A stretch of 53,623 nucleotides of DNA from Lachnospiraceae bacterium (GTDB lineage: Bacteria; Bacillota; Clostridia; Lachnospirales; Lachnospiraceae). Of this stretch, positions 1 to 53,623 are shown one piece after another (within the stretch, counting starts at the first letter, position 1; each line of letters begins with the position of its first letter). The notes beneath the pieces were generated by a model. The model had not been told where the DNA came from. It worked only from the letters and a program-made list of their open reading frames with translations, and made no database searches. The stretch lies in NCBI GenBank assembly GCA_024681795.1, contig JAILAD010000049.1:1-53623 (forward strand). Direction: 5' to 3'. A program made the position numbers and the translations under genes.

Positions 1-81
1 CGAAAACGGTACGATAAAATAATTATAATTCCGCCGGACGGGAGTGAATCCGGGGCGGACATATACGACGCGGGAAAATAA
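1..81 (+). CDS. 3' end of an upstream gene, cut by the window edge
   Basis: The first frame is open from base 1 to a TAA at 79-81 and gives 26 residues ending in DIYDAGK. The other two plus-strand frames close within the first 21 bases. The stop lies 22 nt before the next start, which has its own GGAGG, so this is probably the end of a preceding operon gene. The product cannot be identified from so little sequence. Confidence 0.45.
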   Translation, partial: RKRYDKIIIIPPDGSESGADIYDAGK

Positions 82-103
82 AGATTAACATGGAGGGTTA
101 CCT

Positions 104-1405
104 ATGGCAAGAAATCCGGATACCTATTTACTCTATGAGTACATGAAAAAAAATGCATTCACGGTCCGTATGAAAATCAATCTCACGGAAGCCGTGGAAC
201 CTGCATTACTGGCTGCCGCAGCCAACGAGGCAATTACCAGATTTCCTTATTTTGCAGTAAATGTCAGCCTCGATGAAGGAGAAAACTATGTGCTGAATCA
301 CAATGACCGTCCTCTTGCCGTATTGCCGGAGTTAAACGAACGGCTTGTTCTCGGATCCGAAAAAGTCGGCGGGCATCTGCTTGCGATTACCTGGCGCGAA
401 AACAGTATCTGGTTTAACTGGGCACACTGCCTCTGCGGTGCTTTCGGAGCCATGTTCTGGATTAAAACCACCATGTATCAGTATCTGTGCAAAAAATACG
501 GCGAACTCAAAGCACCGGTCGATTTAAAAGCATTCGGCTCAAAAGTGGATGAGGAAGAATATGCCTTTGCCGATCCCGACCATCTTCCCTACGATGCGCC
601 TCTGGCACGTTATGAGGAAGGCGACAGCAAGGTCGGAATCGAAATGGATTACCGGTATTTTCTGAATCCTTTTGCCAAAGAGGTTTATTATTACCAGGTT
701 GAAATGGACAGCAAAGAATTCATGAAATACGCAAAACGCATTGACGGAAGCCCCAATTCCATTCTGGCTGCAATCATGTTCAAAACGTCCGCGCGGTACC
801 TCGCTAAATGGAAAGGACATCATATCTCCGCAAAAATCGCCGACGACTACAGAAAGGACATCGGCTGTCCCAAATCATACCGGGATTTCGTCCGCTTCCT
901 TCATGTCAGATATGACTGGGAAAATCTGGATGAATCCATTGAAAAACTGAATATGCGCGCAAGAGGCGCGATTATTTCACAGATGCAGCCGGAAAACAGC
1001 TGTGAGTGGTATCGTGCAATGTGCGAAGCACGAAAGGGAATCGACGCCCAACCCGACTTAAAATCCAAGAAGCAGTATGCCATGAAACACAGCATTTACG
1101 GAAGCGACTACCGGGATACCTATATGGTCAGCTATGTCGGCAAAACGGACTGGGGCGGCATGGCAAAATATATCGATTCCGTCTATACAATTACGGACGG
1201 AAATCTGATGCTGGAGGTTAACGCTCTGCCGGATAAGTTCTGCGTGACCTATCAGCTTTTAACCAAGGACAGAAAACCTCTTGATTATTTCTGTGAAATA
1301 CTGGAATCGGAAAAGATTCCTTATAAAGTTTCGGACAGAATGGTCAGGTATATGCCGGACTTACAGTTACCGAAGGCAAAAGGTGATACAGAGGATAACC
1401 AGTAA
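104..1405 (+). CDS. CAT/condensation-superfamily acyltransferase-like protein
   Basis: This 433-residue protein resembles the chloramphenicol acetyltransferase / condensation-domain fold: an N-terminal half with a segment WAHCLCGAFGAMF and a C-terminal half ending in a second beta-rich lobe. In the family the catalytic motif is HHxxxDG; here only H108 and a following Gly are kept and the Asp is missing, so the chemistry may differ or be lost. No signal peptide or membrane segment is visible. GGAGG lies 7 nt before the ATG. The next gene, an esterase, starts 18 nt downstream, so acyl transfer and ester hydrolysis may act on a shared substrate (inference). The substrate is unknown. Confidence 0.6.
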   Translation: MARNPDTYLLYEYMKKNAFTVRMKINLTEAVEPALLAAAANEAITRFPYFAVNVSLDEGENYVLNHNDRPLAVLPELNERLVLGSEKVGGHLLAITWRENSIWFNWAHCLCGAFGAMFWIKTTMYQYLCKKYGELKAPVDLKAFGSKVDEEEYAFADPDHLPYDAPLARYEEGDSKVGIEMDYRYFLNPFAKEVYYYQVEMDSKEFMKYAKRIDGSPNSILAAIMFKTSARYLAKWKGHHISAKIADDYRKDIGCPKSYRDFVRFLHVRYDWENLDESIEKLNMRARGAIISQMQPENSCEWYRAMCEARKGIDAQPDLKSKKQYAMKHSIYGSDYRDTYMVSYVGKTDWGGMAKYIDSVYTITDGNLMLEVNALPDKFCVTYQLLTKDRKPLDYFCEILESEKIPYKVSDRMVRYMPDLQLPKAKGDTEDNQ

Positions 1406-1423
1406 ATTCGGAGGGAATGATTT

Positions 1424-2362
1424 ATGCTGTTGAAAAAACGTACCGTCTACCCCGTTAAGAAAGAATTTTCCCCGTTCGACCGGTTTAATCCGCCGTTGAG
1501 CGTTCCGATTCTGAGGCTGTCACAATTCCTGTTAAGGGCTCCGCTCTTTTTGTGGACGAACCCCTCTCTTAAAGTGGAAGTAAAAAAAATTCCGTCATAT
1601 AATGACGGAACCATAAAGCTGTATACCATAACTCCTTCCGCTGCCAAGGGAAAACTCCCGTGCCTGATTTTTTATCACGGAGGCGGATTTGTTTACGAAG
1701 GCTTCGATAATCATTTCCGGATTGCAATGATGTATGCAAAGTACGGAAAATGCAAAGTCATCTACGTGAAATACCGTCTTGCACCGAAATATCCGTTTCC
1801 GGTACCGCAGGAGGATGCATATGCCGCATATAAGTGGATTTGTGCAAATGCCGATTCTCTCGGAATTATAAAGGATAAAATTGCCGTAACCGGCGACAGC
1901 GCAGGCGGAACCCTTGCCGCAGTCACATCCGTTCTCGCGGTAAAACGCAATTCGGCCGTTCGCCCGTGTTTCCAGCTGCTGGTTTATCCGTGGCTCGACG
2001 GAAGAAACGTAAGCGATTCTTTCAAACGTTTTACGGATACCCCGATGTGGAACTCTAAATGTTCCGAAAGAATCACTCCTCTTACCGATCCGCATCCCGA
2101 AAGCATTCCGTTATATATGCGTTCTCCGGTCGAGACGGATTCCTTCGAAGGTATGCCTCCGGCCTATTTGGAAACCGCGGAATTCGACTGTCTGCACGAT
2201 GATGCGATTTTATACGCAAAACGCTTAAAGGGAGCGGGAATTGACGTAAAACTGTACCAGACCAGGGGAACGATGCACGGGTTTGATACAAAGGTCAGCG
2301 CCCCTACCTCCCTGAAGATGATAAAAAACAGAATACGATACATTCGTGAAATGTTTTCGTAA
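1424..2362 (+). CDS. Alpha/beta hydrolase, HSL-type esterase
   Basis: A 312-residue alpha/beta hydrolase of the hormone-sensitive-lipase family. The oxyanion motif HGGGF sits about residue 85, the nucleophile motif GDSAGG has Ser159, the acidic residue is probably in the FDCLHDD segment near residue 255, and the base is His285 in GTMHGF. VKYRLAPKYPFP, between the oxyanion and nucleophile motifs, is typical of the family. It should hydrolyse short acyl esters in the cytoplasm; no signal peptide is seen. GGAGGG precedes the ATG, and the gene follows the acyltransferase-like gene by 18 nt. Its stop is followed at once by a 48-nt perfect palindrome. Confidence 0.88.
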   Translation: MLLKKRTVYPVKKEFSPFDRFNPPLSVPILRLSQFLLRAPLFLWTNPSLKVEVKKIPSYNDGTIKLYTITPSAAKGKLPCLIFYHGGGFVYEGFDNHFRIAMMYAKYGKCKVIYVKYRLAPKYPFPVPQEDAYAAYKWICANADSLGIIKDKIAVTGDSAGGTLAAVTSVLAVKRNSAVRPCFQLLVYPWLDGRNVSDSFKRFTDTPMWNSKCSERITPLTDPHPESIPLYMRSPVETDSFEGMPPAYLETAEFDCLHDDAILYAKRLKGAGIDVKLYQTRGTMHGFDTKVSAPTSLKMIKNRIRYIREMFS

Positions 2363-2364
2363 AT

Positions 2365-2436
2365 GTAACGGGGTCAGGCACCATTACATTTGTAATGGTG
2401 CCTGACCCCGTTACGCGACCCCGTTACGCGACCCCA
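2365..2436. repeat. Dispersed 23-nt repeat, site A: perfect 23-bp inverted repeat
   Basis: Bases 2366-2388 and 2391-2413 are exact reverse complements (23-bp arms, 2-nt centre). Each arm contains the unit that starts GTAACGGGGTC and ends CCATTAC. Partial copies of CGCGACCCCGTTA follow to about 2436. The same unit recurs at 27712-27761 and 33793-33839. It separates two convergent genes and could form a very stable hairpin, but has no T-run. Confidence 0.85.
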
Positions 2437-2444
2437 CTACGACG

Positions 2445-3119
2445 TTACCGATTTACGGTCAGCCATTTATCATACTTCTCATGAATCACGTATTCACGCA
2501 TTTCCTCATATGACAGTCTGTCCGGATTCGGTTCATTTGTTTCCAAATACACATTCAACCAGATACGTCTTTTCGCATCCGGTATTTCCGCTTCAAGCAT
2601 ATTCACTATTTCTTCTTCCGACAATGCTCCTTTTGCATTCACGTCATAATAAACCACCAGATTCAAATCGTCAGCACAATAATCCATATACTCGTCAAGG
2701 GTTGCACATACCGGATAATCCGTAGCTGCAAGTTCGTGTTGCAAAAGCCCGTATTTTTCATTTGGAAACGTCTTTTTCACAGCTCCTTCCACCAGCGCAA
2801 TCATGTCCGCGTCATAACGGATTTCCTGATAATTATCCGCCACATCATAAACAAGTCCCCCGGAATACGGATCCTTTTCATATGTCACCTCCACAATATA
2901 GCCCGGATATGACGCACTTTCGAACTGATATACATAGTCCGCTCTCGGAAAATCCTCATAGTAGCCGATATAAGTAAAGGTATCATTATACCTGCCGTTT
3001 AAGCGGTCAAGCGCTTCTTTATTCTGCTTTCTCACGCGAATGGACATACATCCCGTAAACAGAAATAAAATACATGCCACCGATATGAAAATTGCAAATA
3101 CCTTTTTTCCTCTTTTCAT
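2445..3119 (-). CDS. Putative lipoprotein of unknown function
   Basis: A 224-residue protein when started at the ATG at 3119, which has AAGGAGA 6 nt upstream; an earlier in-frame start at 3167 lacks such a site. The N terminus is basic (MKRGKK), followed by a hydrophobic stretch and the lipobox FTGC at about residues 21-24, so the mature protein should be lipid-anchored outside the membrane. The rest is acidic and soluble, without a family I recognise. It lies downstream of the nucleotide cyclase gene on the same strand, with a possible 39-codon frame between. The association suggests an envelope role tied to the cyclase, but nothing proves it. Confidence 0.75.
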   Translation of the reverse strand: MKRGKKVFAIFISVACILFLFTGCMSIRVRKQNKEALDRLNGRYNDTFTYIGYYEDFPRADYVYQFESASYPGYIVEVTYEKDPYSGGLVYDVADNYQEIRYDADMIALVEGAVKKTFPNEKYGLLQHELAATDYPVCATLDEYMDYCADDLNLVVYYDVNAKGALSEEEIVNMLEAEIPDAKRRIWLNVYLETNEPNPDRLSYEEMREYVIHEKYDKWLTVNR

Positions 3120-3167
3120 CTTATCTCCTTCAAATCCCGCCGACCCCTGGACATATCTGCAGAACAA

Positions 3168-3287
3168 TCATCCGCGTTTTGCCTTCCAGGATTCAACCAA
3201 AGACTCTCTGAAACTTCCGTCATACGAAAATTCTTTTCTCTTCTCTTCGTTAAATACAACATCATTTCCTCGTAAAACGGAATACAT
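3168..3287 (-). CDS. Candidate 39-residue ORF between cyclase and lipoprotein genes
   Basis: The gap after the cyclase contains a frame starting at 3287 inside the cyclase 3' end, preceded by AGGGGA very close to the ATG. It reads MYSVLRGNDVVF and ends ESWKAKRG. Its Lys/Glu-rich composition and codon choice resemble neighbouring genes. A competing frame of 46 codons overlaps both the cyclase stop and the lipoprotein start in ATGA fashion, but encodes a less natural composition. Either may be real, or this may be the tail of a lost gene. Confidence 0.3.
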   Translation of the reverse strand: MYSVLRGNDVVFNEEKRKEFSYDGSFRESLVESWKAKRG

Positions 3288-6060
3288 TCCCCTGCTCTTC
3301 TTCCGGTAACGCCTCAATGTATTTCCGGTACATTGCTATGACTCCGTCCGTTTCCATATCGCTGTTTATTTCGGAAAGAATACTTACGGATTCTTTTCTC
3401 TCTCCAAGGTGGAAGAGGCGGATTGCTTCACGAAGTTTCTCCCTGTGGGACTGTCTTTCGCTTTTTATATTCTCCGGCAGACAGTCCAGTACTTCGTAAA
3501 CGCCCTTTACTTCGTTTACGCCCGCAACCTGTAATATGCCCAGATAACGAAGATTGTATTCTTCCGTATCGGATAAGCGGTCTACCGTGTCCTTCGATAC
3601 GAGAATGCCTGTTTTAAACTGCTTGGTTAAGGATTCCAGCCTGGAACTTAAATTAACCGTATCGGAAATGACCGTCCCGGAAAGACGCTCCTCTTCCCCG
3701 ACAATTCCTATCATCGCCATACCGGAATGAATACCGATTCCGATATTGATTCCGCTGACTCCGAGTGATTCGGCCATCTTTTTGTTTCCGACAATCTCCC
3801 TTTGCATTTCAATGCCGCATCGCAGGGCATCATCCGCATTTTCAAATAAGGCCATGACTGCATCACCGATATATTTATCCACAAATCCGTTATGATTTCT
3901 GACAATCGGTCCGGCAACACCGTAAACCTTGTTGATGAATTCAAAGTTTTCCTTTGCCGTCATGATTTCGGAATTGATTGAAAAGGAGCGTATATCACAG
4001 AAAAGAATGGTCAGTTCCCTGCTCTTTGCATCTCCAAGCTGCAAATCCGTAAAGTTTTCTTTATCCAGGAATTTCCGAAATTGCTCCGGAACGAATTTAT
4101 AGTAAAACTTCTCCGTTCTGTCTTTTTCTTCAAACATCGCCTGCAGGCTTCCCGCCATACCGTCCACCTGGGCGCAGATATCACCGAGTTCGTCCGTTGC
4201 TTTGAAATTCGCTCTTGCGCTCAAATCTCCCTCTGCAATCCGGTTAACAGTCTTTGACGCCTTCTTGATTCCTCTGGTAACGTTTACGGCATTTAAGAGA
4301 ATGATAAAGGCAAGCACCAGATAAATCAGTCCGACAAAAATCATTGTAAGAAACTGTGAGGTAGTATGACTAAACCAGAGTCCCTTGTTGTCCGCTTTCA
4401 CCAACAGATACAAATCCGGTGTTTCGTTGTCAATTTTTCCGATTGCATAAACCTCGCTTAATGCTTTGCTGCTGATTTCACTGTAGATGCTTTGCTTCGT
4501 TAAAATTTCTCCGTCCTTCAGTGTTTTTAACTGTTCTCCCTCGAAGCCGGTGGTTTTTGTAAGCGGTGCAACCAGCTCCGTATCGGAAGAAAGAGGAATA
4601 ATTTTTCCATCCTTATTTACGGTGACTACCAAAAATTCAAATGCCCGGCTCCACTCATTTTTATGGTTCGAAGTTAACTGAAGCAATTTTTGTCGAATCC
4701 TCACGGATGCTTCTCCCGAATGCTCCCCAAGGCTCGTTAAATCCGTAAAGTTTTCACCCGAAAATCCTGCAGCCGCAATCTCGCAAATTGCCGAAGCCTG
4801 ATCGGATACATCTTCAAACTGTTCCTGCTGACCTCTTTTGTACGTAAAATTTGCTACCACGATAATCAGTATCGCGATAATGGGAAGCACGCTGATTAAA
4901 TGCTTATAAAGAATGGTCTTCTTTCGGATAATCAGGTTAATGGCAAGACAGATTGCCGATATTACGGAAATTGCCCGTAAAATATACTCCGCCCATTTTT
5001 TGATCTGGTATCCGGGTTTACACTTTGATGCAAGGTCAAGCACTTCTATGTTTCCGTTTTCATAATAAATACAACCGTCCGTTGTGGTAACAAGAAGCTT
5101 TCCGCCATACTGATCCAGATTCGAAGCCACGACAAGCGGATTCTCCAAAAAAGCTGCCGCATCCGTTACTTCTTCCATTTTATCACCATTCAGCTTATAT
5201 AAAACAGCAGAATCTGCCGTAATAACATAATCGTCCTCTCCGAGGCGCTCAATATATGAGGGAGTCGGATTCTCCGTACCTTCTCCGAAAGAAAACCACT
5301 CTTCCCCGATTGGTTCATCAAAGGAAGTCCGGTATGCCTTTCCGTTGCTTCTAAGGAATACAAATTCGTCCTTCAGTCCTCCAAGCGGGAGCACCGAAAA
5401 AGTATAGGTCCCGTTCTCATCCGTAACATACTCCCGGCTTTCGGAAAGTGTTCCGGATTTAGTGTCGAAGCTGTAAAGAATCGCTTTTTTGTAATCCGTA
5501 TAGGAAAAGTTTAAGGTTCCGTCTTCGAACCTTAACCCGCCGTATGCCATATCCGTGCGTTCCGAGCCGTCCTCATGATAAAAAGAACAGATTTCCTCAT
5601 ATCCTTTCAAATCGGTCTTAAAAGAAATAATCTTTTCTTCCAGGATGTATTCCGTACGATACGTCTGGGTATAAATCAGTGCGTAAAAGGTATCTCCTTC
5701 GCCGGCTATTATATCCTTGAATTCGTATTCGTTGAACAGACCGCCTACCAGATGATGACAGTCGTCGAAACATTTCTGCTCACCGGTTTCCGGGTTCTTC
5801 AAAGCGATGGTCGGCCTGTCGAGGGAGTAATCGTAAACAGAGATAAAGCCTTCGGAATTCACGGTGGCTTTTTCTATATAATGAGGTGTGTAATATGCCC
5901 CGCCTTGCGCCTTAGTATCCAGAATGCTGTATTGCATAACAACCAGAATCAGGTAAGCCGAATAGCATATTGCCATGGCAAGCACAAACCATCTTGCCTT
6001 TCCGAAAATTTTAAAGAAAATGTCTTTTACTTTTGTAAAAACGAAACAAATTTTTTTCAT
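3262..6060 (-). CDS. Membrane class III adenylate/guanylate cyclase with HAMP domain
   Basis: This 932-residue protein should make a cyclic nucleotide from ATP or GTP. An N-terminal membrane segment (about residues 15-35) is followed by a roughly 320-residue beta-rich outer region with propeller-like repeats. Two closely spaced membrane segments follow (ending KRGQQEQ), then a second outer domain of about 150 residues, another membrane helix, a HAMP linker (RIAEGDLSAR) and the catalytic domain. Metal-binding Asp689 (FCDIRSF) and Asp733 (KYIGDAV) are present, as is SDTVNLSSRLE. A helical tail ends the protein. I chose the ATG at 6060, with GGAG upstream, over a GTG at 6102; it overlaps the stop of a short upstream frame. 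The product, cAMP or cGMP, is not determined here. Confidence 0.88.
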   Translation of the reverse strand: MKKICFVFTKVKDIFFKIFGKARWFVLAMAICYSAYLILVVMQYSILDTKAQGGAYYTPHYIEKATVNSEGFISVYDYSLDRPTIALKNPETGEQKCFDDCHHLVGGLFNEYEFKDIIAGEGDTFYALIYTQTYRTEYILEEKIISFKTDLKGYEEICSFYHEDGSERTDMAYGGLRFEDGTLNFSYTDYKKAILYSFDTKSGTLSESREYVTDENGTYTFSVLPLGGLKDEFVFLRSNGKAYRTSFDEPIGEEWFSFGEGTENPTPSYIERLGEDDYVITADSAVLYKLNGDKMEEVTDAAAFLENPLVVASNLDQYGGKLLVTTTDGCIYYENGNIEVLDLASKCKPGYQIKKWAEYILRAISVISAICLAINLIIRKKTILYKHLISVLPIIAILIIVVANFTYKRGQQEQFEDVSDQASAICEIAAAGFSGENFTDLTSLGEHSGEASVRIRQKLLQLTSNHKNEWSRAFEFLVVTVNKDGKIIPLSSDTELVAPLTKTTGFEGEQLKTLKDGEILTKQSIYSEISSKALSEVYAIGKIDNETPDLYLLVKADNKGLWFSHTTSQFLTMIFVGLIYLVLAFIILLNAVNVTRGIKKASKTVNRIAEGDLSARANFKATDELGDICAQVDGMAGSLQAMFEEKDRTEKFYYKFVPEQFRKFLDKENFTDLQLGDAKSRELTILFCDIRSFSINSEIMTAKENFEFINKVYGVAGPIVRNHNGFVDKYIGDAVMALFENADDALRCGIEMQREIVGNKKMAESLGVSGINIGIGIHSGMAMIGIVGEEERLSGTVISDTVNLSSRLESLTKQFKTGILVSKDTVDRLSDTEEYNLRYLGILQVAGVNEVKGVYEVLDCLPENIKSERQSHREKLREAIRLFHLGERKESVSILSEINSDMETDGVIAMYRKYIEALPEEEQGNVFRFTRK

Positions 6061-6227
6061 TCGTTTATCAACTCCATCGCTTTCTGAAAATACGGCTCCC
6101 ACTTCAAACGGTTTTCAATGGTGCCGTAAACCGCCTTTGGTTCGTCACCCCTTAAACAATCTGCATACCCCTCCGTCAACCGGCGCATAACCGGGCTTGC
6201 AGTTCTCCTTACTACTGGATTTCCAAT
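6057..6227 (-). pseudogene. 3' remnant of an unidentified gene coupled to the cyclase
   Basis: A frame open from just after a TAA near 6228 runs to a TGA at 6057-6059 that overlaps the cyclase ATG (ATGA). It can start with an ATG at 6188 (43 residues, MRRLTEGYADCL to KAMELINE), but no ribosome binding site sits at the right distance. Composition looks like a genuine protein C terminus, possibly a gene truncated by the rearrangement that damaged the neighbouring ATPase gene. Family unknown. Confidence 0.4.
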
Positions 6228-6245
6228 TTATGTGCAACTATATTG

Positions 6246-6687
6246 TTATAATTCTTCCATAATGAATGGAAGCATATATATTGGCTTTAGATTCAGATTA
6301 TTGTCCTTTCCAACATCCTTTTGAGATAGAAATATTGCTCGCGAAACATATTGAGAATATTTCTTACAAAACGCATCTATAGATTCATGTTTTTTTGTAG
6401 CCGATGATTTCACTTCCAGACTCTCTTGGATATAGCGTAACACCCGTCACTGTCTGTAATCTTAAGAAAAAAACTTTATGGTCAGCTATGTCTTTGAACA
6501 CATCCAGAACTTCCTGCGTAATGTTGGCAAAGTCAACCTTTATGTATGATTTGTAGTTTGCCTTGGCAAATTTTTCCGCCACGGTGGATTTACCCACTCG
6601 CCTTGCGCCCTCAAGCAACGCAGCATATTTTGGCGCGTAATTGTTTTTCCAATCCGTAAGTTCTTCAAATACTTTTCTTCTAAACAT
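6246..6687 (-). pseudogene. AAA ATPase / DUF4143-type gene with internal deletion
   Basis: The N terminus (MFRRKVFEELTDWKNN, Walker A GARRVGKST, then VFFLRLQ) matches ATPases of the AAA plus DUF4143 family, which are about 400-450 residues. After TLYPRES near 6425 the expected Walker B region is missing. The remaining sequence, in a different frame (6443-6246), matches the family's C terminus: SLEVKSSATKKHESID to the end. About 250 residues of middle sequence are therefore lost, with a frameshift at the junction. Three 33-bp-spaced repeats lie upstream. Related ATPases often recur as mobile or defence-like accessory genes. Confidence 0.85.
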
Positions 6688-6713
6688 ATAATGACCGCTT
6701 TATATCTCTTATA

Positions 6714-6796
6714 GATTTTTCATCTGTTCACCATAATTCTGTTATAAAAATGTCATTTGTTCAACATTATTTTTAAACAAAAATGTCATTTGTTCA
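6714..6796. repeat. Three 33-bp-spaced repeats upstream of the ATPase pseudogene
   Basis: AAAAATGTCATTTGTTCA occurs exactly at 6746-6763 and 6779-6796. A diverged copy ending CATCTGTTCA lies at 6714-6730. The copies end at 6730, 6763 and 6796, an exact 33-bp period. They lie about 30-110 bp upstream of the ATPase start and look like phased binding sites. Confidence 0.7.
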
Positions 6797-6823
6797 GTAT
6801 TTTTCCTGTATACTTGAGGGCAT

Positions 6824-6859
6824 AAAAAAAGAAGATAGTCTCCTCGCAAGACTATCTTC
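6824..6859 (-). terminator. Rho-independent terminator of the LytTR-DUF3021 operon
   Basis: GAAGATAGTCT (6831-6841) pairs with AGACTATCTTC (6849-6859), an 11-bp stem with a 7-nt loop. On the minus strand it is followed by seven T (6830-6824). It lies 140 bp beyond the DUF3021 stop. Confidence 0.8.
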
Positions 6860-6924
6860 CGCTTAAATATTTGCAACACTTACTTCTGTTTTCAATGTAA
6901 CAGGCAATCCCATCAGACATAATC

Positions 6925-6971
6925 TATACTACGCTAAATCGATATTTTTTTACCGCTTTTAGCGTAGTATA
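6925..6971. repeat. 14-bp perfect inverted repeat, 19-nt spacer
   Basis: TATACTACGCTAAA (6925-6938) and TTTAGCGTAGTATA (6958-6971) are exact reverse complements. No T-run follows the stem on either strand; the T-rich sequence is in the loop. It sits in the 312-bp gene-free stretch 6688-6999, between the DUF3021 stop and the terminator. It may be an mRNA-stabilising hairpin, a protein site or a small mobile-element relic. Confidence 0.65.
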
Positions 6972-6999
6972 ACGCCATTTTGTTTTTACTTCAAGTCAG

Positions 7000-7437
7000 T
7001 TAGTTTGTTCTGAATGTTTCCTGGAACTTAAGTAAATCTTCCGTCATGCTTTTTGCCGTTCGAAGATCCAATAACCATTCTATCAAATTTACAAGAATAA
7101 AGATGATAATTACGCTGATTCCGACTCCTGCAGCCGCAGGAATCTGATCCGCCGAAAATGGCTGCCCTGCAAATATAAACGCAAGCATAAGAACCGCAAT
7201 CAAAATACATTGCAATACCTTACGAATGATAACCTGCAAAACAGAAAGTTCTTTTTTCGTTGTGATAATAAGCGACGGAATCACTCCGATTAATCCGTAA
7301 ATCAGCGGATATAAGAATACTTCATAACCGAATTTCTGCTCCGGGCGGAATAAAAATCCCAAAATTAACATTGCCATGTTAATCAAAGTTACGGATATAA
7401 AAAATGAATTTATTATTTCCTTCAATTGTTCTTTCAT
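7000..7437 (-). CDS. DUF3021 family membrane protein
   Basis: A 145-residue protein with four hydrophobic segments (about residues 13-30, 42-60, 72-92 and 105-125) and a short soluble tail ending FQETFRTN. The pattern and the coupling to a LytTR gene match the DUF3021 family, which is almost always encoded next to a LytTR regulator and is thought to control it. Its ATG overlaps the regulator's stop by 4 nt (ATGA), so translation is coupled. It probably holds or senses for the regulator at the membrane (inference from the family's context). Confidence 0.8.
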   Translation of the reverse strand: MKEQLKEIINSFFISVTLINMAMLILGFLFRPEQKFGYEVFLYPLIYGLIGVIPSLIITTKKELSVLQVIIRKVLQCILIAVLMLAFIFAGQPFSADQIPAAAGVGISVIIIFILVNLIEWLLDLRTAKSMTEDLLKFQETFRTN

Positions 7438-7871
7438 CCTTTTAGTTTCTCCTTAATATCGGGTACATATTTCCTCGAAATAATAATCTTCTCTCCGTTT
7501 TTCAGCTGGCACATAAACCGGCCGTTCAAGGCAGGCTTGATTGCTGTGATTTTCATCATGTTTACAATGACGGATTTTGAAATTCTGGCAAAACTTCTGT
7601 CTGATAAAAGTTCCTCGAATTCATACAATCGTCTCTTGGATTCATAGCAGTCCTTCTCCAGATAAAGGAATGTCTTTTCATCCACTGCCTCGATGTAATA
7701 AAGGTCCGAAAGTGCAATTCGATACTGTTTCTCCTCTTTAAAGCCTTCGATGTTTCCCTGGTGAAGCTTTAAAAGATTTACCAGCTCGCTCACTTTTTCG
7801 TCACGCTTATGGCAGCCGATTTCGATATATTCAGTTTCCGGTTCGTGAATGATTCTTATTTTGATGTCCAT
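7434..7871 (-). CDS. LytTR DNA-binding regulator
   Basis: A 145-residue protein with a short N-terminal region and a LytTR domain over about residues 50-142. Matching elements are IALSDLYYIEAVDEKTFLYL, FEELLSDRSFARISKSVIVN and the closing IISRKYVPDIKEKL. There is no receiver domain, so this is the stand-alone type that pairs with DUF3021. It should bind DNA as direct repeats upstream of its own operon or of the neighbouring hydrolase. ACAATT occurs twice upstream (7904-7909 and 7920-7925), but the 16-bp period does not fit known LytTR sites. The ribosome binding site is weak. Confidence 0.85.
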   Translation of the reverse strand: MDIKIRIIHEPETEYIEIGCHKRDEKVSELVNLLKLHQGNIEGFKEEKQYRIALSDLYYIEAVDEKTFLYLEKDCYESKRRLYEFEELLSDRSFARISKSVIVNMMKITAIKPALNGRFMCQLKNGEKIIISRKYVPDIKEKLKG

Positions 7872-7957
7872 AATTTATATAGGGTAATTCTCCGGTACGC
7901 ATAACAATTAAAACTAACGACAATTGCGGAGCAAATGTTTTGTGGTCTAATGTATTT

Positions 7958-9373
7958 TTAATAGCTACTCTGAACTGCAAATTTTCCTGCGTCCTTCAGG
8001 TAACAATCGAAGAATTGCAATACAATAGCATTCACCTGATCGATACACTCTCCTGCATCGACAGAGCCGGTTCCGAGGTTTGCTGCAAGTACCGGTGAAA
8101 ACAACGGAAGGTCCGTAAAATTCATGTGCCCGGTATTCTTAAAATACGTCTCGTATCCGTCGGATGCATGTTCCAAAACGTAATTGTTGGAATAAAGATA
8201 TCCTGTTTCTTTTGCCCAAACTTCGTCTTCGTGATGAATCTCGGAAATAACCGAAAGAATGGGTGTTTCATAAGGTTCTTCGTTAAGCTCTGCCATACCG
8301 TCTTTAACACCGGTTTCTTCACCCAACATGGAGCCGTCTAGGTCAATGACTGCCGATACATCTTCTCTTCTACCTACAGTTACTGCGGTTGCGCCGCCGA
8401 GGGAATGTCCCATCAATCCGATTTTATCATAATTAATGCCGTCAAGCACTGAAAGAATTGTATCTTTGTATTTTGAATCAAAGTACCAGTTTGAAGGAAG
8501 ATTTTTCTGTGTTTCGCCTGCACTTCCGCCGTATTTGAAACCGCCTGCCTTTTCAAGTTCATCTATCACAAAATTCATATCCGCTTCACGTAATTCCATC
8601 CACTTCGAAGTAATCTCATAAACATCGGATTCCGATACTTCTTCTGTCTCACTGTTTCCGATGGTCAGTGCATTTTGAAAGAACTCCGGATTCACCGTAA
8701 TCATCTTTCCGCTTGTATCTTTTGTAAAGAAGGAATGATACGGATGATCGAGACTCACTACCACATAGCCGTTTGAAGCCAGTTCCATGTAGGTGGATGC
8801 ATTACTCTGATAATATCCGAACGCACCATGGCTGAAAATAACTAAAGGCAGTGAATCCTTTGGAAGTTCGTTTATGTTTTCTGGATAGTAGAAATGCATG
8901 GGTACTTCGCGAAAAGATCCGTCATTTTCAAAAGTTTCCATCCTGCTTTCATCCGTCAGAATTGCTGTACACTGTGCAACTTTATACGGACCGGTTAATT
9001 CTCTTCCGCTGTATCCCGTAAAAATAAATGCCGGAATGATGCTCGTGCCGATGAAGAATATCCCAAACACCGCACTGAGTACCATCATGATTTTCTTTTT
9101 CTCTTTTGTATTTTTGCGATTGATAAGAAAAAATACTCCGGCTATTAGAATCCTTACAACGAGCATAATTGCCAGTCCTTTAAAACGAAAAGAAAAATCA
9201 ATTTCCGGAAGAAAAAGCATGATGAGATAAACCATCATCTCCACTCCGTTTACAACGAAACGCTTCATATTCCAGATTTTCTTCGAATTCTGTTCCGGTG
9301 CTTTCAGTGAAAATCCGTATACCGCAAATCCGATTTCAATAATGATTAAAACAAGTAAAAGAAAAAGTGCCAT
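7958..9373 (-). CDS. Membrane-anchored alpha/beta hydrolase (PAF-acetylhydrolase-like)
   Basis: A 471-residue protein. The first 130 residues contain four hydrophobic segments, beginning MALFLLLVLIIIEIGFAV. The remainder is an alpha/beta hydrolase placed outside the membrane or at its surface. VIFSHGAFGYYQSN gives the oxyanion region, GHSLGGATAV the nucleophile Ser, and AVIDLDGSMLG plus FKNTGHMNF the probable Asp and His. The layout resembles bacterial platelet-activating-factor acetylhydrolase-like or dienelactone hydrolase-like proteins. AAAGGCGGA precedes the ATG. It stands upstream of the LytTR pair on the same strand with an 86-bp gap. The substrate is unknown. Confidence 0.82.
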   Translation of the reverse strand: MALFLLLVLIIIEIGFAVYGFSLKAPEQNSKKIWNMKRFVVNGVEMMVYLIMLFLPEIDFSFRFKGLAIMLVVRILIAGVFFLINRKNTKEKKKIMMVLSAVFGIFFIGTSIIPAFIFTGYSGRELTGPYKVAQCTAILTDESRMETFENDGSFREVPMHFYYPENINELPKDSLPLVIFSHGAFGYYQSNASTYMELASNGYVVVSLDHPYHSFFTKDTSGKMITVNPEFFQNALTIGNSETEEVSESDVYEITSKWMELREADMNFVIDELEKAGGFKYGGSAGETQKNLPSNWYFDSKYKDTILSVLDGINYDKIGLMGHSLGGATAVTVGRREDVSAVIDLDGSMLGEETGVKDGMAELNEEPYETPILSVISEIHHEDEVWAKETGYLYSNNYVLEHASDGYETYFKNTGHMNFTDLPLFSPVLAANLGTGSVDAGECIDQVNAIVLQFFDCYLKDAGKFAVQSSY

Positions 9374-9465
9374 TTGATCCGCCTTTCCGGTCTTTAAGAC
9401 CGATTTGATTTATCGTTTCTATGGCGAATATATGACACTAATTTCTAATCATCAATAGTTCAAAG

Positions 9466-9496
9466 GGTAAGATGCAGAATACGTCGGTAAGATGCA
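9466..9496. repeat. Two direct copies of GGTAAGATGCA upstream of the hydrolase
   Basis: GGTAAGATGCA occurs exactly at 9466-9476 and 9486-9496 (20-bp period), about 100 bp upstream of the hydrolase start. The spacing is near two helical turns, as for a dimer site, but chance or an insertion-element end is possible. Confidence 0.4.
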
Positions 9497-9499
9497 ATT

Positions 9500-9805
9500 T
9501 TGATATGCCCCGTCCCCGAATCTCCAATCAATTTATCATTCATCCGCAATCATAAGCTTGCGCGTTCCATTGCAAGTGTTTCCCGGTCCAAATTTTTTGA
9601 GATGCTCCAGTATAAGGCAACGTGGTATGGAAATGAGGTTATCAAAGTACCGACAATGTATGCTGTGGTAAGAAGGGTGATAAGAACATTCTCATCGAAG
9701 AGATATATTGATAGGCTGGCGGATTCGAAAAAGAACTGGATTGGCGAAGAAATACCTGCCATCACGACAAGACTGATTGAATTCCTGAAATCATTGGATT
9801 TTTGA
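9500..9805 (+). pseudogene. Remnant of IS200/IS605-type TnpB (OrfB)
   Basis: From about 9524 to 9680 the translation (SFIRNHKLARSIAS, then FFEMLQYKATWYGNEVIKV) matches the RuvC-region core of TnpB, where intact proteins carry NHKLAKSI and a conserved FxxxLxYKAxWYG. After PTMYA the match to the expected zinc-finger segment stops and unrelated sequence continues to the stop. The N-terminal two thirds, including the first catalytic acidic residues, are absent. The fragment is too short to be an active nuclease. A hairpin and a structured stretch follow at 9823-9945. Confidence 0.75.
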
Positions 9806-9822
9806 ATTTTAAGTAAGTGAAA

Positions 9823-9945
9823 AGGCGTGACCGAAGCCACGCCTACACATTCTTTACTGTCTTAAGATGCCCCGTCTGATCCCCACGCCATGTCAGTGGA
9901 CCAGGACCTTTCGGTCAGCCCCTGTCGGTTTCCCCGATATTAATT
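9823..9945. other. Structured stretch after the TnpB remnant
   Basis: AGGCGTG (9823-9829) pairs with CACGCCT (9838-9844). Farther on, GACC and GGTC at 9905-9916 enclose a loop that reads GAAA on the minus strand, a GNRA tetraloop, with C-rich flanks able to pair. The first hairpin resembles the subterminal hairpins of IS200/IS605 ends; the second could be part of an omega-RNA-like or other structured RNA. No ORF covers it. The remaining 9946-10050 is AT-rich with nothing recognisable. Confidence 0.4.
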
Positions 9946-10054
9946 ATTTAGTAAAATAAATTCTTTCTTCTGTCAATTTATATTTACTTATCATAAACTA
10001 TTCTACTTTACTAACAAATCCGGAAAACACCGGCAGACAAGTCGTTTTGTCCAT

Positions 10055-10094
10055 AATAAAAAACTAAGAGGAGAACATCTCATGTCCTCCTCTT
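10055..10094 (-). terminator. Terminator overlapping the toxN 3' end
   Basis: Arms 10066-10078 and 10082-10094 pair over 13 bp with one mismatch around a 3-nt loop. On the minus strand a T-rich run with six consecutive T (10063-10058) follows. The stem includes the last toxN codons and stop, so the toxin frame ends inside its own terminator. Confidence 0.7.
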
Positions 10095-10355
10095 AATCTT
10101 CTCAGTCATTCTTATAATCGGAATAATGCTCTTCTTTATCACCTTGCCATTACCGGCAACCTGATAATCGGTTTCCTTTGGCGAGGACATCGGAACATAA
10201 TATTTAAACCCGTGCATTTCCAAAACGGTTCCGACATACTTTCGTGTATGCGTCCTGTTATCCTGTTTTTTGGAATATACACCCGGAACAGTTTGTCTTA
10301 AATACTCTATATAATTATCAGTTACACTGTAAATCTTAAATTCTTCCATAGACAT
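10080..10355 (-). pseudogene. toxN: ToxN/CptN-type III toxin, C-terminally shortened
   Basis: Type III toxins are endoribonucleases held inactive by a repeat RNA. The 91 residues match the N-terminal half of ToxN/AbiQ/CptN: FKIYSVTDNYIEYLRQ, YVGTVLEMHGFKYYVPMSSPK (active-site Ser and Lys kept) and KVIKKSIIPIIRM. The family is about 150-190 residues, so roughly the last 80 are missing. The frame closes within a terminator hairpin. The correct upstream arrangement (promoter, two RNA repeats, hairpin) is intact, so the locus may keep an antitoxin RNA with a dead toxin, or encode a minimal toxin. Start: ATG at 10355 or 10349; both have a weak ribosome binding site. Confidence 0.8.
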
Positions 10356-10372
10356 GAATCTCGCTAATAATT

Positions 10373-10397
10373 AAGAGGGCTGTCAACCAGCCCTCTT
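10373..10397 (-). terminator. Attenuating hairpin between antitoxin repeats and toxN
   Basis: AAGAGGGCTG (10373-10382) pairs with CAGCCCTCTT (10388-10397) around a 5-nt loop. On the minus strand it follows the two antitoxin repeats and ends in a short A/T stretch 18 nt before toxN. In type III loci such a terminator keeps the antitoxin RNA in excess over the toxin mRNA. Confidence 0.78.
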
Positions 10398-10399
10398 TG

Positions 10400-10477
10400 A
10401 ATTTAAACTTTCCCACTTATATGGCAGGGACTCTCCCGAATTTAAACTTCTCCACTTATATGGCAGGAGTTCTCCCG
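10400..10477 (-). ncRNA. toxI: ToxI/CptI-like antitoxin RNA, two 39-nt repeats
   Basis: Two tandem 39-nt units, 10439-10477 then 10400-10438 on the minus strand, differ at only a few positions. Each starts CGGGAGA, contains CCTGCCATATAAGTGG and ends AAGTTTAAATT. The array starts a few bases after a good promoter, ends just before a hairpin, and precedes a ToxN-like frame. That order is diagnostic of type III antitoxins, whose repeats are processed by the toxin and fold as pseudoknots. A two-unit array is small, as in CptIN-type loci. Confidence 0.82.
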
Positions 10478-10487
10478 AGTTAATCAT

Positions 10488-10515
10488 ATTGTAGCAATCT
10501 ATATGTTAATGTCAA
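10488..10515 (-). promoter_or_regulatory. Promoter of the type III toxin-antitoxin locus
   Basis: On the minus strand TTGACA (10515-10510) and TACAAT (10493-10488) are separated by 16 nt. Transcription should begin within the first bases of the first antitoxin repeat. Confidence 0.75.
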
Positions 10516-10575
10516 TCTATTTTTGAAATATATTGAATCGTATTTAAAAAAAATCGCCCCACGAACCATCAAATA

Positions 10576-10692
10576 TTACCTACTGCCGATTTTCAAATCA
10601 AAAATCATATCCTGAAAAGAGACGGGAACTTCGTAATCGTCCGGGTTGTTGCTTACGTGAATCGGGAACGTTTTGTTTCCGTATTTTTTCAT
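10576..10692 (-). CDS. Small 38-residue protein downstream of CPBP protease gene
   Basis: An ATG at 10692 is preceded by AAAGGAA at 9 nt, a good ribosome binding site. The frame gives 38 residues starting MKKYGNKTFPIHVS and ending FDLKIGSR, with no hydrophobic segment. It starts 17 nt after the stop of the CPBP protease gene on the same strand, so it is probably co-transcribed. It is short and soluble, without a double-glycine leader, so a bacteriocin precursor is not evident; it may be a small partner protein or the start of a truncated gene. Confidence 0.5.
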   Translation of the reverse strand: MKKYGNKTFPIHVSNNPDDYEVPVSFQDMIFDLKIGSR

Positions 10693-10709
10693 ATGCGTGG
10701 ATTCCTTTC

Positions 10710-11597
10710 TTACTCAACGATTGTTTTACCATTTATCTTACGGGCTAAGAAAGCTGTCACTGCAATAAATACTCCCTGAATAAGGATGTCAGTTAAGAGG
10801 TCCGTTATTTTAAGATTGGTTGCGACGGTCTGTACCCCGAAACCGCTTGTGATATATAAGGTTACATTGTTCAATATATGATAGGCACAGGATGCCTCAA
10901 GTCCCCCGGTGAAATATACCATAACTCCCATGAGAATTCCGGATAGGAGTACAGATATTTTTCCGGTGAGATTATACGGATGGATTAAGGCAAACGGGAC
11001 TGCCTGAAGAATGATTGCAACAATCGTAATTCTCGTCCACCCGCCAAATGTCTGCATGAGAAGTCCCCGGAAAATATGCTCCTCTGCGCAGCATTGAAAG
11101 AATCCGAGCACCACACAAATGATAAAACCGGCTACGGTAAAATGAATCTGCCCTGTAACTTCACCTTCAATGAAAGAGCGGATTATCAGAGGCAGAGCAA
11201 CAATGATCAATCCGATTGCAAAGTATATCAGAAAATGCCGCATTCTCCATTTACCCGTAACGGACTGATATGTGCCGAATGATCTGTAACGTACGACTAA
11301 TGTGGCAAGAAAGAATGCAAGTAATGAAACAGCAATACTTCCGATGTTCATAATTGCACCAACAGGAGAATACATGTCTATGTTATCGTACCCTCCGCTG
11401 TTCCCGGAAAGTATTGCTGCCGGACTTACTCCTGTCATCTGTCCGGCCAAAATAGCTGCCAATACCACAAATCCCAACAGCACGGCAAAAAATACTGCGG
11501 TAAGTAAAATGACCAGAAGCGGTTTGAACCATTTGTATCCTTCATATTCTCTGCCGGACAGCACAAAATTACGGCCTTCTATTTTCTTCATACCCAT
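10710..11597 (-). CDS. CPBP family intramembrane metalloprotease
   Basis: A 295-residue protein with about eight hydrophobic segments. The CPBP (CAAX protease / bacteriocin-processing) motifs are present: CAEEHIFRG near residue 170 (the EExxxR type), FALIHPYN with the second His, and AYHILNNV with the third. It should cleave substrates within the membrane; partners range from bacteriocin immunity to protein maturation. A second CPBP gene lies 43 bp upstream on the same strand, and a 38-residue ORF follows 17 nt downstream. AAGGA precedes both possible ATGs (11597 and 11591). Confidence 0.88.
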   Translation of the reverse strand: MGMKKIEGRNFVLSGREYEGYKWFKPLLVILLTAVFFAVLLGFVVLAAILAGQMTGVSPAAILSGNSGGYDNIDMYSPVGAIMNIGSIAVSLLAFFLATLVVRYRSFGTYQSVTGKWRMRHFLIYFAIGLIIVALPLIIRSFIEGEVTGQIHFTVAGFIICVVLGFFQCCAEEHIFRGLLMQTFGGWTRITIVAIILQAVPFALIHPYNLTGKISVLLSGILMGVMVYFTGGLEASCAYHILNNVTLYITSGFGVQTVATNLKITDLLTDILIQGVFIAVTAFLARKINGKTIVE

Positions 11598-11640
11598 TCT
11601 CTTCCTTTATCTGTAAATTTATATCAATGTATGCTGCAAT

Positions 11641-12486
11641 TTATTGGCTCCACTTTTCTTTCCATAATTCCATAATTTCCGGATAGTGTCTGGGGGATAA
11701 CAGAATCAGTGCAGTCACTATTCCGATCACGGTTACCGCAAGATTAACCCAATCACTGGCAAGCAGTTGTGTCGAAAGACCGCCGGTCGAAGAGTAGTAA
11801 CCGTTAATAAGTCCGGCAAAATCCAGTGTAAAATGTGCGATCATTACAACCCACAGATTGGCAGTGCGTAAATATACCGCTCCCAAAATTGCGCCAACTC
11901 CGACACAATATGTTACCTGAAAAATACCTGCCAACGGATTTCCGGAAGAAAAAATATTGGTTATATGTACACCGGCAAACAACAGGGTCGACAGCCAGAA
12001 TATCAGTTTTATCTGTTTTTCAGACTTGATTGTTCTCATGTAGTTGGCTATACCGAGTCCTCTGAATGCTACTTCCTCTGTAAATCCGGGCGAGAGAGCG
12101 GTCAAAAACGCAACAAGCACATTGCCAAATCCGTATTTGTGAAGATCAATAGCGGCACCTGCGTAATCGACAATAAGGAAAGGAAGCATAACCGCAATAC
12201 CCCACAAAAAGCCTTTCCAGCCAAGAACACCTTTGAATGCAGGCCTGAACCAGAGTGTAAATAGAATAACCGTTAAAACAACACATATGGCAGCTCCGAT
12301 ACCGGACGCATATGTCACATTAAAACCTAATACAGACACTTCTTTTCCGTAACCCGGTATGACCTTTGTAAGAGGTTTATCTATCAGGCTTGAACCAACA
12401 GATGAAAAAAACATAACAAAGATTAACAGAATAAAATATCCGATAATCGGATGATCCAAAACAGGATGTTTTTTGATCATGGTCAA
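11641..12486 (-). CDS. CPBP family intramembrane metalloprotease
   Basis: A 281-residue membrane protein with the same motif set as its downstream neighbour: TEEVAFRG, FAGVHITN and IAHFTLDF. The two proteins share topology but little sequence outside the motifs, so they are old paralogues rather than a recent copy. AGGAGG lies 8 nt before the ATG at 12486. Upstream on the minus strand a TATAAT (12541-12536) could be the -10 box for both genes. The substrate is not evident; no bacteriocin precursor or ABC exporter is nearby. Confidence 0.87.
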   Translation of the reverse strand: MTMIKKHPVLDHPIIGYFILLIFVMFFSSVGSSLIDKPLTKVIPGYGKEVSVLGFNVTYASGIGAAICVVLTVILFTLWFRPAFKGVLGWKGFLWGIAVMLPFLIVDYAGAAIDLHKYGFGNVLVAFLTALSPGFTEEVAFRGLGIANYMRTIKSEKQIKLIFWLSTLLFAGVHITNIFSSGNPLAGIFQVTYCVGVGAILGAVYLRTANLWVVMIAHFTLDFAGLINGYYSSTGGLSTQLLASDWVNLAVTVIGIVTALILLSPRHYPEIMELWKEKWSQ

Positions 12487-12700
12487 TTCCTCCTGAAAAT
12501 ATTATTGCGCGTAGCAGCGTAAATACTCTGTTTCCATTATAACAGATAGAGACTTACAGGTTACAAGATGATTTCGATTTTTTTAGAAAATCATTATACT
12601 GTATTTCGATAAAAAACATTTTTTCTGTTTTTCATTTGGAAAAATGGCCCGAAAAGGACCGGACGAAATGCCTGAAACCCTTGAAAATACATCAAAAAAT

Positions 12701-12723
12701 GGACTTCAGAAATACTGAAGTCC
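12701..12723 (-). terminator. Original terminator of the tRNA-Gln gene, now displaced
   Basis: GGACTTCAG (12701-12709) pairs with CTGAAGTCC (12715-12723). On the minus strand it is followed by a run of six T. It lies just outside the left attachment repeat, so it was the native tRNA terminator before the element inserted. A small palindrome, AAAATGAA with TTCATTTT, lies between the two. Confidence 0.75.
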
Positions 12724-12746
12724 AAAAATGAATTTATTCATTTTGT

Positions 12747-12790
12747 ACAGGGCTACAAGGATTCGAACCTTGAAATGACGGAGTCAGAGT
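12747..12790. repeat. attL: displaced 3' half of tRNA-Gln
   Basis: This 44-nt stretch is identical to 22771-22814. On the minus strand it carries the anticodon-loop edge, T arm (GGTTCGAATCC) and acceptor 3' strand of tRNA-Gln, but lacks the 5' half, so it cannot make a tRNA. Element sequence begins at 12791. Confidence 0.92.
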
Positions 12791-12853
12791 ACTTTATCAA
12801 AATTGCTTCTATTACAGTATTCATCGGCTATTCAGCCGGCATATTTTCTCCAA

Positions 12854-12871
12854 ATGACAATTTGTATGACA
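12854..12871. repeat. Left arm-type repeat of the element
   Basis: ATGACAATTTGTATGACA lies 63 bp inside attL and recurs at 22602-22619 with one difference, in the same orientation. It contains two ATGACA steps 12 bp apart. The position and pairing suggest integrase or excisionase arm-binding sites. Confidence 0.6.
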
Positions 12872-12923
12872 GTTCATTTTTCATTCATTTTTTGAGCTGT
12901 CAGTAATAAAGGAGAATCTGATA

Positions 12924-13973
12924 ATGTCAATTGAAATCACTATTCAAACCGGCAATCCTATCGTGGATGAAGTCGGACAGATAAACTTTTCCGGAAATAT
13001 TATTCCGGAATCCTGGTATAAAACCATTGTAGATGAAAATGGTAAACCAAATCTTCTCGCAATCAATATTCTGGCTGATATTGTATATTGGTACAAGCCT
13101 TCTGAAATCAGAACAGAAGACGGCCAGTCTGTCACATTTCAAAAAAAATTCGCCGATGAAGACTACCTGCAGCGCAGCTACGAGCAGTTGATAAAAAAAT
13201 ACAACTGTTCCGATTCTCAGGCACGTCGCAGTATTAAATTTCTGGAAGATATCGGTGTAATCAGAAGAATCTTTCGAACAATCACAACGCCAAACGGATT
13301 AATACCAAACGTAATGTTCATTGAACTTATCCCCGGAGTGTTAAGAGAACTGACCTTTCCACCCCAGAAAAACTTCCCGGACAAAAGGATTGCAGACCCA
13401 TCTCTGCATATTTGCAGAGACGTATCTGCAAATATGATAACACATCCCGACACGCCTGCAGAGACAAATACAAAGAATACTACAAAGAATACATCAAAGA
13501 ATATTACAACAACAGATTCTTCTGCAGTTGTTGTCTCAAATATCAAAGATTTCATACCTTCTTCCCTTCGGGAAAGAATAAGTGAAAGTGATTTCAAGGC
13601 AATTATAAATGCATCCAACGGAGATAAAACGATTATTTATAAAGCCTTTGAATATGCCAATAACTATTCCGGACCAATCGGAAACCTGGTCGGATTTATC
13701 ATTTCCTACATCCGGAGGGGCGGATTTACCTGTGTCACAATAGATCACAAACCACCCAGGAAGCAGAAAAACAACTTCACGACTCACAACTACTGCATGC
13801 CTTTTCTAGAATGGACCGAGAAACACAAGGACATGAGCGATGATGATTGGTTGCAGGCAGCGGAGCAAGTCCTTGGATATCATTTATCAGAATCCCAACG
13901 AAATAGTATTCCTGAAGTCTACCATCTGCTTGAATGCAGATTCCGGGAATTGGAAACACAAAAAGCTATTTAA
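12924..13973 (+). CDS. Replication-initiator-like winged-helix protein
   Basis: A 349-residue protein, first gene inside the left end. The N-terminal 130 residues (IIPESWYKTIV, then a helix-turn-helix-like YNCSDSQARRSIKFLEDIGVIRRIF) have the look of winged-helix replication initiators and phage replisome organisers. A Thr/Asn-rich linker (residues about 175-200) leads to a C-terminal region ending PEVYHLLECRFRE. It may let the excised circle replicate, or regulate excision. AAGGAGAA lies upstream of the ATG. The family assignment is tentative. Confidence 0.55.
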   Translation: MSIEITIQTGNPIVDEVGQINFSGNIIPESWYKTIVDENGKPNLLAINILADIVYWYKPSEIRTEDGQSVTFQKKFADEDYLQRSYEQLIKKYNCSDSQARRSIKFLEDIGVIRRIFRTITTPNGLIPNVMFIELIPGVLRELTFPPQKNFPDKRIADPSLHICRDVSANMITHPDTPAETNTKNTTKNTSKNITTTDSSAVVVSNIKDFIPSSLRERISESDFKAIINASNGDKTIIYKAFEYANNYSGPIGNLVGFIISYIRRGGFTCVTIDHKPPRKQKNNFTTHNYCMPFLEWTEKHKDMSDDDWLQAAEQVLGYHLSESQRNSIPEVYHLLECRFRELETQKAI

Positions 13974-13997
13974 TAAATCAATTTGGAGGTAAAAACC

Positions 13998-14456
13998 ATG
14001 GAAACACGAAACACTTTTCACAACAGCACAAACGAGATTATCGAAGAATCTATCTCTACTACCCGTATGACAAAAGCTGATTTACTTCAGAAAACTGACG
14101 AAGAGTTGCTTCAAATGATTGCAGTTGCATCCGGTCATACCGGAAAAGATTTTCGGGATTACATGAATTGCGATTTTTCCTACAACGTTCTTACGAGTCA
14201 TCTTAAAGAGCGCGGCTACGAAATGGGCTGGCATAAATCTGACAGGAATTCTTCTACGAAACCGGTAGTGATTCAGATGAAAAAGTCTGACGAAGCTATG
14301 ATACGACAGTCTTATATGCTGGAGAAATCCATCGCCGATGAATGGAAATCCTTCAACAAAAATGTGCCATATAAGTCAGTCACGCTCGGATATGCTCTCC
14401 GCAGATTTATGAGCGACGTTCAATCCGGACGAATCATCTTTGAGCTGCAATTATGA
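13998..14456 (+). CDS. Element-encoded protein of unknown function
   Basis: A 152-residue soluble protein if started at the ATG at 13998, which has GGAGG 8 nt upstream; a TTG at 13983 lies inside that ribosome binding site. It contains a predicted helical N-terminal part and a C-terminal stretch (MLEKSIADEWKSFNKNVPYKSVTLGY) reminiscent of small DNA-binding or relaxosome accessory proteins, but I do not recognise a family. It lies between the initiator-like gene and the structured region before mobC, so a role in transfer or replication is plausible. Confidence 0.65.
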   Translation: METRNTFHNSTNEIIEESISTTRMTKADLLQKTDEELLQMIAVASGHTGKDFRDYMNCDFSYNVLTSHLKERGYEMGWHKSDRNSSTKPVVIQMKKSDEAMIRQSYMLEKSIADEWKSFNKNVPYKSVTLGYALRRFMSDVQSGRIIFELQL

Positions 14457-14990
14457 GCTGCCCATCCTCGCGAATGCTCGCCCTTAATCGGGCGAGGCGT
14501 GGTGAATCCTTCTCTCTTTGGCATCAAAGCAGATTTCCATCCGGAAATCGCATTGATACCTCCGCTCGAAGACTTCGCCACGCAAGACCACAAACAACCC
14601 CCGCGGATGCCCCCGGCTCGCCGCTTGGCTTATTGGGGTTGTTAGGCAAGTTTCGCATAGTGGCAAGCCACCATGCACCGCTCCATCGAAAAAGCCGTGT
14701 GGCTTTTCCGCTTCCGCTAAACTTGCCAGAGGGGCCCGCCCCCTTGGATCCCCCGGCAAGGGTTTCACCCTCTGCACACCGGAGCACACTCACTGACTCA
14801 GGATATGTCGAAAGGTCCACCGGACCTTCCTCCATTCCCTTCCGTCAGTTCGTTAGTGGCTTTGCCCCTGCACCCCACCAAAGAGTTGAACCCTTTGGAT
14901 TCCCGCTTACCGCACGTGCCATGCATCTGTTTATGTATGGACGCCTGCAAATGTTTTACTCACTTGTAAACACAGTCTATGTATAAATCG
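14457..14990. ncRNA. GC-rich structured non-coding region, candidate RNA and/or oriT
   Basis: This 530-bp gap is much richer in G+C than its neighbours and is packed with compact hairpins: 14477-14496 (7-bp stem), 14660-14671, 14690-14707 (7-bp stem, 4-nt loop), 14759-14771, 14812-14828 (7-bp stem, 3-nt loop) and 14878-14898. GGCAAGTTT (14645-14653) pairs with AAACTTGCC (14719-14727), enclosing two of them. Frames across it are Arg/Pro/Ser-rich on both strands and look non-coding. Its place just upstream of mobC fits an origin of transfer; the nested stems fit a long structured RNA. Strand is not certain; plus is more natural with the flanking genes. Confidence 0.55.
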
Positions 14991-15010
14991 AACGAAAGGA
15001 GTTTTACCAA

Positions 15011-15403
15011 ATGAATAAAGTAAATCGTCGCCGTAATCGCGCTGTCACTATACGTATGAATGAAGCAGAGTATACCGATTTCATGAACCGGGTGGGTGAA
15101 TCCGGATTATCACAGCAGTCCTATTTTATTAACGCAGTACGTGGAGCCACCATTACCCCGTCTGATGAAATCTCCGCACTCAAAGAGATATCTAAAACCT
15201 TTGCAAATCTGGAGCGGCAGCTTCGCGGACTGGCAACCAATGTAAATCAGATGGCTCATGTTGCAAATGGTCGCGGAGAATTTCCAACGGAAAACGACCT
15301 GGAACGTTTATCGGATCAGTTAGTCAATTATCGAAGGGAGAGTGAATCGCTATGGCAATCAATAAGGTTGTTAATAAATCAACAAAAGCCCACGGGGCAA
15401 TGA
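15011..15403 (+). CDS. mobC: MobC-type relaxosome protein
   Basis: A 130-residue protein starting MNKVNRRRNRAVTIRM. The basic N terminus and the following ribbon-helix-helix-like region (residues about 10-45) should bind the origin of transfer. The region LERQLRGLATNVNQMAHVANG is the MobC family signature, and a helical C terminus follows. AAAGGAG lies upstream. It overlaps the relaxase start by 52 nt, the usual mobC-relaxase arrangement. It recruits the relaxase to the nick site. Confidence 0.88.
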   Translation: MNKVNRRRNRAVTIRMNEAEYTDFMNRVGESGLSQQSYFINAVRGATITPSDEISALKEISKTFANLERQLRGLATNVNQMAHVANGRGEFPTENDLERLSDQLVNYRRESESLWQSIRLLINQQKPTGQ

Positions 15404-16314
15404 GAAACTCCATTGAATATGTTTTAAAAGACAAAAAGATTCTGGACGGGTTTGTTGATATTACCGGTCCATACAACGCAGATACTCTGAATTACGACGA
15501 TATCTACCGGACCTGGCTGGAAGAAAAAAGACTTTGGGATAAAGACTCCGGAAGAATGTATGCCCACAACATCATCAGTTTTCACAAAGATGAACAGATT
15601 ACACCCGAACAGGTGCTGGAATTCGGCAGACGATTTGCCGAGGAATTCTTCCCGGATCATCAATGCCTGATTGGAGTTCATCAGGACAGGGACCACCTGC
15701 ACTGCCACATCCTTACCAACTCTGTTTCCTATATCGACGGTCGGAAGTTACATCAAACGAAAAAGGATTTGGAAAAGCAGAAAGAGTTTACCAATAATCT
15801 CTGCCGGGAGAAAGGTCTGACGGTTGCCGAAAAGGGTAAACATTTTGACGGAACCGATATTGAAGTCGGACACGTAACCGCCTGGTCAAAAGATAAATAC
15901 AATTTGGCAATCAATGCTTCCAAGAAGCCGTTTGTTGTGGAATGCTTCGCTGCCATTGAGGAAGTAAGGAAGATTGCAAAAACCGTAGAAGATTTCATCA
16001 GCAGAATGCTGGAAAAAGGATGGACGGTTACATGGACGGAAAAGAAGAAGCACATCACTTTCCAAAACGAAAACGGCGATAAAGTCCGGGACTCCAATCT
16101 CTCAAAAACCTTTAATGTCGATGTCAGTAAGGAATCTTTGGAGAAAGACTTCCTGCAGAATTCCAAGGCAAAAGACAAACCCCGAACCAGTATTCGTGCC
16201 AAACTGGAAGCTGCCAAGAAGCAGGTGGCGGAAGATAACAAGCAAAGAAAACTCGAGGCACCGGAGTTGGATCTTACAAAGAAAAACAGAAATCGAAACC
16301 GAACAGAAAGATAA
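15352..16314 (+). CDS. MOBP-type relaxase (mobilization nuclease)
   Basis: A 320-residue relaxase. It nicks one strand at oriT through a tyrosine and pilots the DNA to a recipient. The metal-binding three-His motif is clear: HQDRDHLHCH with His115, His117 and His119 following His110. The probable catalytic Tyr lies in the N terminus (IEYVL, Tyr23). After about residue 280 the protein is Lys/Arg-rich. Relaxases of this family are often 400-550 residues, so this one is short and lacks extra C-terminal domains. GGGAGAG lies upstream of the ATG, within mobC. It is expected to act only with a helper conjugation system. Confidence 0.9.
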   Translation: MAINKVVNKSTKAHGAMRNSIEYVLKDKKILDGFVDITGPYNADTLNYDDIYRTWLEEKRLWDKDSGRMYAHNIISFHKDEQITPEQVLEFGRRFAEEFFPDHQCLIGVHQDRDHLHCHILTNSVSYIDGRKLHQTKKDLEKQKEFTNNLCREKGLTVAEKGKHFDGTDIEVGHVTAWSKDKYNLAINASKKPFVVECFAAIEEVRKIAKTVEDFISRMLEKGWTVTWTEKKKHITFQNENGDKVRDSNLSKTFNVDVSKESLEKDFLQNSKAKDKPRTSIRAKLEAAKKQVAEDNKQRKLEAPELDLTKKNRNRNRTER

Positions 16315-16318
16315 TATA

Positions 16319-16352
16319 ATGCGGTACCATACAATACAATATGGTACCGCAT
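16319..16352. terminator. Hairpin after the relaxase gene
   Basis: Arms 16319-16331 and 16340-16352 are perfect 13-bp reverse complements (core TGCGGTACCAT) around an 8-nt loop. It lies 5 nt after the relaxase stop. Only a weak T/C stretch follows on the plus strand, so it may protect the mRNA end as much as terminate. Confidence 0.6.
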
Positions 16353-16420
16353 CTTTCCCTCTTGCACTTATTGTAAAAAAGCTTGGATTGTTATAATAAT
16401 ACTTCCCATTAGGATAACAA

Positions 16421-17311
16421 TCAGTCTATCTTTTCCAGCAGATATCCATAAGAGCACGGCACATCGCCTGAACTTTCCTCTTCTGATGTGAGGAATCTCG
16501 TAAGTTGATCCCACTGAAGAAATCCCGCCTCGTCAACCGGAACATAAATTCTGCCTGTGTTAACTCGATAATGGTGTTCTTCCGTGCTTCCATCTTTAAA
16601 GGTAACTACAATGGTAATTTTCGCTCCGTTTACCTGATCTACATCACTCCAATACGCTTCTCTTAAATCATAGCTATCACTCCAAAGGTTTTCCGGGACA
16701 GACATTCCAAATGAAACTTTGTCATTATATGTATCCTCATATGAGTTTCCCTCCACCACCAGATGCTCATAATGGAACGATGTCGGTTCTGTAGCATGTT
16801 CTTCATCGTATTCAAACTCCTCGTCTACAATCATTTCATACATTTCAGTTCCACTTACTTCTCCGATTTTGGCTTTCTCAAAATCCGGATCGCCTTTATA
16901 AATAGGCAAGGCTGAATAAATATTGCATTTATCCGTAGATATTTTTACTTTACTTATATTCTTTCCGGATATCGCAAATCTTTGATCTAGAAATAGAGAA
17001 CTGCCATGTCCGGCAGAATAACTATTAAGCCCAATAACATCTCCTGAGACGGTTTTCTCCGGCAGTTCAGCCGCATATGCTGTTATAGCAAAGATATTCC
17101 TACCTCCATTTTCATCGGGTTTTGAATGTCCGAGAAAATATCCGCCAGTAATAACAAGCGTCAGCGCTGCACAGGTGGCTAATCCGACAGCAATAATCTT
17201 TTTTGCGTTCATTTTGTTTTTCCTAACCTTTCTCCGAATTTGTATCTCTGAATCCCTGATTTCTGGAGCTAGGGCCTGCTTAAGGATTTGATTTAATCTT
17301 TCATCTGTCAT
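16421..17311 (-). CDS. Membrane anti-sigma factor, cognate of the ECF sigma
   Basis: A 296-residue protein. About 40 N-terminal cytoplasmic residues (LNQILKQALAPEI to KKIIA) precede one membrane helix (residues about 40-60), then a large outer domain beginning FAITAYAAELPEKTV. The layout and the 11-nt overlap with the sigma gene identify it as the anti-sigma partner of the DUF4179-like sort. It should hold the sigma factor at the membrane until a signal arrives. The outer domain is acidic with no recognised ligand site. Confidence 0.75.
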   Translation of the reverse strand: MTDERLNQILKQALAPEIRDSEIQIRRKVRKNKMNAKKIIAVGLATCAALTLVITGGYFLGHSKPDENGGRNIFAITAYAAELPEKTVSGDVIGLNSYSAGHGSSLFLDQRFAISGKNISKVKISTDKCNIYSALPIYKGDPDFEKAKIGEVSGTEMYEMIVDEEFEYDEEHATEPTSFHYEHLVVEGNSYEDTYNDKVSFGMSVPENLWSDSYDLREAYWSDVDQVNGAKITIVVTFKDGSTEEHHYRVNTGRIYVPVDEAGFLQWDQLTRFLTSEEESSGDVPCSYGYLLEKID

Positions 17312-17843
17312 ATCCTACTGCCTCCAATTCTCTTTTCAATACTTGTTTCGCTTTGTTCATACGACTTTTCACGGTCCCTTCCGGCACTTGCAGTATTTGT
17401 GCAATCTCTTTGATTGACATTGATGACGAATAAAATAAATAAATCGGCAATCTGAACTTCTCCGGCAAATCTGCAACCGCCTGCATAATGATGGTTCGCT
17501 CTTCCTCTTTTAAAACAGCATCTTCTGGAGATGGGCCTACATCATCGACGCTTGATAGCTTCTCCTCGTCTTCTAAACGATTTGTACTATCCATAGGTAC
17601 TATTCGATTTCTGTTCGCATATTTTTTCCTTCTGTTCTTCCAAAGCAAAATTGATACGGACAAGGCATAACTTTTTAAATTCCTTCCGAAATCTAATCGT
17701 TTTCGCTTTTCCAATAACTTAAGCATTGTGTCTTGATACAACTCATCCCCCAATTCTTTATCACCAGACGTCATTCTGCAGAATCGAAGAATATCTTTCC
17801 CGTTATCTTGAACAAAATGCTCGAATTCCTCGTTACTCAACAA
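17301..17843 (-). CDS. ECF-type RNA polymerase sigma factor
   Basis: A 180-residue sigma factor with region 2 (DILRFCRMTSGDKELGDELYQDTMLKLL) and region 4 (LPEKFRLPIYLFYSSSMSIKEIAQILQVPEGTVKSRM, a helix-turn-helix for -35 recognition); regions 1 and 3 are missing, as in ECF sigmas. The start is a TTG at 17843 or 17840, after an AAAGG-containing leader. It is encoded with an overlapping anti-sigma gene inside the mobile element, so host signals may control element genes, or the pair may be cargo. Its target promoters are not identified. Confidence 0.88.
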   Translation of the reverse strand: MLSNEEFEHFVQDNGKDILRFCRMTSGDKELGDELYQDTMLKLLEKRKRLDFGRNLKSYALSVSILLWKNRRKKYANRNRIVPMDSTNRLEDEEKLSSVDDVGPSPEDAVLKEEERTIIMQAVADLPEKFRLPIYLFYSSSMSIKEIAQILQVPEGTVKSRMNKAKQVLKRELEAVGYDR

Positions 17844-17972
17844 TCGTTATCCCTTTCCTTTCCCTTATCAGTCGACTATAAGTTTTGCCCTTACACTTAT
17901 ATATTGTCGTCAATTTATATTTGGTTCATTTTTACTTTTTCCCTAATCCGACTACGCCGGCAACTCCAAATA

Positions 17973-18011
17973 AGAAAACCGCAAGCCATACATTGATGGT
18001 CTGCGGTTTCT
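17973..18011 (-). terminator. Terminator after the XRE-DUF3592 gene
   Basis: Nearly complementary arms GAAAACCGCAAGCCAT and ATGGTCTGCGGTTTC flank a short loop. On the minus strand a T-rich stretch follows. It lies between the XRE gene stop and the sigma start, so the two are separate transcription units. It may work in both directions. Confidence 0.65.
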
Positions 18012-18056
18012 CATTCAAATGATTTCCATTCCCCGAATCTTCGTTTAGAAGTTTTT

Positions 18057-18815
18057 TTACTTATTGGATTTTTTTCTTAATTGCACAATACCAACACCAT
18101 TCATAATAACCTTGGCAAATCCCAAAACGGACAGTGCAACTAAAACTGCACCAAGCACCGTAATAGGGATTTTGTAGTATCTGAGCACATCATCCATACT
18201 GTGCGGCAGGCGCATCTCCGTGGGATTATTGGGATTAATTTTTATTTTCATTTCTGAACCAATGGGATAGGACTGCTCAATATCTGAAAAGGAAAAATCC
18301 ATTTTGGAAGTATAAGTGGTTCCCTTATATCGGTATTCTATCGTAGGAAAGGATAAATCATAATTACCTTTTTCATAACTTACAATCTTTGCCTTAACCG
18401 TTTTGGTATACTTGTCCGAAGTGATTCTTCCGCCCATAGGCGGTATCATAATCAAACCATATACCGCCAGAATCGCTCCGATAACAAAGGTCAAAATGGT
18501 CAAACCAATCAGAATGAATGTTTTCTTTAGCATTCTTTTTTCGGCCTTCGTATAATCCGCAACCATGGTTAGTGTTTCTTTCATGTCCTTATCCATATTC
18601 TCACTCTTCCTTTCTCCGTTCAGTAATTCGCGGATATCCACTTCAAAATAATCGGCCAGTTCAATAATCAGGCTGATATCCGGCATGGTTTTTCCGTTTT
18701 CCCATCTTGAAATTGATCTTGAGGACACATTAAATACTTCTGCAAGCTGTTCCTGAGACATATTACGTTCTTTTCTTAATTCCCGCAGGAATGCTCCGAT
18801 TTTTTCCTGATCCAT
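18057..18815 (-). CDS. XRE regulator with membrane-bound DUF3592 domain
   Basis: A 252-residue protein. Residues 1-65 are an XRE helix-turn-helix (LRELRKERNMSQEQLAEVFNVSSRSISRWENG). A linker, a membrane helix (about 100-122), a beta-rich DUF3592-like segment (YTKTVKAKIVSYEKG to MRLPHSM) and a second membrane helix near residue 220 follow. It is a membrane-tethered DNA-binding protein that may sense envelope conditions. AAAGGAGG lies before the ATG. Its own promoter region, 18816-19057, is 242 bp; no other gene is convincing there. Confidence 0.8.
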   Translation of the reverse strand: MDQEKIGAFLRELRKERNMSQEQLAEVFNVSSRSISRWENGKTMPDISLIIELADYFEVDIRELLNGERKSENMDKDMKETLTMVADYTKAEKRMLKKTFILIGLTILTFVIGAILAVYGLIMIPPMGGRITSDKYTKTVKAKIVSYEKGNYDLSFPTIEYRYKGTTYTSKMDFSFSDIEQSYPIGSEMKIKINPNNPTEMRLPHSMDDVLRYYKIPITVLGAVLVALSVLGFAKVIMNGVGIVQLRKKSNK

Positions 18816-19057
18816 AGCGACCTCCTTTCAAGAAAAAAAATATGTGAAAATATGAATAATGAACACGACAGAGGGTGAGAGTATGTATTTTTTCTACCTG
18901 ACAAGAATGTCTTATATACTTGAATCCTATTCCGTTTCTTTACTAATCTTCTATTCCATCAGGTTCTTCAATTGGATTAATAATCATTCCTTCCTCTCCC
19001 TTGTATATCTGTAAATCCGGCATTTCTTCGGTTTATTATACATTTGCTCATAATCTA

Positions 19058-20149
19058 TTATATGACATTTTCATCAATCCACTCCTGCAGTTTTTCCTTT
19101 AGAAGCTTTTTATCCGGCAGGTATAGCTTGTATTCCTTTGCGTATATATTTGTATTTTCCGGTAATGTCAATTCTACTAAAGCTTCATCACTTTTCTTGC
19201 ACATCAGAATTCCTATTGTGGGGTTCTCACCCTCAATGATTTCATATCTGTCATAATAATTAACATACATCTGCATTTGTCCCAAATCCTGATGCGTTAG
19301 TTCATCCACTTTAAAATCAATCAATACATAACAACGCAAAAACCGATTATAGAGAACCAAATCACAATAGAAGTTTTTATCGTTGAATGTAAAACGGCGT
19401 TGTCTTTTTTCAAACAGGAAACCTTTTCCCATTTCAAGAAGGAAATCCTGGAGTTTATTTAATACCGCCGCTTCCAAATCATCTTCATGATAGCTACTTT
19501 TATCTTCAAGTCCAACAAATTCCAAAACGTATGGTGTTTTCAAAATATCTTCCGGACTATATGGCATAGCTCCCTGCTCTGCCATAGCCATAACATCGTT
19601 CTTGTCTCTACTTAATGCCAAACGCTCATAAAGACTAGAATGATACTGTCTCTTCAACGTTTTTACATTCCATGCACCCTTTATAGCTTCTAATTCATAA
19701 AAGTTTCGTTCATTTGGATCTTCTATCGTCATTAAAACCTGATAATGTGTCCAACTCAGCTTAAAAGGAAAGTTTTTATAATCCAACGTCAATTGTCCAA
19801 TTCCAGATTGGACAATTCCGTTTTCCTGTATCACACCTAATTGTCCAATTCCCGATTGGATAATTTCTTCATCACGATCTCTATATGTCATATAGAATTT
19901 ACGCATTCCGGCAAGATTACTTCTTGAAAAACCGCGGCCGTATTCATTTGTCAAATAATTCGACAGGGAATCCAAAACTTTTTCCCCATACTTAGCACGT
20001 TCTGACCCCATCTGTTCTTCTTCGAATATATATTTTCCAAGCAGAAAACTTGTATACACGGTCACTGTATTCGCAATATACCCCAGACCGTTTCTTGCAT
20101 TTTCTATTAAAGTCCTTGACTTTTCAAATAATTCGGAAAAATCATTCAT
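19058..20149 (-). CDS. PDDEXK nuclease, YhcG / DUF1016 family
   Basis: A 363-residue protein. The N-terminal DUF1016 domain (LGKYIFEEEQMGSERAKYG, then FSRSNLAGMRKFY) precedes a PDDEXK nuclease core: NFYCDLVLYNRFL followed by CYVLIDFKV, giving the Asp and DxK catalytic set. Such proteins cleave DNA, possibly Holliday junctions or foreign DNA, and are widespread in mobile elements. An odd insertion repeats IIQSGIGQL and IVQSGIGQL at residues about 96-119, with inverted-repeat DNA. An XRE gene lies 98 bp upstream on the same strand. AGGAGA precedes the ATG. Defence or element-maintenance role is inferred. Confidence 0.82.
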   Translation of the reverse strand: MNDFSELFEKSRTLIENARNGLGYIANTVTVYTSFLLGKYIFEEEQMGSERAKYGEKVLDSLSNYLTNEYGRGFSRSNLAGMRKFYMTYRDRDEEIIQSGIGQLGVIQENGIVQSGIGQLTLDYKNFPFKLSWTHYQVLMTIEDPNERNFYELEAIKGAWNVKTLKRQYHSSLYERLALSRDKNDVMAMAEQGAMPYSPEDILKTPYVLEFVGLEDKSSYHEDDLEAAVLNKLQDFLLEMGKGFLFEKRQRRFTFNDKNFYCDLVLYNRFLRCYVLIDFKVDELTHQDLGQMQMYVNYYDRYEIIEGENPTIGILMCKKSDEALVELTLPENTNIYAKEYKLYLPDKKLLKEKLQEWIDENVI

Positions 20150-20247
20150 AATTCATTTTCTCCTGCTTTTTTCATTTTGGAACGCAGTTAGCGATCCAAA
20201 AACACCCTAACCTTTTTACGCTTCCTTCCAAAAATATCGCACTTTTT

Positions 20248-20868
20248 CTATTCCTCGTCTTTAAGACCATCCAACTGCTTTTGCAGTTCCGCAATTTGTT
20301 CCTGAAGCTTTTTCATGCGGGCTTCCTTTAATACTTCTTCCGACCGGTCAACCAATGCATTCGGAAATGTCCATTTCCACATGTCATAATCGTGACGGAT
20401 TGCATTCCTTTCCTCTTCGTTTCCGGCTTCATTTATTTCTTCCTCAATGAATCGGCATTCTTTCTCCCACTCGTCGATTTGGGAATTAATCGGACCGGTA
20501 GACCCGTCTCCAAACATTAGTATCAATCGACCATCTACACGGCGTACCTTGAGGTCATATCTTTTTTCCATTTCAAAAAGAGAATACATTGCACCCTCGT
20601 ATGTACAAACAATCGGATCTGCAAGAGCCTGCGTTTCAACTCCCAGTGCTTTTGCAATCTGTTTTAATAATTCCAATTTAGGCTTTCTGGTTCCCTTTTC
20701 ATACTTCTGAATGCGCTCACCTGTCAATCCAACCCTTTTTCCGAGTTCAACCTGGGATATGCCCTGCGACATCCTGATTTCCCTTATTCTCTGACCAACT
20801 CTTTCCGCCGAATGCTTTTCGCTGATTTCCAAGGGGTCCATGCCACCAATATTGTTAACAACTATCAT
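20248..20868 (-). CDS. XRE family transcriptional regulator
   Basis: A 206-residue protein from the ATG at 20868, which has GGAGG 7 nt upstream; a TTG at 20886 is unlikely. The helix-turn-helix covers about residues 22-75 (REIRMSQGISQVELGKRVGLTGERIQKYEKG). The rest is helical, ending in a Gln/Lys-rich coiled-coil (LQEQIAELQKQLD). It is divergent from the excisionase gene, with facing promoters in a 223-bp gap, so it is likely a repressor that controls excision and perhaps the nuclease gene downstream. Confidence 0.85.
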   Translation of the reverse strand: MIVVNNIGGMDPLEISEKHSAERVGQRIREIRMSQGISQVELGKRVGLTGERIQKYEKGTRKPKLELLKQIAKALGVETQALADPIVCTYEGAMYSLFEMEKRYDLKVRRVDGRLILMFGDGSTGPINSQIDEWEKECRFIEEEINEAGNEEERNAIRHDYDMWKWTFPNALVDRSEEVLKEARMKKLQEQIAELQKQLDGLKDEE

Positions 20869-20912
20869 TGCGCACCTCCGATTCAAAAACTGTAGAATTA
20901 CAATTCTTTTTC

Positions 20913-20940
20913 ATTTTATCACAAATCAGTCGTATGTAAA
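20913..20940 (-). promoter_or_regulatory. Promoter of the XRE gene
   Basis: On the minus strand TTTACA (20940-20935) and TAAAAT (20918-20913) are separated by 16 nt, 45 bp before the start codon. The short palindrome GTAC-N6-GTAC near 20980-20993 and CATTT-containing repeats between the two promoters could be operator sites. Confidence 0.6.
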
Positions 20941-20993
20941 AGGACAAAAAAGAACCATTTGAGGAACATTTTTGAAATAGTACATTTTTGTAC

Positions 20994-21022
20994 TTGCATA
21001 TACACATGCGTCGTGGTATTAT
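20994..21022 (+). promoter_or_regulatory. Promoter of the excisionase-integrase genes
   Basis: TTGCAT (20994-20999) and TATTAT (21017-21022) are separated by 17 nt. It faces away from the XRE promoter, typical of a lysogeny-like switch in integrative elements. Confidence 0.6.
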
Positions 21023-21091
21023 CTAAATAGTTCTAACATGTACTATAATAGTTCATCCAAAAAAACAATTCTAAGAAAGGAGCACAGATTT

Positions 21092-21289
21092 ATGAATACA
21101 AACGATGATTTTCAGGTTCTTAAAGTAAAAGACATCATGGAACGATTGGGCATTGGGAAAGACAGGGCCTATGCCTTAATGAAATCCAAATCATTCCCCT
21201 CAACGCAGCTTGGGAAAACATATTTTGTTACAACGGTGAAGTTCGAGGAATGGCTTGAAGCCAATGCCGGTAAAAATGTCAATCTTTGA
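21092..21289 (+). CDS. Excisionase-like MerR/AlpA-type DNA-binding protein
   Basis: A 65-residue protein starting at the ATG at 21092 with AAAGGAG upstream; an earlier ATG at 21038 lacks a site. FQVLKVKDIMERLGIGKDRAYALMKSKSFPSTQLGK is the winged-helix family signature of small excisionases. It bends DNA at the element ends and steers the integrase towards excision. It lies 71 bp before the integrase gene and is divergent from an XRE regulator. Confidence 0.8.
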   Translation: MNTNDDFQVLKVKDIMERLGIGKDRAYALMKSKSFPSTQLGKTYFVTTVKFEEWLEANAGKNVNL

Positions 21290-21360
21290 ATTAGCAAATA
21301 ACCCAATTAGCAAACGAAAACCAGAGATACTTACAAACAAACCAATGGAGGAAAAAGAAA

Positions 21361-22587
21361 ATGAAACGACGAAAGAACGGAGAGGGTTCCTTTGAACATC
21401 TCCCCGATGGCAGAGTCAGAATGAGAAAACAACACGGCAATCTTCCTAATGGCCGTCCTCAGATTCTGACTGTAACAGGCAAATCTGAAACAGACTGTCT
21501 CAAGATGATGAAAAAAAAAGAGGCGGAATATGAAAACTGCTACAACAAGGAAAAAATAGCAAAAACAATGACACTGGCAGAATTATGCTATGCTCATTTG
21601 GATTTTCACGTTGGGGAAACGAATCGGCTCAAACCCAAATCCAGGGACCGCAGGGAGGGAACAATACGGAATCAGATTGAAAAATACCCGATCGGAAGAA
21701 TGCAGGCGTTTTCCTTAACCGGCGATGAAATCTATAACCATATCGTGATGCTGATTAATTTAGGAACCCTTTCCATATCTTCCGTAGAAAAAACATACAA
21801 CGTAATTAATTCCGCCTATAAATGGGCAGTAGCCAAAAAGTACTATAAAGAAAATCCTTGTTTGGAAATGGCAGATGAAATAAAAGACATATTCAAAAAA
21901 CTGGAAACTAAAAATAGTTCCGACGGTTTTGTCACCATTCTGTCAGATGACCAAATAGAATCATTAAAACAATACTCCGAAAGTCTAGGCGATAAGTGTT
22001 GGCATCAAAGAATGATGCCGCTTAGCTCAGTCGTTCTTTTAGAGGCAGGGCTGCGGGAAGGTGAATTCTGTGCATTAAGGAGACGAGACTGCTACTCTTC
22101 CGGCGAAAAATATCTTATCGATATTAACAAAACCCGCAACATTATTGAAAACAGAGACAAGAAGGACGAGGATACTTCATTTGTCGCCAACGAGAACGAG
22201 GTAAAAAACTGGCACAACCGTACCATTATACTGAATCATGATGCCACGGTTGCTCTGTCGGAAATGTTACGCATCTCTCCTCTTACCGATCCTGATGATT
22301 ATGTTTTACTCAACCGAAGAAAGAAACCATCCAACCCTTCAAACTTCGATAAAAACATTAAGACACTTTTTCGCAGAATCGGATTTCCGGACGAAATATC
22401 AGGGGCACATATTCTCCGGCGCACGTGCGCCACTCAAATGTACGATAATGGTTGCTCCATCGAAGATATTGCCGCCTATTTGGGAGATACCCCGGAGACA
22501 ATCCTAAAACACTACATTTCATTAACCAAAAAAATTGTGGTCGGCAACAGTATAAAAAATGCCGTAAATTATCCTACAAAAAAATAA
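21361..22587 (+). CDS. int: Tyrosine recombinase / site-specific integrase
   Basis: A 408-residue integrase. The N-terminal arm-binding region (NGEGSFEHLPDGRVRMRK) and a SAM-like core-binding domain precede the catalytic domain. The residues Arg232 (EAGLREGEFCALRR), His350 and Arg353 (HILRRT) and Tyr385 (ILKHYI) are present; the second His position is changed (GDTPET). It joins the element to the tRNA-Gln 3' half. GGAGG lies 8 nt before the ATG, and copies of AATTAGCAAA lie just upstream. It ends 183 bp before attR. Confidence 0.92.
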   Translation: MKRRKNGEGSFEHLPDGRVRMRKQHGNLPNGRPQILTVTGKSETDCLKMMKKKEAEYENCYNKEKIAKTMTLAELCYAHLDFHVGETNRLKPKSRDRREGTIRNQIEKYPIGRMQAFSLTGDEIYNHIVMLINLGTLSISSVEKTYNVINSAYKWAVAKKYYKENPCLEMADEIKDIFKKLETKNSSDGFVTILSDDQIESLKQYSESLGDKCWHQRMMPLSSVVLLEAGLREGEFCALRRRDCYSSGEKYLIDINKTRNIIENRDKKDEDTSFVANENEVKNWHNRTIILNHDATVALSEMLRISPLTDPDDYVLLNRRKKPSNPSNFDKNIKTLFRRIGFPDEISGAHILRRTCATQMYDNGCSIEDIAAYLGDTPETILKHYISLTKKIVVGNSIKNAVNYPTKK

Positions 22588-22601
22588 AACAAATACTTCA
22601 T

Positions 22602-22619
22602 ATGACAATTCGTATGACA
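22602..22619. repeat. Right arm-type repeat of the element
   Basis: ATGACAATTCGTATGACA matches the left-end copy at 12854-12871 with one difference. It lies between the integrase stop and attR, 151 bp from the core. A likely arm-binding site for integrase or excisionase. Confidence 0.6.
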
Positions 22620-22738
22620 ATACAAACAGAAAATATGCTAATTATTTAGTCTGAATTAGAAAAAAACTGCTGATTAGTCGGATGAATAAACAACCAAAAC
22701 AAGATACTCTGAATCGACGAAAAGCCTTTAAATACAAG

Positions 22739-22769
22739 AAAAAAGGGACTTCAGAAATACTGAAGTCCC
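22739..22769 (-). terminator. Element-borne terminator of tRNA-Gln
   Basis: GGGACTTCAG (22745-22754) pairs with CTGAAGTCCC (22760-22769), followed on the minus strand by six T. It is nearly identical to the displaced terminator at 12701-12723. The element therefore carries both the tRNA 3' half and a terminator, restoring a complete gene on insertion. Confidence 0.85.
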
Positions 22770-22770
22770 A

Positions 22771-22814
22771 ACAGGGCTACAAGGATTCGAACCTTGAAAT
22801 GACGGAGTCAGAGT
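22771..22814. repeat. attR: 44-bp core repeat inside tRNA-Gln
   Basis: Identical to 12747-12790. This copy is the 3' half of the intact tRNA-Gln and was brought by the element. The crossover took place somewhere within these 44 bp. Confidence 0.92.
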
Positions 22815-22843
22815 CCGTTGCCTTACCATTTGGCGATAGCCCT
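22772..22843 (-). tRNA. tRNA-Gln (CTG anticodon)
   Basis: On the minus strand the 72 nt fold as a tRNA: 7-bp acceptor AGGGCTA with TAGCCCT, a D arm with GGTAAGG, an anticodon arm ACGGA/TCCGT whose loop CTCTGAC gives anticodon CTG, and a T arm GGTTCGAATCC. The discriminator base is G, as usual for glutamine. CCA is not encoded. It is the insertion site of the mobile element, which supplies its 3' half. Confidence 0.93.
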
Positions 22844-22932
22844 AAATCAGTGCTGTTTTTCAACAGCACTTGTTATTCTACAAAACTTTTTCTGAAAATG
22901 CAAGATATTTTTTCGGAAAATGATATATTTCT

Positions 22933-23832
22933 TTAATTCTTTGCTTCCACCTTTTCATCTCCCCAGAAGAAGAGTGCGATGGTTCCCGGGCCGGAATGTG
23001 CGCCGATGGTCTTACCGATTTCAAAAATCTGAACACCGCCGTCAATACCGGTAATTCTCTCTTCAATGGCATCCTTTAACTGGGCTGCCTCATCGAGTGC
23101 ATTGAAATGTCCGAGGAAACATTTGCCGTAATAACCGGTTCCGTCCTTTGCATGCTCTACCATCTTTTCCACGGTTGCATTGATTATTTTCTTGCGGCCG
23201 CGTACTTTCTCAAATACCTTCAGTTTTCCTTCTTTGTCAACGAACATAAGAGGGCAGATATTCAGCATGTTTCCGATTGCAGCGCTTGCCGCGGAAACTC
23301 TTCCGCCGTTCTTTAAATATTTCAGATCCGTTACATAGAACCAGTGCTGCAGATAATCACGGTTTTTCAGTACAAAATCCTCGAGTTCGTCCATGGTTGC
23401 ACCGTTCTGCTTACGGGTATAAACCTCATCCACCATAAGTCCGAAACCGGGTGCAGCGGCACGGGAATCCACGGCGATAATTCTGCGTTCCGGGTATTTC
23501 TCGGATAATTCTTCCACCGCTGCCGTGCAGGCATTGTATGCACCGGATAAGCCGGAAGAGAATACCACATGGAAAATGTCCCATCCTGCCTGTAAATACG
23601 GTTCAAAAAACTCTTCATACTCCGCGGTATTCGGCTGGGACGTTTTGGGAACCACGCCTTTATCCATTAATACGGACAATTCCGTCGGAGTCATTCCTTC
23701 TCCTACCCAGTCGGTAAGAAGTTCATCGTCATTTACCTGAAAATGATAAGGAATGTACGGAATTCCTGTTTTTTCATAATATTCTTTGCTAAGGTCTGCG
23801 GGAGACTCAGTGGTTAAAATAAAATTGCTCAT
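22933..23832 (-). CDS. DegV family fatty-acid-binding protein
   Basis: A 299-residue DegV protein. The family binds one fatty acid and serves fatty acid kinase FakA as a substrate carrier. The typical N terminus (ILTTESPADLS), TSQPNTAEYEEFF, the FSSGLSGAYNA ligand-site segment, the GRVS motif (LKNGGRVSAASAAIGN) and the C-terminal GAHSGPGTIALFF are all present. Length is normal. It has its own promoter and a hairpin leader. CGGAGG lies 6 nt before the ATG. Cytoplasmic. Confidence 0.92.
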   Translation of the reverse strand: MSNFILTTESPADLSKEYYEKTGIPYIPYHFQVNDDELLTDWVGEGMTPTELSVLMDKGVVPKTSQPNTAEYEEFFEPYLQAGWDIFHVVFSSGLSGAYNACTAAVEELSEKYPERRIIAVDSRAAAPGFGLMVDEVYTRKQNGATMDELEDFVLKNRDYLQHWFYVTDLKYLKNGGRVSAASAAIGNMLNICPLMFVDKEGKLKVFEKVRGRKKIINATVEKMVEHAKDGTGYYGKCFLGHFNALDEAAQLKDAIEERITGIDGGVQIFEIGKTIGAHSGPGTIALFFWGDEKVEAKN

Positions 23833-23859
23833 TTCATCCTCCGGTTATTTACTGAAATC

Positions 23860-23908
23860 CGGCTTCCCTTCCGCTTACACCTAAGACCTCGCGGTCAGAC
23901 GGAAGCCG
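23860..23908 (-). promoter_or_regulatory. Structured 5' leader of degV
   Basis: CGGCTTCC (23860-23867) can pair with GGAAGCCG (23901-23908); CTTCCG (23868-23873) can pair with CGGAAG (23900-23905) instead. Inside, GACC/GGTC at 23885-23896 encloses a loop that reads GCGA (GNRA type) on the minus strand. It lies between promoter and ribosome binding site, with two alternative outer pairings, and no T-run. It may be a leader control element; I do not recognise a riboswitch class. Confidence 0.45.
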
Positions 23909-23926
23909 CAATAACGAGTTTAACAG

Positions 23927-23957
23927 ATTTTACCCTTTGTTGCATCAAAAAGGTCAA
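23927..23957 (-). promoter_or_regulatory. Probable degV promoter
   Basis: On the minus strand TTGACC (23957-23952) and TAAAAT (23932-23927) are 19 nt apart, a long spacing. It would start transcription just before the structured leader. Confidence 0.45.
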
Positions 23958-23996
23958 TTCTTTTTAAAAAATTAAGAAATCGGTCCTCCGCCGAAA

Positions 23997-24992
23997 CTAC
24001 CTGTTTTCACGGAAATACGGAATTCCGAGACTGGCGGGAGGTCTGTGGTCTTTTTTGTTTCGCATGCTGGTAATGACCAGTACAAGCAGAGTTACCACAT
24101 ACGGAATCATTTTATACAGTTCCTTAAGCTCCATATGATCCATTCCGGCCGGAATATAAAGGTAAATAATGTAAAGTCCGCCGAACAGAATCGAAGCAAT
24201 TATTCCGATGCCCGGTTTCCAGATACAGAAAATTACAAGCGCGATTGCAAGCCATCCACGGTCGCCGAACGCATCGTTGGACCAGATTCCGCTTGCATAA
24301 TCCATTACATAATACAGTCCGCCGAGACCGGCAACCATACAGCCGGCACAGGTTGCAATGTATTTGTAAAGCGTTACGTTGATTCCCACCGCATCGGCAG
24401 TCGCGGGATTTTCTCCCACCGCACGAAGGTGCAGACCCATCCTGGTCTTTTTCAGCATAAATCCTGCATAAACCGCAAGAGCAATGGAAAGATATGCCAA
24501 AAATCCGTAACTTAAAAAGACTTTTCCGAACCACCCGAGATTTCCGGCAAACGGAAGGGATTTACTGAAGTAGGCGCTCGTCCTCGAAAGTGCGATTGTC
24601 GGAACATCCGAGCCGGACAGTTTGATTAAGGAACCTCCGAAGAAATTACCGAATCCGACGCCGAAAGTCGTCATGGCAAGACCGGTTACATTCTGGTTTG
24701 CCCGTAACGTTACCGTCAGGAAACAGTATAATAAGCCCATTAGCAGCGATCCGATTAAGGAACATAAAAGCGGAATACCGATTGCAAGAATGCCGACCAT
24801 TCCGCCGCCTTTCGTTGCCTGTTCATATGCGAATGCCCCGATTACGCCGCAGATTCCGCCGACGTACATGACACCCGGGATTCCGAGATTCAAGTTTCCG
24901 GATTTTTCGGTAATGATTTCTCCGGTACATCCGAATAACAACGGAACGCTCTGTCCGATTGCGCGGGGAATAAATGCAACCAAATCAATCAT
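23997..24992 (-). CDS. Nucleoside ABC transporter permease (NupQ/YufQ type)
   Basis: A 331-residue permease with about eight to ten hydrophobic segments. LNLGIPGVMYVGG near the N terminus and RMGLHLRAVGENPATADAVGI, the cytoplasmic coupling loop, are characteristic of BMP-family nucleoside importer permeases. It pairs with the permease encoded just upstream to form the channel. Its ATG overlaps the preceding stop by 4 nt (ATGA). It is the last gene of the transporter operon; no strong terminator follows before degV. Confidence 0.9.
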   Translation of the reverse strand: MIDLVAFIPRAIGQSVPLLFGCTGEIITEKSGNLNLGIPGVMYVGGICGVIGAFAYEQATKGGGMVGILAIGIPLLCSLIGSLLMGLLYCFLTVTLRANQNVTGLAMTTFGVGFGNFFGGSLIKLSGSDVPTIALSRTSAYFSKSLPFAGNLGWFGKVFLSYGFLAYLSIALAVYAGFMLKKTRMGLHLRAVGENPATADAVGINVTLYKYIATCAGCMVAGLGGLYYVMDYASGIWSNDAFGDRGWLAIALVIFCIWKPGIGIIASILFGGLYIIYLYIPAGMDHMELKELYKMIPYVVTLLVLVITSMRNKKDHRPPASLGIPYFRENR

Positions 24993-26092
24993 GCTTCATT
25001 CCCTCCTTTCTTTTTTCCCGAGAAAATGACCTGATATTCAATGAAAAATTCACATCCGATGATAAAGAACAGAATAATTCCCGTTATGATATCCCCGAAT
25101 GACTGGTTTAATCCGCAGGATGTGGAAATCTCCGATGCTCCGTGACCTAAGAACACAATCAGGAGGCTTGCAAAAATCATCGTAACCGGATTAAACTTGG
25201 CAAGCCACGAAACCATAACCGCCGTGAAACCCTGTCCTCCGGTAATCGTCGTCGTAATCGTATGATGGATGCTGCCGACCAGCAGAAGACCCGCAAGTCC
25301 GCAGAGTGCACCGGAAATCAGCATGGTTCTTATAATCACCAGTCCCGGACGGATTCCGACATATCTGGCCGTCTTCTCACTCTCTCCGACAACCGCGATT
25401 TCGTATCCCTGTTTCGTATATTTCAGATAAATAAACATTCCGACGGTCGCAAGAACCGCAATCATAATCGTTAAAAGATACTTGTTTCCGATTTCCAGAA
25501 GCCATCCGGCATTGGTACTCTGGTTAATGATACCGATTTTTCCCGAGCCTTTCGGAACTTCCCAGTAGATTGTAAAATACGCCACAATCTGGATGGCGAT
25601 ATAGTTCATCATCAGGGTGGAAAGCGTTTCGTTGGTATTCCATTTTGCTTTAAAAATCGCCGGAATTACGCCCCACAGTGCCCCGAGGGTAACACTCGAT
25701 ACTATCATGCACAGTGCAACGAGCGGGTCGGGGATTTTATCTCCGAGTACAATCATGCAGGCAGCGGCTCCCAGACCTCCCATCAGGACCTGTCCTTCTC
25801 CGCCGATATTCCAGAACTTCATTTTAAATGCCGGTGTCAGGGCAAGCGAAATCAGAAGAAGAACGGAGGTATCCTGTAAGGTAACCCAGGTTTTCCGGCT
25901 CGAACCGAATGCACCCGTAATAACCGCGGAAAATACGGAGAGCGGGTTCATCTTGGTCGTAATAACCGTCACGATTGCACAGACGAGTACCGCCGATAAA
26001 ACCGCAATTCCCCTTACCACCCACTGTTTCTTAAGGGGCATGTCTTTTCTTTTTACGATGTGGAACAGAGGTTCCTTAGTTTCTTTTTTCAA
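24989..26092 (-). CDS. Nucleoside ABC transporter permease (NupP/YufP type)
   Basis: A 367-residue permease. A basic N terminus (HIVKRKDMPLKKQW) precedes the first helix. MKFWNIGGEGQVLMGGLGAA and EIAVVGESEKTARYVGI are the family's conserved segments, the second being the ATPase-coupling loop. It forms the membrane channel with its downstream partner. The start appears to be a TTG at 26092, overlapping the ATPase gene's stop (TTGA), with a GGGGGG stretch upstream; no better-placed ATG exists nearby. Confidence 0.9.
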   Translation of the reverse strand: MKKETKEPLFHIVKRKDMPLKKQWVVRGIAVLSAVLVCAIVTVITTKMNPLSVFSAVITGAFGSSRKTWVTLQDTSVLLLISLALTPAFKMKFWNIGGEGQVLMGGLGAAACMIVLGDKIPDPLVALCMIVSSVTLGALWGVIPAIFKAKWNTNETLSTLMMNYIAIQIVAYFTIYWEVPKGSGKIGIINQSTNAGWLLEIGNKYLLTIMIAVLATVGMFIYLKYTKQGYEIAVVGESEKTARYVGIRPGLVIIRTMLISGALCGLAGLLLVGSIHHTITTTITGGQGFTAVMVSWLAKFNPVTMIFASLLIVFLGHGASEISTSCGLNQSFGDIITGIILFFIIGCEFFIEYQVIFSGKKKGGNEA

Positions 26093-27678
26093 CTTCTTTT
26101 CCCCCCCACACTCATCATCATAAGACCAACTTCATCCTTATTTGCCGTACGTCCGTCCACAAGGCCGCTGACTTTTCCGCCGCAAAGCACCAGAATACGG
26201 TCCGACAGTTCCAGTAAAACGTCCAGATCCTCGCCGACATAAATAACGGCGGAACCGGCTTCTTTCTGCTTATTGATCAGTTCGTATATGGTATAGGATG
26301 AATTAATATCAAGGCCGCGTACCGCGTAGGCCGTAAGCAATACTTTCGGGTTCGACGCAATTTCCCTTCCGACCAGAACCTTCTGTACGTTACCGCCGGA
26401 AAGATTCTTTACCGGAACGGACAAACCGGGCGTTACGACACTTAAATCCTCCACAACCGTTTCCGCCAGGTGTCTCGGCTCTTTTCTGTTTGTGAAAAGA
26501 TGACCGTCACGGAAGGAACGAAGCATCATATTGTCCGGAATATTCATGGATCCGACCAGACCCATGCCGAGACGGTCCTCCGGAATAAAGGACAATGCAA
26601 CACCTTTTTGCTGTATTTTTAAGGGACTTAAGTTCATTAAATCCGTTTTGGAGCCGTCATCTTCCACATAGTAAACATGACCGGATTCAACACTCTGAAG
26701 CCCGGCAATCGCCTCTAAAAGTTCTTTCTGACCGCATCCGGAAATTCCTGCTATTCCCAGAATCTCGCCGGAATTTGCGGTGAATGAAACGTCCGAAATT
26801 TTCGGAACCCCTTCTTCGTCCAGAATGGTAAGATTCTCCACAATGATTTTCGGAGTCGGATTTACGGGATCCTTCCGCTCGATATTTAAAGAAACCGCAT
26901 GGCCGACCATCATGTTCGTCATCTCCTGGATGTCGGAATCTTCCGTGGCCATTTCTCCGATATACTGTCCTTTTCTTAAGACAACCACACGGTCCGAGAT
27001 TTCTTTTACCTCATGCATTTTATGCGTAATAATGATGATGGATTTGTTATCGTTACGCATTTTCCACATGACACGGAACAGACGCTCCGCTTCCTGCGGG
27101 GTAAGTACCGCCGTCGGCTCGTCGAGAATCAGAATATTCGCTCCGCGGTACAGCACCTTTACAATCTCGACGGTCTGTTTTTCCGATACGTTCATGTCAT
27201 ATACTTTTTTGTTCGGTTCGATGACAAAGCCGTATTTGTCGCAGATTGCACGGATTTTCTCTTCCGCTTCCTTTAAATTCAGTTTCCCGGGAAGTCCCAG
27301 AACAATATTTTCCGTGGCGGTAAGCACGTCCACGAGTTTAAAATGCTGATGCACCATTCCGACTCCGAGGGCAAGCGCGTCCCTCGGGGAAGTGATTTTT
27401 ACTTCTTTTCCGTCGATAAAAATCTGTCCCTCATCCGGATAATAAATGCCGGAAATCATATTCATCAGGGTCGTTTTTCCGCTTCCGTTTTCGCCGAGAA
27501 GTGCAAGAATTTCGCCTTTTTTTACACCCATGGAAACATTATCGTTTGCCACGACTTCTCCAAAGCGTTTCGTAATGCCCTTTAATTCGATTGCATACTC
27601 TTCCGAAGGCATCGCACTTTTTTTCAAACCGACTTCTCCCGAACCCTTGTCGGTTGCGGGGAGTTCATTCTCATTCAT
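26089..27678 (-). CDS. Nucleoside ABC transporter ATP-binding protein, two ATPase modules
   Basis: A 529-residue tandem ATPase of the sugar/nucleoside importer class. Module 1 has Walker A GENGSGKTT (about residue 62), a signature MNVSEKQTVEI and Walker B ILILDEPTAVL. Module 2 has a divergent P-loop ISGCGQKE, the signature LSGGNVQKV, and VLLTAYAVRGLDI in place of the usual Walker B-EQPTRGLD. A degenerate second module is usual in this class, but loss of the Gln/Pro/Thr there is marked. It drives the two permeases that follow. CAGGAG precedes the ATG. Dispersed repeats and a terminator separate it from the binding-protein gene. Confidence 0.92.
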   Translation of the reverse strand: MNENELPATDKGSGEVGLKKSAMPSEEYAIELKGITKRFGEVVANDNVSMGVKKGEILALLGENGSGKTTLMNMISGIYYPDEGQIFIDGKEVKITSPRDALALGVGMVHQHFKLVDVLTATENIVLGLPGKLNLKEAEEKIRAICDKYGFVIEPNKKVYDMNVSEKQTVEIVKVLYRGANILILDEPTAVLTPQEAERLFRVMWKMRNDNKSIIIITHKMHEVKEISDRVVVLRKGQYIGEMATEDSDIQEMTNMMVGHAVSLNIERKDPVNPTPKIIVENLTILDEEGVPKISDVSFTANSGEILGIAGISGCGQKELLEAIAGLQSVESGHVYYVEDDGSKTDLMNLSPLKIQQKGVALSFIPEDRLGMGLVGSMNIPDNMMLRSFRDGHLFTNRKEPRHLAETVVEDLSVVTPGLSVPVKNLSGGNVQKVLVGREIASNPKVLLTAYAVRGLDINSSYTIYELINKQKEAGSAVIYVGEDLDVLLELSDRILVLCGGKVSGLVDGRTANKDEVGLMMMSVGGKRS

Positions 27679-27696
27679 TGCTGTTCTCCTGTACGC

Positions 27697-27761
27697 GTAA
27701 TGGGGTCACGCGTAATGGGGTCAGGCACCATTACAAATGTAATGGGGTCAGGTACCATTAC
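27697..27761. repeat. Dispersed 23-nt repeat, site B: two tandem units plus partial
   Basis: Two units (27712-27734 and 27739-27761), separated by 4 nt, each begin GTAATGGGGTCAGG and end CCATTAC, so each can form a small hairpin. A partial copy lies at 27697-27708. It sits between the binding-protein terminator and the ATPase start. Same family as sites at 2365 and 33793. Confidence 0.85.
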
Positions 27762-27770
27762 GTTAAAAAA

Positions 27771-27803
27771 AATAAAAGAAAGGCGGTATGCAAACCGCCT
27801 TTC
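27771..27803 (-). terminator. Intra-operon terminator after the binding-protein gene
   Basis: GAAAGGCGGT (27778-27787) pairs with ACCGCCTTTC (27794-27803), followed on the minus strand by a T-rich stretch. It should let the binding protein be made in excess over the ATPase and permeases, as needed for ABC importers. Confidence 0.8.
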
Positions 27804-27847
27804 AATTTTATCACATTTCGAATACTACTATCAAGTACGCACGGGAA

Positions 27848-29041
27848 TTATTGTTTCGTATCAAGAAGCGTAATTCCGTCAATTTTCAGGTCAAAGTAAG
27901 GTGCGGAACGGAAGCCTTCACCGGATTCCGCAAAATATCCGTCCACGATTACTTCATGATCCCCGGCATACTCCGGATCGGTATCAACGTCTGCCATGTA
28001 GCTGTTTACAATCTCTCCGTCTACGGTAAATGTGCTGACATCAAATACCTTCTCGGTTCCCTGAATTAATCTCTCCTTTACTTCCGCAACCTTCTCGGCT
28101 GTTCCGGGAGCAGCAGCGGGACCGAAATCGGTGAGTTCGATGGAACCGGTTCCGATGGTACCTACGTAATCGGTAGGGATTTCCTTACCTTCCTTGGTAT
28201 TCTTGATTGCCATTGTATAGTAAGGTGTCCAGTTGATTCTGGAAGATACGATAAAGGTATTCGGGCAGGCATCTACGGTACTTCCGTTGTAGGAAACATC
28301 AGGAACACCTGCATTCTCACATGCAGTGGGAGCACCCATGGAATCGGCATGCTGGGAAATCAGGACGCAGCCGCCGTCGATTAACTTGGTAGCAGCTTCC
28401 TTCTCAGCGGTCTCGTCATACCAGGAACCGGTAAAGGTTACGTCCATGGTAGCGCTCGGGCAAATGGAACGTGCGCCCAGGAAGAAAGAGGTATAACCGG
28501 AAATAACTTCTGCATAGGTATATGCACCGATATAACCGATCTTGCACTGATCTTCGGTAATCTCGCCGTTATCGATCATTTCATTTAACTTCATACCTGC
28601 GGCAACGCCTGCAAGGTAACGTCCTTCGTAAATGGAAGCGAATGCATTGTGATAATTCTTAAGACCTTCCGTATGTGCCTTTGTTCCGGTAGAGTGGCAG
28701 AACTGAACATCCGGATACTCTTTTGCCGCTTCAATCATATAATCCTCATGACCGAAACTGTCTGCGAAAATAATGTCGCAGCCCGAATCCGCAAGTTCAC
28801 ATGCCGCATCGTAGCACTCCTGACCCTCGGGAATGTTGGTCTTCAAAACATACTCCACGCCGAGAAGTTCGCAGGACTCCTTTGCTGCGTTGATGAAGTT
28901 TAAGTCATAGGTGGAATTTTCGTCATGAAGGAAAATAAAACCTACCTTAAAATCATCGCCCTTCGTTGCACCGCCGCCTGCACAGCCGACAAGGCCGAGC
29001 ATCAGGGTACAGATTAAAAGAATACTTAAAAACTTTTTCAT
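27848..29041 (-). CDS. BMP-family nucleoside-binding lipoprotein
   Basis: A 397-residue substrate-binding protein of the basic membrane protein (Med/BMP, PnrA) family. A signal peptide with lipobox LVGC (about residues 17-20) and a Gly-rich linker anchor it outside the membrane. FIFLHDENSTYDLNFINAAKE, DIIFADSFGHEDYM and the pocket segment VLISQHADSMGAPTAC are typical. It captures nucleosides and passes them to the permeases encoded downstream. AGGAGG precedes the ATG, and a clear promoter lies 58 bp upstream. Purine nucleosides are the likely ligand, by family. Confidence 0.92.
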   Translation of the reverse strand: MKKFLSILLICTLMLGLVGCAGGGATKGDDFKVGFIFLHDENSTYDLNFINAAKESCELLGVEYVLKTNIPEGQECYDAACELADSGCDIIFADSFGHEDYMIEAAKEYPDVQFCHSTGTKAHTEGLKNYHNAFASIYEGRYLAGVAAGMKLNEMIDNGEITEDQCKIGYIGAYTYAEVISGYTSFFLGARSICPSATMDVTFTGSWYDETAEKEAATKLIDGGCVLISQHADSMGAPTACENAGVPDVSYNGSTVDACPNTFIVSSRINWTPYYTMAIKNTKEGKEIPTDYVGTIGTGSIELTDFGPAAAPGTAEKVAEVKERLIQGTEKVFDVSTFTVDGEIVNSYMADVDTDPEYAGDHEVIVDGYFAESGEGFRSAPYFDLKIDGITLLDTKQ

Positions 29042-29098
29042 TTTGTCCTCCTGTTTTTTGAAAAATTCATCCGAATTTTCTTTAATTGTGACAAAGAA

Positions 29099-29127
29099 AG
29101 TATAGTCTCAATATTTTGGAGTGTCAA
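29099..29127 (-). promoter_or_regulatory. Promoter of the nucleoside transporter operon
   Basis: On the minus strand TTGACA (29127-29122) and TATACT (29104-29099) are separated by 17 nt. No purine riboswitch or PurR box was recognised in the short leader. Confidence 0.78.
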
Positions 29128-29192
29128 TTCAAATATATGTTCTTTCCTGCTACAATTCTCGTTCTTTTCCCGTTGAAAATCGCATCATTCTG

Positions 29193-29221
29193 TTGAGCAA
29201 AAGGCGCAAAAACGATATAAT
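29193..29221 (+). promoter_or_regulatory. Promoter of the DUF4230-xpt pair
   Basis: TTGAGC (29193-29198) and TATAAT (29216-29221) are separated by 17 nt, 58 bp before the start of the DUF4230 gene. Confidence 0.7.
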
Positions 29222-29279
29222 AAAAACAGTATTTTTTTCAGTCATTTCTGCAGTGTTTTGTTAGAAGGGAGAACCCGCA

Positions 29280-29915
29280 ATGGCAGACGAAGAATTACGT
29301 AACACGGAAAACGAAGCCCGTTCGGCAAAGAAAAAAGGAATCGCAATCGGTCTTATCATCGCTCTTGCGGTTGTACTGGTATTTCTTCTGTTGATTGGAA
29401 CGGGGCTTGCGGTTTTCTTCGGAACGAAATCCATGTACAATAAAAAACCCCAGATTACTTCCGCAATGCTTGCCCAGAAACTGGAGGGCGCCAGCGACCT
29501 GACCTCCGCAAGACTTACCTATCAGGGTGTCATTCATTACGATGACGGAGGAATCCCGTTTCTGACGCAAAAGAAATATACCATGGTCTATTCCGCCGAA
29601 GTCGAAGCCGGCATTGATTTATCCGGTGTGGAAATCGAAGTGACGGACGATACCGTAAAAGTCAAACTTCCCGACGTCGACGTGGAAGATCCCGTTGTTG
29701 ACATGGATTCCATCGAATTTTACGATGATTCCTTTGCACTCTTCGACTGGGAAACCAAAGAAGACGGAATCGATGCGGTAAAAGAAGCCGAAAAGGACTG
29801 CAAGGAAAAAATCGACATTGCAAGTCTCGAAGGCGAAGCATATGAAAACGCAAAAAAGGTAGTGGAAGAACTGCTTAAGGATGCCGTGGACGGCAGAACC
29901 ATCGAAATAGAATAA
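29280..29915 (+). CDS. DUF4230 membrane-anchored protein
   Basis: A 211-residue protein. A short charged N terminus, one membrane helix (about residues 22-48) and a DUF4230-like outer domain (SARLTYQGVIHYDDGG, VEIEVTDDTVKVKLPDV) are seen. The C terminus is acidic and helical. Members of this family are of unknown function and are usually surface-exposed. GAAGGGAG precedes the ATG. xpt follows 30 nt downstream on the same transcript, but no functional link is evident. Confidence 0.75.
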   Translation: MADEELRNTENEARSAKKKGIAIGLIIALAVVLVFLLLIGTGLAVFFGTKSMYNKKPQITSAMLAQKLEGASDLTSARLTYQGVIHYDDGGIPFLTQKKYTMVYSAEVEAGIDLSGVEIEVTDDTVKVKLPDVDVEDPVVDMDSIEFYDDSFALFDWETKEDGIDAVKEAEKDCKEKIDIASLEGEAYENAKKVVEELLKDAVDGRTIEIE

Positions 29916-29945
29916 TCATAAATTCATACCAAGGAGGGCGGATTC

Positions 29946-30521
29946 GTGAAACTGCTTGAGGAAAAAATCCGGAAAGAAGGAATCGTAAAAGAAGGAAATG
30001 TCTTAAAGGTGGATGCTTTCCTGAATCACCAGATGGATGTGGAACTCTTCCACGAAATGGGTCAGGAATGGAAACGCCTTTTTGAAGGCCGGAAAATCAA
30101 CAAAATTCTGACCATCGAGGCTTCCGGTATCGGAATTGCCTGTGTCGCGGCCGGGGTATTTCATGTTCCCGTTGTTTTTGCAAAAAAAACAGCGAGCATT
30201 AACCTGGACGGAGAAATGTTCACTTCCAAGGTCGAATCTTTTACGAAGAAAAAAGTCTTCGATATTATTGTTTCAAAGAAATTTTTAGGCCCCGACGATC
30301 ATATTTTAATCATCGACGATTTTCTTGCAAACGGATGTGCCGTTATGGGCCTGATTGATTTAATCAATGAATCCGGAGCCACACTGGAAGGTGTCGGAAT
30401 TGCCATTGAAAAAGGCTTCCAGCAGGGAGGAAAATTAATCCGCGACCGCGGCATTCAGCTCGAATCCCTTGCAATCGTGGAATCCATGAATGCCGACACC
30501 GGAGAAATCATATTCCGGTAA
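29946..30521 (+). CDS. xpt: Xanthine phosphoribosyltransferase
   Basis: A 191-residue enzyme that converts xanthine and PRPP to [23 protein letters not shown], the PRPP-binding loop [12 protein letters not shown] and a [12 protein letters not shown] segment match Bacillus Xpt over the full length. The start is GTG at 29946 with AAGGAGGG upstream; no closer ATG exists. No guanine riboswitch precedes it. It works with the nucleoside transporter and adenine deaminase nearby in purine salvage. A strong terminator follows. Confidence 0.93.
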
Positions 30522-30532
30522 AAACAATAAAA

Positions 30533-30561
30533 AGCCCCGCGTATTGCGGGGCTTCATTATT
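30533..30561 (+). terminator. Terminator after xpt
   Basis: AGCCCCGC (30533-30540) pairs with GCGGGGCT (30546-30553), 5-nt loop, followed by a T-rich TCATTATT stretch. The A-rich 5' flank may allow weak function in the other direction. Confidence 0.82.
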
Positions 30562-30602
30562 ATACAATAATATAATTAAACATTTTATTCCGAAACGGAA
30601 AC

Positions 30603-31094
30603 TTATGCTTCTGCCTTCGGCTGGTCGGAAGTACAATGAGGGCACTTCGTTGCCTCGATATTGATTTCGGATTTGCAGTAAGGACAAATCTTGGTGGTAG
30701 GAGCTGCTGCTTCCTCGTCTGCTTTTTTCTTCTTTGCAAGGTTGGATGCCTTGTTAATGGACTTGATTAAGATGAATAACGCAAGTGCGGTAATGAAGAA
30801 CGTAATAATTGCAGCGATGAAATTTCCGAATCCGAGTACAGGATACTCAATCGGGTTTCTTCTGAAGAAATCAACGTTCTCATTCAGGAACTTAATCCAC
30901 GGAGCCTTGACCGTTATATTCAGTGCCGCAAAACTGATACCGCCTAAGATGGTATTAATCAAAGGATTGATAATGTCGCCTACCAGACTGTTAACAATCG
31001 CGGTAAACGCGCCGCCGATGATGATACCTACTGCCATATCCAGGACGTTTCCCTTGGATACAAAATCCTTAAATTCTCCTATTAATTTTTTCAT
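30603..31094 (-). CDS. mscL: Large-conductance mechanosensitive channel with zinc ribbon
   Basis: A 163-residue MscL. MKKLIGEFKDFVSKGNVLDMAVGIIIGGAFTAIV, first part shown by its family pattern over residues 1-34, is the N-terminal amphipathic and pore helix; the second helix is about residues 85-112. The pore opens under membrane tension to release osmolytes. The C terminus carries an extra zinc ribbon (CPYCKS and CPHCTS, two CxxC pairs) after a Lys-rich and Ala-rich linker, absent from standard MscL. AGGAGGGGG precedes the ATG. It sits next to other ion-homeostasis genes. Confidence 0.93.
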   Translation of the reverse strand: MKKLIGEFKDFVSKGNVLDMAVGIIIGGAFTAIVNSLVGDIINPLINTILGGISFAALNITVKAPWIKFLNENVDFFRRNPIEYPVLGFGNFIAAIITFFITALALFILIKSINKASNLAKKKKADEEAAAPTTKICPYCKSEINIEATKCPHCTSDQPKAEA

Positions 31095-31228
31095 GTGTTG
31101 CCCCCTCCTTTGGTTTGTGGTCTTTTTTATATTTTAATATCCGGATCGGGAAGCATTTTCCGTCTTTCGGATAATAAAACCTTTTTTGTACTGCCCTGAT
31201 TATTTCGTTATTTCCCGAAATATGTTTC

Positions 31229-32506
31229 CTATATCTTGCCTTCCTGATACATGGCAATCATATATTCCACAATCTGCGGATCAAACTGCGTTCCCGCATT
31301 GGTACGAAGTTCGGACAGAATCTTTGCTTTCGGAAGTCTGTTCCGATAGCATCTGTCGGAATTCATTGCATCAAACGCATCCGCCACGCAGATGATTCTT
31401 GCATAAAGCGGAATCTCCTGTCCCACCAGTCCCTGCGGATATCCTTTTCCGTCATAGCGTTCATGATGGTAGAGTGCACCGTCACGGATTCCGGGGAGAG
31501 AAGTAAAGTTTTCGAGCATCTGCCCGCCTCTTGTGGTATGCTCCTCAATCAGTTTTCTTTCCTCATCCGTAAGGGAACCCCTTTTATTCAGCACGTCGTC
31601 CGGGATTGCGATTTTACCGCAGTCATGCATCAGTCCCAGATAGCCGAGCATCTTCACTTCCTCATCACTCATTCCCATCCGCTTTCCGATTTTCTGGGAA
31701 TAGAAGGAAACTCTCGTGGAATGCCCCTTCGTGTATTCATCCTTTGCATCAATAAAATTGGCAAAGGTCTGCATGGTCTCTTCAATTATTTTCTCGTCAT
31801 GTTCTCTCTGGCGTCTTAATTTCCGGGTTCTGATATTCATCAGTCCCCATGCCGTCAGCCAGATGGCCCAGACCGCGAGCCCTCCGACCGCAATCCAGAA
31901 TTCCTTGTATTCCCAGAGGTTTGACTGGTAATAGCCCCGGAATTCAAAATCGGTAAAATCAAGCCCCTTGTCGGAATACATGACAAAACCGAAGGTTTTG
32001 CTGTCATCCTTCGGAACCGGAATCAGATATTCCTCCGGAAGGAACGTCAGGGAATCCCCGTTATTGGTATAATCTCCGTTCCAGCTCGAATCGATGATTC
32101 CGGAAGTAACCTTTCCGCCCTTACCGTTCGGCATGTAAATCGTAAGCGTCCAGTCTACGATATTCTTTCCGCTGTTGTTGAAAACCGTACCGTCATATTC
32201 CGCGCCGACGATAGAATGTCCGTCCTCATCCTGCGAAATCCAGGATTTCGTCTTCTCAATCGTGACAAATTCGGATTTCTTCGGATTATTGAATCCGGCA
32301 CCGTCCTCCGCTCTGTCATCGAGCGTGATTTCGGTGGAAAATTCCTGCGTATTGTCTATTTGCCAGCGGATTACGGTAAATACCAGCAATATTAATAATA
32401 CTCCCAATATCACCGAGAAAATCGCCAATGCCCTTTTCTCAGAACCGTCAAGTTTCAATCCAAACACCTCGTCCGATGAATTTTCCGCCATTCCCCTAAA
32501 ATTCAT
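31229..32506 (-). CDS. Membrane HD-GYP phosphodiesterase with outer domain
   Basis: A 425-residue protein that should break down cyclic di-GMP. One membrane helix (about residues 27-47), a 150-residue outer beta domain with Trp/Asn-rich segments (NNSGKNIVDWTLTIYMPNG, SSWNGDYTNNGDSLTF) resembling a CBM2-like carbohydrate-binding fold, a second helix, then the HD-GYP domain: GHSTRVSFYSQKIG, HDCGKIAIPDDVLNKRG and HHERYDGKGYP. Start uncertain: ATG at 32506 or 32491, or a TTG at 32533; all have weak sites. The outer domain could sense a wall polymer or glycan. Confidence 0.85.
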   Translation of the reverse strand: MNFRGMAENSSDEVFGLKLDGSEKRALAIFSVILGVLLILLVFTVIRWQIDNTQEFSTEITLDDRAEDGAGFNNPKKSEFVTIEKTKSWISQDEDGHSIVGAEYDGTVFNNSGKNIVDWTLTIYMPNGKGGKVTSGIIDSSWNGDYTNNGDSLTFLPEEYLIPVPKDDSKTFGFVMYSDKGLDFTDFEFRGYYQSNLWEYKEFWIAVGGLAVWAIWLTAWGLMNIRTRKLRRQREHDEKIIEETMQTFANFIDAKDEYTKGHSTRVSFYSQKIGKRMGMSDEEVKMLGYLGLMHDCGKIAIPDDVLNKRGSLTDEERKLIEEHTTRGGQMLENFTSLPGIRDGALYHHERYDGKGYPQGLVGQEIPLYARIICVADAFDAMNSDRCYRNRLPKAKILSELRTNAGTQFDPQIVEYMIAMYQEGKI

Positions 32507-32578
32507 CCTATCACATTTTTTTCGTTTCTTCAATTATTATAAATGCCTGAAGGCAGTGAATATCGCAGATTTTCGGTT

Positions 32579-33763
32579 TTACTTTTTTATTTCTTTTTTT
32601 GCGATAAACATAATGACATCCCCTGCCTTTACCTGGGTATCCCCGTTCGGAATCAGCAGTTTGTTTTTGCGACGGATCCTGACAATCAGTTCCTTTCTGG
32701 AAAAATCCAGATCACGCACTTTCTTTCCGGTCCACGGATTTTCCGCGTTAATCTTCAGTTCCGTCAAAACGATATCGTCGTCCTCCGCCTCATAGAAATG
32801 GGCTCCCAGAATCAGTCTGTCCGCCTCGTCAATCACTACGTTTCCGTTCGGAACCATCATGATTCCGTCACGGTAAATCGCCACAATTAATACCTCCGGC
32901 GGAAGTAAGATGTCTTTAATCTGCTTTCCTACCCAGGAATGGGTGGGATTCATATCGCTTACGACAAAATGCACATCATGCTTCTCCTCATATGTTGTGA
33001 GAGATTTCATCTTCGTAAACTGCTCTACAAATCCTGCGGAAATAATACCGGTTGGGATGGCAACCATACCGACTCCGAGGAACGATATGATAATGGCAAA
33101 AATTTTACCGATTGTCGTTATAGGGTAAATATCGCCGTATCCCACCGTCAGAAGTGTCGATACAGACCACCAGATTCCGGAAAAAGCGTTCTCAAAAGCC
33201 TCCGGCTGGGCCTCATGTTCCGCACTGTACATACACAAAGACGATGCGAGTGTCAGAATCGCAATCATCGTAATACAGGAAAAGATCTGATTTTTCTTGT
33301 CTTTTAAAACTTCTATGATTACGTTGAATGCATCAAACTGCGCATTGATTTTGAAAAGCCGGAATATTCTCACGACACGGAACACCCTGAATGCGACCGC
33401 GCCCGCGGGGAAAATCATCGGAAGATAGAACGGCATGATCGTCAGTAAATCAATCAGGCCGTAAAACGAAAAAATAAAGAAAATTCTTGCAACCACGGGT
33501 TTTTTATCGGGATACAGATAATCCGCGGTAATGACTCTTAAAATATATTCGACGGTAAAAATCACAACCGTCACGACCTCAATCACAAAAAGTGCACGGG
33601 TATACGGTTTGGACTGCTCAAATGTGGAAAAAAACATGGCAAAGAGATTTAAGAAAATTGCGACCGTAATCACAATATCAAAAACAACGCTCGGCACGTC
33701 TTCCCTGGAACCGATCTGAATGATGTCAAATATTCGTTTGCGAAGATGCTTCACTTTCGCCAT
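32579..33763 (-). CDS. Voltage-gated potassium channel with two RCK_C domains
   Basis: A 394-residue K+ channel. Six membrane segments are seen; the arginine-rich voltage sensor FRVFRVVRIFRLFK is the fourth. The pore region has the selectivity filter TLLTVGYGD. The cytoplasmic tail carries two TrkA-C/RCK_C type repeats, each with a PNGN or PNGD segment (IMMVPNGNVVIDEADRLIL and LLIPNGDTQVKAGDVIMFI), which bind ligands that gate the channel. It lies next to TrkH and TrkA genes. GGGAG precedes the ATG. Function: K+ flux at the cytoplasmic membrane. Confidence 0.92.
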   Translation of the reverse strand: MAKVKHLRKRIFDIIQIGSREDVPSVVFDIVITVAIFLNLFAMFFSTFEQSKPYTRALFVIEVVTVVIFTVEYILRVITADYLYPDKKPVVARIFFIFSFYGLIDLLTIMPFYLPMIFPAGAVAFRVFRVVRIFRLFKINAQFDAFNVIIEVLKDKKNQIFSCITMIAILTLASSLCMYSAEHEAQPEAFENAFSGIWWSVSTLLTVGYGDIYPITTIGKIFAIIISFLGVGMVAIPTGIISAGFVEQFTKMKSLTTYEEKHDVHFVVSDMNPTHSWVGKQIKDILLPPEVLIVAIYRDGIMMVPNGNVVIDEADRLILGAHFYEAEDDDIVLTELKINAENPWTGKKVRDLDFSRKELIVRIRRKNKLLIPNGDTQVKAGDVIMFIAKKEIKK

Positions 33764-33792
33764 TTCGTAACTCCCGGTTCTGTAACAATTTT

Positions 33793-33858
33793 GTAATGGG
33801 GTCAGGCACCATTACGGTAATGGGGTCAGGCACCATTACAGCGGCGGCACCATTACCG
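33793..33858. repeat. Dispersed 23-nt repeat, site C: two tandem units plus partial
   Basis: Two identical units (33793-33815 and 33817-33839) start GTAATGGGGTCAGG and end CCATTAC, 1 nt apart, followed by a partial GGCACCATTACCG to about 33858. It occupies the gap between the trkH stop and the K+ channel start. Each unit can form a 7-bp hairpin. Confidence 0.87.
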
Positions 33859-33859
33859 C

Positions 33860-35299
33860 CTAGTGCTTCTTCCAAACTCCAGGGGTCAGCAGAAGCAGAA
33901 TCGGATACAGCTCCAGACGACCCGCAAGCATATCAAAAATCAGAACAATTTTGGAAAAATAGGAAAGATTCGTATATGCACCGCAGGGTCCGACCTCTCC
34001 GAGTCCCGGTCCGATATTGTTGATGGTCGCCAGAACCGCCGTAAAATTCGTAACCAGATCGAATTTGTCCAGTGACAAAAACAGCACGGAAATAATGTAT
34101 ACCAGAAGGAAAACGACCATATACACCGAAACGGCCTTTACCGTATCCCTTTCAATGGTCTTTCCGTCCATTTCCACCGCTTTGACGGAACGGGGATGTA
34201 CGAACACTTCCAGTTCGTTCTTAATGCTCTTCCACCAGATAATAAATCTCGAAATCTTAAGACCGCCGCCCGTACTTCCGGCGCAGGCACCCGTCAGCAT
34301 AAGAATCAGCAAAAGCGTTTTCGAAAATGACGGCCACAGGTTAAAATCCGTAGTTCCGAAACCGGTTGTCGTAATAATCGAGGAAACCTGAAACGCAGCC
34401 GTTCGGAGCGCTTCCTCGAATCCCTCATGATATCTCCAGGTATTAAAGGTAATCAAGGCCGTACTCATAAGAATCAGCGCCACATACCAGCGTACCTCCT
34501 CAATGGAAAATGCGTCCTTAAACTTCTTTCTGAGAATAAAGAAATAAAAGTTAAAGTTGATTCCGAAAAGTGCCATGAAAATCGTGATAATCCACTGACA
34601 TACCGCATTGTAGGATGCACAGGAATCACCCCTGATTCCGAAGCCACCGGTACCGGCCGTACCGAACGAAATACAGATTGCATCAAATACCGGCATTCTC
34701 GCGATAATCAGAAGCACCATTTCCGCAACCGTCATGGAAAAATAAATCATATAAAGGATTTTTGCACTTTCCTTTACCTTCGGTACGAGTTTTCCAACCG
34801 ACGGGCCCGGGCTTTCCGCCCTCATTAAGTGCATGTTGTATCCGCCCACCATGGGAAGTACCGCAAGGAGAAATACAAAAACTCCCATACCTCCGATCCA
34901 GTGTGTAAAGCTTCTCCAAAGCAGGGCCGTGTGGCTTAACGCCTCAACATCCGCCAGAATACTCGCTCCCGTTGTGGTGAAACCGGACGCGGTTTCGAAT
35001 ACCGCATCCACGTAATTCGGAATTTCTTTGCTAAGCGTAAACGGAAGTGCGCCGACAAGACTCATTAAAATCCAGGAAAGTCCGACTACGGCAAACCCTT
35101 CTTTTGCAAAAAACTGGGAGTTTTTCGGTTTCTTACGAATCAGCAAAAAACCGGCAAGTGCGGAAACCAATGCCACCAGCAGAAACCAGATGCCCGATTT
35201 TTCCTGATAAATAATCGATGTAATGCAGGGAAGCGACATAAATGCGCCTTCCAGAATCAGCACCCATCCCAGTATGTAGAACACGAACGCATAGTTCAT
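33860..35299 (-). CDS. trkH: TrkH family potassium uptake protein
   Basis: A 479-residue K+ uptake subunit with four pore-loop repeats typical of TrkH/KtrB, including SGFTTTGAS, GTGGFG, STTGFGTTDF-like and NNIGPGLG segments. About ten membrane helices. With TrkA it imports K+. TrkA is encoded 98 bp upstream on the same strand. AGAAAGAA precedes the ATG weakly. Length is normal. The stop is followed within 2 bp by the dispersed repeat array. Confidence 0.93.
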   Translation of the reverse strand: MNYAFVFYILGWVLILEGAFMSLPCITSIIYQEKSGIWFLLVALVSALAGFLLIRKKPKNSQFFAKEGFAVVGLSWILMSLVGALPFTLSKEIPNYVDAVFETASGFTTTGASILADVEALSHTALLWRSFTHWIGGMGVFVFLLAVLPMVGGYNMHLMRAESPGPSVGKLVPKVKESAKILYMIYFSMTVAEMVLLIIARMPVFDAICISFGTAGTGGFGIRGDSCASYNAVCQWIITIFMALFGINFNFYFFILRKKFKDAFSIEEVRWYVALILMSTALITFNTWRYHEGFEEALRTAAFQVSSIITTTGFGTTDFNLWPSFSKTLLLILMLTGACAGSTGGGLKISRFIIWWKSIKNELEVFVHPRSVKAVEMDGKTIERDTVKAVSVYMVVFLLVYIISVLFLSLDKFDLVTNFTAVLATINNIGPGLGEVGPCGAYTNLSYFSKIVLIFDMLAGRLELYPILLLLTPGVWKKH

Positions 35300-35397
35300 T
35301 TCTTTCTATTAATCCTCACTTTATCGTTTCTTTCGGTACGAAACCTCAAAATATTAATGCACGCAGTCCTAAAATGACTGCCGTATTTTTTAATATG

Positions 35398-36756
35398 CTA
35401 TTCCAGAATATCCTTGATATCGTCAAGCCCCTTCTGGGTGGTAACGACAATAACCGTGTCTCCGATCTGAATCGTACTCTGACCGTTCGGGGTAATGATT
35501 ACACCGCCACGGTTAATGCACGCAATCAGAAGATTTCTCTTTAATTTCAACTCCATCAGCGGAATTCCGACTACCGGTGACTGCTCTTTGATGGAAAATT
35601 CCAGCGCTTCCACTTTCCCGTCCACCAGCTTATACAGCGTCTCCACATTGGAACCGATGGTATTCTGCATCAGTCTGACCTGCTGCAGAATATAGTCCGA
35701 GGTGATATTTTTAGGAGCAATGACACTTCCCGCCTGGAATGAGGAAATCATGTCATCGAACGAAATGCGGTTGATTTTGGTGATAATCTTCTTGGCTTTC
35801 GATACGTTTCTGGCATACATCGCAAGGAAAATATTCGCCTCGTCGATTCCCGTCAGCGCGACAAAGGAATCACAGCTTTCGATTCCCTCCTCGGTTAAAA
35901 TATCCTTGTTTGTTGCATCTCCGTTGATAATGCAGGCTTTCGGCAGAAGCTCGGAAAGTTCCTCGCAGCGCTTTCTGTCGGAGTCTATGATTTTCACGTT
36001 AATGCCCTGTCCGCGAAGCAGCGTTGCAAGATAATATGCAATCATTCCGCCGCCGACAATCATGGTATTCTTTACCTGATGCGTATCGACGCCGATTTTT
36101 TCAAAAAATTCCCTCGCATATCTCGGTGCCGCCACAAAGCTTACGCGGTCATTTTCCCTTAAAATAAAGGGACCGTTCGGAATAAATGCATCGTCACCGC
36201 GCTCTACCGCACAGATTAAGACCTCGCATTTGTATTTCTTGGAAACATCAATTAATGTCATGCCTTTTAAGGGAGACGTTTCCGTAATGACAAAATTCAG
36301 AATCTCCACACGTCCGTGTGCGAAGGCATCGATTTTATCCGCCGAGGGAAATCGAAGGATTCTTGCAATTTCCTGTGCGGATGCAAACTCGGGATTGATG
36401 ACCATGGAAAGTCCGAGTTCTTCTTTGATGTAGGAAATTTCCTCGCTGTAAACGGGGTTGCGGACTCTGGCAATGGTTGCCGTATTACCGGCCTTCTTTG
36501 CAATCAGGCAACATAAGAGGTTTAGTTCATCGTTTCCGGTAACCGCAATCAGAAGGTCGGTGTTGTCGATGTCCGCTTCCTTCTGTACGGAGTAACTCGC
36601 ACCGTTTCCGACAATTCCCATGCAGTCATAGGAATTCGTGGCTTCCGAAACGGCATCGTTGCGCAAATCAATTACCGTAATGTCGTGTTTTTCCGCGGAG
36701 AGCTGCTTAATCAGGGTCAGACCTACTTTTCCGCATCCTACAATAATAATTTTCAT
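35398..36756 (-). CDS. trkA: Trk system potassium uptake regulator TrkA
   Basis: A 452-residue cytoplasmic regulator with two copies of an NAD-binding RCK_N plus RCK_C pair. GCGKVGLTLI at residues 7-16 and GGGMIAYYLA near residue 235 are the nucleotide-binding turns. It controls K+ uptake through TrkH in response to NADH/ATP or c-di-AMP, by family knowledge. AAAGGAAAG precedes the ATG. It is the upstream gene of the trkA-trkH pair, and the channel gene lies beyond trkH. It also has its own 35-bp gap to leuS. Confidence 0.93.
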   Translation of the reverse strand: MKIIIVGCGKVGLTLIKQLSAEKHDITVIDLRNDAVSEATNSYDCMGIVGNGASYSVQKEADIDNTDLLIAVTGNDELNLLCCLIAKKAGNTATIARVRNPVYSEEISYIKEELGLSMVINPEFASAQEIARILRFPSADKIDAFAHGRVEILNFVITETSPLKGMTLIDVSKKYKCEVLICAVERGDDAFIPNGPFILRENDRVSFVAAPRYAREFFEKIGVDTHQVKNTMIVGGGMIAYYLATLLRGQGINVKIIDSDRKRCEELSELLPKACIINGDATNKDILTEEGIESCDSFVALTGIDEANIFLAMYARNVSKAKKIITKINRISFDDMISSFQAGSVIAPKNITSDYILQQVRLMQNTIGSNVETLYKLVDGKVEALEFSIKEQSPVVGIPLMELKLKRNLLIACINRGGVIITPNGQSTIQIGDTVIVVTTQKGLDDIKDILE

Positions 36757-36791
36757 GATACTTTCCTTTTATCCTGTATTCCGTAACGGGA

Positions 36792-39233
36792 TTATTTTAC
36801 AACAATATTGATAATACGGCCTTTTACGTAAATCTCTTTTACAACGGTCTTTCCTTCAATCGCCCTTTGTACGGCCTCGGAAGCCTTTGCCTTGGCAATC
36901 GCGGAATCGTTGTCCTCATCCACGCCTACCAGCACGGTATCCTTTACCTTGCCGTTTACCTGAACCCCGATTTCAATCTCATCGTCCTTCACGAGATTTT
37001 CGTCATATACCGGCCAGGGTTCGAATGCGATGGTGGAATCATGTCCCAGGATACTCCACATTTCCTCGCCGACATGCGGGGTAATGCAGGACAGCATCTT
37101 AATGATGCCCTCCGCAAACTCTCTCGGGCAGCTTCCCTCTTTATATGCGGCATTCATAAAAATCATCATCTGGGAGATTGCGGTGTTAAAGCCTAAGCTC
37201 TCATAATCGTCCGTAACCTTTTTGACGGTCTTATGATACAGTTTTTCAAGGTTCGCTTTTTTGTCATCCTTAATGTTTTCCGGATTCGTAAAGAAGGTCC
37301 AGACACGTCCGATAAATCTTCTTGCACCTTCCACGCCCTGTTTGCTCCAGGGTTTGGAAACCTCCAGGGGACCCATGAACATCTCGTATAATCTTAAGGT
37401 ATCCGCACCGTAATCCCTTACGATGTCGCTCGGATTTACTACAAATTCAGGGAAACGCTTGCCCATCTTGATTCCGTTTTCCCCGAGAATCATCCCCTGG
37501 TGCACCAGTTTCTTAAACGGCTCTTTCACGGGGGACAGTCCCTTGTTGTACAGATACCGGTTCCAGATTCTCGAATACATTAAATGTCCGACCGCATGCT
37601 CCGGTCCGCCGATGTAAAGATCAACCGGCATCCAGTGCTTTAAAAGTTCCTGATTGGCGAATTCATTCTCGTTATCGGGATCGATATAACGGAAATAATA
37701 CCAGGAGGAACCTGCCGAACCGGGCATTGTGGAAGTCTCTCTCTTTCCTTTCACTCCGTTATGATCGTACTGTTTCCATTCGGTTGCGTTCTCAAGCGGT
37801 GCCTTGCCGCCCTCACCCTTGTAATTCTCAAGTTCCGGCAGAATAAGCGGCAGTTCGTCATCGTCGAGAACATGGATTCCGCCGTCCTCCGTATGCACCA
37901 CGGGTACCGGCTCGCCCCAGTAACGCTGACGGGCAAAAATCCACTCACGGAAATGATAGTTCACACATCTTTTCGCCACGCCCATTTTTTCAAGTTTAAC
38001 GGTAATGGCTTCCTTTGCCTCCTCCACGGTCATGCCTGTAAACTCTTCGGAATTGATTAATTTAAAGCCTTTTCCGAGATAATCGTATTTTTCAAGCGCA
38101 TGTCCGGAAACGTCCTGATGCCCCGCCTCGTCGGAGCCGTCGATCACCTGAATCATTTCGATATTGTGTTCAACCGCATACTCAAAGTCACGCTGGTCAT
38201 GGGAAGGAACCGCCATAACGGCACCGGTTCCGTAGCTTGCAAGAACAAAATCACCGATAAAGAGTTTTGCTTCCTTGCCGTTTACGGGATTGATGCATGT
38301 CACACCCTTTAATTCGCAGCCGGACTTGGTTTTATTCAGTTCCGTACGGTCCATATCGTTTTTCTTTAAGGTCTCGTCGATATAAGCCTGTACTTCTTCC
38401 TTGTTTTCGATTCTGGGCATTAACTGTTTAACCAGCTCTCCGTCGGGAGCGAGTACCATGAAGGTAATTCCGTAGATGGTTTCGATACAGGTCGTGAAAA
38501 TCGAGAATTTTCCGCCGCCCACAATTTCAAACTCAACCTCTACACCTTCGGATTTGCCGATCCAGTGACGCTGCATGTCCTTCGTGGACTTCGGCCAGTC
38601 AATCTCGTCAAGTCCTTCCAGAAGGTCCTCCGCAAAAGCCGGCTGGTCGATTACCCATTGCTTCATGTTCTTTCTCACAACCGGATATCCGCCTCTCTCG
38701 CTCTTTCCGTCGATCACCTCATCGTTGGAAAGTACGGTACCGAGTTCCTCGCACCAGTTTACGGGCATATCGATGTATTTTGCATAGCCGTCCAGATAAA
38801 GCTGCTTAAAAATCCACTGCGTCCATTTATAAAATTTCGGATCGGAAGTGGCTACCATTTTGGACCAGTCATAATCAAATCCGAGTTCCTTAAGCTGCTT
38901 CGAGAAGGTTTCGATATTTTTCTCGGTGAATCCGTTGGGATGGTTTCCGGTCGTTACCGCGTACTGTTCTGCAGGTAATCCGAAGGAATCGTATCCCATC
39001 GGGTGAAGCACGTTATAACCCTGCATTCTCTTCATTCTGGATACGATATCGGTTGCGGTATAGCCTTCCGGATGTCCGGCATGAAGGCCGACTCCCGAAG
39101 GATACGGGAACATATCCAGTGCATAAAATTTCGGTTTGGAAAAATCCCATACATCCGTTTTGAATGTCTGATTTTCTTCCCAGTATTTCTGCCATTTCCG
39201 TTCAATTTCGGCAGGGTTGTAAATTCTGTCCAT
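36792..39233 (-). CDS. leuS: Leucyl-tRNA synthetase
   Basis: An 813-residue class I synthetase that charges tRNA-Leu. The HIGH motif is HAGH at residues 51-54, after MFPYPSGVG. The editing domain (TGAVMAVPSHDQRDF) is present. The KMSKS position carries KMGKR near residue 588, so the second motif serine is a glycine. The C-terminal anticodon-binding and tail domains are present (GVQVNGKVKDTVLV). AAGGAG precedes the ATG. It lies 60 bp after the adenine deaminase gene, too little room for a T-box. Confidence 0.96.
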   Translation of the reverse strand: MDRIYNPAEIERKWQKYWEENQTFKTDVWDFSKPKFYALDMFPYPSGVGLHAGHPEGYTATDIVSRMKRMQGYNVLHPMGYDSFGLPAEQYAVTTGNHPNGFTEKNIETFSKQLKELGFDYDWSKMVATSDPKFYKWTQWIFKQLYLDGYAKYIDMPVNWCEELGTVLSNDEVIDGKSERGGYPVVRKNMKQWVIDQPAFAEDLLEGLDEIDWPKSTKDMQRHWIGKSEGVEVEFEIVGGGKFSIFTTCIETIYGITFMVLAPDGELVKQLMPRIENKEEVQAYIDETLKKNDMDRTELNKTKSGCELKGVTCINPVNGKEAKLFIGDFVLASYGTGAVMAVPSHDQRDFEYAVEHNIEMIQVIDGSDEAGHQDVSGHALEKYDYLGKGFKLINSEEFTGMTVEEAKEAITVKLEKMGVAKRCVNYHFREWIFARQRYWGEPVPVVHTEDGGIHVLDDDELPLILPELENYKGEGGKAPLENATEWKQYDHNGVKGKRETSTMPGSAGSSWYYFRYIDPDNENEFANQELLKHWMPVDLYIGGPEHAVGHLMYSRIWNRYLYNKGLSPVKEPFKKLVHQGMILGENGIKMGKRFPEFVVNPSDIVRDYGADTLRLYEMFMGPLEVSKPWSKQGVEGARRFIGRVWTFFTNPENIKDDKKANLEKLYHKTVKKVTDDYESLGFNTAISQMMIFMNAAYKEGSCPREFAEGIIKMLSCITPHVGEEMWSILGHDSTIAFEPWPVYDENLVKDDEIEIGVQVNGKVKDTVLVGVDEDNDSAIAKAKASEAVQRAIEGKTVVKEIYVKGRIINIVVK

Positions 39234-39293
39234 TTTTTTATCTCCTTAATACTTATTAATACTTATAATGAATCGTCTGTCTTTCATATGTTC

Positions 39294-41000
39294 CTATACT
39301 TTCAGGGACACACGCTCGAATTTCACGACATCAATCAGTCCCTGTGTAGACATTTTCAGTGCCGGAATGACCGGAAGGCTGACGAACGCCATGTTCATAA
39401 ACGGCTCCACATTTCTGGGAGTTCCGAGTTCATATACCGCATTGCGGACTCTTGCATTGAATCCCGCGGTGTCCTGTGCGGAAAAGTCAGACATCAGTCC
39501 GGCGATGGAAAGCGCCATTCTGGCAATATCCTTTCCGTCTTTCATGACTACGTTTCCGCCGCCCATCTCAATAATCTTATTTGCCGCAGCCGCCATCTCC
39601 TCATCGGAGGTTCCGATGACGATGATATTGTGGGAATCGTGGGAGACGCTCGATGCAATTGCTCCCTCCTTCATGCCGACGCCCTTGATAAATCCGGTCC
39701 CGATGTGGCCTTTTCCTTTATGCCTTTCAATTACGGCAAGTTTCAGGATGTCACGCCCGGTATCGATTCCGCTGTTTACGTCAAACCGGATTTCCTCATG
39801 TGCTTCCTTTGTAATAATCTGTCCCGGAATCAGTTCGATGACTCTGCAAAGCCCGTTTTCTTCCCGGATCACGAAATCGTCCGCCGATAATTTTTCCACA
39901 TGGAACGTGTTGCGGACCATTTTTTCCAGTTCCATATCCACCTTCGGGATTTCGAAATCCGCCTTTTTTTCATTACGGACCACGCATTTGCCGCGCACAT
40001 ATACATCCGTTACGTGGAAGAGTTTCAGATCATCCACAATGGTCAGATTTGCAAAATATCCGGGTGCCACCGCACCGACATCCTGTATCTTAAAATACTC
40101 GGCAGCCTGCAGGGAAGCCATGCGAACCGCAATTACCGGATCTGCCCCGAGTTCCGCCGCCAGCCGGATAATATTGTCAATGTGTCCCTTATTCAGCAGA
40201 TCCGTCGGATGGCAGTCATCCGTAACAAGAAGGCATCTGTGATTGTATTTGGGATCGAATAATCCGATTAATGCTTTCAGATTCTTGGCAGCCGTACCTT
40301 CGCGAATCATAATATACTGGCCGCGTTCCAGCTTGGCACAGGCTTCTTCGAGATTGGAACATTCGTGGTCCGATGTCACGCCTGCCGCAATATAGGCATC
40401 CAGATCTTTCCCGGAAAGAAGAGGTGCATGTCCGTCCACAATTTTACCTGCTGCCTTTGCATCCTTTATTTTCCGGATTACGTCCGGATCTTTCATCAGA
40501 ACTCCCGGAAAATTCATCATTTCTGCAAGTCCTAGAATCCTTGGATTTGCATAGAGTTCCCGAATATCTTCCGCATGAAGTTCCGCTCCCGTTTCATCAA
40601 AGGGAGTCGCAGGTACGCAGGAAGATGCCGTAAAATAGATATCCATCGGAAGCCCTTCGCTTGCCTCTAACATATAGCGGATTCCGTCAATTCCGCAGAC
40701 ATTCGCAATCTCGTGGGGATCGGCAACAATTGCCGTGGTTCCGTGCGGAAGCGCAACATCTGCCAGTTCCTTCGGAATCATCATGGTGCTTTCGATATGG
40801 ATATGTCCGTCAATTAAACCCGGACAAATAAATTTGCCGGAAAGGTCGCGAACCTTATCCGCATCGGAATCCGTATAATTCCCAACGCCGATAATCCGGT
40901 CATTTTCCAGCAATACATTCATTTTTTTCACTTCGTCGGTAAAGACATTTACCACGAAAGCGTTCTTTAACAGCGTTTTCAACTCGGTAACCTCGCCCAT
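39294..41000 (-). CDS. ade: Adenine deaminase
   Basis: A 568-residue metal-dependent amidohydrolase that converts adenine to hypoxanthine and ammonia. GLIDGHIHIEST carries the metal ligands; DGHAPLLSG, TSDHECS and LVTDDCHPTDLL add the further His/Asp ligands. Length is normal for Ade/AdeC. It feeds purine salvage together with Xpt and the nucleoside transporter. AGGTGA precedes the ATG at 41000. leuS follows downstream, so the pair may be one transcript. Cytoplasmic. Confidence 0.94.
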   Translation of the reverse strand: MGEVTELKTLLKNAFVVNVFTDEVKKMNVLLENDRIIGVGNYTDSDADKVRDLSGKFICPGLIDGHIHIESTMMIPKELADVALPHGTTAIVADPHEIANVCGIDGIRYMLEASEGLPMDIYFTASSCVPATPFDETGAELHAEDIRELYANPRILGLAEMMNFPGVLMKDPDVIRKIKDAKAAGKIVDGHAPLLSGKDLDAYIAAGVTSDHECSNLEEACAKLERGQYIMIREGTAAKNLKALIGLFDPKYNHRCLLVTDDCHPTDLLNKGHIDNIIRLAAELGADPVIAVRMASLQAAEYFKIQDVGAVAPGYFANLTIVDDLKLFHVTDVYVRGKCVVRNEKKADFEIPKVDMELEKMVRNTFHVEKLSADDFVIREENGLCRVIELIPGQIITKEAHEEIRFDVNSGIDTGRDILKLAVIERHKGKGHIGTGFIKGVGMKEGAIASSVSHDSHNIIVIGTSDEEMAAAANKIIEMGGGNVVMKDGKDIARMALSIAGLMSDFSAQDTAGFNARVRNAVYELGTPRNVEPFMNMAFVSLPVIPALKMSTQGLIDVVKFERVSLKV

Positions 41001-41054
41001 AAAAAATCACCTTACATTGTACCACTAACGCCCGAAAATAACAATGATTCGGCG

Positions 41055-41086
41055 AAAAAAAGAGCCCGCATGAAATCCATGCGGGC
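41055..41086 (-). terminator. Terminator after greA
   Basis: GCCCGCATG (41064-41072) pairs with CATGCGGGC (41078-41086); seven T follow on the minus strand. A T-run also follows on the plus strand, so it may work both ways. It isolates greA from ade. Confidence 0.85.
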
Positions 41087-41144
41087 CCGCTGTTTTTTAT
41101 CGGTCGTATTCACGGCAAACCGGATTGACGAAACCGGTTCGATA

Positions 41145-41648
41145 TCAGTACGAGGAAATCGTGTCCCCGTCATCTCCGACATCCTTCTTAAAGCTCCTTA
41201 CCACAACAAAATAACTGTAGGAATCGTTTACCCTGATTTCCACACGGTCCCCCACCTTATGATGCAGAAGGGATTTTCCGAGCGGTGATTCGATGCTGGC
41301 GCATCCGTTTAAGGAGTCACTTCGGATTCCGGTAACGATTTTATAGGTTTCCTCCGCATCATCCTCTTCAATATACAGCGTAACCAGACTGTTGATCCCG
41401 ATTTCGTCTTCCTTGGAAGTATCCTCAATCACGTTAGCCGTGTTGATCATTTTCTCGAGATAACGGATTCGGCTGTTGTTGCGGTTATTGTCCCTTTTCG
41501 CCACATAATACTCGAAATTCTCGCTTAAGTCGCCCTGCGCCCTCGCTTCCTTTAAGCTCTCCAAAAGTTTCGGTCTTAAGGTCAGTTTGCGATATTCAAT
41601 CTCTTCTTCGATTTTTTTAATATCGGATGCCGTTAAGTTTTCAGCCAT
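41145..41648 (-). CDS. greA: Transcription elongation factor GreA-like
   Basis: A 167-residue protein from the ATG at 41648 (GTGAGG 6 nt upstream; a GTG at 41660 would lie over that site). The coiled-coil N terminus contains the catalytic tip ARAQGDLSENFEYYVAKRDN, whose acidic pair helps RNA polymerase cleave stalled transcripts. The FKBP-like C-terminal half is divergent (SPLGKSLLHHKVGDRVEI) and ends GDDGDTISSY, a longer tail than usual. Backtracked-complex rescue is the expected role. Confidence 0.9.
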   Translation of the reverse strand: MAENLTASDIKKIEEEIEYRKLTLRPKLLESLKEARAQGDLSENFEYYVAKRDNNRNNSRIRYLEKMINTANVIEDTSKEDEIGINSLVTLYIEEDDAEETYKIVTGIRSDSLNGCASIESPLGKSLLHHKVGDRVEIRVNDSYSYFVVVRSFKKDVGDDGDTISSY

Positions 41649-41669
41649 GTTTGTCCTCACTTATAAGAC

Positions 41670-41689
41670 GGGGGCTTTTTCAAGCCCCC
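41670..41689. terminator. Strong hairpin upstream of greA
   Basis: GGGGGCTT (41670-41677) pairs with AAGCCCCC (41682-41689), 4-nt loop. On the plus strand a T-rich stretch follows, but no plus-strand gene is nearby. On the minus strand it lies in the greA leader, 22 nt before the ATG. It may be a leader hairpin or a terminator of antisense transcripts. Confidence 0.6.
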
Positions 41690-41791
41690 TTTGTTTTATG
41701 TTTTATTATTTCGCCGGCTTTCATATCCGTTATTTACCGGCTTCTGTTTATCGGTTGTCAGAGAATTCTTAATTCCCGCCGTAGCAGTGCT

Positions 41792-42361
41792 TTATGCTTT
41801 GGAAATGAGCACACCGTGAACCACGTTCGTAATTCCGCTCACAATCAGTACAATGGAAATAATGATGACGAAGATTTTTCCGACATCCGTACCGAACTTA
41901 ATCGGATATACGATTGCAAGGAGTCCGAGGATAATCCCGATAATTCCGAAAATCAGGGATGCAATCCAGCCCTTTGCTTTTGCCTTGTTCGCAGCCAATG
42001 CTTCTTTTACCTTAAACCCGCCGTCCAAAAGCAGAAAGATTCCGAGGAAAACGGAAATAATCCATACAATCATCTGCGGCATGATAATTAAAATGACGCC
42101 TGCCGCGATTGCCAGAATTCCGATCACAAGGCTCTTGATATTCGGCTTTACTATATCATCGTCCTTCTTCGTAATACTTCTTACGAAAGAAACAATGTTT
42201 ACAATTGCGGCAATAAAGAGAATGCCTGCCACAACCCATCCTACGATATTGCCCAGTACGTTAAAAATATTTCCCGCAAAAACAATTCCGAGGATGCCCA
42301 ATGCCACCAGAACAATTCCCAGAATCAGGCTTCTCATTACAACTTCTTTTTTTGCTTCCAT
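41792..42361 (-). CDS. HdeD / DUF308 family membrane protein
   Basis: A 189-residue protein with six hydrophobic segments arranged as three DUF308 pairs, such as LILGIVLVALGILGIVFAG, LVIGILAIAAGVILIIM and LIFGIIGIILGLLAIV. The family includes the acid-resistance protein HdeD. It may help tolerance of envelope stress; mechanism unknown. GGGGGG precedes the ATG at 42361, and a second ATG (MRSLIL) follows at residue 9. Free-standing between greA and the CofE-like gene. Confidence 0.82.
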   Translation of the reverse strand: MEAKKEVVMRSLILGIVLVALGILGIVFAGNIFNVLGNIVGWVVAGILFIAAIVNIVSFVRSITKKDDDIVKPNIKSLVIGILAIAAGVILIIMPQMIVWIISVFLGIFLLLDGGFKVKEALAANKAKAKGWIASLIFGIIGIILGLLAIVYPIKFGTDVGKIFVIIISIVLIVSGITNVVHGVLISKA

Positions 42362-42483
42362 AAATCAAATCCCCCCTTCAGGTATTCAACAAAACCACTT
42401 TCATTTTATTTCAAAATCCCCTTATTTGCAATATTTCCTCGCAAATAAGGGGAATGCTTTTCATATGTTTCCAAAATGTTTTC

Positions 42484-43680
42484 TTATGCCGTCGTATAGT
42501 TATCAAAATATCCCTGAATCAGTACAATCGGAGTACCCTTGTCACCGGATCCGGAAGTCAGGTCGCAAAGCGATCCGATAAGATCCGTAAGCTGTCTCGG
42601 CGTGGTTCCCTGGGAAGCCATGTTTCCGACCAGATTGGACTGCTTTGCCTTGATGCTCTCGGAGATGGCATTCTTTAACGCCTCACCGGAAAGAGAAGCA
42701 AAATCATTGTCTGCAAGATATTTTAATTTCAACTCGTTCGGAGTTCCGATCAAACCGTCGGTAAATGCGGGGGATACCACGGGATCCGCAAGCTCCCAGA
42801 TTTTTCCCCGGGGATCCTTGAATGCGCCGTCACCGTAAACCATAACTTCAACATGCTTTCCGGTACGCTCCAAAATCTGCTCCTGAATTTCAAGAACAAG
42901 AGCCTTGCACTCTTCTCTCGGGAACAGTTTTACCTTGTTCTCGGTCGATTTGTTGGAACCGAGAAGTCCGTAATTTGTATTGTAACCGCTGCCGTTAACG
43001 GAAGCCGTCATAATATCGTCAAGTCCGCAAACCACTTTTGCTCCGCCGGCAAGTAAAATTCTCTTGGTACGCTTTCTTGTATGAATGTCGCAGTTGATGA
43101 TGCAGTCGGTATAGTCAAGAATCGTCTTTGCCTGGTTTGCAAATACAACCTCTACCTCGGCACCTTCTTCCTTGATAATGTCGGAATAGTACTCAATATA
43201 ATCAACACCGGTAAATTCGTGCTTGTTATAACCGAAAATCTCTCTGTATTTCTCCAGAGACAAAACATCGGAATAGGGATTGATTCCCGCATCGTCAATC
43301 TGATCCCAGGTAAGAAGTGCATTTCCGACTTCGTCGGAAGGATAGCTTAACATCAGCACAACCTTTTTGCAGCCTCTTGCAATGCCCTTTAAGTTGATGG
43401 CAAAGCGGTTTCTGGAAAGAATCGGGAAAATAACTCCGACCGTCTCCCCGCCAAGTTTATTCTTTACATCCTCTGCAATATCGTCTACGGATGCGTAATT
43501 TCCCTGTGCTCTTGCAACAATGGACTCGGTCAGTGCGATAACGTCACGGTCACGAAGCTCGAACCCTTCGCTTTTAGCCGCACCGAGAACGCTCTCTACC
43601 GCAATATCAACCAGGTTGTCACCCTCTCTGATAATCGGACAGCGAATACCGCGGGATACTGTGCCTACTCTTCTTTCCAT
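42484..43680 (-). CDS. CofE-like F420-0:L-glutamate ligase family protein
   Basis: A 398-residue protein related to coenzyme F420-0:glutamate ligase. GTVSRGIRCPIIREGDNL at the N terminus, ALTESIVARAQGNY and VYGDGAFKDPRGKIWELADPVV fit the family, which adds glutamate with GTP. It is longer than archaeal CofE (about 250). No other F420 gene is in the window, and this lineage is not known for F420, so another substrate is likely. The C terminus ends IQGYFDNYTTA. AAGGAGGG precedes the ATG. Confidence 0.82.
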   Translation of the reverse strand: MERRVGTVSRGIRCPIIREGDNLVDIAVESVLGAAKSEGFELRDRDVIALTESIVARAQGNYASVDDIAEDVKNKLGGETVGVIFPILSRNRFAINLKGIARGCKKVVLMLSYPSDEVGNALLTWDQIDDAGINPYSDVLSLEKYREIFGYNKHEFTGVDYIEYYSDIIKEEGAEVEVVFANQAKTILDYTDCIINCDIHTRKRTKRILLAGGAKVVCGLDDIMTASVNGSGYNTNYGLLGSNKSTENKVKLFPREECKALVLEIQEQILERTGKHVEVMVYGDGAFKDPRGKIWELADPVVSPAFTDGLIGTPNELKLKYLADNDFASLSGEALKNAISESIKAKQSNLVGNMASQGTTPRQLTDLIGSLCDLTSGSGDKGTPIVLIQGYFDNYTTA

Positions 43681-43732
43681 TCCTTAAACCCTCCTTGAAG
43701 TCTTTCTCTTTGTCGTTTTACTTTTACCGTTT

Positions 43733-44917
43733 TTACTTCGGCATTCCGTTAATCGTCACATGCTCTTTTAAATAATCAAGCACGGCAAACATAATTGCGG
43801 ACTGGTTTAAAAATCCCTCGCCGTAAGTCTCCACCATCTGCGGACGGAACTGCTCCGTAATTCCGTAAGAACCGTAAACATCTTCCACGTTCCGGTCCGT
43901 TACGGTAAGTCCGGCATCCTCGTAGATTGCCTGGTAAACAAGCATCTGGTCGGCGAGTTTCTCCGCCTGTGCCCGAAGCTGTGCATAATATTCCTTCTTG
44001 TCCAATCCGATATACTCATCAAAGGAAGAATACATCGGCTGTCCGTATGTCGATGTGTAGTACTGGTTATAACTGTTGAACTGGTTGATGTCCGAACCCT
44101 TGGTCAGAGCCATCAGTCCTTTTACATAGGATTCCGGATAGGAATTGACTTTGGAATTTTCATTCACGTATTCCTGCAGGAATTCATTTAAATTCTTTTC
44201 ATACTGCTCATCTTTGTATTTTTTGATAAATGCATCCGCCGTTCTTGCTTCTTCGGAAAGATTTGCCTGTACAAACGCGTCATCAAATTTCTGTTCCTCA
44301 TAGATTCCGTTTATCGTAATCTGGAAAACCGCATCTTTTCCGGCAACGTCCGCGTTTCCGTAATCCTCCGGGAAAGTTACGTTGATGGCAAATTTATCGC
44401 CCGCCTTATGTCCGCAGAGCTGTTCCTCAAAATCGTCAATAAAGCCTGCCTGACCGACCACGATATCGGTACCGTTTCCCTGCGTGCTTCCGCCGTCAAA
44501 TTCCACACCGCCGATACTGCCGACGTAGTCGATATTGATGGAATCGCCTTTTTTCACTTCACGGTCTAAGTCCATGGTATACGCCTTGTAATCCGCCAGA
44601 ATTCCGTCGAGATAACTCTTAAGTTCCTCATCGGAAACCGCCAGGTCCGTATACTCCGCGGTAATATTGTTGTAATCGCATAACGTCACGTAATCCGTTG
44701 CCTTCACACCGGAAATCATTCCGTTCTGTTCCAGTCCGACGGAATAATTATCCGTTTCCTTTACGGTAAAGCTTAACGAATATACTACAACCCATGCGAT
44801 GCAGCCGACTACGGCCAGTGCAACCACAATGCTCGCGATTGTAACAATACTTTTCTGAAGTTTGGCTTTCTTTTCCGCTTTTCTTCTTTTTTCCTTCTTT
44901 GCTTCTGTATTTCCCAT
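43733..44917 (-). CDS. Membrane-anchored FKBP / trigger-factor-like folding protein
   Basis: A 394-residue protein. A Lys-rich N terminus precedes one membrane helix (about residues 28-50). The outer part contains an FKBP-type prolyl isomerase domain (GDSINIDYVGSIGGVEFDGG to AVFQITINGI, about residues 125-215) and a helical trigger-factor-like C-terminal arm (EEARTADAFIKKYKDEQYEK onward). It probably assists folding of exported proteins outside the membrane, a role played by PrsA elsewhere (inference). GAGGAA precedes the ATG. Confidence 0.85.
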   Translation of the reverse strand: MGNTEAKKEKRRKAEKKAKLQKSIVTIASIVVALAVVGCIAWVVVYSLSFTVKETDNYSVGLEQNGMISGVKATDYVTLCDYNNITAEYTDLAVSDEELKSYLDGILADYKAYTMDLDREVKKGDSINIDYVGSIGGVEFDGGSTQGNGTDIVVGQAGFIDDFEEQLCGHKAGDKFAINVTFPEDYGNADVAGKDAVFQITINGIYEEQKFDDAFVQANLSEEARTADAFIKKYKDEQYEKNLNEFLQEYVNENSKVNSYPESYVKGLMALTKGSDINQFNSYNQYYTSTYGQPMYSSFDEYIGLDKKEYYAQLRAQAEKLADQMLVYQAIYEDAGLTVTDRNVEDVYGSYGITEQFRPQMVETYGEGFLNQSAIMFAVLDYLKEHVTINGMPK

Positions 44918-44964
44918 ATTTTCCTCAATACTGACCGGTTCGTGTTTTCTTTTACAATCCCGGC

Positions 44965-46629
44965 TTACTTCTTATTCATGTCTTCCTGACGAATCTGTGC
45001 GCGCTTGATTTTACCGCCCAGGGTTTTCGGAAGCTCATCCACGAACTCCACGATTCTCGGGTATTTGTACGGTGCAGTCGCATGCTTTACATGGTTCTGA
45101 AGTTCCTTAATCAGTTCCTCCGAAGGTTCGTATCCCTTTGCAAGAACGATTGTTGCCTTAACAACCTGTCCTCTGATGGGATCCGGTGCAGCCGTAATCG
45201 CACATTCCACAACTGCCGGGTGCTCGATTAAGGCGGATTCTACTTCAAAAGGTCCGATTCTGTAACCGGAACATTTGATTACGTCATCGTGACGTCCTAC
45301 AAACCAGTAATATCCGTCCGTATCTTCCCACGCAACATCCTTTAAGTTATAAACCCCGCTGCCTAAAGCTTCTTTGGTAAGTTCCTCATTTCTGTAGTAT
45401 CCTACAAAAAGTCCCACCGGCGGGTTCTCACGAAGTCCGCAGATGCAGATTTCACCTTCTTCACCCTGTACACACTCCGCACCGTCGGTATTCATCAGGT
45501 GAATATCATAAATCGGGGAGAGTTTTCCGAGTGTTCCGGGTTTTGCCTCAAACCAGGGGAAGTTCGCAATTAAAACAGTACCTTCCGTCTGTCCGAAACC
45601 GGATGCAATTTTATGACCGGTCAGTTCCTCCCAGCGGTTAAATACCTCCGGATTCAGCGGTTCGCCGGCCGTTGCCCAATGCTCAACACTGGATAAATCA
45701 TAGCTCGCAACATCCTCCTGCAGCATGAAACGATACATGGTAGGCGGTGCGCAGAACGTGGTGAGCTTATATTTTTCAATCATCGCAAGCAGATTGTTGG
45801 CATGGAACCTGTCCATATCATATGCAAAAATCGTAGCGCCGCAAATCCACTGCCCGTAAATTTTTCCCCAGCCGAACTTCGCCCAGCCGGAATCGGAAAC
45901 GCTCATGTGAAGCTTGTTTTCCTGCACCTGCTGCCAATATTTCGCGGTAACGATATGGCCGAGCGGGTGGTTATAGTTATGGCAGACCATTTTCGGCATT
46001 CCGGTGGTTCCGGAAGTGAAATAAATCTGCATAATATCGGTATTGGTGGTTGCTTCTTTTCCGACGGGACGCTTAAAGGTGTCCGGATATTTCATGAATT
46101 CCTCGTCAAAATTAAGCCACCCTTCTTTGTTCTCGTTCGTAACATAAATTTCCTGAATGCAGGGTGCTTCGGGACGGGCAAGTTCCATCTGCTCCATAAC
46201 GTAAGGATCGTTTACGCAGATGAACGCCTTGATTTCCGCAGCATTTGCACGGTAAGCAATATCCTTTTTGGTAAGCTGCAAAGTACCCGGAATAAAGATA
46301 ACTCCGAGTTTCATAAGACCCACTGCGGCAACCCAGTACTCCCAGCGGCGTCTCAGAATCAGCATTACCACATCGCCTTTTTTGAAGCCCTTTTCGGCAA
46401 ACATGTTTGCAACCCGGTTGGACATTTTGGAAATGTCCGTAAAGGTAAAGGTTCTCTCGTTTCCGTGGTCATCACACCAGACAAGTGCCCGTTTTTCCGG
46501 CTCTGTCTCGGCCCATGCATCCACGATATCGTATCCGAAATTAAATCCGTTCGGAATGTTTACTTTGTAATTTTTCTTAAAATCCTCATAAGAATCAAAC
46601 TCGATTCTCGGTAAAAACTTTTCTAACAT
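44965..46629 (-). CDS. AMP-forming acyl-CoA synthetase
   Basis: A 554-residue enzyme of the ANL superfamily, closest in look to medium-chain (ACSM-type) acyl-CoA synthetases. It adenylates an acid and makes its CoA thioester. FTSGTTGMPKMV is the P-loop-like motif, GFGQTEGTVL motif A5, DVAWEDTDGYYWFVGRHDDVIKCSGYRIGPFEVE the hinge, and TLGGKIKR near the end has the catalytic Lys. It is the last gene of the 2-oxoacid oxidoreductase cluster, 67 bp after the XRE-cupin gene, so isobutyrate- or isovalerate-type acids are likely substrates. Confidence 0.9.
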   Translation of the reverse strand: MLEKFLPRIEFDSYEDFKKNYKVNIPNGFNFGYDIVDAWAETEPEKRALVWCDDHGNERTFTFTDISKMSNRVANMFAEKGFKKGDVVMLILRRRWEYWVAAVGLMKLGVIFIPGTLQLTKKDIAYRANAAEIKAFICVNDPYVMEQMELARPEAPCIQEIYVTNENKEGWLNFDEEFMKYPDTFKRPVGKEATTNTDIMQIYFTSGTTGMPKMVCHNYNHPLGHIVTAKYWQQVQENKLHMSVSDSGWAKFGWGKIYGQWICGATIFAYDMDRFHANNLLAMIEKYKLTTFCAPPTMYRFMLQEDVASYDLSSVEHWATAGEPLNPEVFNRWEELTGHKIASGFGQTEGTVLIANFPWFEAKPGTLGKLSPIYDIHLMNTDGAECVQGEEGEICICGLRENPPVGLFVGYYRNEELTKEALGSGVYNLKDVAWEDTDGYYWFVGRHDDVIKCSGYRIGPFEVESALIEHPAVVECAITAAPDPIRGQVVKATIVLAKGYEPSEELIKELQNHVKHATAPYKYPRIVEFVDELPKTLGGKIKRAQIRQEDMNKK

Positions 46630-46695
46630 TGTCTCTCTCCAATCTCACCCGGAATTTACCTGCGCATATGGCAAAATGTCCGGTCCGCCGCATCC

Positions 46696-47244
46696 TTACT
46701 CGGCAATCATGGTAAGGAAGATAGCCGGCTCATCACCGCCGCATCTCTGTCCGTGCGGGTAATTCGGGTTAAAATAAATACTGTCGCCTGCATGTAATAC
46801 CAATTCCTTGTCACCGTGGGTGACGACGACAGTTCCCTTTAAGACGAGGTTGAATTCCTCGCCCCTGTGAGAGACTAAATCCGCCGGCTTGTCGGACGGA
46901 TCGAGTGTTACGATGAAGGGCTGCATGATTTCATTGGCATAGTGGAATGCCAGATCCTGAAAATGATAGCCCGGGTAACGGTCTGCAATTTTTCCTTCGC
47001 CCTTTCTTACGACCTGATAGGTGTTCAGCTTTGCGCTGACACCTGTCAGAATCTCGGAAAAGTCCACTTTATACATTTTGGAAAGCTGGTAAAGTACGTT
47101 GATGGGAATCCCCTGTCCGTCGGCTTCGTACTGTCTGTACTCTTCCACGGGAACACCCAGACGCGCAGCTACCTCCTCTTCGGTATACTCACAGATTTCG
47201 CGCAGCTCTTTGATTCGCATTGCAATTTCTTTTACTTCATCCAT
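46696..47244 (-). CDS. XRE-cupin transcriptional regulator
   Basis: A 182-residue regulator. Residues 5-60 are an XRE helix-turn-helix (LREICEYTEEEVAARLGVPVEEYRQYE); residues about 110-180 are a cupin barrel with FNLVLKGTVVVTHGDKELVLHAGDSIYFNPNYPHGQRC, which likely binds a small metabolite. It lies between the oxidoreductase gamma gene and the acyl-CoA synthetase gene, so it probably responds to an acid or CoA thioester of that pathway. AAGGAG precedes the ATG. The 17-nt repeat array just upstream may be its operator. Confidence 0.9.
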   Translation of the reverse strand: MDEVKEIAMRIKELREICEYTEEEVAARLGVPVEEYRQYEADGQGIPINVLYQLSKMYKVDFSEILTGVSAKLNTYQVVRKGEGKIADRYPGYHFQDLAFHYANEIMQPFIVTLDPSDKPADLVSHRGEEFNLVLKGTVVVTHGDKELVLHAGDSIYFNPNYPHGQRCGGDEPAIFLTMIAE

Positions 47245-47263
47245 ACCGAATCTCCTTATCTTT

Positions 47264-47360
47264 TTTTATTATGCACTCTGTTTCATTATGCATCTGATTA
47301 TGCATTCTGTTTCATTGTGCGTTCAGTTTCTTTATGCTTTCTGCTTCTTTATGCGTTCTG
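47264..47360. repeat. Tandem 17-nt repeats upstream of the XRE-cupin gene
   Basis: Five full units (47264-47280, 47293-47309, 47310-47326, 47327-47343, 47344-47360) and one 12-nt partial (47281-47292). The minus-strand consensus is CAGAAYGCATAAWGAAA. The array includes the gamma-subunit stop codon and ends 20 bp before the XRE-cupin start. It may be a regulator-binding array or slipped-strand repeats. Confidence 0.85.
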
Positions 47361-47885
47361 TCCGATTTCAAGCGCTTTCTGGTTTAATTCAAGCATGGCT
47401 GCCTTCTTGGGCGGAATTACCTTCTGAATTGCACCGTCAAGTGCCTCTTTGGAACAGAAACCGAGTTCTTTGAACATCTTTCCTACCAGAATGATGATTG
47501 CACAGCTGTGCATATTGTTCTCGTCCGCAATTTTCGTTGCATCCACATAATATACGTTTACATCGGTACGCTCTACTTTGATGTCAATCATGGAGCTGTC
47601 CACAAGAATCGTTCCGCCGGGAACCACCTTGTCAACGAACTTCTCCAGGGAAGGACGGTTCATTGCAATTAATACATCAGGGGTGGTAACAAGCGGGGAA
47701 CCGATGGATTCGTCGGATAATACAACGGAACAGTTACAGGTTCCTCCTCTCATCTCGGGACCGTAGGAGGGAAGCCAGGAAAGTTCCTTTCCGTCCAAAA
47801 GTCCTGAATACGCAATTGTTTTGCCGGCAAAAAGGATACCCTGTCCGCCGAAACCTGCCAGTAAAATATTCAATGTGTTAGCCAT
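47349..47885 (-). CDS. 2-oxoacid:ferredoxin oxidoreductase, gamma subunit
   Basis: A 178-residue gamma-type subunit. LLAGFGGQGILFAGKTIAYSGLLDG is the CoA-binding-domain signature of this class, and SWLPSYGPEMRGGTCNCSVVLSD the conserved central part. It joins the alpha and beta subunits to make an enzyme that oxidises a 2-oxoacid to acyl-CoA with ferredoxin as acceptor. The ATG overlaps the beta stop (TAATG). The 3' end is the tandem-repeat sequence, so the last residues (GQNA) are repeat-encoded. Confidence 0.92.
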   Translation of the reverse strand: MANTLNILLAGFGGQGILFAGKTIAYSGLLDGKELSWLPSYGPEMRGGTCNCSVVLSDESIGSPLVTTPDVLIAMNRPSLEKFVDKVVPGGTILVDSSMIDIKVERTDVNVYYVDATKIADENNMHSCAIIILVGKMFKELGFCSKEALDGAIQKVIPPKKAAMLELNQKALEIGQNA

Positions 47886-48640
47886 TACTGCTGTCCTCCT
47901 TCCGCTGTTACATCCTTATAAACTCCTAAAGGATAATAAGGAAGCATATTGTCACGAAGCCAGTTTACTGCTTCTGCGGGAGAAAGTCCCCAGTTGGTCG
48001 GGCAGGTGGAAACCACTTCGATAATGGAATATCCGCGCTTGTTAATCTGATTTTCAAAGCCCTTCTTAATGGCTTTCTTTGCTTCTCTTACATGAGCCAC
48101 GTTATCAACGGTTACACGCTGTGCAAGTGCGGTTCCGCTTAATGTGGAAAGCAGCTCGCAGACACGAATCGGATAACCTGCCGTCTTTACGTCACGTCCG
48201 TAAGGAGAGGTCTGGGTTACCTGTCCGGGAAGGGATGTAGGAGCCATCTGTCCGCCGGTCATACCGTAAATTGCATTGTTAATGAAAATTACGGTAATGT
48301 TCTCTCCTCTTGTTGCGGCATGTACGGTCTCTGCCATACCGATTGCGGCAAGGTCACCGTCACCCTGATAGGTAAAGATTACGTTATCGGGTAATGCTCT
48401 CTTAAGTCCCGTAGCAACTGCGGGTGCACGTCCGTGTGCCGCCTGCACCATGTCACAGTTGAAATAGTTATATGCGAATACGGAGCAGCCTACGGATGCA
48501 ACACCTACGGTGTTTCCTTCCACTCCGAGTTCATCGATTACTTCCGCTACCAGACGATGTACAATACCGTGTGTACATCCCGGGCAATAATGAAAAGGCA
48601 CATCGGATAATGCCTTGGGTTTTTCAAATACGACTGCCAT
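47885..48640 (-). CDS. 2-oxoacid:ferredoxin oxidoreductase, beta subunit
   Basis: A 251-residue thiamine-pyrophosphate-binding subunit. FHYCPGCTHGIVHRLVAEV is the N-terminal part, and YQGDGDLAAIGMAETVHAATRGENITVIFINNAIYGMTGGQMAPT carries the TPP-Mg motif GDGD...NN. It catalyses decarboxylation of the 2-oxoacid. Only 2 nt separate it from the alpha stop. AAAGGAG lies at the end of the alpha gene. The gene order alpha-beta-gamma with separate ferredoxin fits the KOR/VOR group. Confidence 0.93.
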   Translation of the reverse strand: MAVVFEKPKALSDVPFHYCPGCTHGIVHRLVAEVIDELGVEGNTVGVASVGCSVFAYNYFNCDMVQAAHGRAPAVATGLKRALPDNVIFTYQGDGDLAAIGMAETVHAATRGENITVIFINNAIYGMTGGQMAPTSLPGQVTQTSPYGRDVKTAGYPIRVCELLSTLSGTALAQRVTVDNVAHVREAKKAIKKGFENQINKRGYSIIEVVSTCPTNWGLSPAEAVNWLRDNMLPYYPLGVYKDVTAEGGQQ

Positions 48641-48642
48641 TG

Positions 48643-49707
48643 TTAGTTCTCCTTTCCAGCAAGCTTTCTGATTTCGTCAAGTACTTCTGCGGGGGTGGGA
48701 ATTACACCACCGGTACGTCCGAAGAAGGATACCGGCTTTCTTCCGCTGACTACCAGACGCACGTCATCTACCATCTGTCCCATGTTCATCTCCACGCATA
48801 AGAACTGCTTCGTGTGATCCACATGTTTTTCAATGGTTTTATCCGGGAACGGCCACAAAGTAATCGGACGAATCAGTCCGGCTTTGATACCCTCCGCTCT
48901 GGCCTGCATTACCGCGGAACGGGAAACTCTGGAGGATGCGCCGAATGCAACTACAACAACATCGGCATCATCCATCATGAACTCTTCCGCTCTCTGCTCT
49001 TCTGCCTTGATTTTCTCATATCTCTCATAACGCTCTTTAATCAGGTTCTCGAGTTCTTCGGGCTGAATGTAAAGAGAATTGATGATGTTTTTCTTACGCT
49101 GTCCCTTGTGTCCGTTGGTTGCCCAGGGCTTTTCCGCAGCGGGCTCATCCTTCTTCTGAGGGAACTCAACAGGCTCCATCATCTGTCCGAGCATACCGTC
49201 GGAAAGAATCATTGCGGGAACTCTGTATTTTTCACCTACTTCGTAAGCCAAAGATACGAAATCAACCATTTCCTGAATGGTGGAAGGAGCAAGTACGAAT
49301 AACTGAAAATCGCCGTGGCCGAGTGCCTTGGTTGCCTGCCAGTAATCAGACTGGGAAGGCTGGATACCGCCGAGTCCCGGGCCGCCGCGCTGTACGTTGA
49401 TGATTAAAGCGGGAAGGTCGGAACCTCCGATATAGGATACACCCTCGGACTTTAAGCTGATTCCGGGGGAAGAAGATGATGTCATTGCACGAACACCGGC
49501 GCTGGTTGCACCTAAAACCATGTTAACTGCTGCAATTTCAGACTCTGCCTGAAGGAAAACACCGCCTTCCTTCGGTAAACGCTTGGACATGTATGCCGCA
49601 ACTTCCGTCTGCGGAGTGATGGGATAACCGAAGTAATGTCTGCAGCCGCACTGGATTGCAGCTTCTGCCAATGCTTCGTTTCCTTTCATTAATACTTTTT
49701 CTGCCAT
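48643..49707 (-). CDS. vorB: 2-oxoacid:ferredoxin oxidoreductase, alpha subunit (VorB-like)
   Basis: A 354-residue subunit. CRHYFGYPITPQTEVAAYM, TSSSSPGISLKSEGVSYIGGSDLPALIINVQRGGPGLGG and PSQSDYWQATKALGHGD match the pyrimidine-binding subunit of 3-methyl-2-oxobutanoate (branched-chain) ferredoxin oxidoreductases, called VorB by annotators. 2-Oxoglutarate enzymes (KorA) are close relatives, so substrate is not certain. AAGGAG precedes the ATG. The ferredoxin gene lies 99 bp upstream. Confidence 0.9.
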   Translation of the reverse strand: MAEKVLMKGNEALAEAAIQCGCRHYFGYPITPQTEVAAYMSKRLPKEGGVFLQAESEIAAVNMVLGATSAGVRAMTSSSSPGISLKSEGVSYIGGSDLPALIINVQRGGPGLGGIQPSQSDYWQATKALGHGDFQLFVLAPSTIQEMVDFVSLAYEVGEKYRVPAMILSDGMLGQMMEPVEFPQKKDEPAAEKPWATNGHKGQRKKNIINSLYIQPEELENLIKERYERYEKIKAEEQRAEEFMMDDADVVVVAFGASSRVSRSAVMQARAEGIKAGLIRPITLWPFPDKTIEKHVDHTKQFLCVEMNMGQMVDDVRLVVSGRKPVSFFGRTGGVIPTPAEVLDEIRKLAGKEN

Positions 49708-49806
49708 TTTTGTTCTCCTTGTTAGTTGTTAATAATGTAATGTACGGGCAGTTTTTGCTTTGTTGCCCGCAAAAATTTCCGCACCTGTTTCAGTCTGTGC
49801 CGTTTC

Positions 49807-50013
49807 CTATCTTTCAACCGTAATTGCTACATCCGGGCACATGATTGCGCAGGAAGCACAACCTACACAACTCTCCATATCGGTCATGGTTGCAGGGTGA
49901 TAGCCCTTCGCGTTGATGTGGTCCTTTGAAAGCTCCAGAAGCTTCTTGGGGCAAGCTGCTACGCACATTCCGCAACCCTTACAGATGGTTTCGTCAATTG
50001 TAACTTTTGCCAT
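49807..50013 (-). CDS. Ferredoxin-type delta subunit, two 4Fe-4S clusters
   Basis: A 68-residue protein with two cluster motifs: [12 protein letters not shown] and [12 protein letters not shown]. It carries electrons out of the 2-oxoacid oxidoreductase as its delta subunit. The spacing and the short linker are normal. GAGAGG precedes the ATG. It is the first oxidoreductase gene, preceded by a P-loop ATPase gene 130 bp upstream. Confidence 0.94.
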
Positions 50014-50143
50014 AACTTTTCCTCTCTTTCCATATCCTGATTCATCTTTATTTGAAATGATATATATTATAAAAATTCTTTAAACAGTTACACGGGAATC
50101 CTTTCTCCCATGGAAAAACCGAGATCACACCGAAACGATCGAA

Positions 50144-50821
50144 CTATTCCCAGGGAGCCTTCACATAAATCTCCACAGGGTACCATGTAACATCTTCCTG
50201 TTCCATCAGTTTCTTCACTCGGTCATCATGTGTTAAATATGCGGGAATTGTAACTGCTTTTAAGGGAAGATTCAATTCCTCCGCGGTCTTTTTTGCATAA
50301 GGAATTGCATTCTTCACCGTTTCAAAATCCGTTTCCTGTTTCAGATGGGAATTGGCAACGATACAGGATCCTTTGCATCTCGAAGCCGCCTCTATTTCCC
50401 GAAGTACTTCCGCGGTTTCTTCCGGACTTGCCGTTAAATTCCGATAATGGTTGATTAAATAAATCATCTCGTAGTCGACTTTTGCAAGCTGTTCATGGTA
50501 TCGTCCCAAAACCACCGAACCCGCATCGTCTCCGCCGACATCCATTACGACATCCTTATCCGTCTCAAACACCAGATTCATTTCCGCCGGCAGTGCCGGT
50601 GTTTCCACATTGGAGTTTGCAAACATCGGGGCAATCACCTGTATTCCCTTTTCTTCCAGCATCTCTTTATACTGTGAAGACAGGAAATACGGATTGACCA
50701 GATCCAAATCCATCAGGATTACTTTTCTTCCCTGTGCGGCAAGGTCCAGCGCCAGATTAATGGAGTAATTGGACTTTCCGCATCCGTAGTGCCCGCATAC
50801 GATATAAAATTTCCGTTTCAT
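50144..50821 (-). CDS. P-loop ATPase of the MinD/ParA-like group
   Basis: A 225-residue ATPase. The Walker A region CGHYGCGKSNYSINLALDLA resembles the deviant form of MinD/Mrp/ParA proteins, with KVILMDLDLVNPYFLSSQ as the A' motif and DVVMDVGGDDAG as Walker B. It is cytoplasmic. It is encoded just upstream of the ferredoxin-oxidoreductase genes on the same strand, as seen for such ATPases in several anaerobes, and may help insert cofactors or regulate. The role is unproven. Confidence 0.75.
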   Translation of the reverse strand: MKRKFYIVCGHYGCGKSNYSINLALDLAAQGRKVILMDLDLVNPYFLSSQYKEMLEEKGIQVIAPMFANSNVETPALPAEMNLVFETDKDVVMDVGGDDAGSVVLGRYHEQLAKVDYEMIYLINHYRNLTASPEETAEVLREIEAASRCKGSCIVANSHLKQETDFETVKNAIPYAKKTAEELNLPLKAVTIPAYLTHDDRVKKLMEQEDVTWYPVEIYVKAPWE

Positions 50822-50991
50822 ATAGGCACGTCACTTCCTTAAATGTTATTTCTTTTATTTCAATTTTGCTGCCAAACGTGATACGTCAGCACAAAAAATA
50901 ATTTTATCACTAATGTCAAGCCACTTCAAGGCATGACGCCTTCCCGGCTCGTATTTTTTATAAAATCCGGGCAATCCCGCAATAACTGTCC

Positions 50992-52317
50992 CTACAGCAT
51001 TCTCCGGATATCCACGTACGAACGGTAATTCCAGTTGGAAATTTTGATTCCGGTCGCGGAAGAACTTGCGTGGATAATCTTGCCGCTTCCCAGATAGAGC
51101 GCAGCATGTCCGGGATAGATGATAACGTCGCCGGGCTGCATTTCCGATGCGGAAACGGAACGGCCTTCATATCTCTGATATGCAACACCCGGAGAAATAT
51201 TAACGCCGAAATGCTTATAAACAAGGGATGTAAATCCGGAACAGTCGGTACCCGTAATCAGCGAACGGCCGGCATGCACATAAGGATTTCCGAGGAACTG
51301 GATTGCATACATGGCAACTTCCTTCCCTTTATCGGATCCGGGCGCTGAGGAGATTACTCCGACATCCACTTGATACTGTGCGCCGTGGAATCTGGCATTC
51401 GGGCCCGCGGAAACAATATTTCCGGTCATAATCGCCGTGCCTCCGGGCGCTGCTGCCGTCTGCGGTGCGGTGTTTCCGGAAGGCGTTGCCGCTGCCGGAT
51501 TCAGTTTCTTTTGCTCCTCTTTCAGGAGTGCCGCTCTTTGCGACTCAATTGCCTTTACCTCGGCATTCTGCTGTCTGATTTTTGCAGCATATGCATCCGC
51601 CTCTCTTCTTGCAGACGCAATCTGCGTCTCATAATCAGCGGCAATGGAACGGAGTCCCGAAACCTTGACATCAAGCTCCGATTTCTGGTCAAGCAGATCG
51701 GCCTTCTCAACCTCTAACTCTTCTTCCCTGATTTCGAGCTCTTCCTTGAGTTCCTGTACTTCCCTCTTGGTTTCCTTATAATCAGTCAGAAGTTTCTGGT
51801 CATACTGATAAACCTTCTCGATGTATTCCGCATTCGAGAGGAATTCGCTCAGGGAGGATGACATTACAAGCAGTGTTACGTAATTGGTATCCCCCTGCTC
51901 ATACATGCACTTGATTCTGGTCATAGTCGCATCATACTGCTCATTCTCTCTCTGAATGGCGGCTTCCAGTTCCAGGTTCGTCTCATATATTTCATTCTCG
52001 GTAACCTGAATATCCGACTCCAGAATACTTACATTTGCCATCAGCTCCGCAATCTGGGCATTCAGACCGGAAATCTGGCTGTTTACCGCATTCTGCTGAC
52101 TCTGAAGGGTTCCCACCTGCGTATTAATCTGGTTTAACTGATTCTGATTCTCCTGGATGGACTGCTTTATTTCCTTCTCCTTCCTGTCCTGCTCCGCCTT
52201 TTTTGCATCGGTGGTTGGATCTGCAAGTACGGTCAAAGGAAGGGAAAGAGACAAAACAATCGCGGTACCGACGGAAAGAATCGTTTTATATATTTTATTC
52301 TTTGTTCTTCTCTTCAT
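50992..52317 (-). CDS. Secreted coiled-coil NlpC/P60 cell-wall hydrolase
   Basis: A 441-residue exported protein. A signal peptide ends near LTVLADP. A long Gln/Glu-rich coiled coil (residues about 38-265) resembles PcsB-type hydrolases activated by FtsEX. A Pro/Ala linker leads to the NlpC/P60 domain: TDCSGFTSLVYKHFGV with the catalytic Cys, PGHAALYLG with His, IIHASS with the third polar residue. It should cut wall peptides, probably at division. AAGAGAGTAA lies near the ATG. It has its own promoter. Confidence 0.92.
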   Translation of the reverse strand: MKRRTKNKIYKTILSVGTAIVLSLSLPLTVLADPTTDAKKAEQDRKEKEIKQSIQENQNQLNQINTQVGTLQSQQNAVNSQISGLNAQIAELMANVSILESDIQVTENEIYETNLELEAAIQRENEQYDATMTRIKCMYEQGDTNYVTLLVMSSSLSEFLSNAEYIEKVYQYDQKLLTDYKETKREVQELKEELEIREEELEVEKADLLDQKSELDVKVSGLRSIAADYETQIASARREADAYAAKIRQQNAEVKAIESQRAALLKEEQKKLNPAAATPSGNTAPQTAAAPGGTAIMTGNIVSAGPNARFHGAQYQVDVGVISSAPGSDKGKEVAMYAIQFLGNPYVHAGRSLITGTDCSGFTSLVYKHFGVNISPGVAYQRYEGRSVSASEMQPGDVIIYPGHAALYLGSGKIIHASSSATGIKISNWNYRSYVDIRRML

Positions 52318-52380
52318 ATTGTTTTACTCTCTTTGTTTTAGTCTGTACTTTCTTCGTTAAAAGTCTGCCTAATCCGTTAT

Positions 52381-52409
52381 ATTATAGCATATCTTACAAC
52401 CTTAGGCAA
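52381..52409 (-). promoter_or_regulatory. Promoter of the NlpC/P60 gene
   Basis: On the minus strand TTGCCT (52409-52404) and TATAAT (52386-52381) are separated by 17 nt, 64 bp before the start codon. No riboswitch aptamer was recognised in the short leader. Confidence 0.68.
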
Positions 52410-52575
52410 ACCCGCAAGGTCTTGTACATGGGAAGTATCCGTTTACAATTTATAGGGGTTATGGTACGCTTTTTACGGAATAACAGGGTGATATTTGCAT
52501 TTTTTGTTCTTTTGTTCGGTCGTTTTTCGTGTAAAAATAATGAAAACGGGCAAAATTTCGTGTATCAGACGTTAT

Positions 52576-52626
52576 TTTGTGTAATTGTTTTGTATATTTA
52601 CTTTGTGTAATTGTTTTGTGTATTTT
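52576..52626. repeat. Two 25-bp direct repeats upstream of the repeat protein
   Basis: TTTGTGTAATTGTTTTGT starts at 52576 and again at 52602 (26-bp period), with the following bases also alike. The pair lies 20-70 bp before the start codon of the last gene, in its promoter or leader. The rest of the 329-bp gap 52318-52646 holds only the NlpC/P60 promoter. Confidence 0.65.
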
Positions 52627-52646
52627 AAAGAAGGGAATTTAATTTT

Positions 52647-53615
52647 ATGGAAGATTTCAGCCTGGATCTGCAGACAGATTCCAAACCGAAAGGAAAGTTA
52701 AAATTTAAGAAAAGCACTCCGGACCCGCAGTCAACCGGTACGCCAGCCGGAAATTATACCGAGCCCGTCACCGATGCAGTTCCCGAAATCGCCGAACCCG
52801 TTGTAAGCGACACACAGTTCACACCGCAGAGTTCCGGCACACAGTTTACTCCACAGAGTTCCGGCACACAGTTTACTCCACAGGGTTCGGGTACACAGTT
52901 TACTCCCCAGAGTTCGGGCACACAGTTTACTCCACAGAGTTCGGGCACGCAGTTCACACCGCAGGGTTCGGGCACGCAGTTCACACCGCAGGGCGGATTC
53001 AGACCGGCCCCCTCCTTCGGTAACGACGAAGAATATTCCGATACCGCAAAATATAAAGGCAGCAATGACGGCGGATACGATTACGGCTATAGCAAAAGTA
53101 CCTCCGGCCAGTCTGCTTACGGTGGTACCCCGCAGGGACAATATGGCGGACAGTACGGCGGTCCTGCGGCAAGACCTCCGCAGGGTCAATACGGCGGACA
53201 GTACGGCGGCCCCGCAGGCAGACCTCCACAGGGACAGTACGGCGGCCGGTACGGTAACGGATACGATCCCGACCGTGAAAGACTTCGTCGTCAGCTTTAC
53301 GACGAACCCGTACAGCAACATTCCCTGGAAGACGGAAACGAAGCCAGAACCGCACTCCTTTTCGGAATCATTTCCATTGTTGCCTCTGTCATCGGCAGTG
53401 CTATCGGTATGATAGGCGGACTTTATTGTACCCTGCTGATTGTCGTACTCCCGATTTTCGGACTTGTCAAGGCAGCTGCGGTAATCAAAAAGGACAAAAA
53501 AATCGCAGTTGCATGGGTTGCACTCGGATTAAACATCATGGCGCTGACACCTGTTGTAATTGCCGTTCTCATTCTCATTCTGGCCGCAGCCGCACGGGGT
53601 TATGCCGGATATTAA
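52647..53615 (+). CDS. Low-complexity repeat protein with C-terminal membrane region
   Basis: A 322-residue protein in three parts. Residues about 55-117 are seven copies of the 9-residue unit TQFTPQSSG, each 27 nt, with very similar DNA. Residues about 155-205 are Gly/Gln/Tyr-rich with PPQGQYGGQYGG units. The C-terminal 85 residues have two or three membrane helices (LLFGIISIVASVIG onward), like DUF4190-type proteins. The repeats form an extended disordered arm, probably cytoplasmic if it follows DUF4190 topology. AAGGGAA precedes the ATG. The function is unknown. Confidence 0.75.
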   Translation: MEDFSLDLQTDSKPKGKLKFKKSTPDPQSTGTPAGNYTEPVTDAVPEIAEPVVSDTQFTPQSSGTQFTPQSSGTQFTPQGSGTQFTPQSSGTQFTPQSSGTQFTPQGSGTQFTPQGGFRPAPSFGNDEEYSDTAKYKGSNDGGYDYGYSKSTSGQSAYGGTPQGQYGGQYGGPAARPPQGQYGGQYGGPAGRPPQGQYGGRYGNGYDPDRERLRRQLYDEPVQQHSLEDGNEARTALLFGIISIVASVIGSAIGMIGGLYCTLLIVVLPIFGLVKAAAVIKKDKKIAVAWVALGLNIMALTPVVIAVLILILAAAARGYAGY

Positions 53616-53623
53616 ATTTGCCG

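Follow-up and report, generated by a model that had tools for sequence, protein, structure and literature searches.

In the mob region of the staphylococcal plasmid pC221, a CTTGCC motif follows a repeat, and we take this to be the pC221 nick. Nick sites listed for other Gram-positive relaxases include CTTG^CA (pRS01, pS7a and pS7b), TGCTTG^CCA (pRJ6) and RYGCTTG^C (Tn1549) (PMC7755788, Table A3). For the pWBG749 family, a repeat, IR2, has been described that varies among oriT subtypes (PMC8136818), and in staphylococcal oriTs a recombination product served to narrow a nick (PMC4652767). PcfF of pCF10 binds inverted repeats of its oriT (PMC6514445), and the sgm-sRNA of SGI1 is a non-coding determinant of a mobilizable island (PMC9299015). 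We analyzed a 53,623-nt stretch of DNA from a Lachnospiraceae bacterium, here called the window, in which the region at 14457-14990 is very probably the origin of transfer (oriT) of an integrated mobilizable element. In the open-licence literature, where most subscription papers are absent, we found no paper on this type of oriT.

The GC-rich region beside mobC

The integrated mobilizable element spans 10,068 bp (12747-22814) between identical 44-bp direct repeats, the left of which (12747-12790) is its attachment site and the right of which (22771-22814) is the end of a tRNA-Gln gene. A tyrosine integrase gene (21361-22587, plus strand; Pfam) adjoins the right repeat and the tRNA-Gln gene and is preceded by an HTH_17 excisionase-like gene (21038-21289; Pfam). 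Directly downstream of the GC-rich region lie mobC, which encodes a NikA-like/MobC relaxosome accessory protein (15011-15403, plus strand; Pfam PF21983 and PF05713), and a gene for a relaxase of the MobA/VirD2 nuclease family (15352-16314, plus strand; Pfam PF03432, E 2.1e-31). The relaxase carries HQDRDHLHCHILTN, a histidine pattern expected of MobA/VirD2-type enzymes. When compared to the corresponding proteins of pC221, the relaxase was 30% identical over 245 columns (E 1e-24) and MobC 23% identical over 117 columns (E 8e-7), both E-values being those of single comparisons. The two genes upstream of the region (12924-13973 and 13983-14456) had no family match in Pfam or NCBIfam; by eye, the former resembles plasmid replication initiators. 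The cargo of the element includes a gene (17301-17843) that looks sigma-factor-like by eye.

The GC content of 14457-14990 was 0.552, compared to 0.402 for the element, and the highest value among 8,465 segments of equal length elsewhere in the element, none overlapping the region, was 0.453, in agreement with the original prediction of a GC-rich region in an AT-rich element. Across the whole 53.6-kb window, 425 of 53,089 such segments were as GC-rich, segments over the region itself being counted in. The region had also been described as packed with hairpins, and both strands indeed fold better than shuffled sequence: with RNA parameters, 554 nt of the plus strand gave -200.2 kcal/mol (z -5.4) and the minus strand -235.9 kcal/mol (z -7.5), and none of 100 shuffles was as good for either strand. 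With DNA parameters, 14581-14910 gave z -3.6 for the minus strand (1 of 100 shuffles as good) and z -3.2 for the plus strand (0 of 100). The long reading frames across the region had been taken for mere shadows, and this was borne out. The 177-aa plus-strand frame had no Pfam or NCBIfam match, and alignments of 14644-14983 contained frame-shifting indels in all nine relatives and in-frame stops in seven of the nine. A protein-coding gene was rejected on these grounds, and 14457-14990 is non-coding.

A search with MobC as the query led to 30 named loci, 22 of which bear Lachnospiraceae in their title, and homologous DNA containing GGCAAGTTTCGCA was present upstream of mobC in all 30. A covariance model, R1, was built on 33 cores, which were chosen by motifs in the helix P1 described below and by GGCAAGTTTCGCA, making the invariance of GGCAAGTTTCGCA among them a matter of construction; the alignment omits near-identical cores and one locus (L006) with a 33-nt insertion in hairpin A. 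This insertion is seen at a single place recorded as both L006 and L059, and the outer stem of the hairpin stays paired around it. R1 gave 16 matches in 13 of the 299 family genomes, our own genome included, and each of the 16 lay just upstream of a mobC match and on the same strand as mobC. Of the 21 mobC matches with E <=3.4e-18, 16 have an R1 match and the other five (L039 to L043) a diverged copy, in which by eye the P1 arms have changed yet still pair; 13 weaker mobC matches (E about 1e-8) had no R1 match. A mobC match was found beside the core in 41 of 41 loci, at an anchor-to-mobC distance that ranged from 109 to 484 nt and was about 110 nt in compact loci; the open reading frame at 13983-14456 was found in the sequence available for 13 of the 41, the window included. 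There is overlap between the 30 named loci and the family matches (L059 and L006, L072 and L015, and L075 and L008, for example, are apparently the same record), and counts over sequences do not represent independent events.

Searches of the whole class with R1, run with stricter filters that lose weak matches, were positive in three of 391 genomes: our own and G108, both already known, and one new weak match (30.9 bits) in a genome of another family, G729, where a core-like hairpin set lies at about 1651-1750 (L102/L141). No MobC was found by tblastn in the 3.1 kb of L102, and no relaxase was seen among the open reading frames of the 10.6-kb contig of G729; this hairpin set is perhaps an orphan oriT. 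Neither the window region nor the core of a relative gave a DNA match in the plasmid or phage collections, and no MobC match was found in viral contigs. Upstream of four distant MobC homologues (L044, L045, L047 and L053), inspection by eye showed GCAAG, followed at some distance by a GGGG-loop-CCCC hairpin that has a C-run.

Paired changes and the strand that folds

Judging from the relatives, the conserved and best-supported part of the region is 14581-14753, which is narrower than 14457-14990. It begins with the block CGCAAGACCACA (14581-14592, plus strand), which is 92-100% identical in all eight relatives compared and forms the left border of hairpin P0 (14593-14643). The P0 arms (14593-14601 and 14635-14643) flank a 33-nt loop and vary among relatives with their pairing kept: 26 different 9-nt arms occurred across 40 loci, with loops of 9 to 108 nt. 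The mean complement of a P0 arm to the upstream DNA of its own locus was 8.04 of 9, compared to 6.29 for the arms of other loci, and none of 5,000 permutations reached the observed value. This permutation of own arms against those of other loci is the fair test of P0, because the P0 stems used for the wobble counts came from a best-complement search, and on this evidence P0 is our strongest case for conserved structure. Wobbles in P0 showed no clear strand bias (10 versus 8 of 422 cells), in a count that left out the three of 37 rows scoring below 7 (L063, L064 and L082). One of these, L064, has an evident short-loop P0 despite its score. Two further mob modules in the genome of the window, on contigs C22 (L142) and C33 (L143), also have a core beside mobC, and their P0 hairpins differ. 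By eye, the P0 arms flank a promoter-like -35/-10 pair before the mob genes in the Waltera plasmids, pCD-METRO and a Fusobacterium plasmid (L106, L108, L109 and L110). We also considered binding of P0 by the product of 13983-14456 and rejected it: the protein was found in 13 of the 41 loci, and its identity correlated with that of the P0 arm at rho 0.46, compared to 0.50 for MobC (78 pairs).

Next to P0 lies helix P1 (14645-14727), the 9-bp pairing of 14645-14653 with 14719-14727 that had been noticed in the original prediction; it is present and, as had been claimed, has two hairpins inside it (14655-14676 and about 14687-14710). P1 is nearly invariant and says little about structure because it hardly varies, partly because the cores were picked by P1 motifs. 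Within it, hairpin A (14655-14676, minus strand) lies just 5' of the predicted nick and shows both covariation and G.T wobbles on the minus strand only, and hairpin B (14678-14717) is optional, being absent in the compact relatives L015, L071, L073 and L074. Hairpin C (14731-14741) and the CTTGGATCCCC that follows it take up 14731-14753; paired changes occurred in three of its four pairs, and by eye it has a counterpart in related plasmids. Its loop is a purine triloop on the minus strand in 23 of the 33 cores and not in the window, and any meaning of these triloops is only suggestive. Beyond hairpin C, 14756-14905 holds hairpins E (about 14757-14775), F (about 14812-14832) and D (14878-14898), which are perhaps accessory-protein sites or a priming site. 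Hairpin F was found in 25 of 38 loci in a search by its own motif that had no shuffle control, and in most of these its stem was kept with changed letters.

Covariation among homologues had been proposed as a check, and paired changes were found in P0, A, B and C. Standard pairs made up 94.4% of the cells of P1, A, B and C in the 33 cores. The covariation score of these four helices was 0.127, compared to 0.055 in shuffles (0 of 500 reached it) and at most 0.044 when slid, and hairpin A alone scored 0.197, compared to 0.070 in shuffles (again 0 of 500). The count of further pair types was no higher than in shuffles, 460 of 500 of which reached it for P1, A, B and C and 495 of 500 for hairpin A alone, and for hairpin A alone the pairs with a change on both sides were not above shuffles (368 of 500 reached the count).

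The wobbles also bear on the choice of folding strand. Of the 296 cells of hairpin A, 17 were G.T on the minus strand, and thus A.C on the plus strand, and none were the reverse; in hairpin F, 21 wobbles favored the minus strand and 7 the plus strand, of 259 cells. The resulting rates of about 6% for A and about 8% for F are near the rate in tRNAs from this genome (31 structures, 53 of 665). Hairpin B gave 5 versus 4, no clear strand bias. The core was more stable on the minus strand in all 33 sequences with DNA parameters and in 32 of 33 with RNA parameters. Taken together, the wobble bias of A and F and the greater stability of the minus-strand core indicate that the minus strand appears to be the strand under selection to fold.

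The predicted nick and rival explanations

Reading along the minus strand, one meets hairpin A, then GAAA and then CTTGCC, and we place the predicted nick (nic) between 14646 and 14647 of that strand (5'-GCGAAACTTG^CCTAAC-3') from the motif match, the layout in relatives and a homology breakpoint. If the region is an oriT, this is likely to be the exact nick. The predicted site has CTTG^C in common with the listed nick sites of Gram-positive relaxases. The assignment is not unique, since CTTG^CC is found at two other places, the hairpin A loop (minus strand) and a plus-strand position following hairpin B. The original prediction had suggested looking for a nick near 14960-15010, which falls within a less conserved stretch (14906-15010, 54-82% identity in eight relatives), and the favored site lies instead at 14646/14647. 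An IncP-type nick (YATCCTG) was considered and rejected: TATCCTG is present on the minus strand near 14798-14804 but is altered in L056 and L057.

When we searched strictly for a stem without breaks, then four bases and CTTG[C/T], we found this layout in four of eight sequences, compared to 0 to 5 of 100 shuffles of each. Three of the four (pTRACA73, pCD-METRO and one Waltera plasmid) had it on the minus strand, and pC221 had it on the plus strand; the window and the Cetobacterium, Fusobacterium and second Waltera plasmids had no match in this search, the window owing to a wobble within its hairpin A. The pTRACA73, Waltera and pCD-METRO sequences also matched on the plus strand (6-bp stems, CTTGT) because the stem of hairpin A is a repeat. 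By eye, pTRACA73, the two Waltera plasmids, pCD-METRO and the Fusobacterium and Cetobacterium plasmids have a similar order of parts upstream of their mob genes: P0 arms, GCAAG or ACAAG, an inner stem, CTTG, hairpin C and a C-run.

The same motif marks a breakpoint in homology. When the window was compared to L056, whose MobC is 91% identical, 100 of 100 positions were identical to the right of GG^CAAG and only 35% of 40 positions to its left, where both P0 arms and the loop had changed together. Among the 37 pairs that were at least 90% identical on the right, the left side was at most 60% identical in 16 and higher in 21, and seven other pairs showed the reverse, with the left side alike and the right side unlike. 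Averaged over the 37 pairs, identity on the left was 57-64% for the loop and 83% for the arm, from which it follows that the sharp step belongs mostly to the lineage of the window. Changes in loop length contribute to the divergence of the left side. Recombination at the nick would be a simple account of the breakpoint.

The region lies next to a MOBP-type relaxase gene and an accessory gene, contains a CTTG^C motif and has an inverted repeat 5' of the predicted nick on the strand that would be cut, as expected of an oriT. The original prediction had named an oriT but thought the region too complex for one, leaning instead to a large structured RNA. The motif, the breakpoint and the linkage to mobC favor the oriT. 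The RNA is the less favored of the two because no Rfam family was found, no promoter-like site is present in 14300-15150, the linkage to mobC is constant, and the nick motif lies at the base of hairpin A with the breakpoint at the same place. In the Rfam 15 search of the whole window, only the tRNA reached its gathering score, and a permissive search of 14300-15100 gave two matches far below the cut-off. One such RNA would be transcribed from the minus strand, divergently from mobC, and would act on mobilization or on the upstream gene as an antisense or scaffold RNA, for which the SGI1 sgm-sRNA provides a precedent (PMC9299015); we consider it improbable. The main point in its favor is that the wobbles of A and F lean to the minus strand at tRNA-like rates. 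By the general signs of a structured RNA, covarying helices with wobbles on one strand, hairpins A and F would qualify; P0 and B are without strand bias, and the P0 arms are almost without wobbles. The minus-strand fold (z -7.5) is also in keeping with it, as are promoter-like minus-strand sites between mobC and the core in 16 of 41 loci, compared to 8.0 expected from mononucleotide shuffles. However, 12 of these 16 sites in relatives have only 9 of 12 matches, and their positions differ; 14300-15150 of the window has no promoter-like site on either strand and no terminator-like site on the minus strand; and the anchor of compact loci is about 110 nt away from mobC. Such an RNA would also leave the nick motif and the breakpoint unexplained.

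Two other explanations concern the plus strand and replication. A plus-strand leader or attenuator of the mobC-relaxase mRNA would fit the position upstream of mobC, and what lies between the P0 arms of some related plasmids resembles, by eye, a promoter of the mob genes. We nevertheless hold it to be very unlikely, the least probable of these readings, because A and F wobble on the opposite strand; promoter-like plus-strand sites were also no more frequent than expected, either from the core to mobC (3 of 41 loci, 4.2 expected) or in the 150 nt before the core (1 of 41, 2.4 expected), and the distance from the anchor to mobC varies between 109 and 484 nt. An origin of replication, or a single-strand (lagging-strand) origin, instead of or next to an oriT has slightly less claim than the minus-strand RNA. 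Hairpin arrays are typical of single-strand origins, the strand that folds is the one that would be transferred, and a replication-initiator-like gene (12924-13973, by eye and without a family match) lies upstream. It is mobC, however, that was matched beside every core, compared to 13 of 41 loci for the frame at 13983-14456, and the nick motif and the relaxase layout fit an oriT. The two are not exclusive, since a role of hairpins D to F as a single-strand origin would be compatible with an oriT.

Proposed mechanism and comparison with known systems

The region is thus best explained as an oriT that belongs to the pC221-like relaxase group and has an unusual, GC-rich and multi-hairpin form. 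After excision of the element, MobC would bind repeats in the region and recruit the MobA/VirD2-type relaxase, which would recognize hairpin A, the proposed recognition hairpin, and cut the minus strand four bases on, between 14646 and 14647 (5'-...GAAACTTG^CC-3'). The relaxase would stay on the 5' end and later rejoin the ends. The minus strand would be exported leftwards, to lower coordinates, and for this reason the mob genes would enter the recipient last; hairpin P0 would be on the leading side of the nick and hairpins A, B and C on the trailing side. The analysis itself shows the conservation, the paired changes, the linkage to mobC and the relaxase, the motif match, the breakpoint and the strand bias of the wobbles. 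The binding of MobC, the nicking, the direction of transfer and what P0 and hairpins B to F do are all inferred. By analogy with the varying repeat of the pWBG749 family and with the inverted repeats bound by PcfF of pCF10, P0 may likewise be a recognition tag. A bolder proposal is that a conserved multi-hairpin particle, formed by the transferred strand or by a minus-strand RNA of the same sequence, straddles the nick and that P0 is a type tag that determines which relaxosome or helper can use the element and is swapped from one element to another by recombination at the nick; this is unlikely.

For a family of mobilizable elements from Lachnospiraceae of gut and rumen, these results provide an oriT and a nick that are predicted precisely enough to be tested, together with a covariance model that finds them. 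Strand-biased wobbles make it possible to ask, using sequence only, which oriT strand has to fold, and a P0 that is variable yet self-complementary raises the question of how transfer systems recognize their own substrates.

When compared to described systems, the region is like the SGI1 sgm-sRNA in being a non-coding determinant of a mobilizable element beside an oriT (PMC9299015); the mobilization proteins of SGI1 are unrelated, and the region in the window is not known to be transcribed. With the pWBG749-family oriTs of Staphylococcus aureus it shares an inverted repeat of varying sequence, and replacement of the oriT by recombination has been proposed there (PMC8136818), but the nick of that family is different (PMC4652767) and the comparison is one of oriT features only. 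The plasmids pCD-METRO, pTRACA73 and the two from Waltera (LC817945 and LC817946), whose records have no oriT annotated, have by eye the same series of P0 arms, TGCAAG, hairpin A, CTTG, hairpin C with a C-run, and mob genes; unlike in the window, these form a single compact unit without further hairpins. The staphylococcal plasmid pC221 has a homologous relaxase (MobA) and MobC and the same succession of inverted repeat, four bases and CTTGCC. Membership of the pC221 relaxosome family would accord with the homologous proteins and not with the orientation of the oriT relative to the mob genes, which differs: pC221 has one 8-bp repeat with its motif on the mob-coding (plus) strand, whereas the region in the window is GC-rich, has at least six hairpins, carries the favored motif on the minus strand and includes, on the leading side, a second hairpin of variable sequence.
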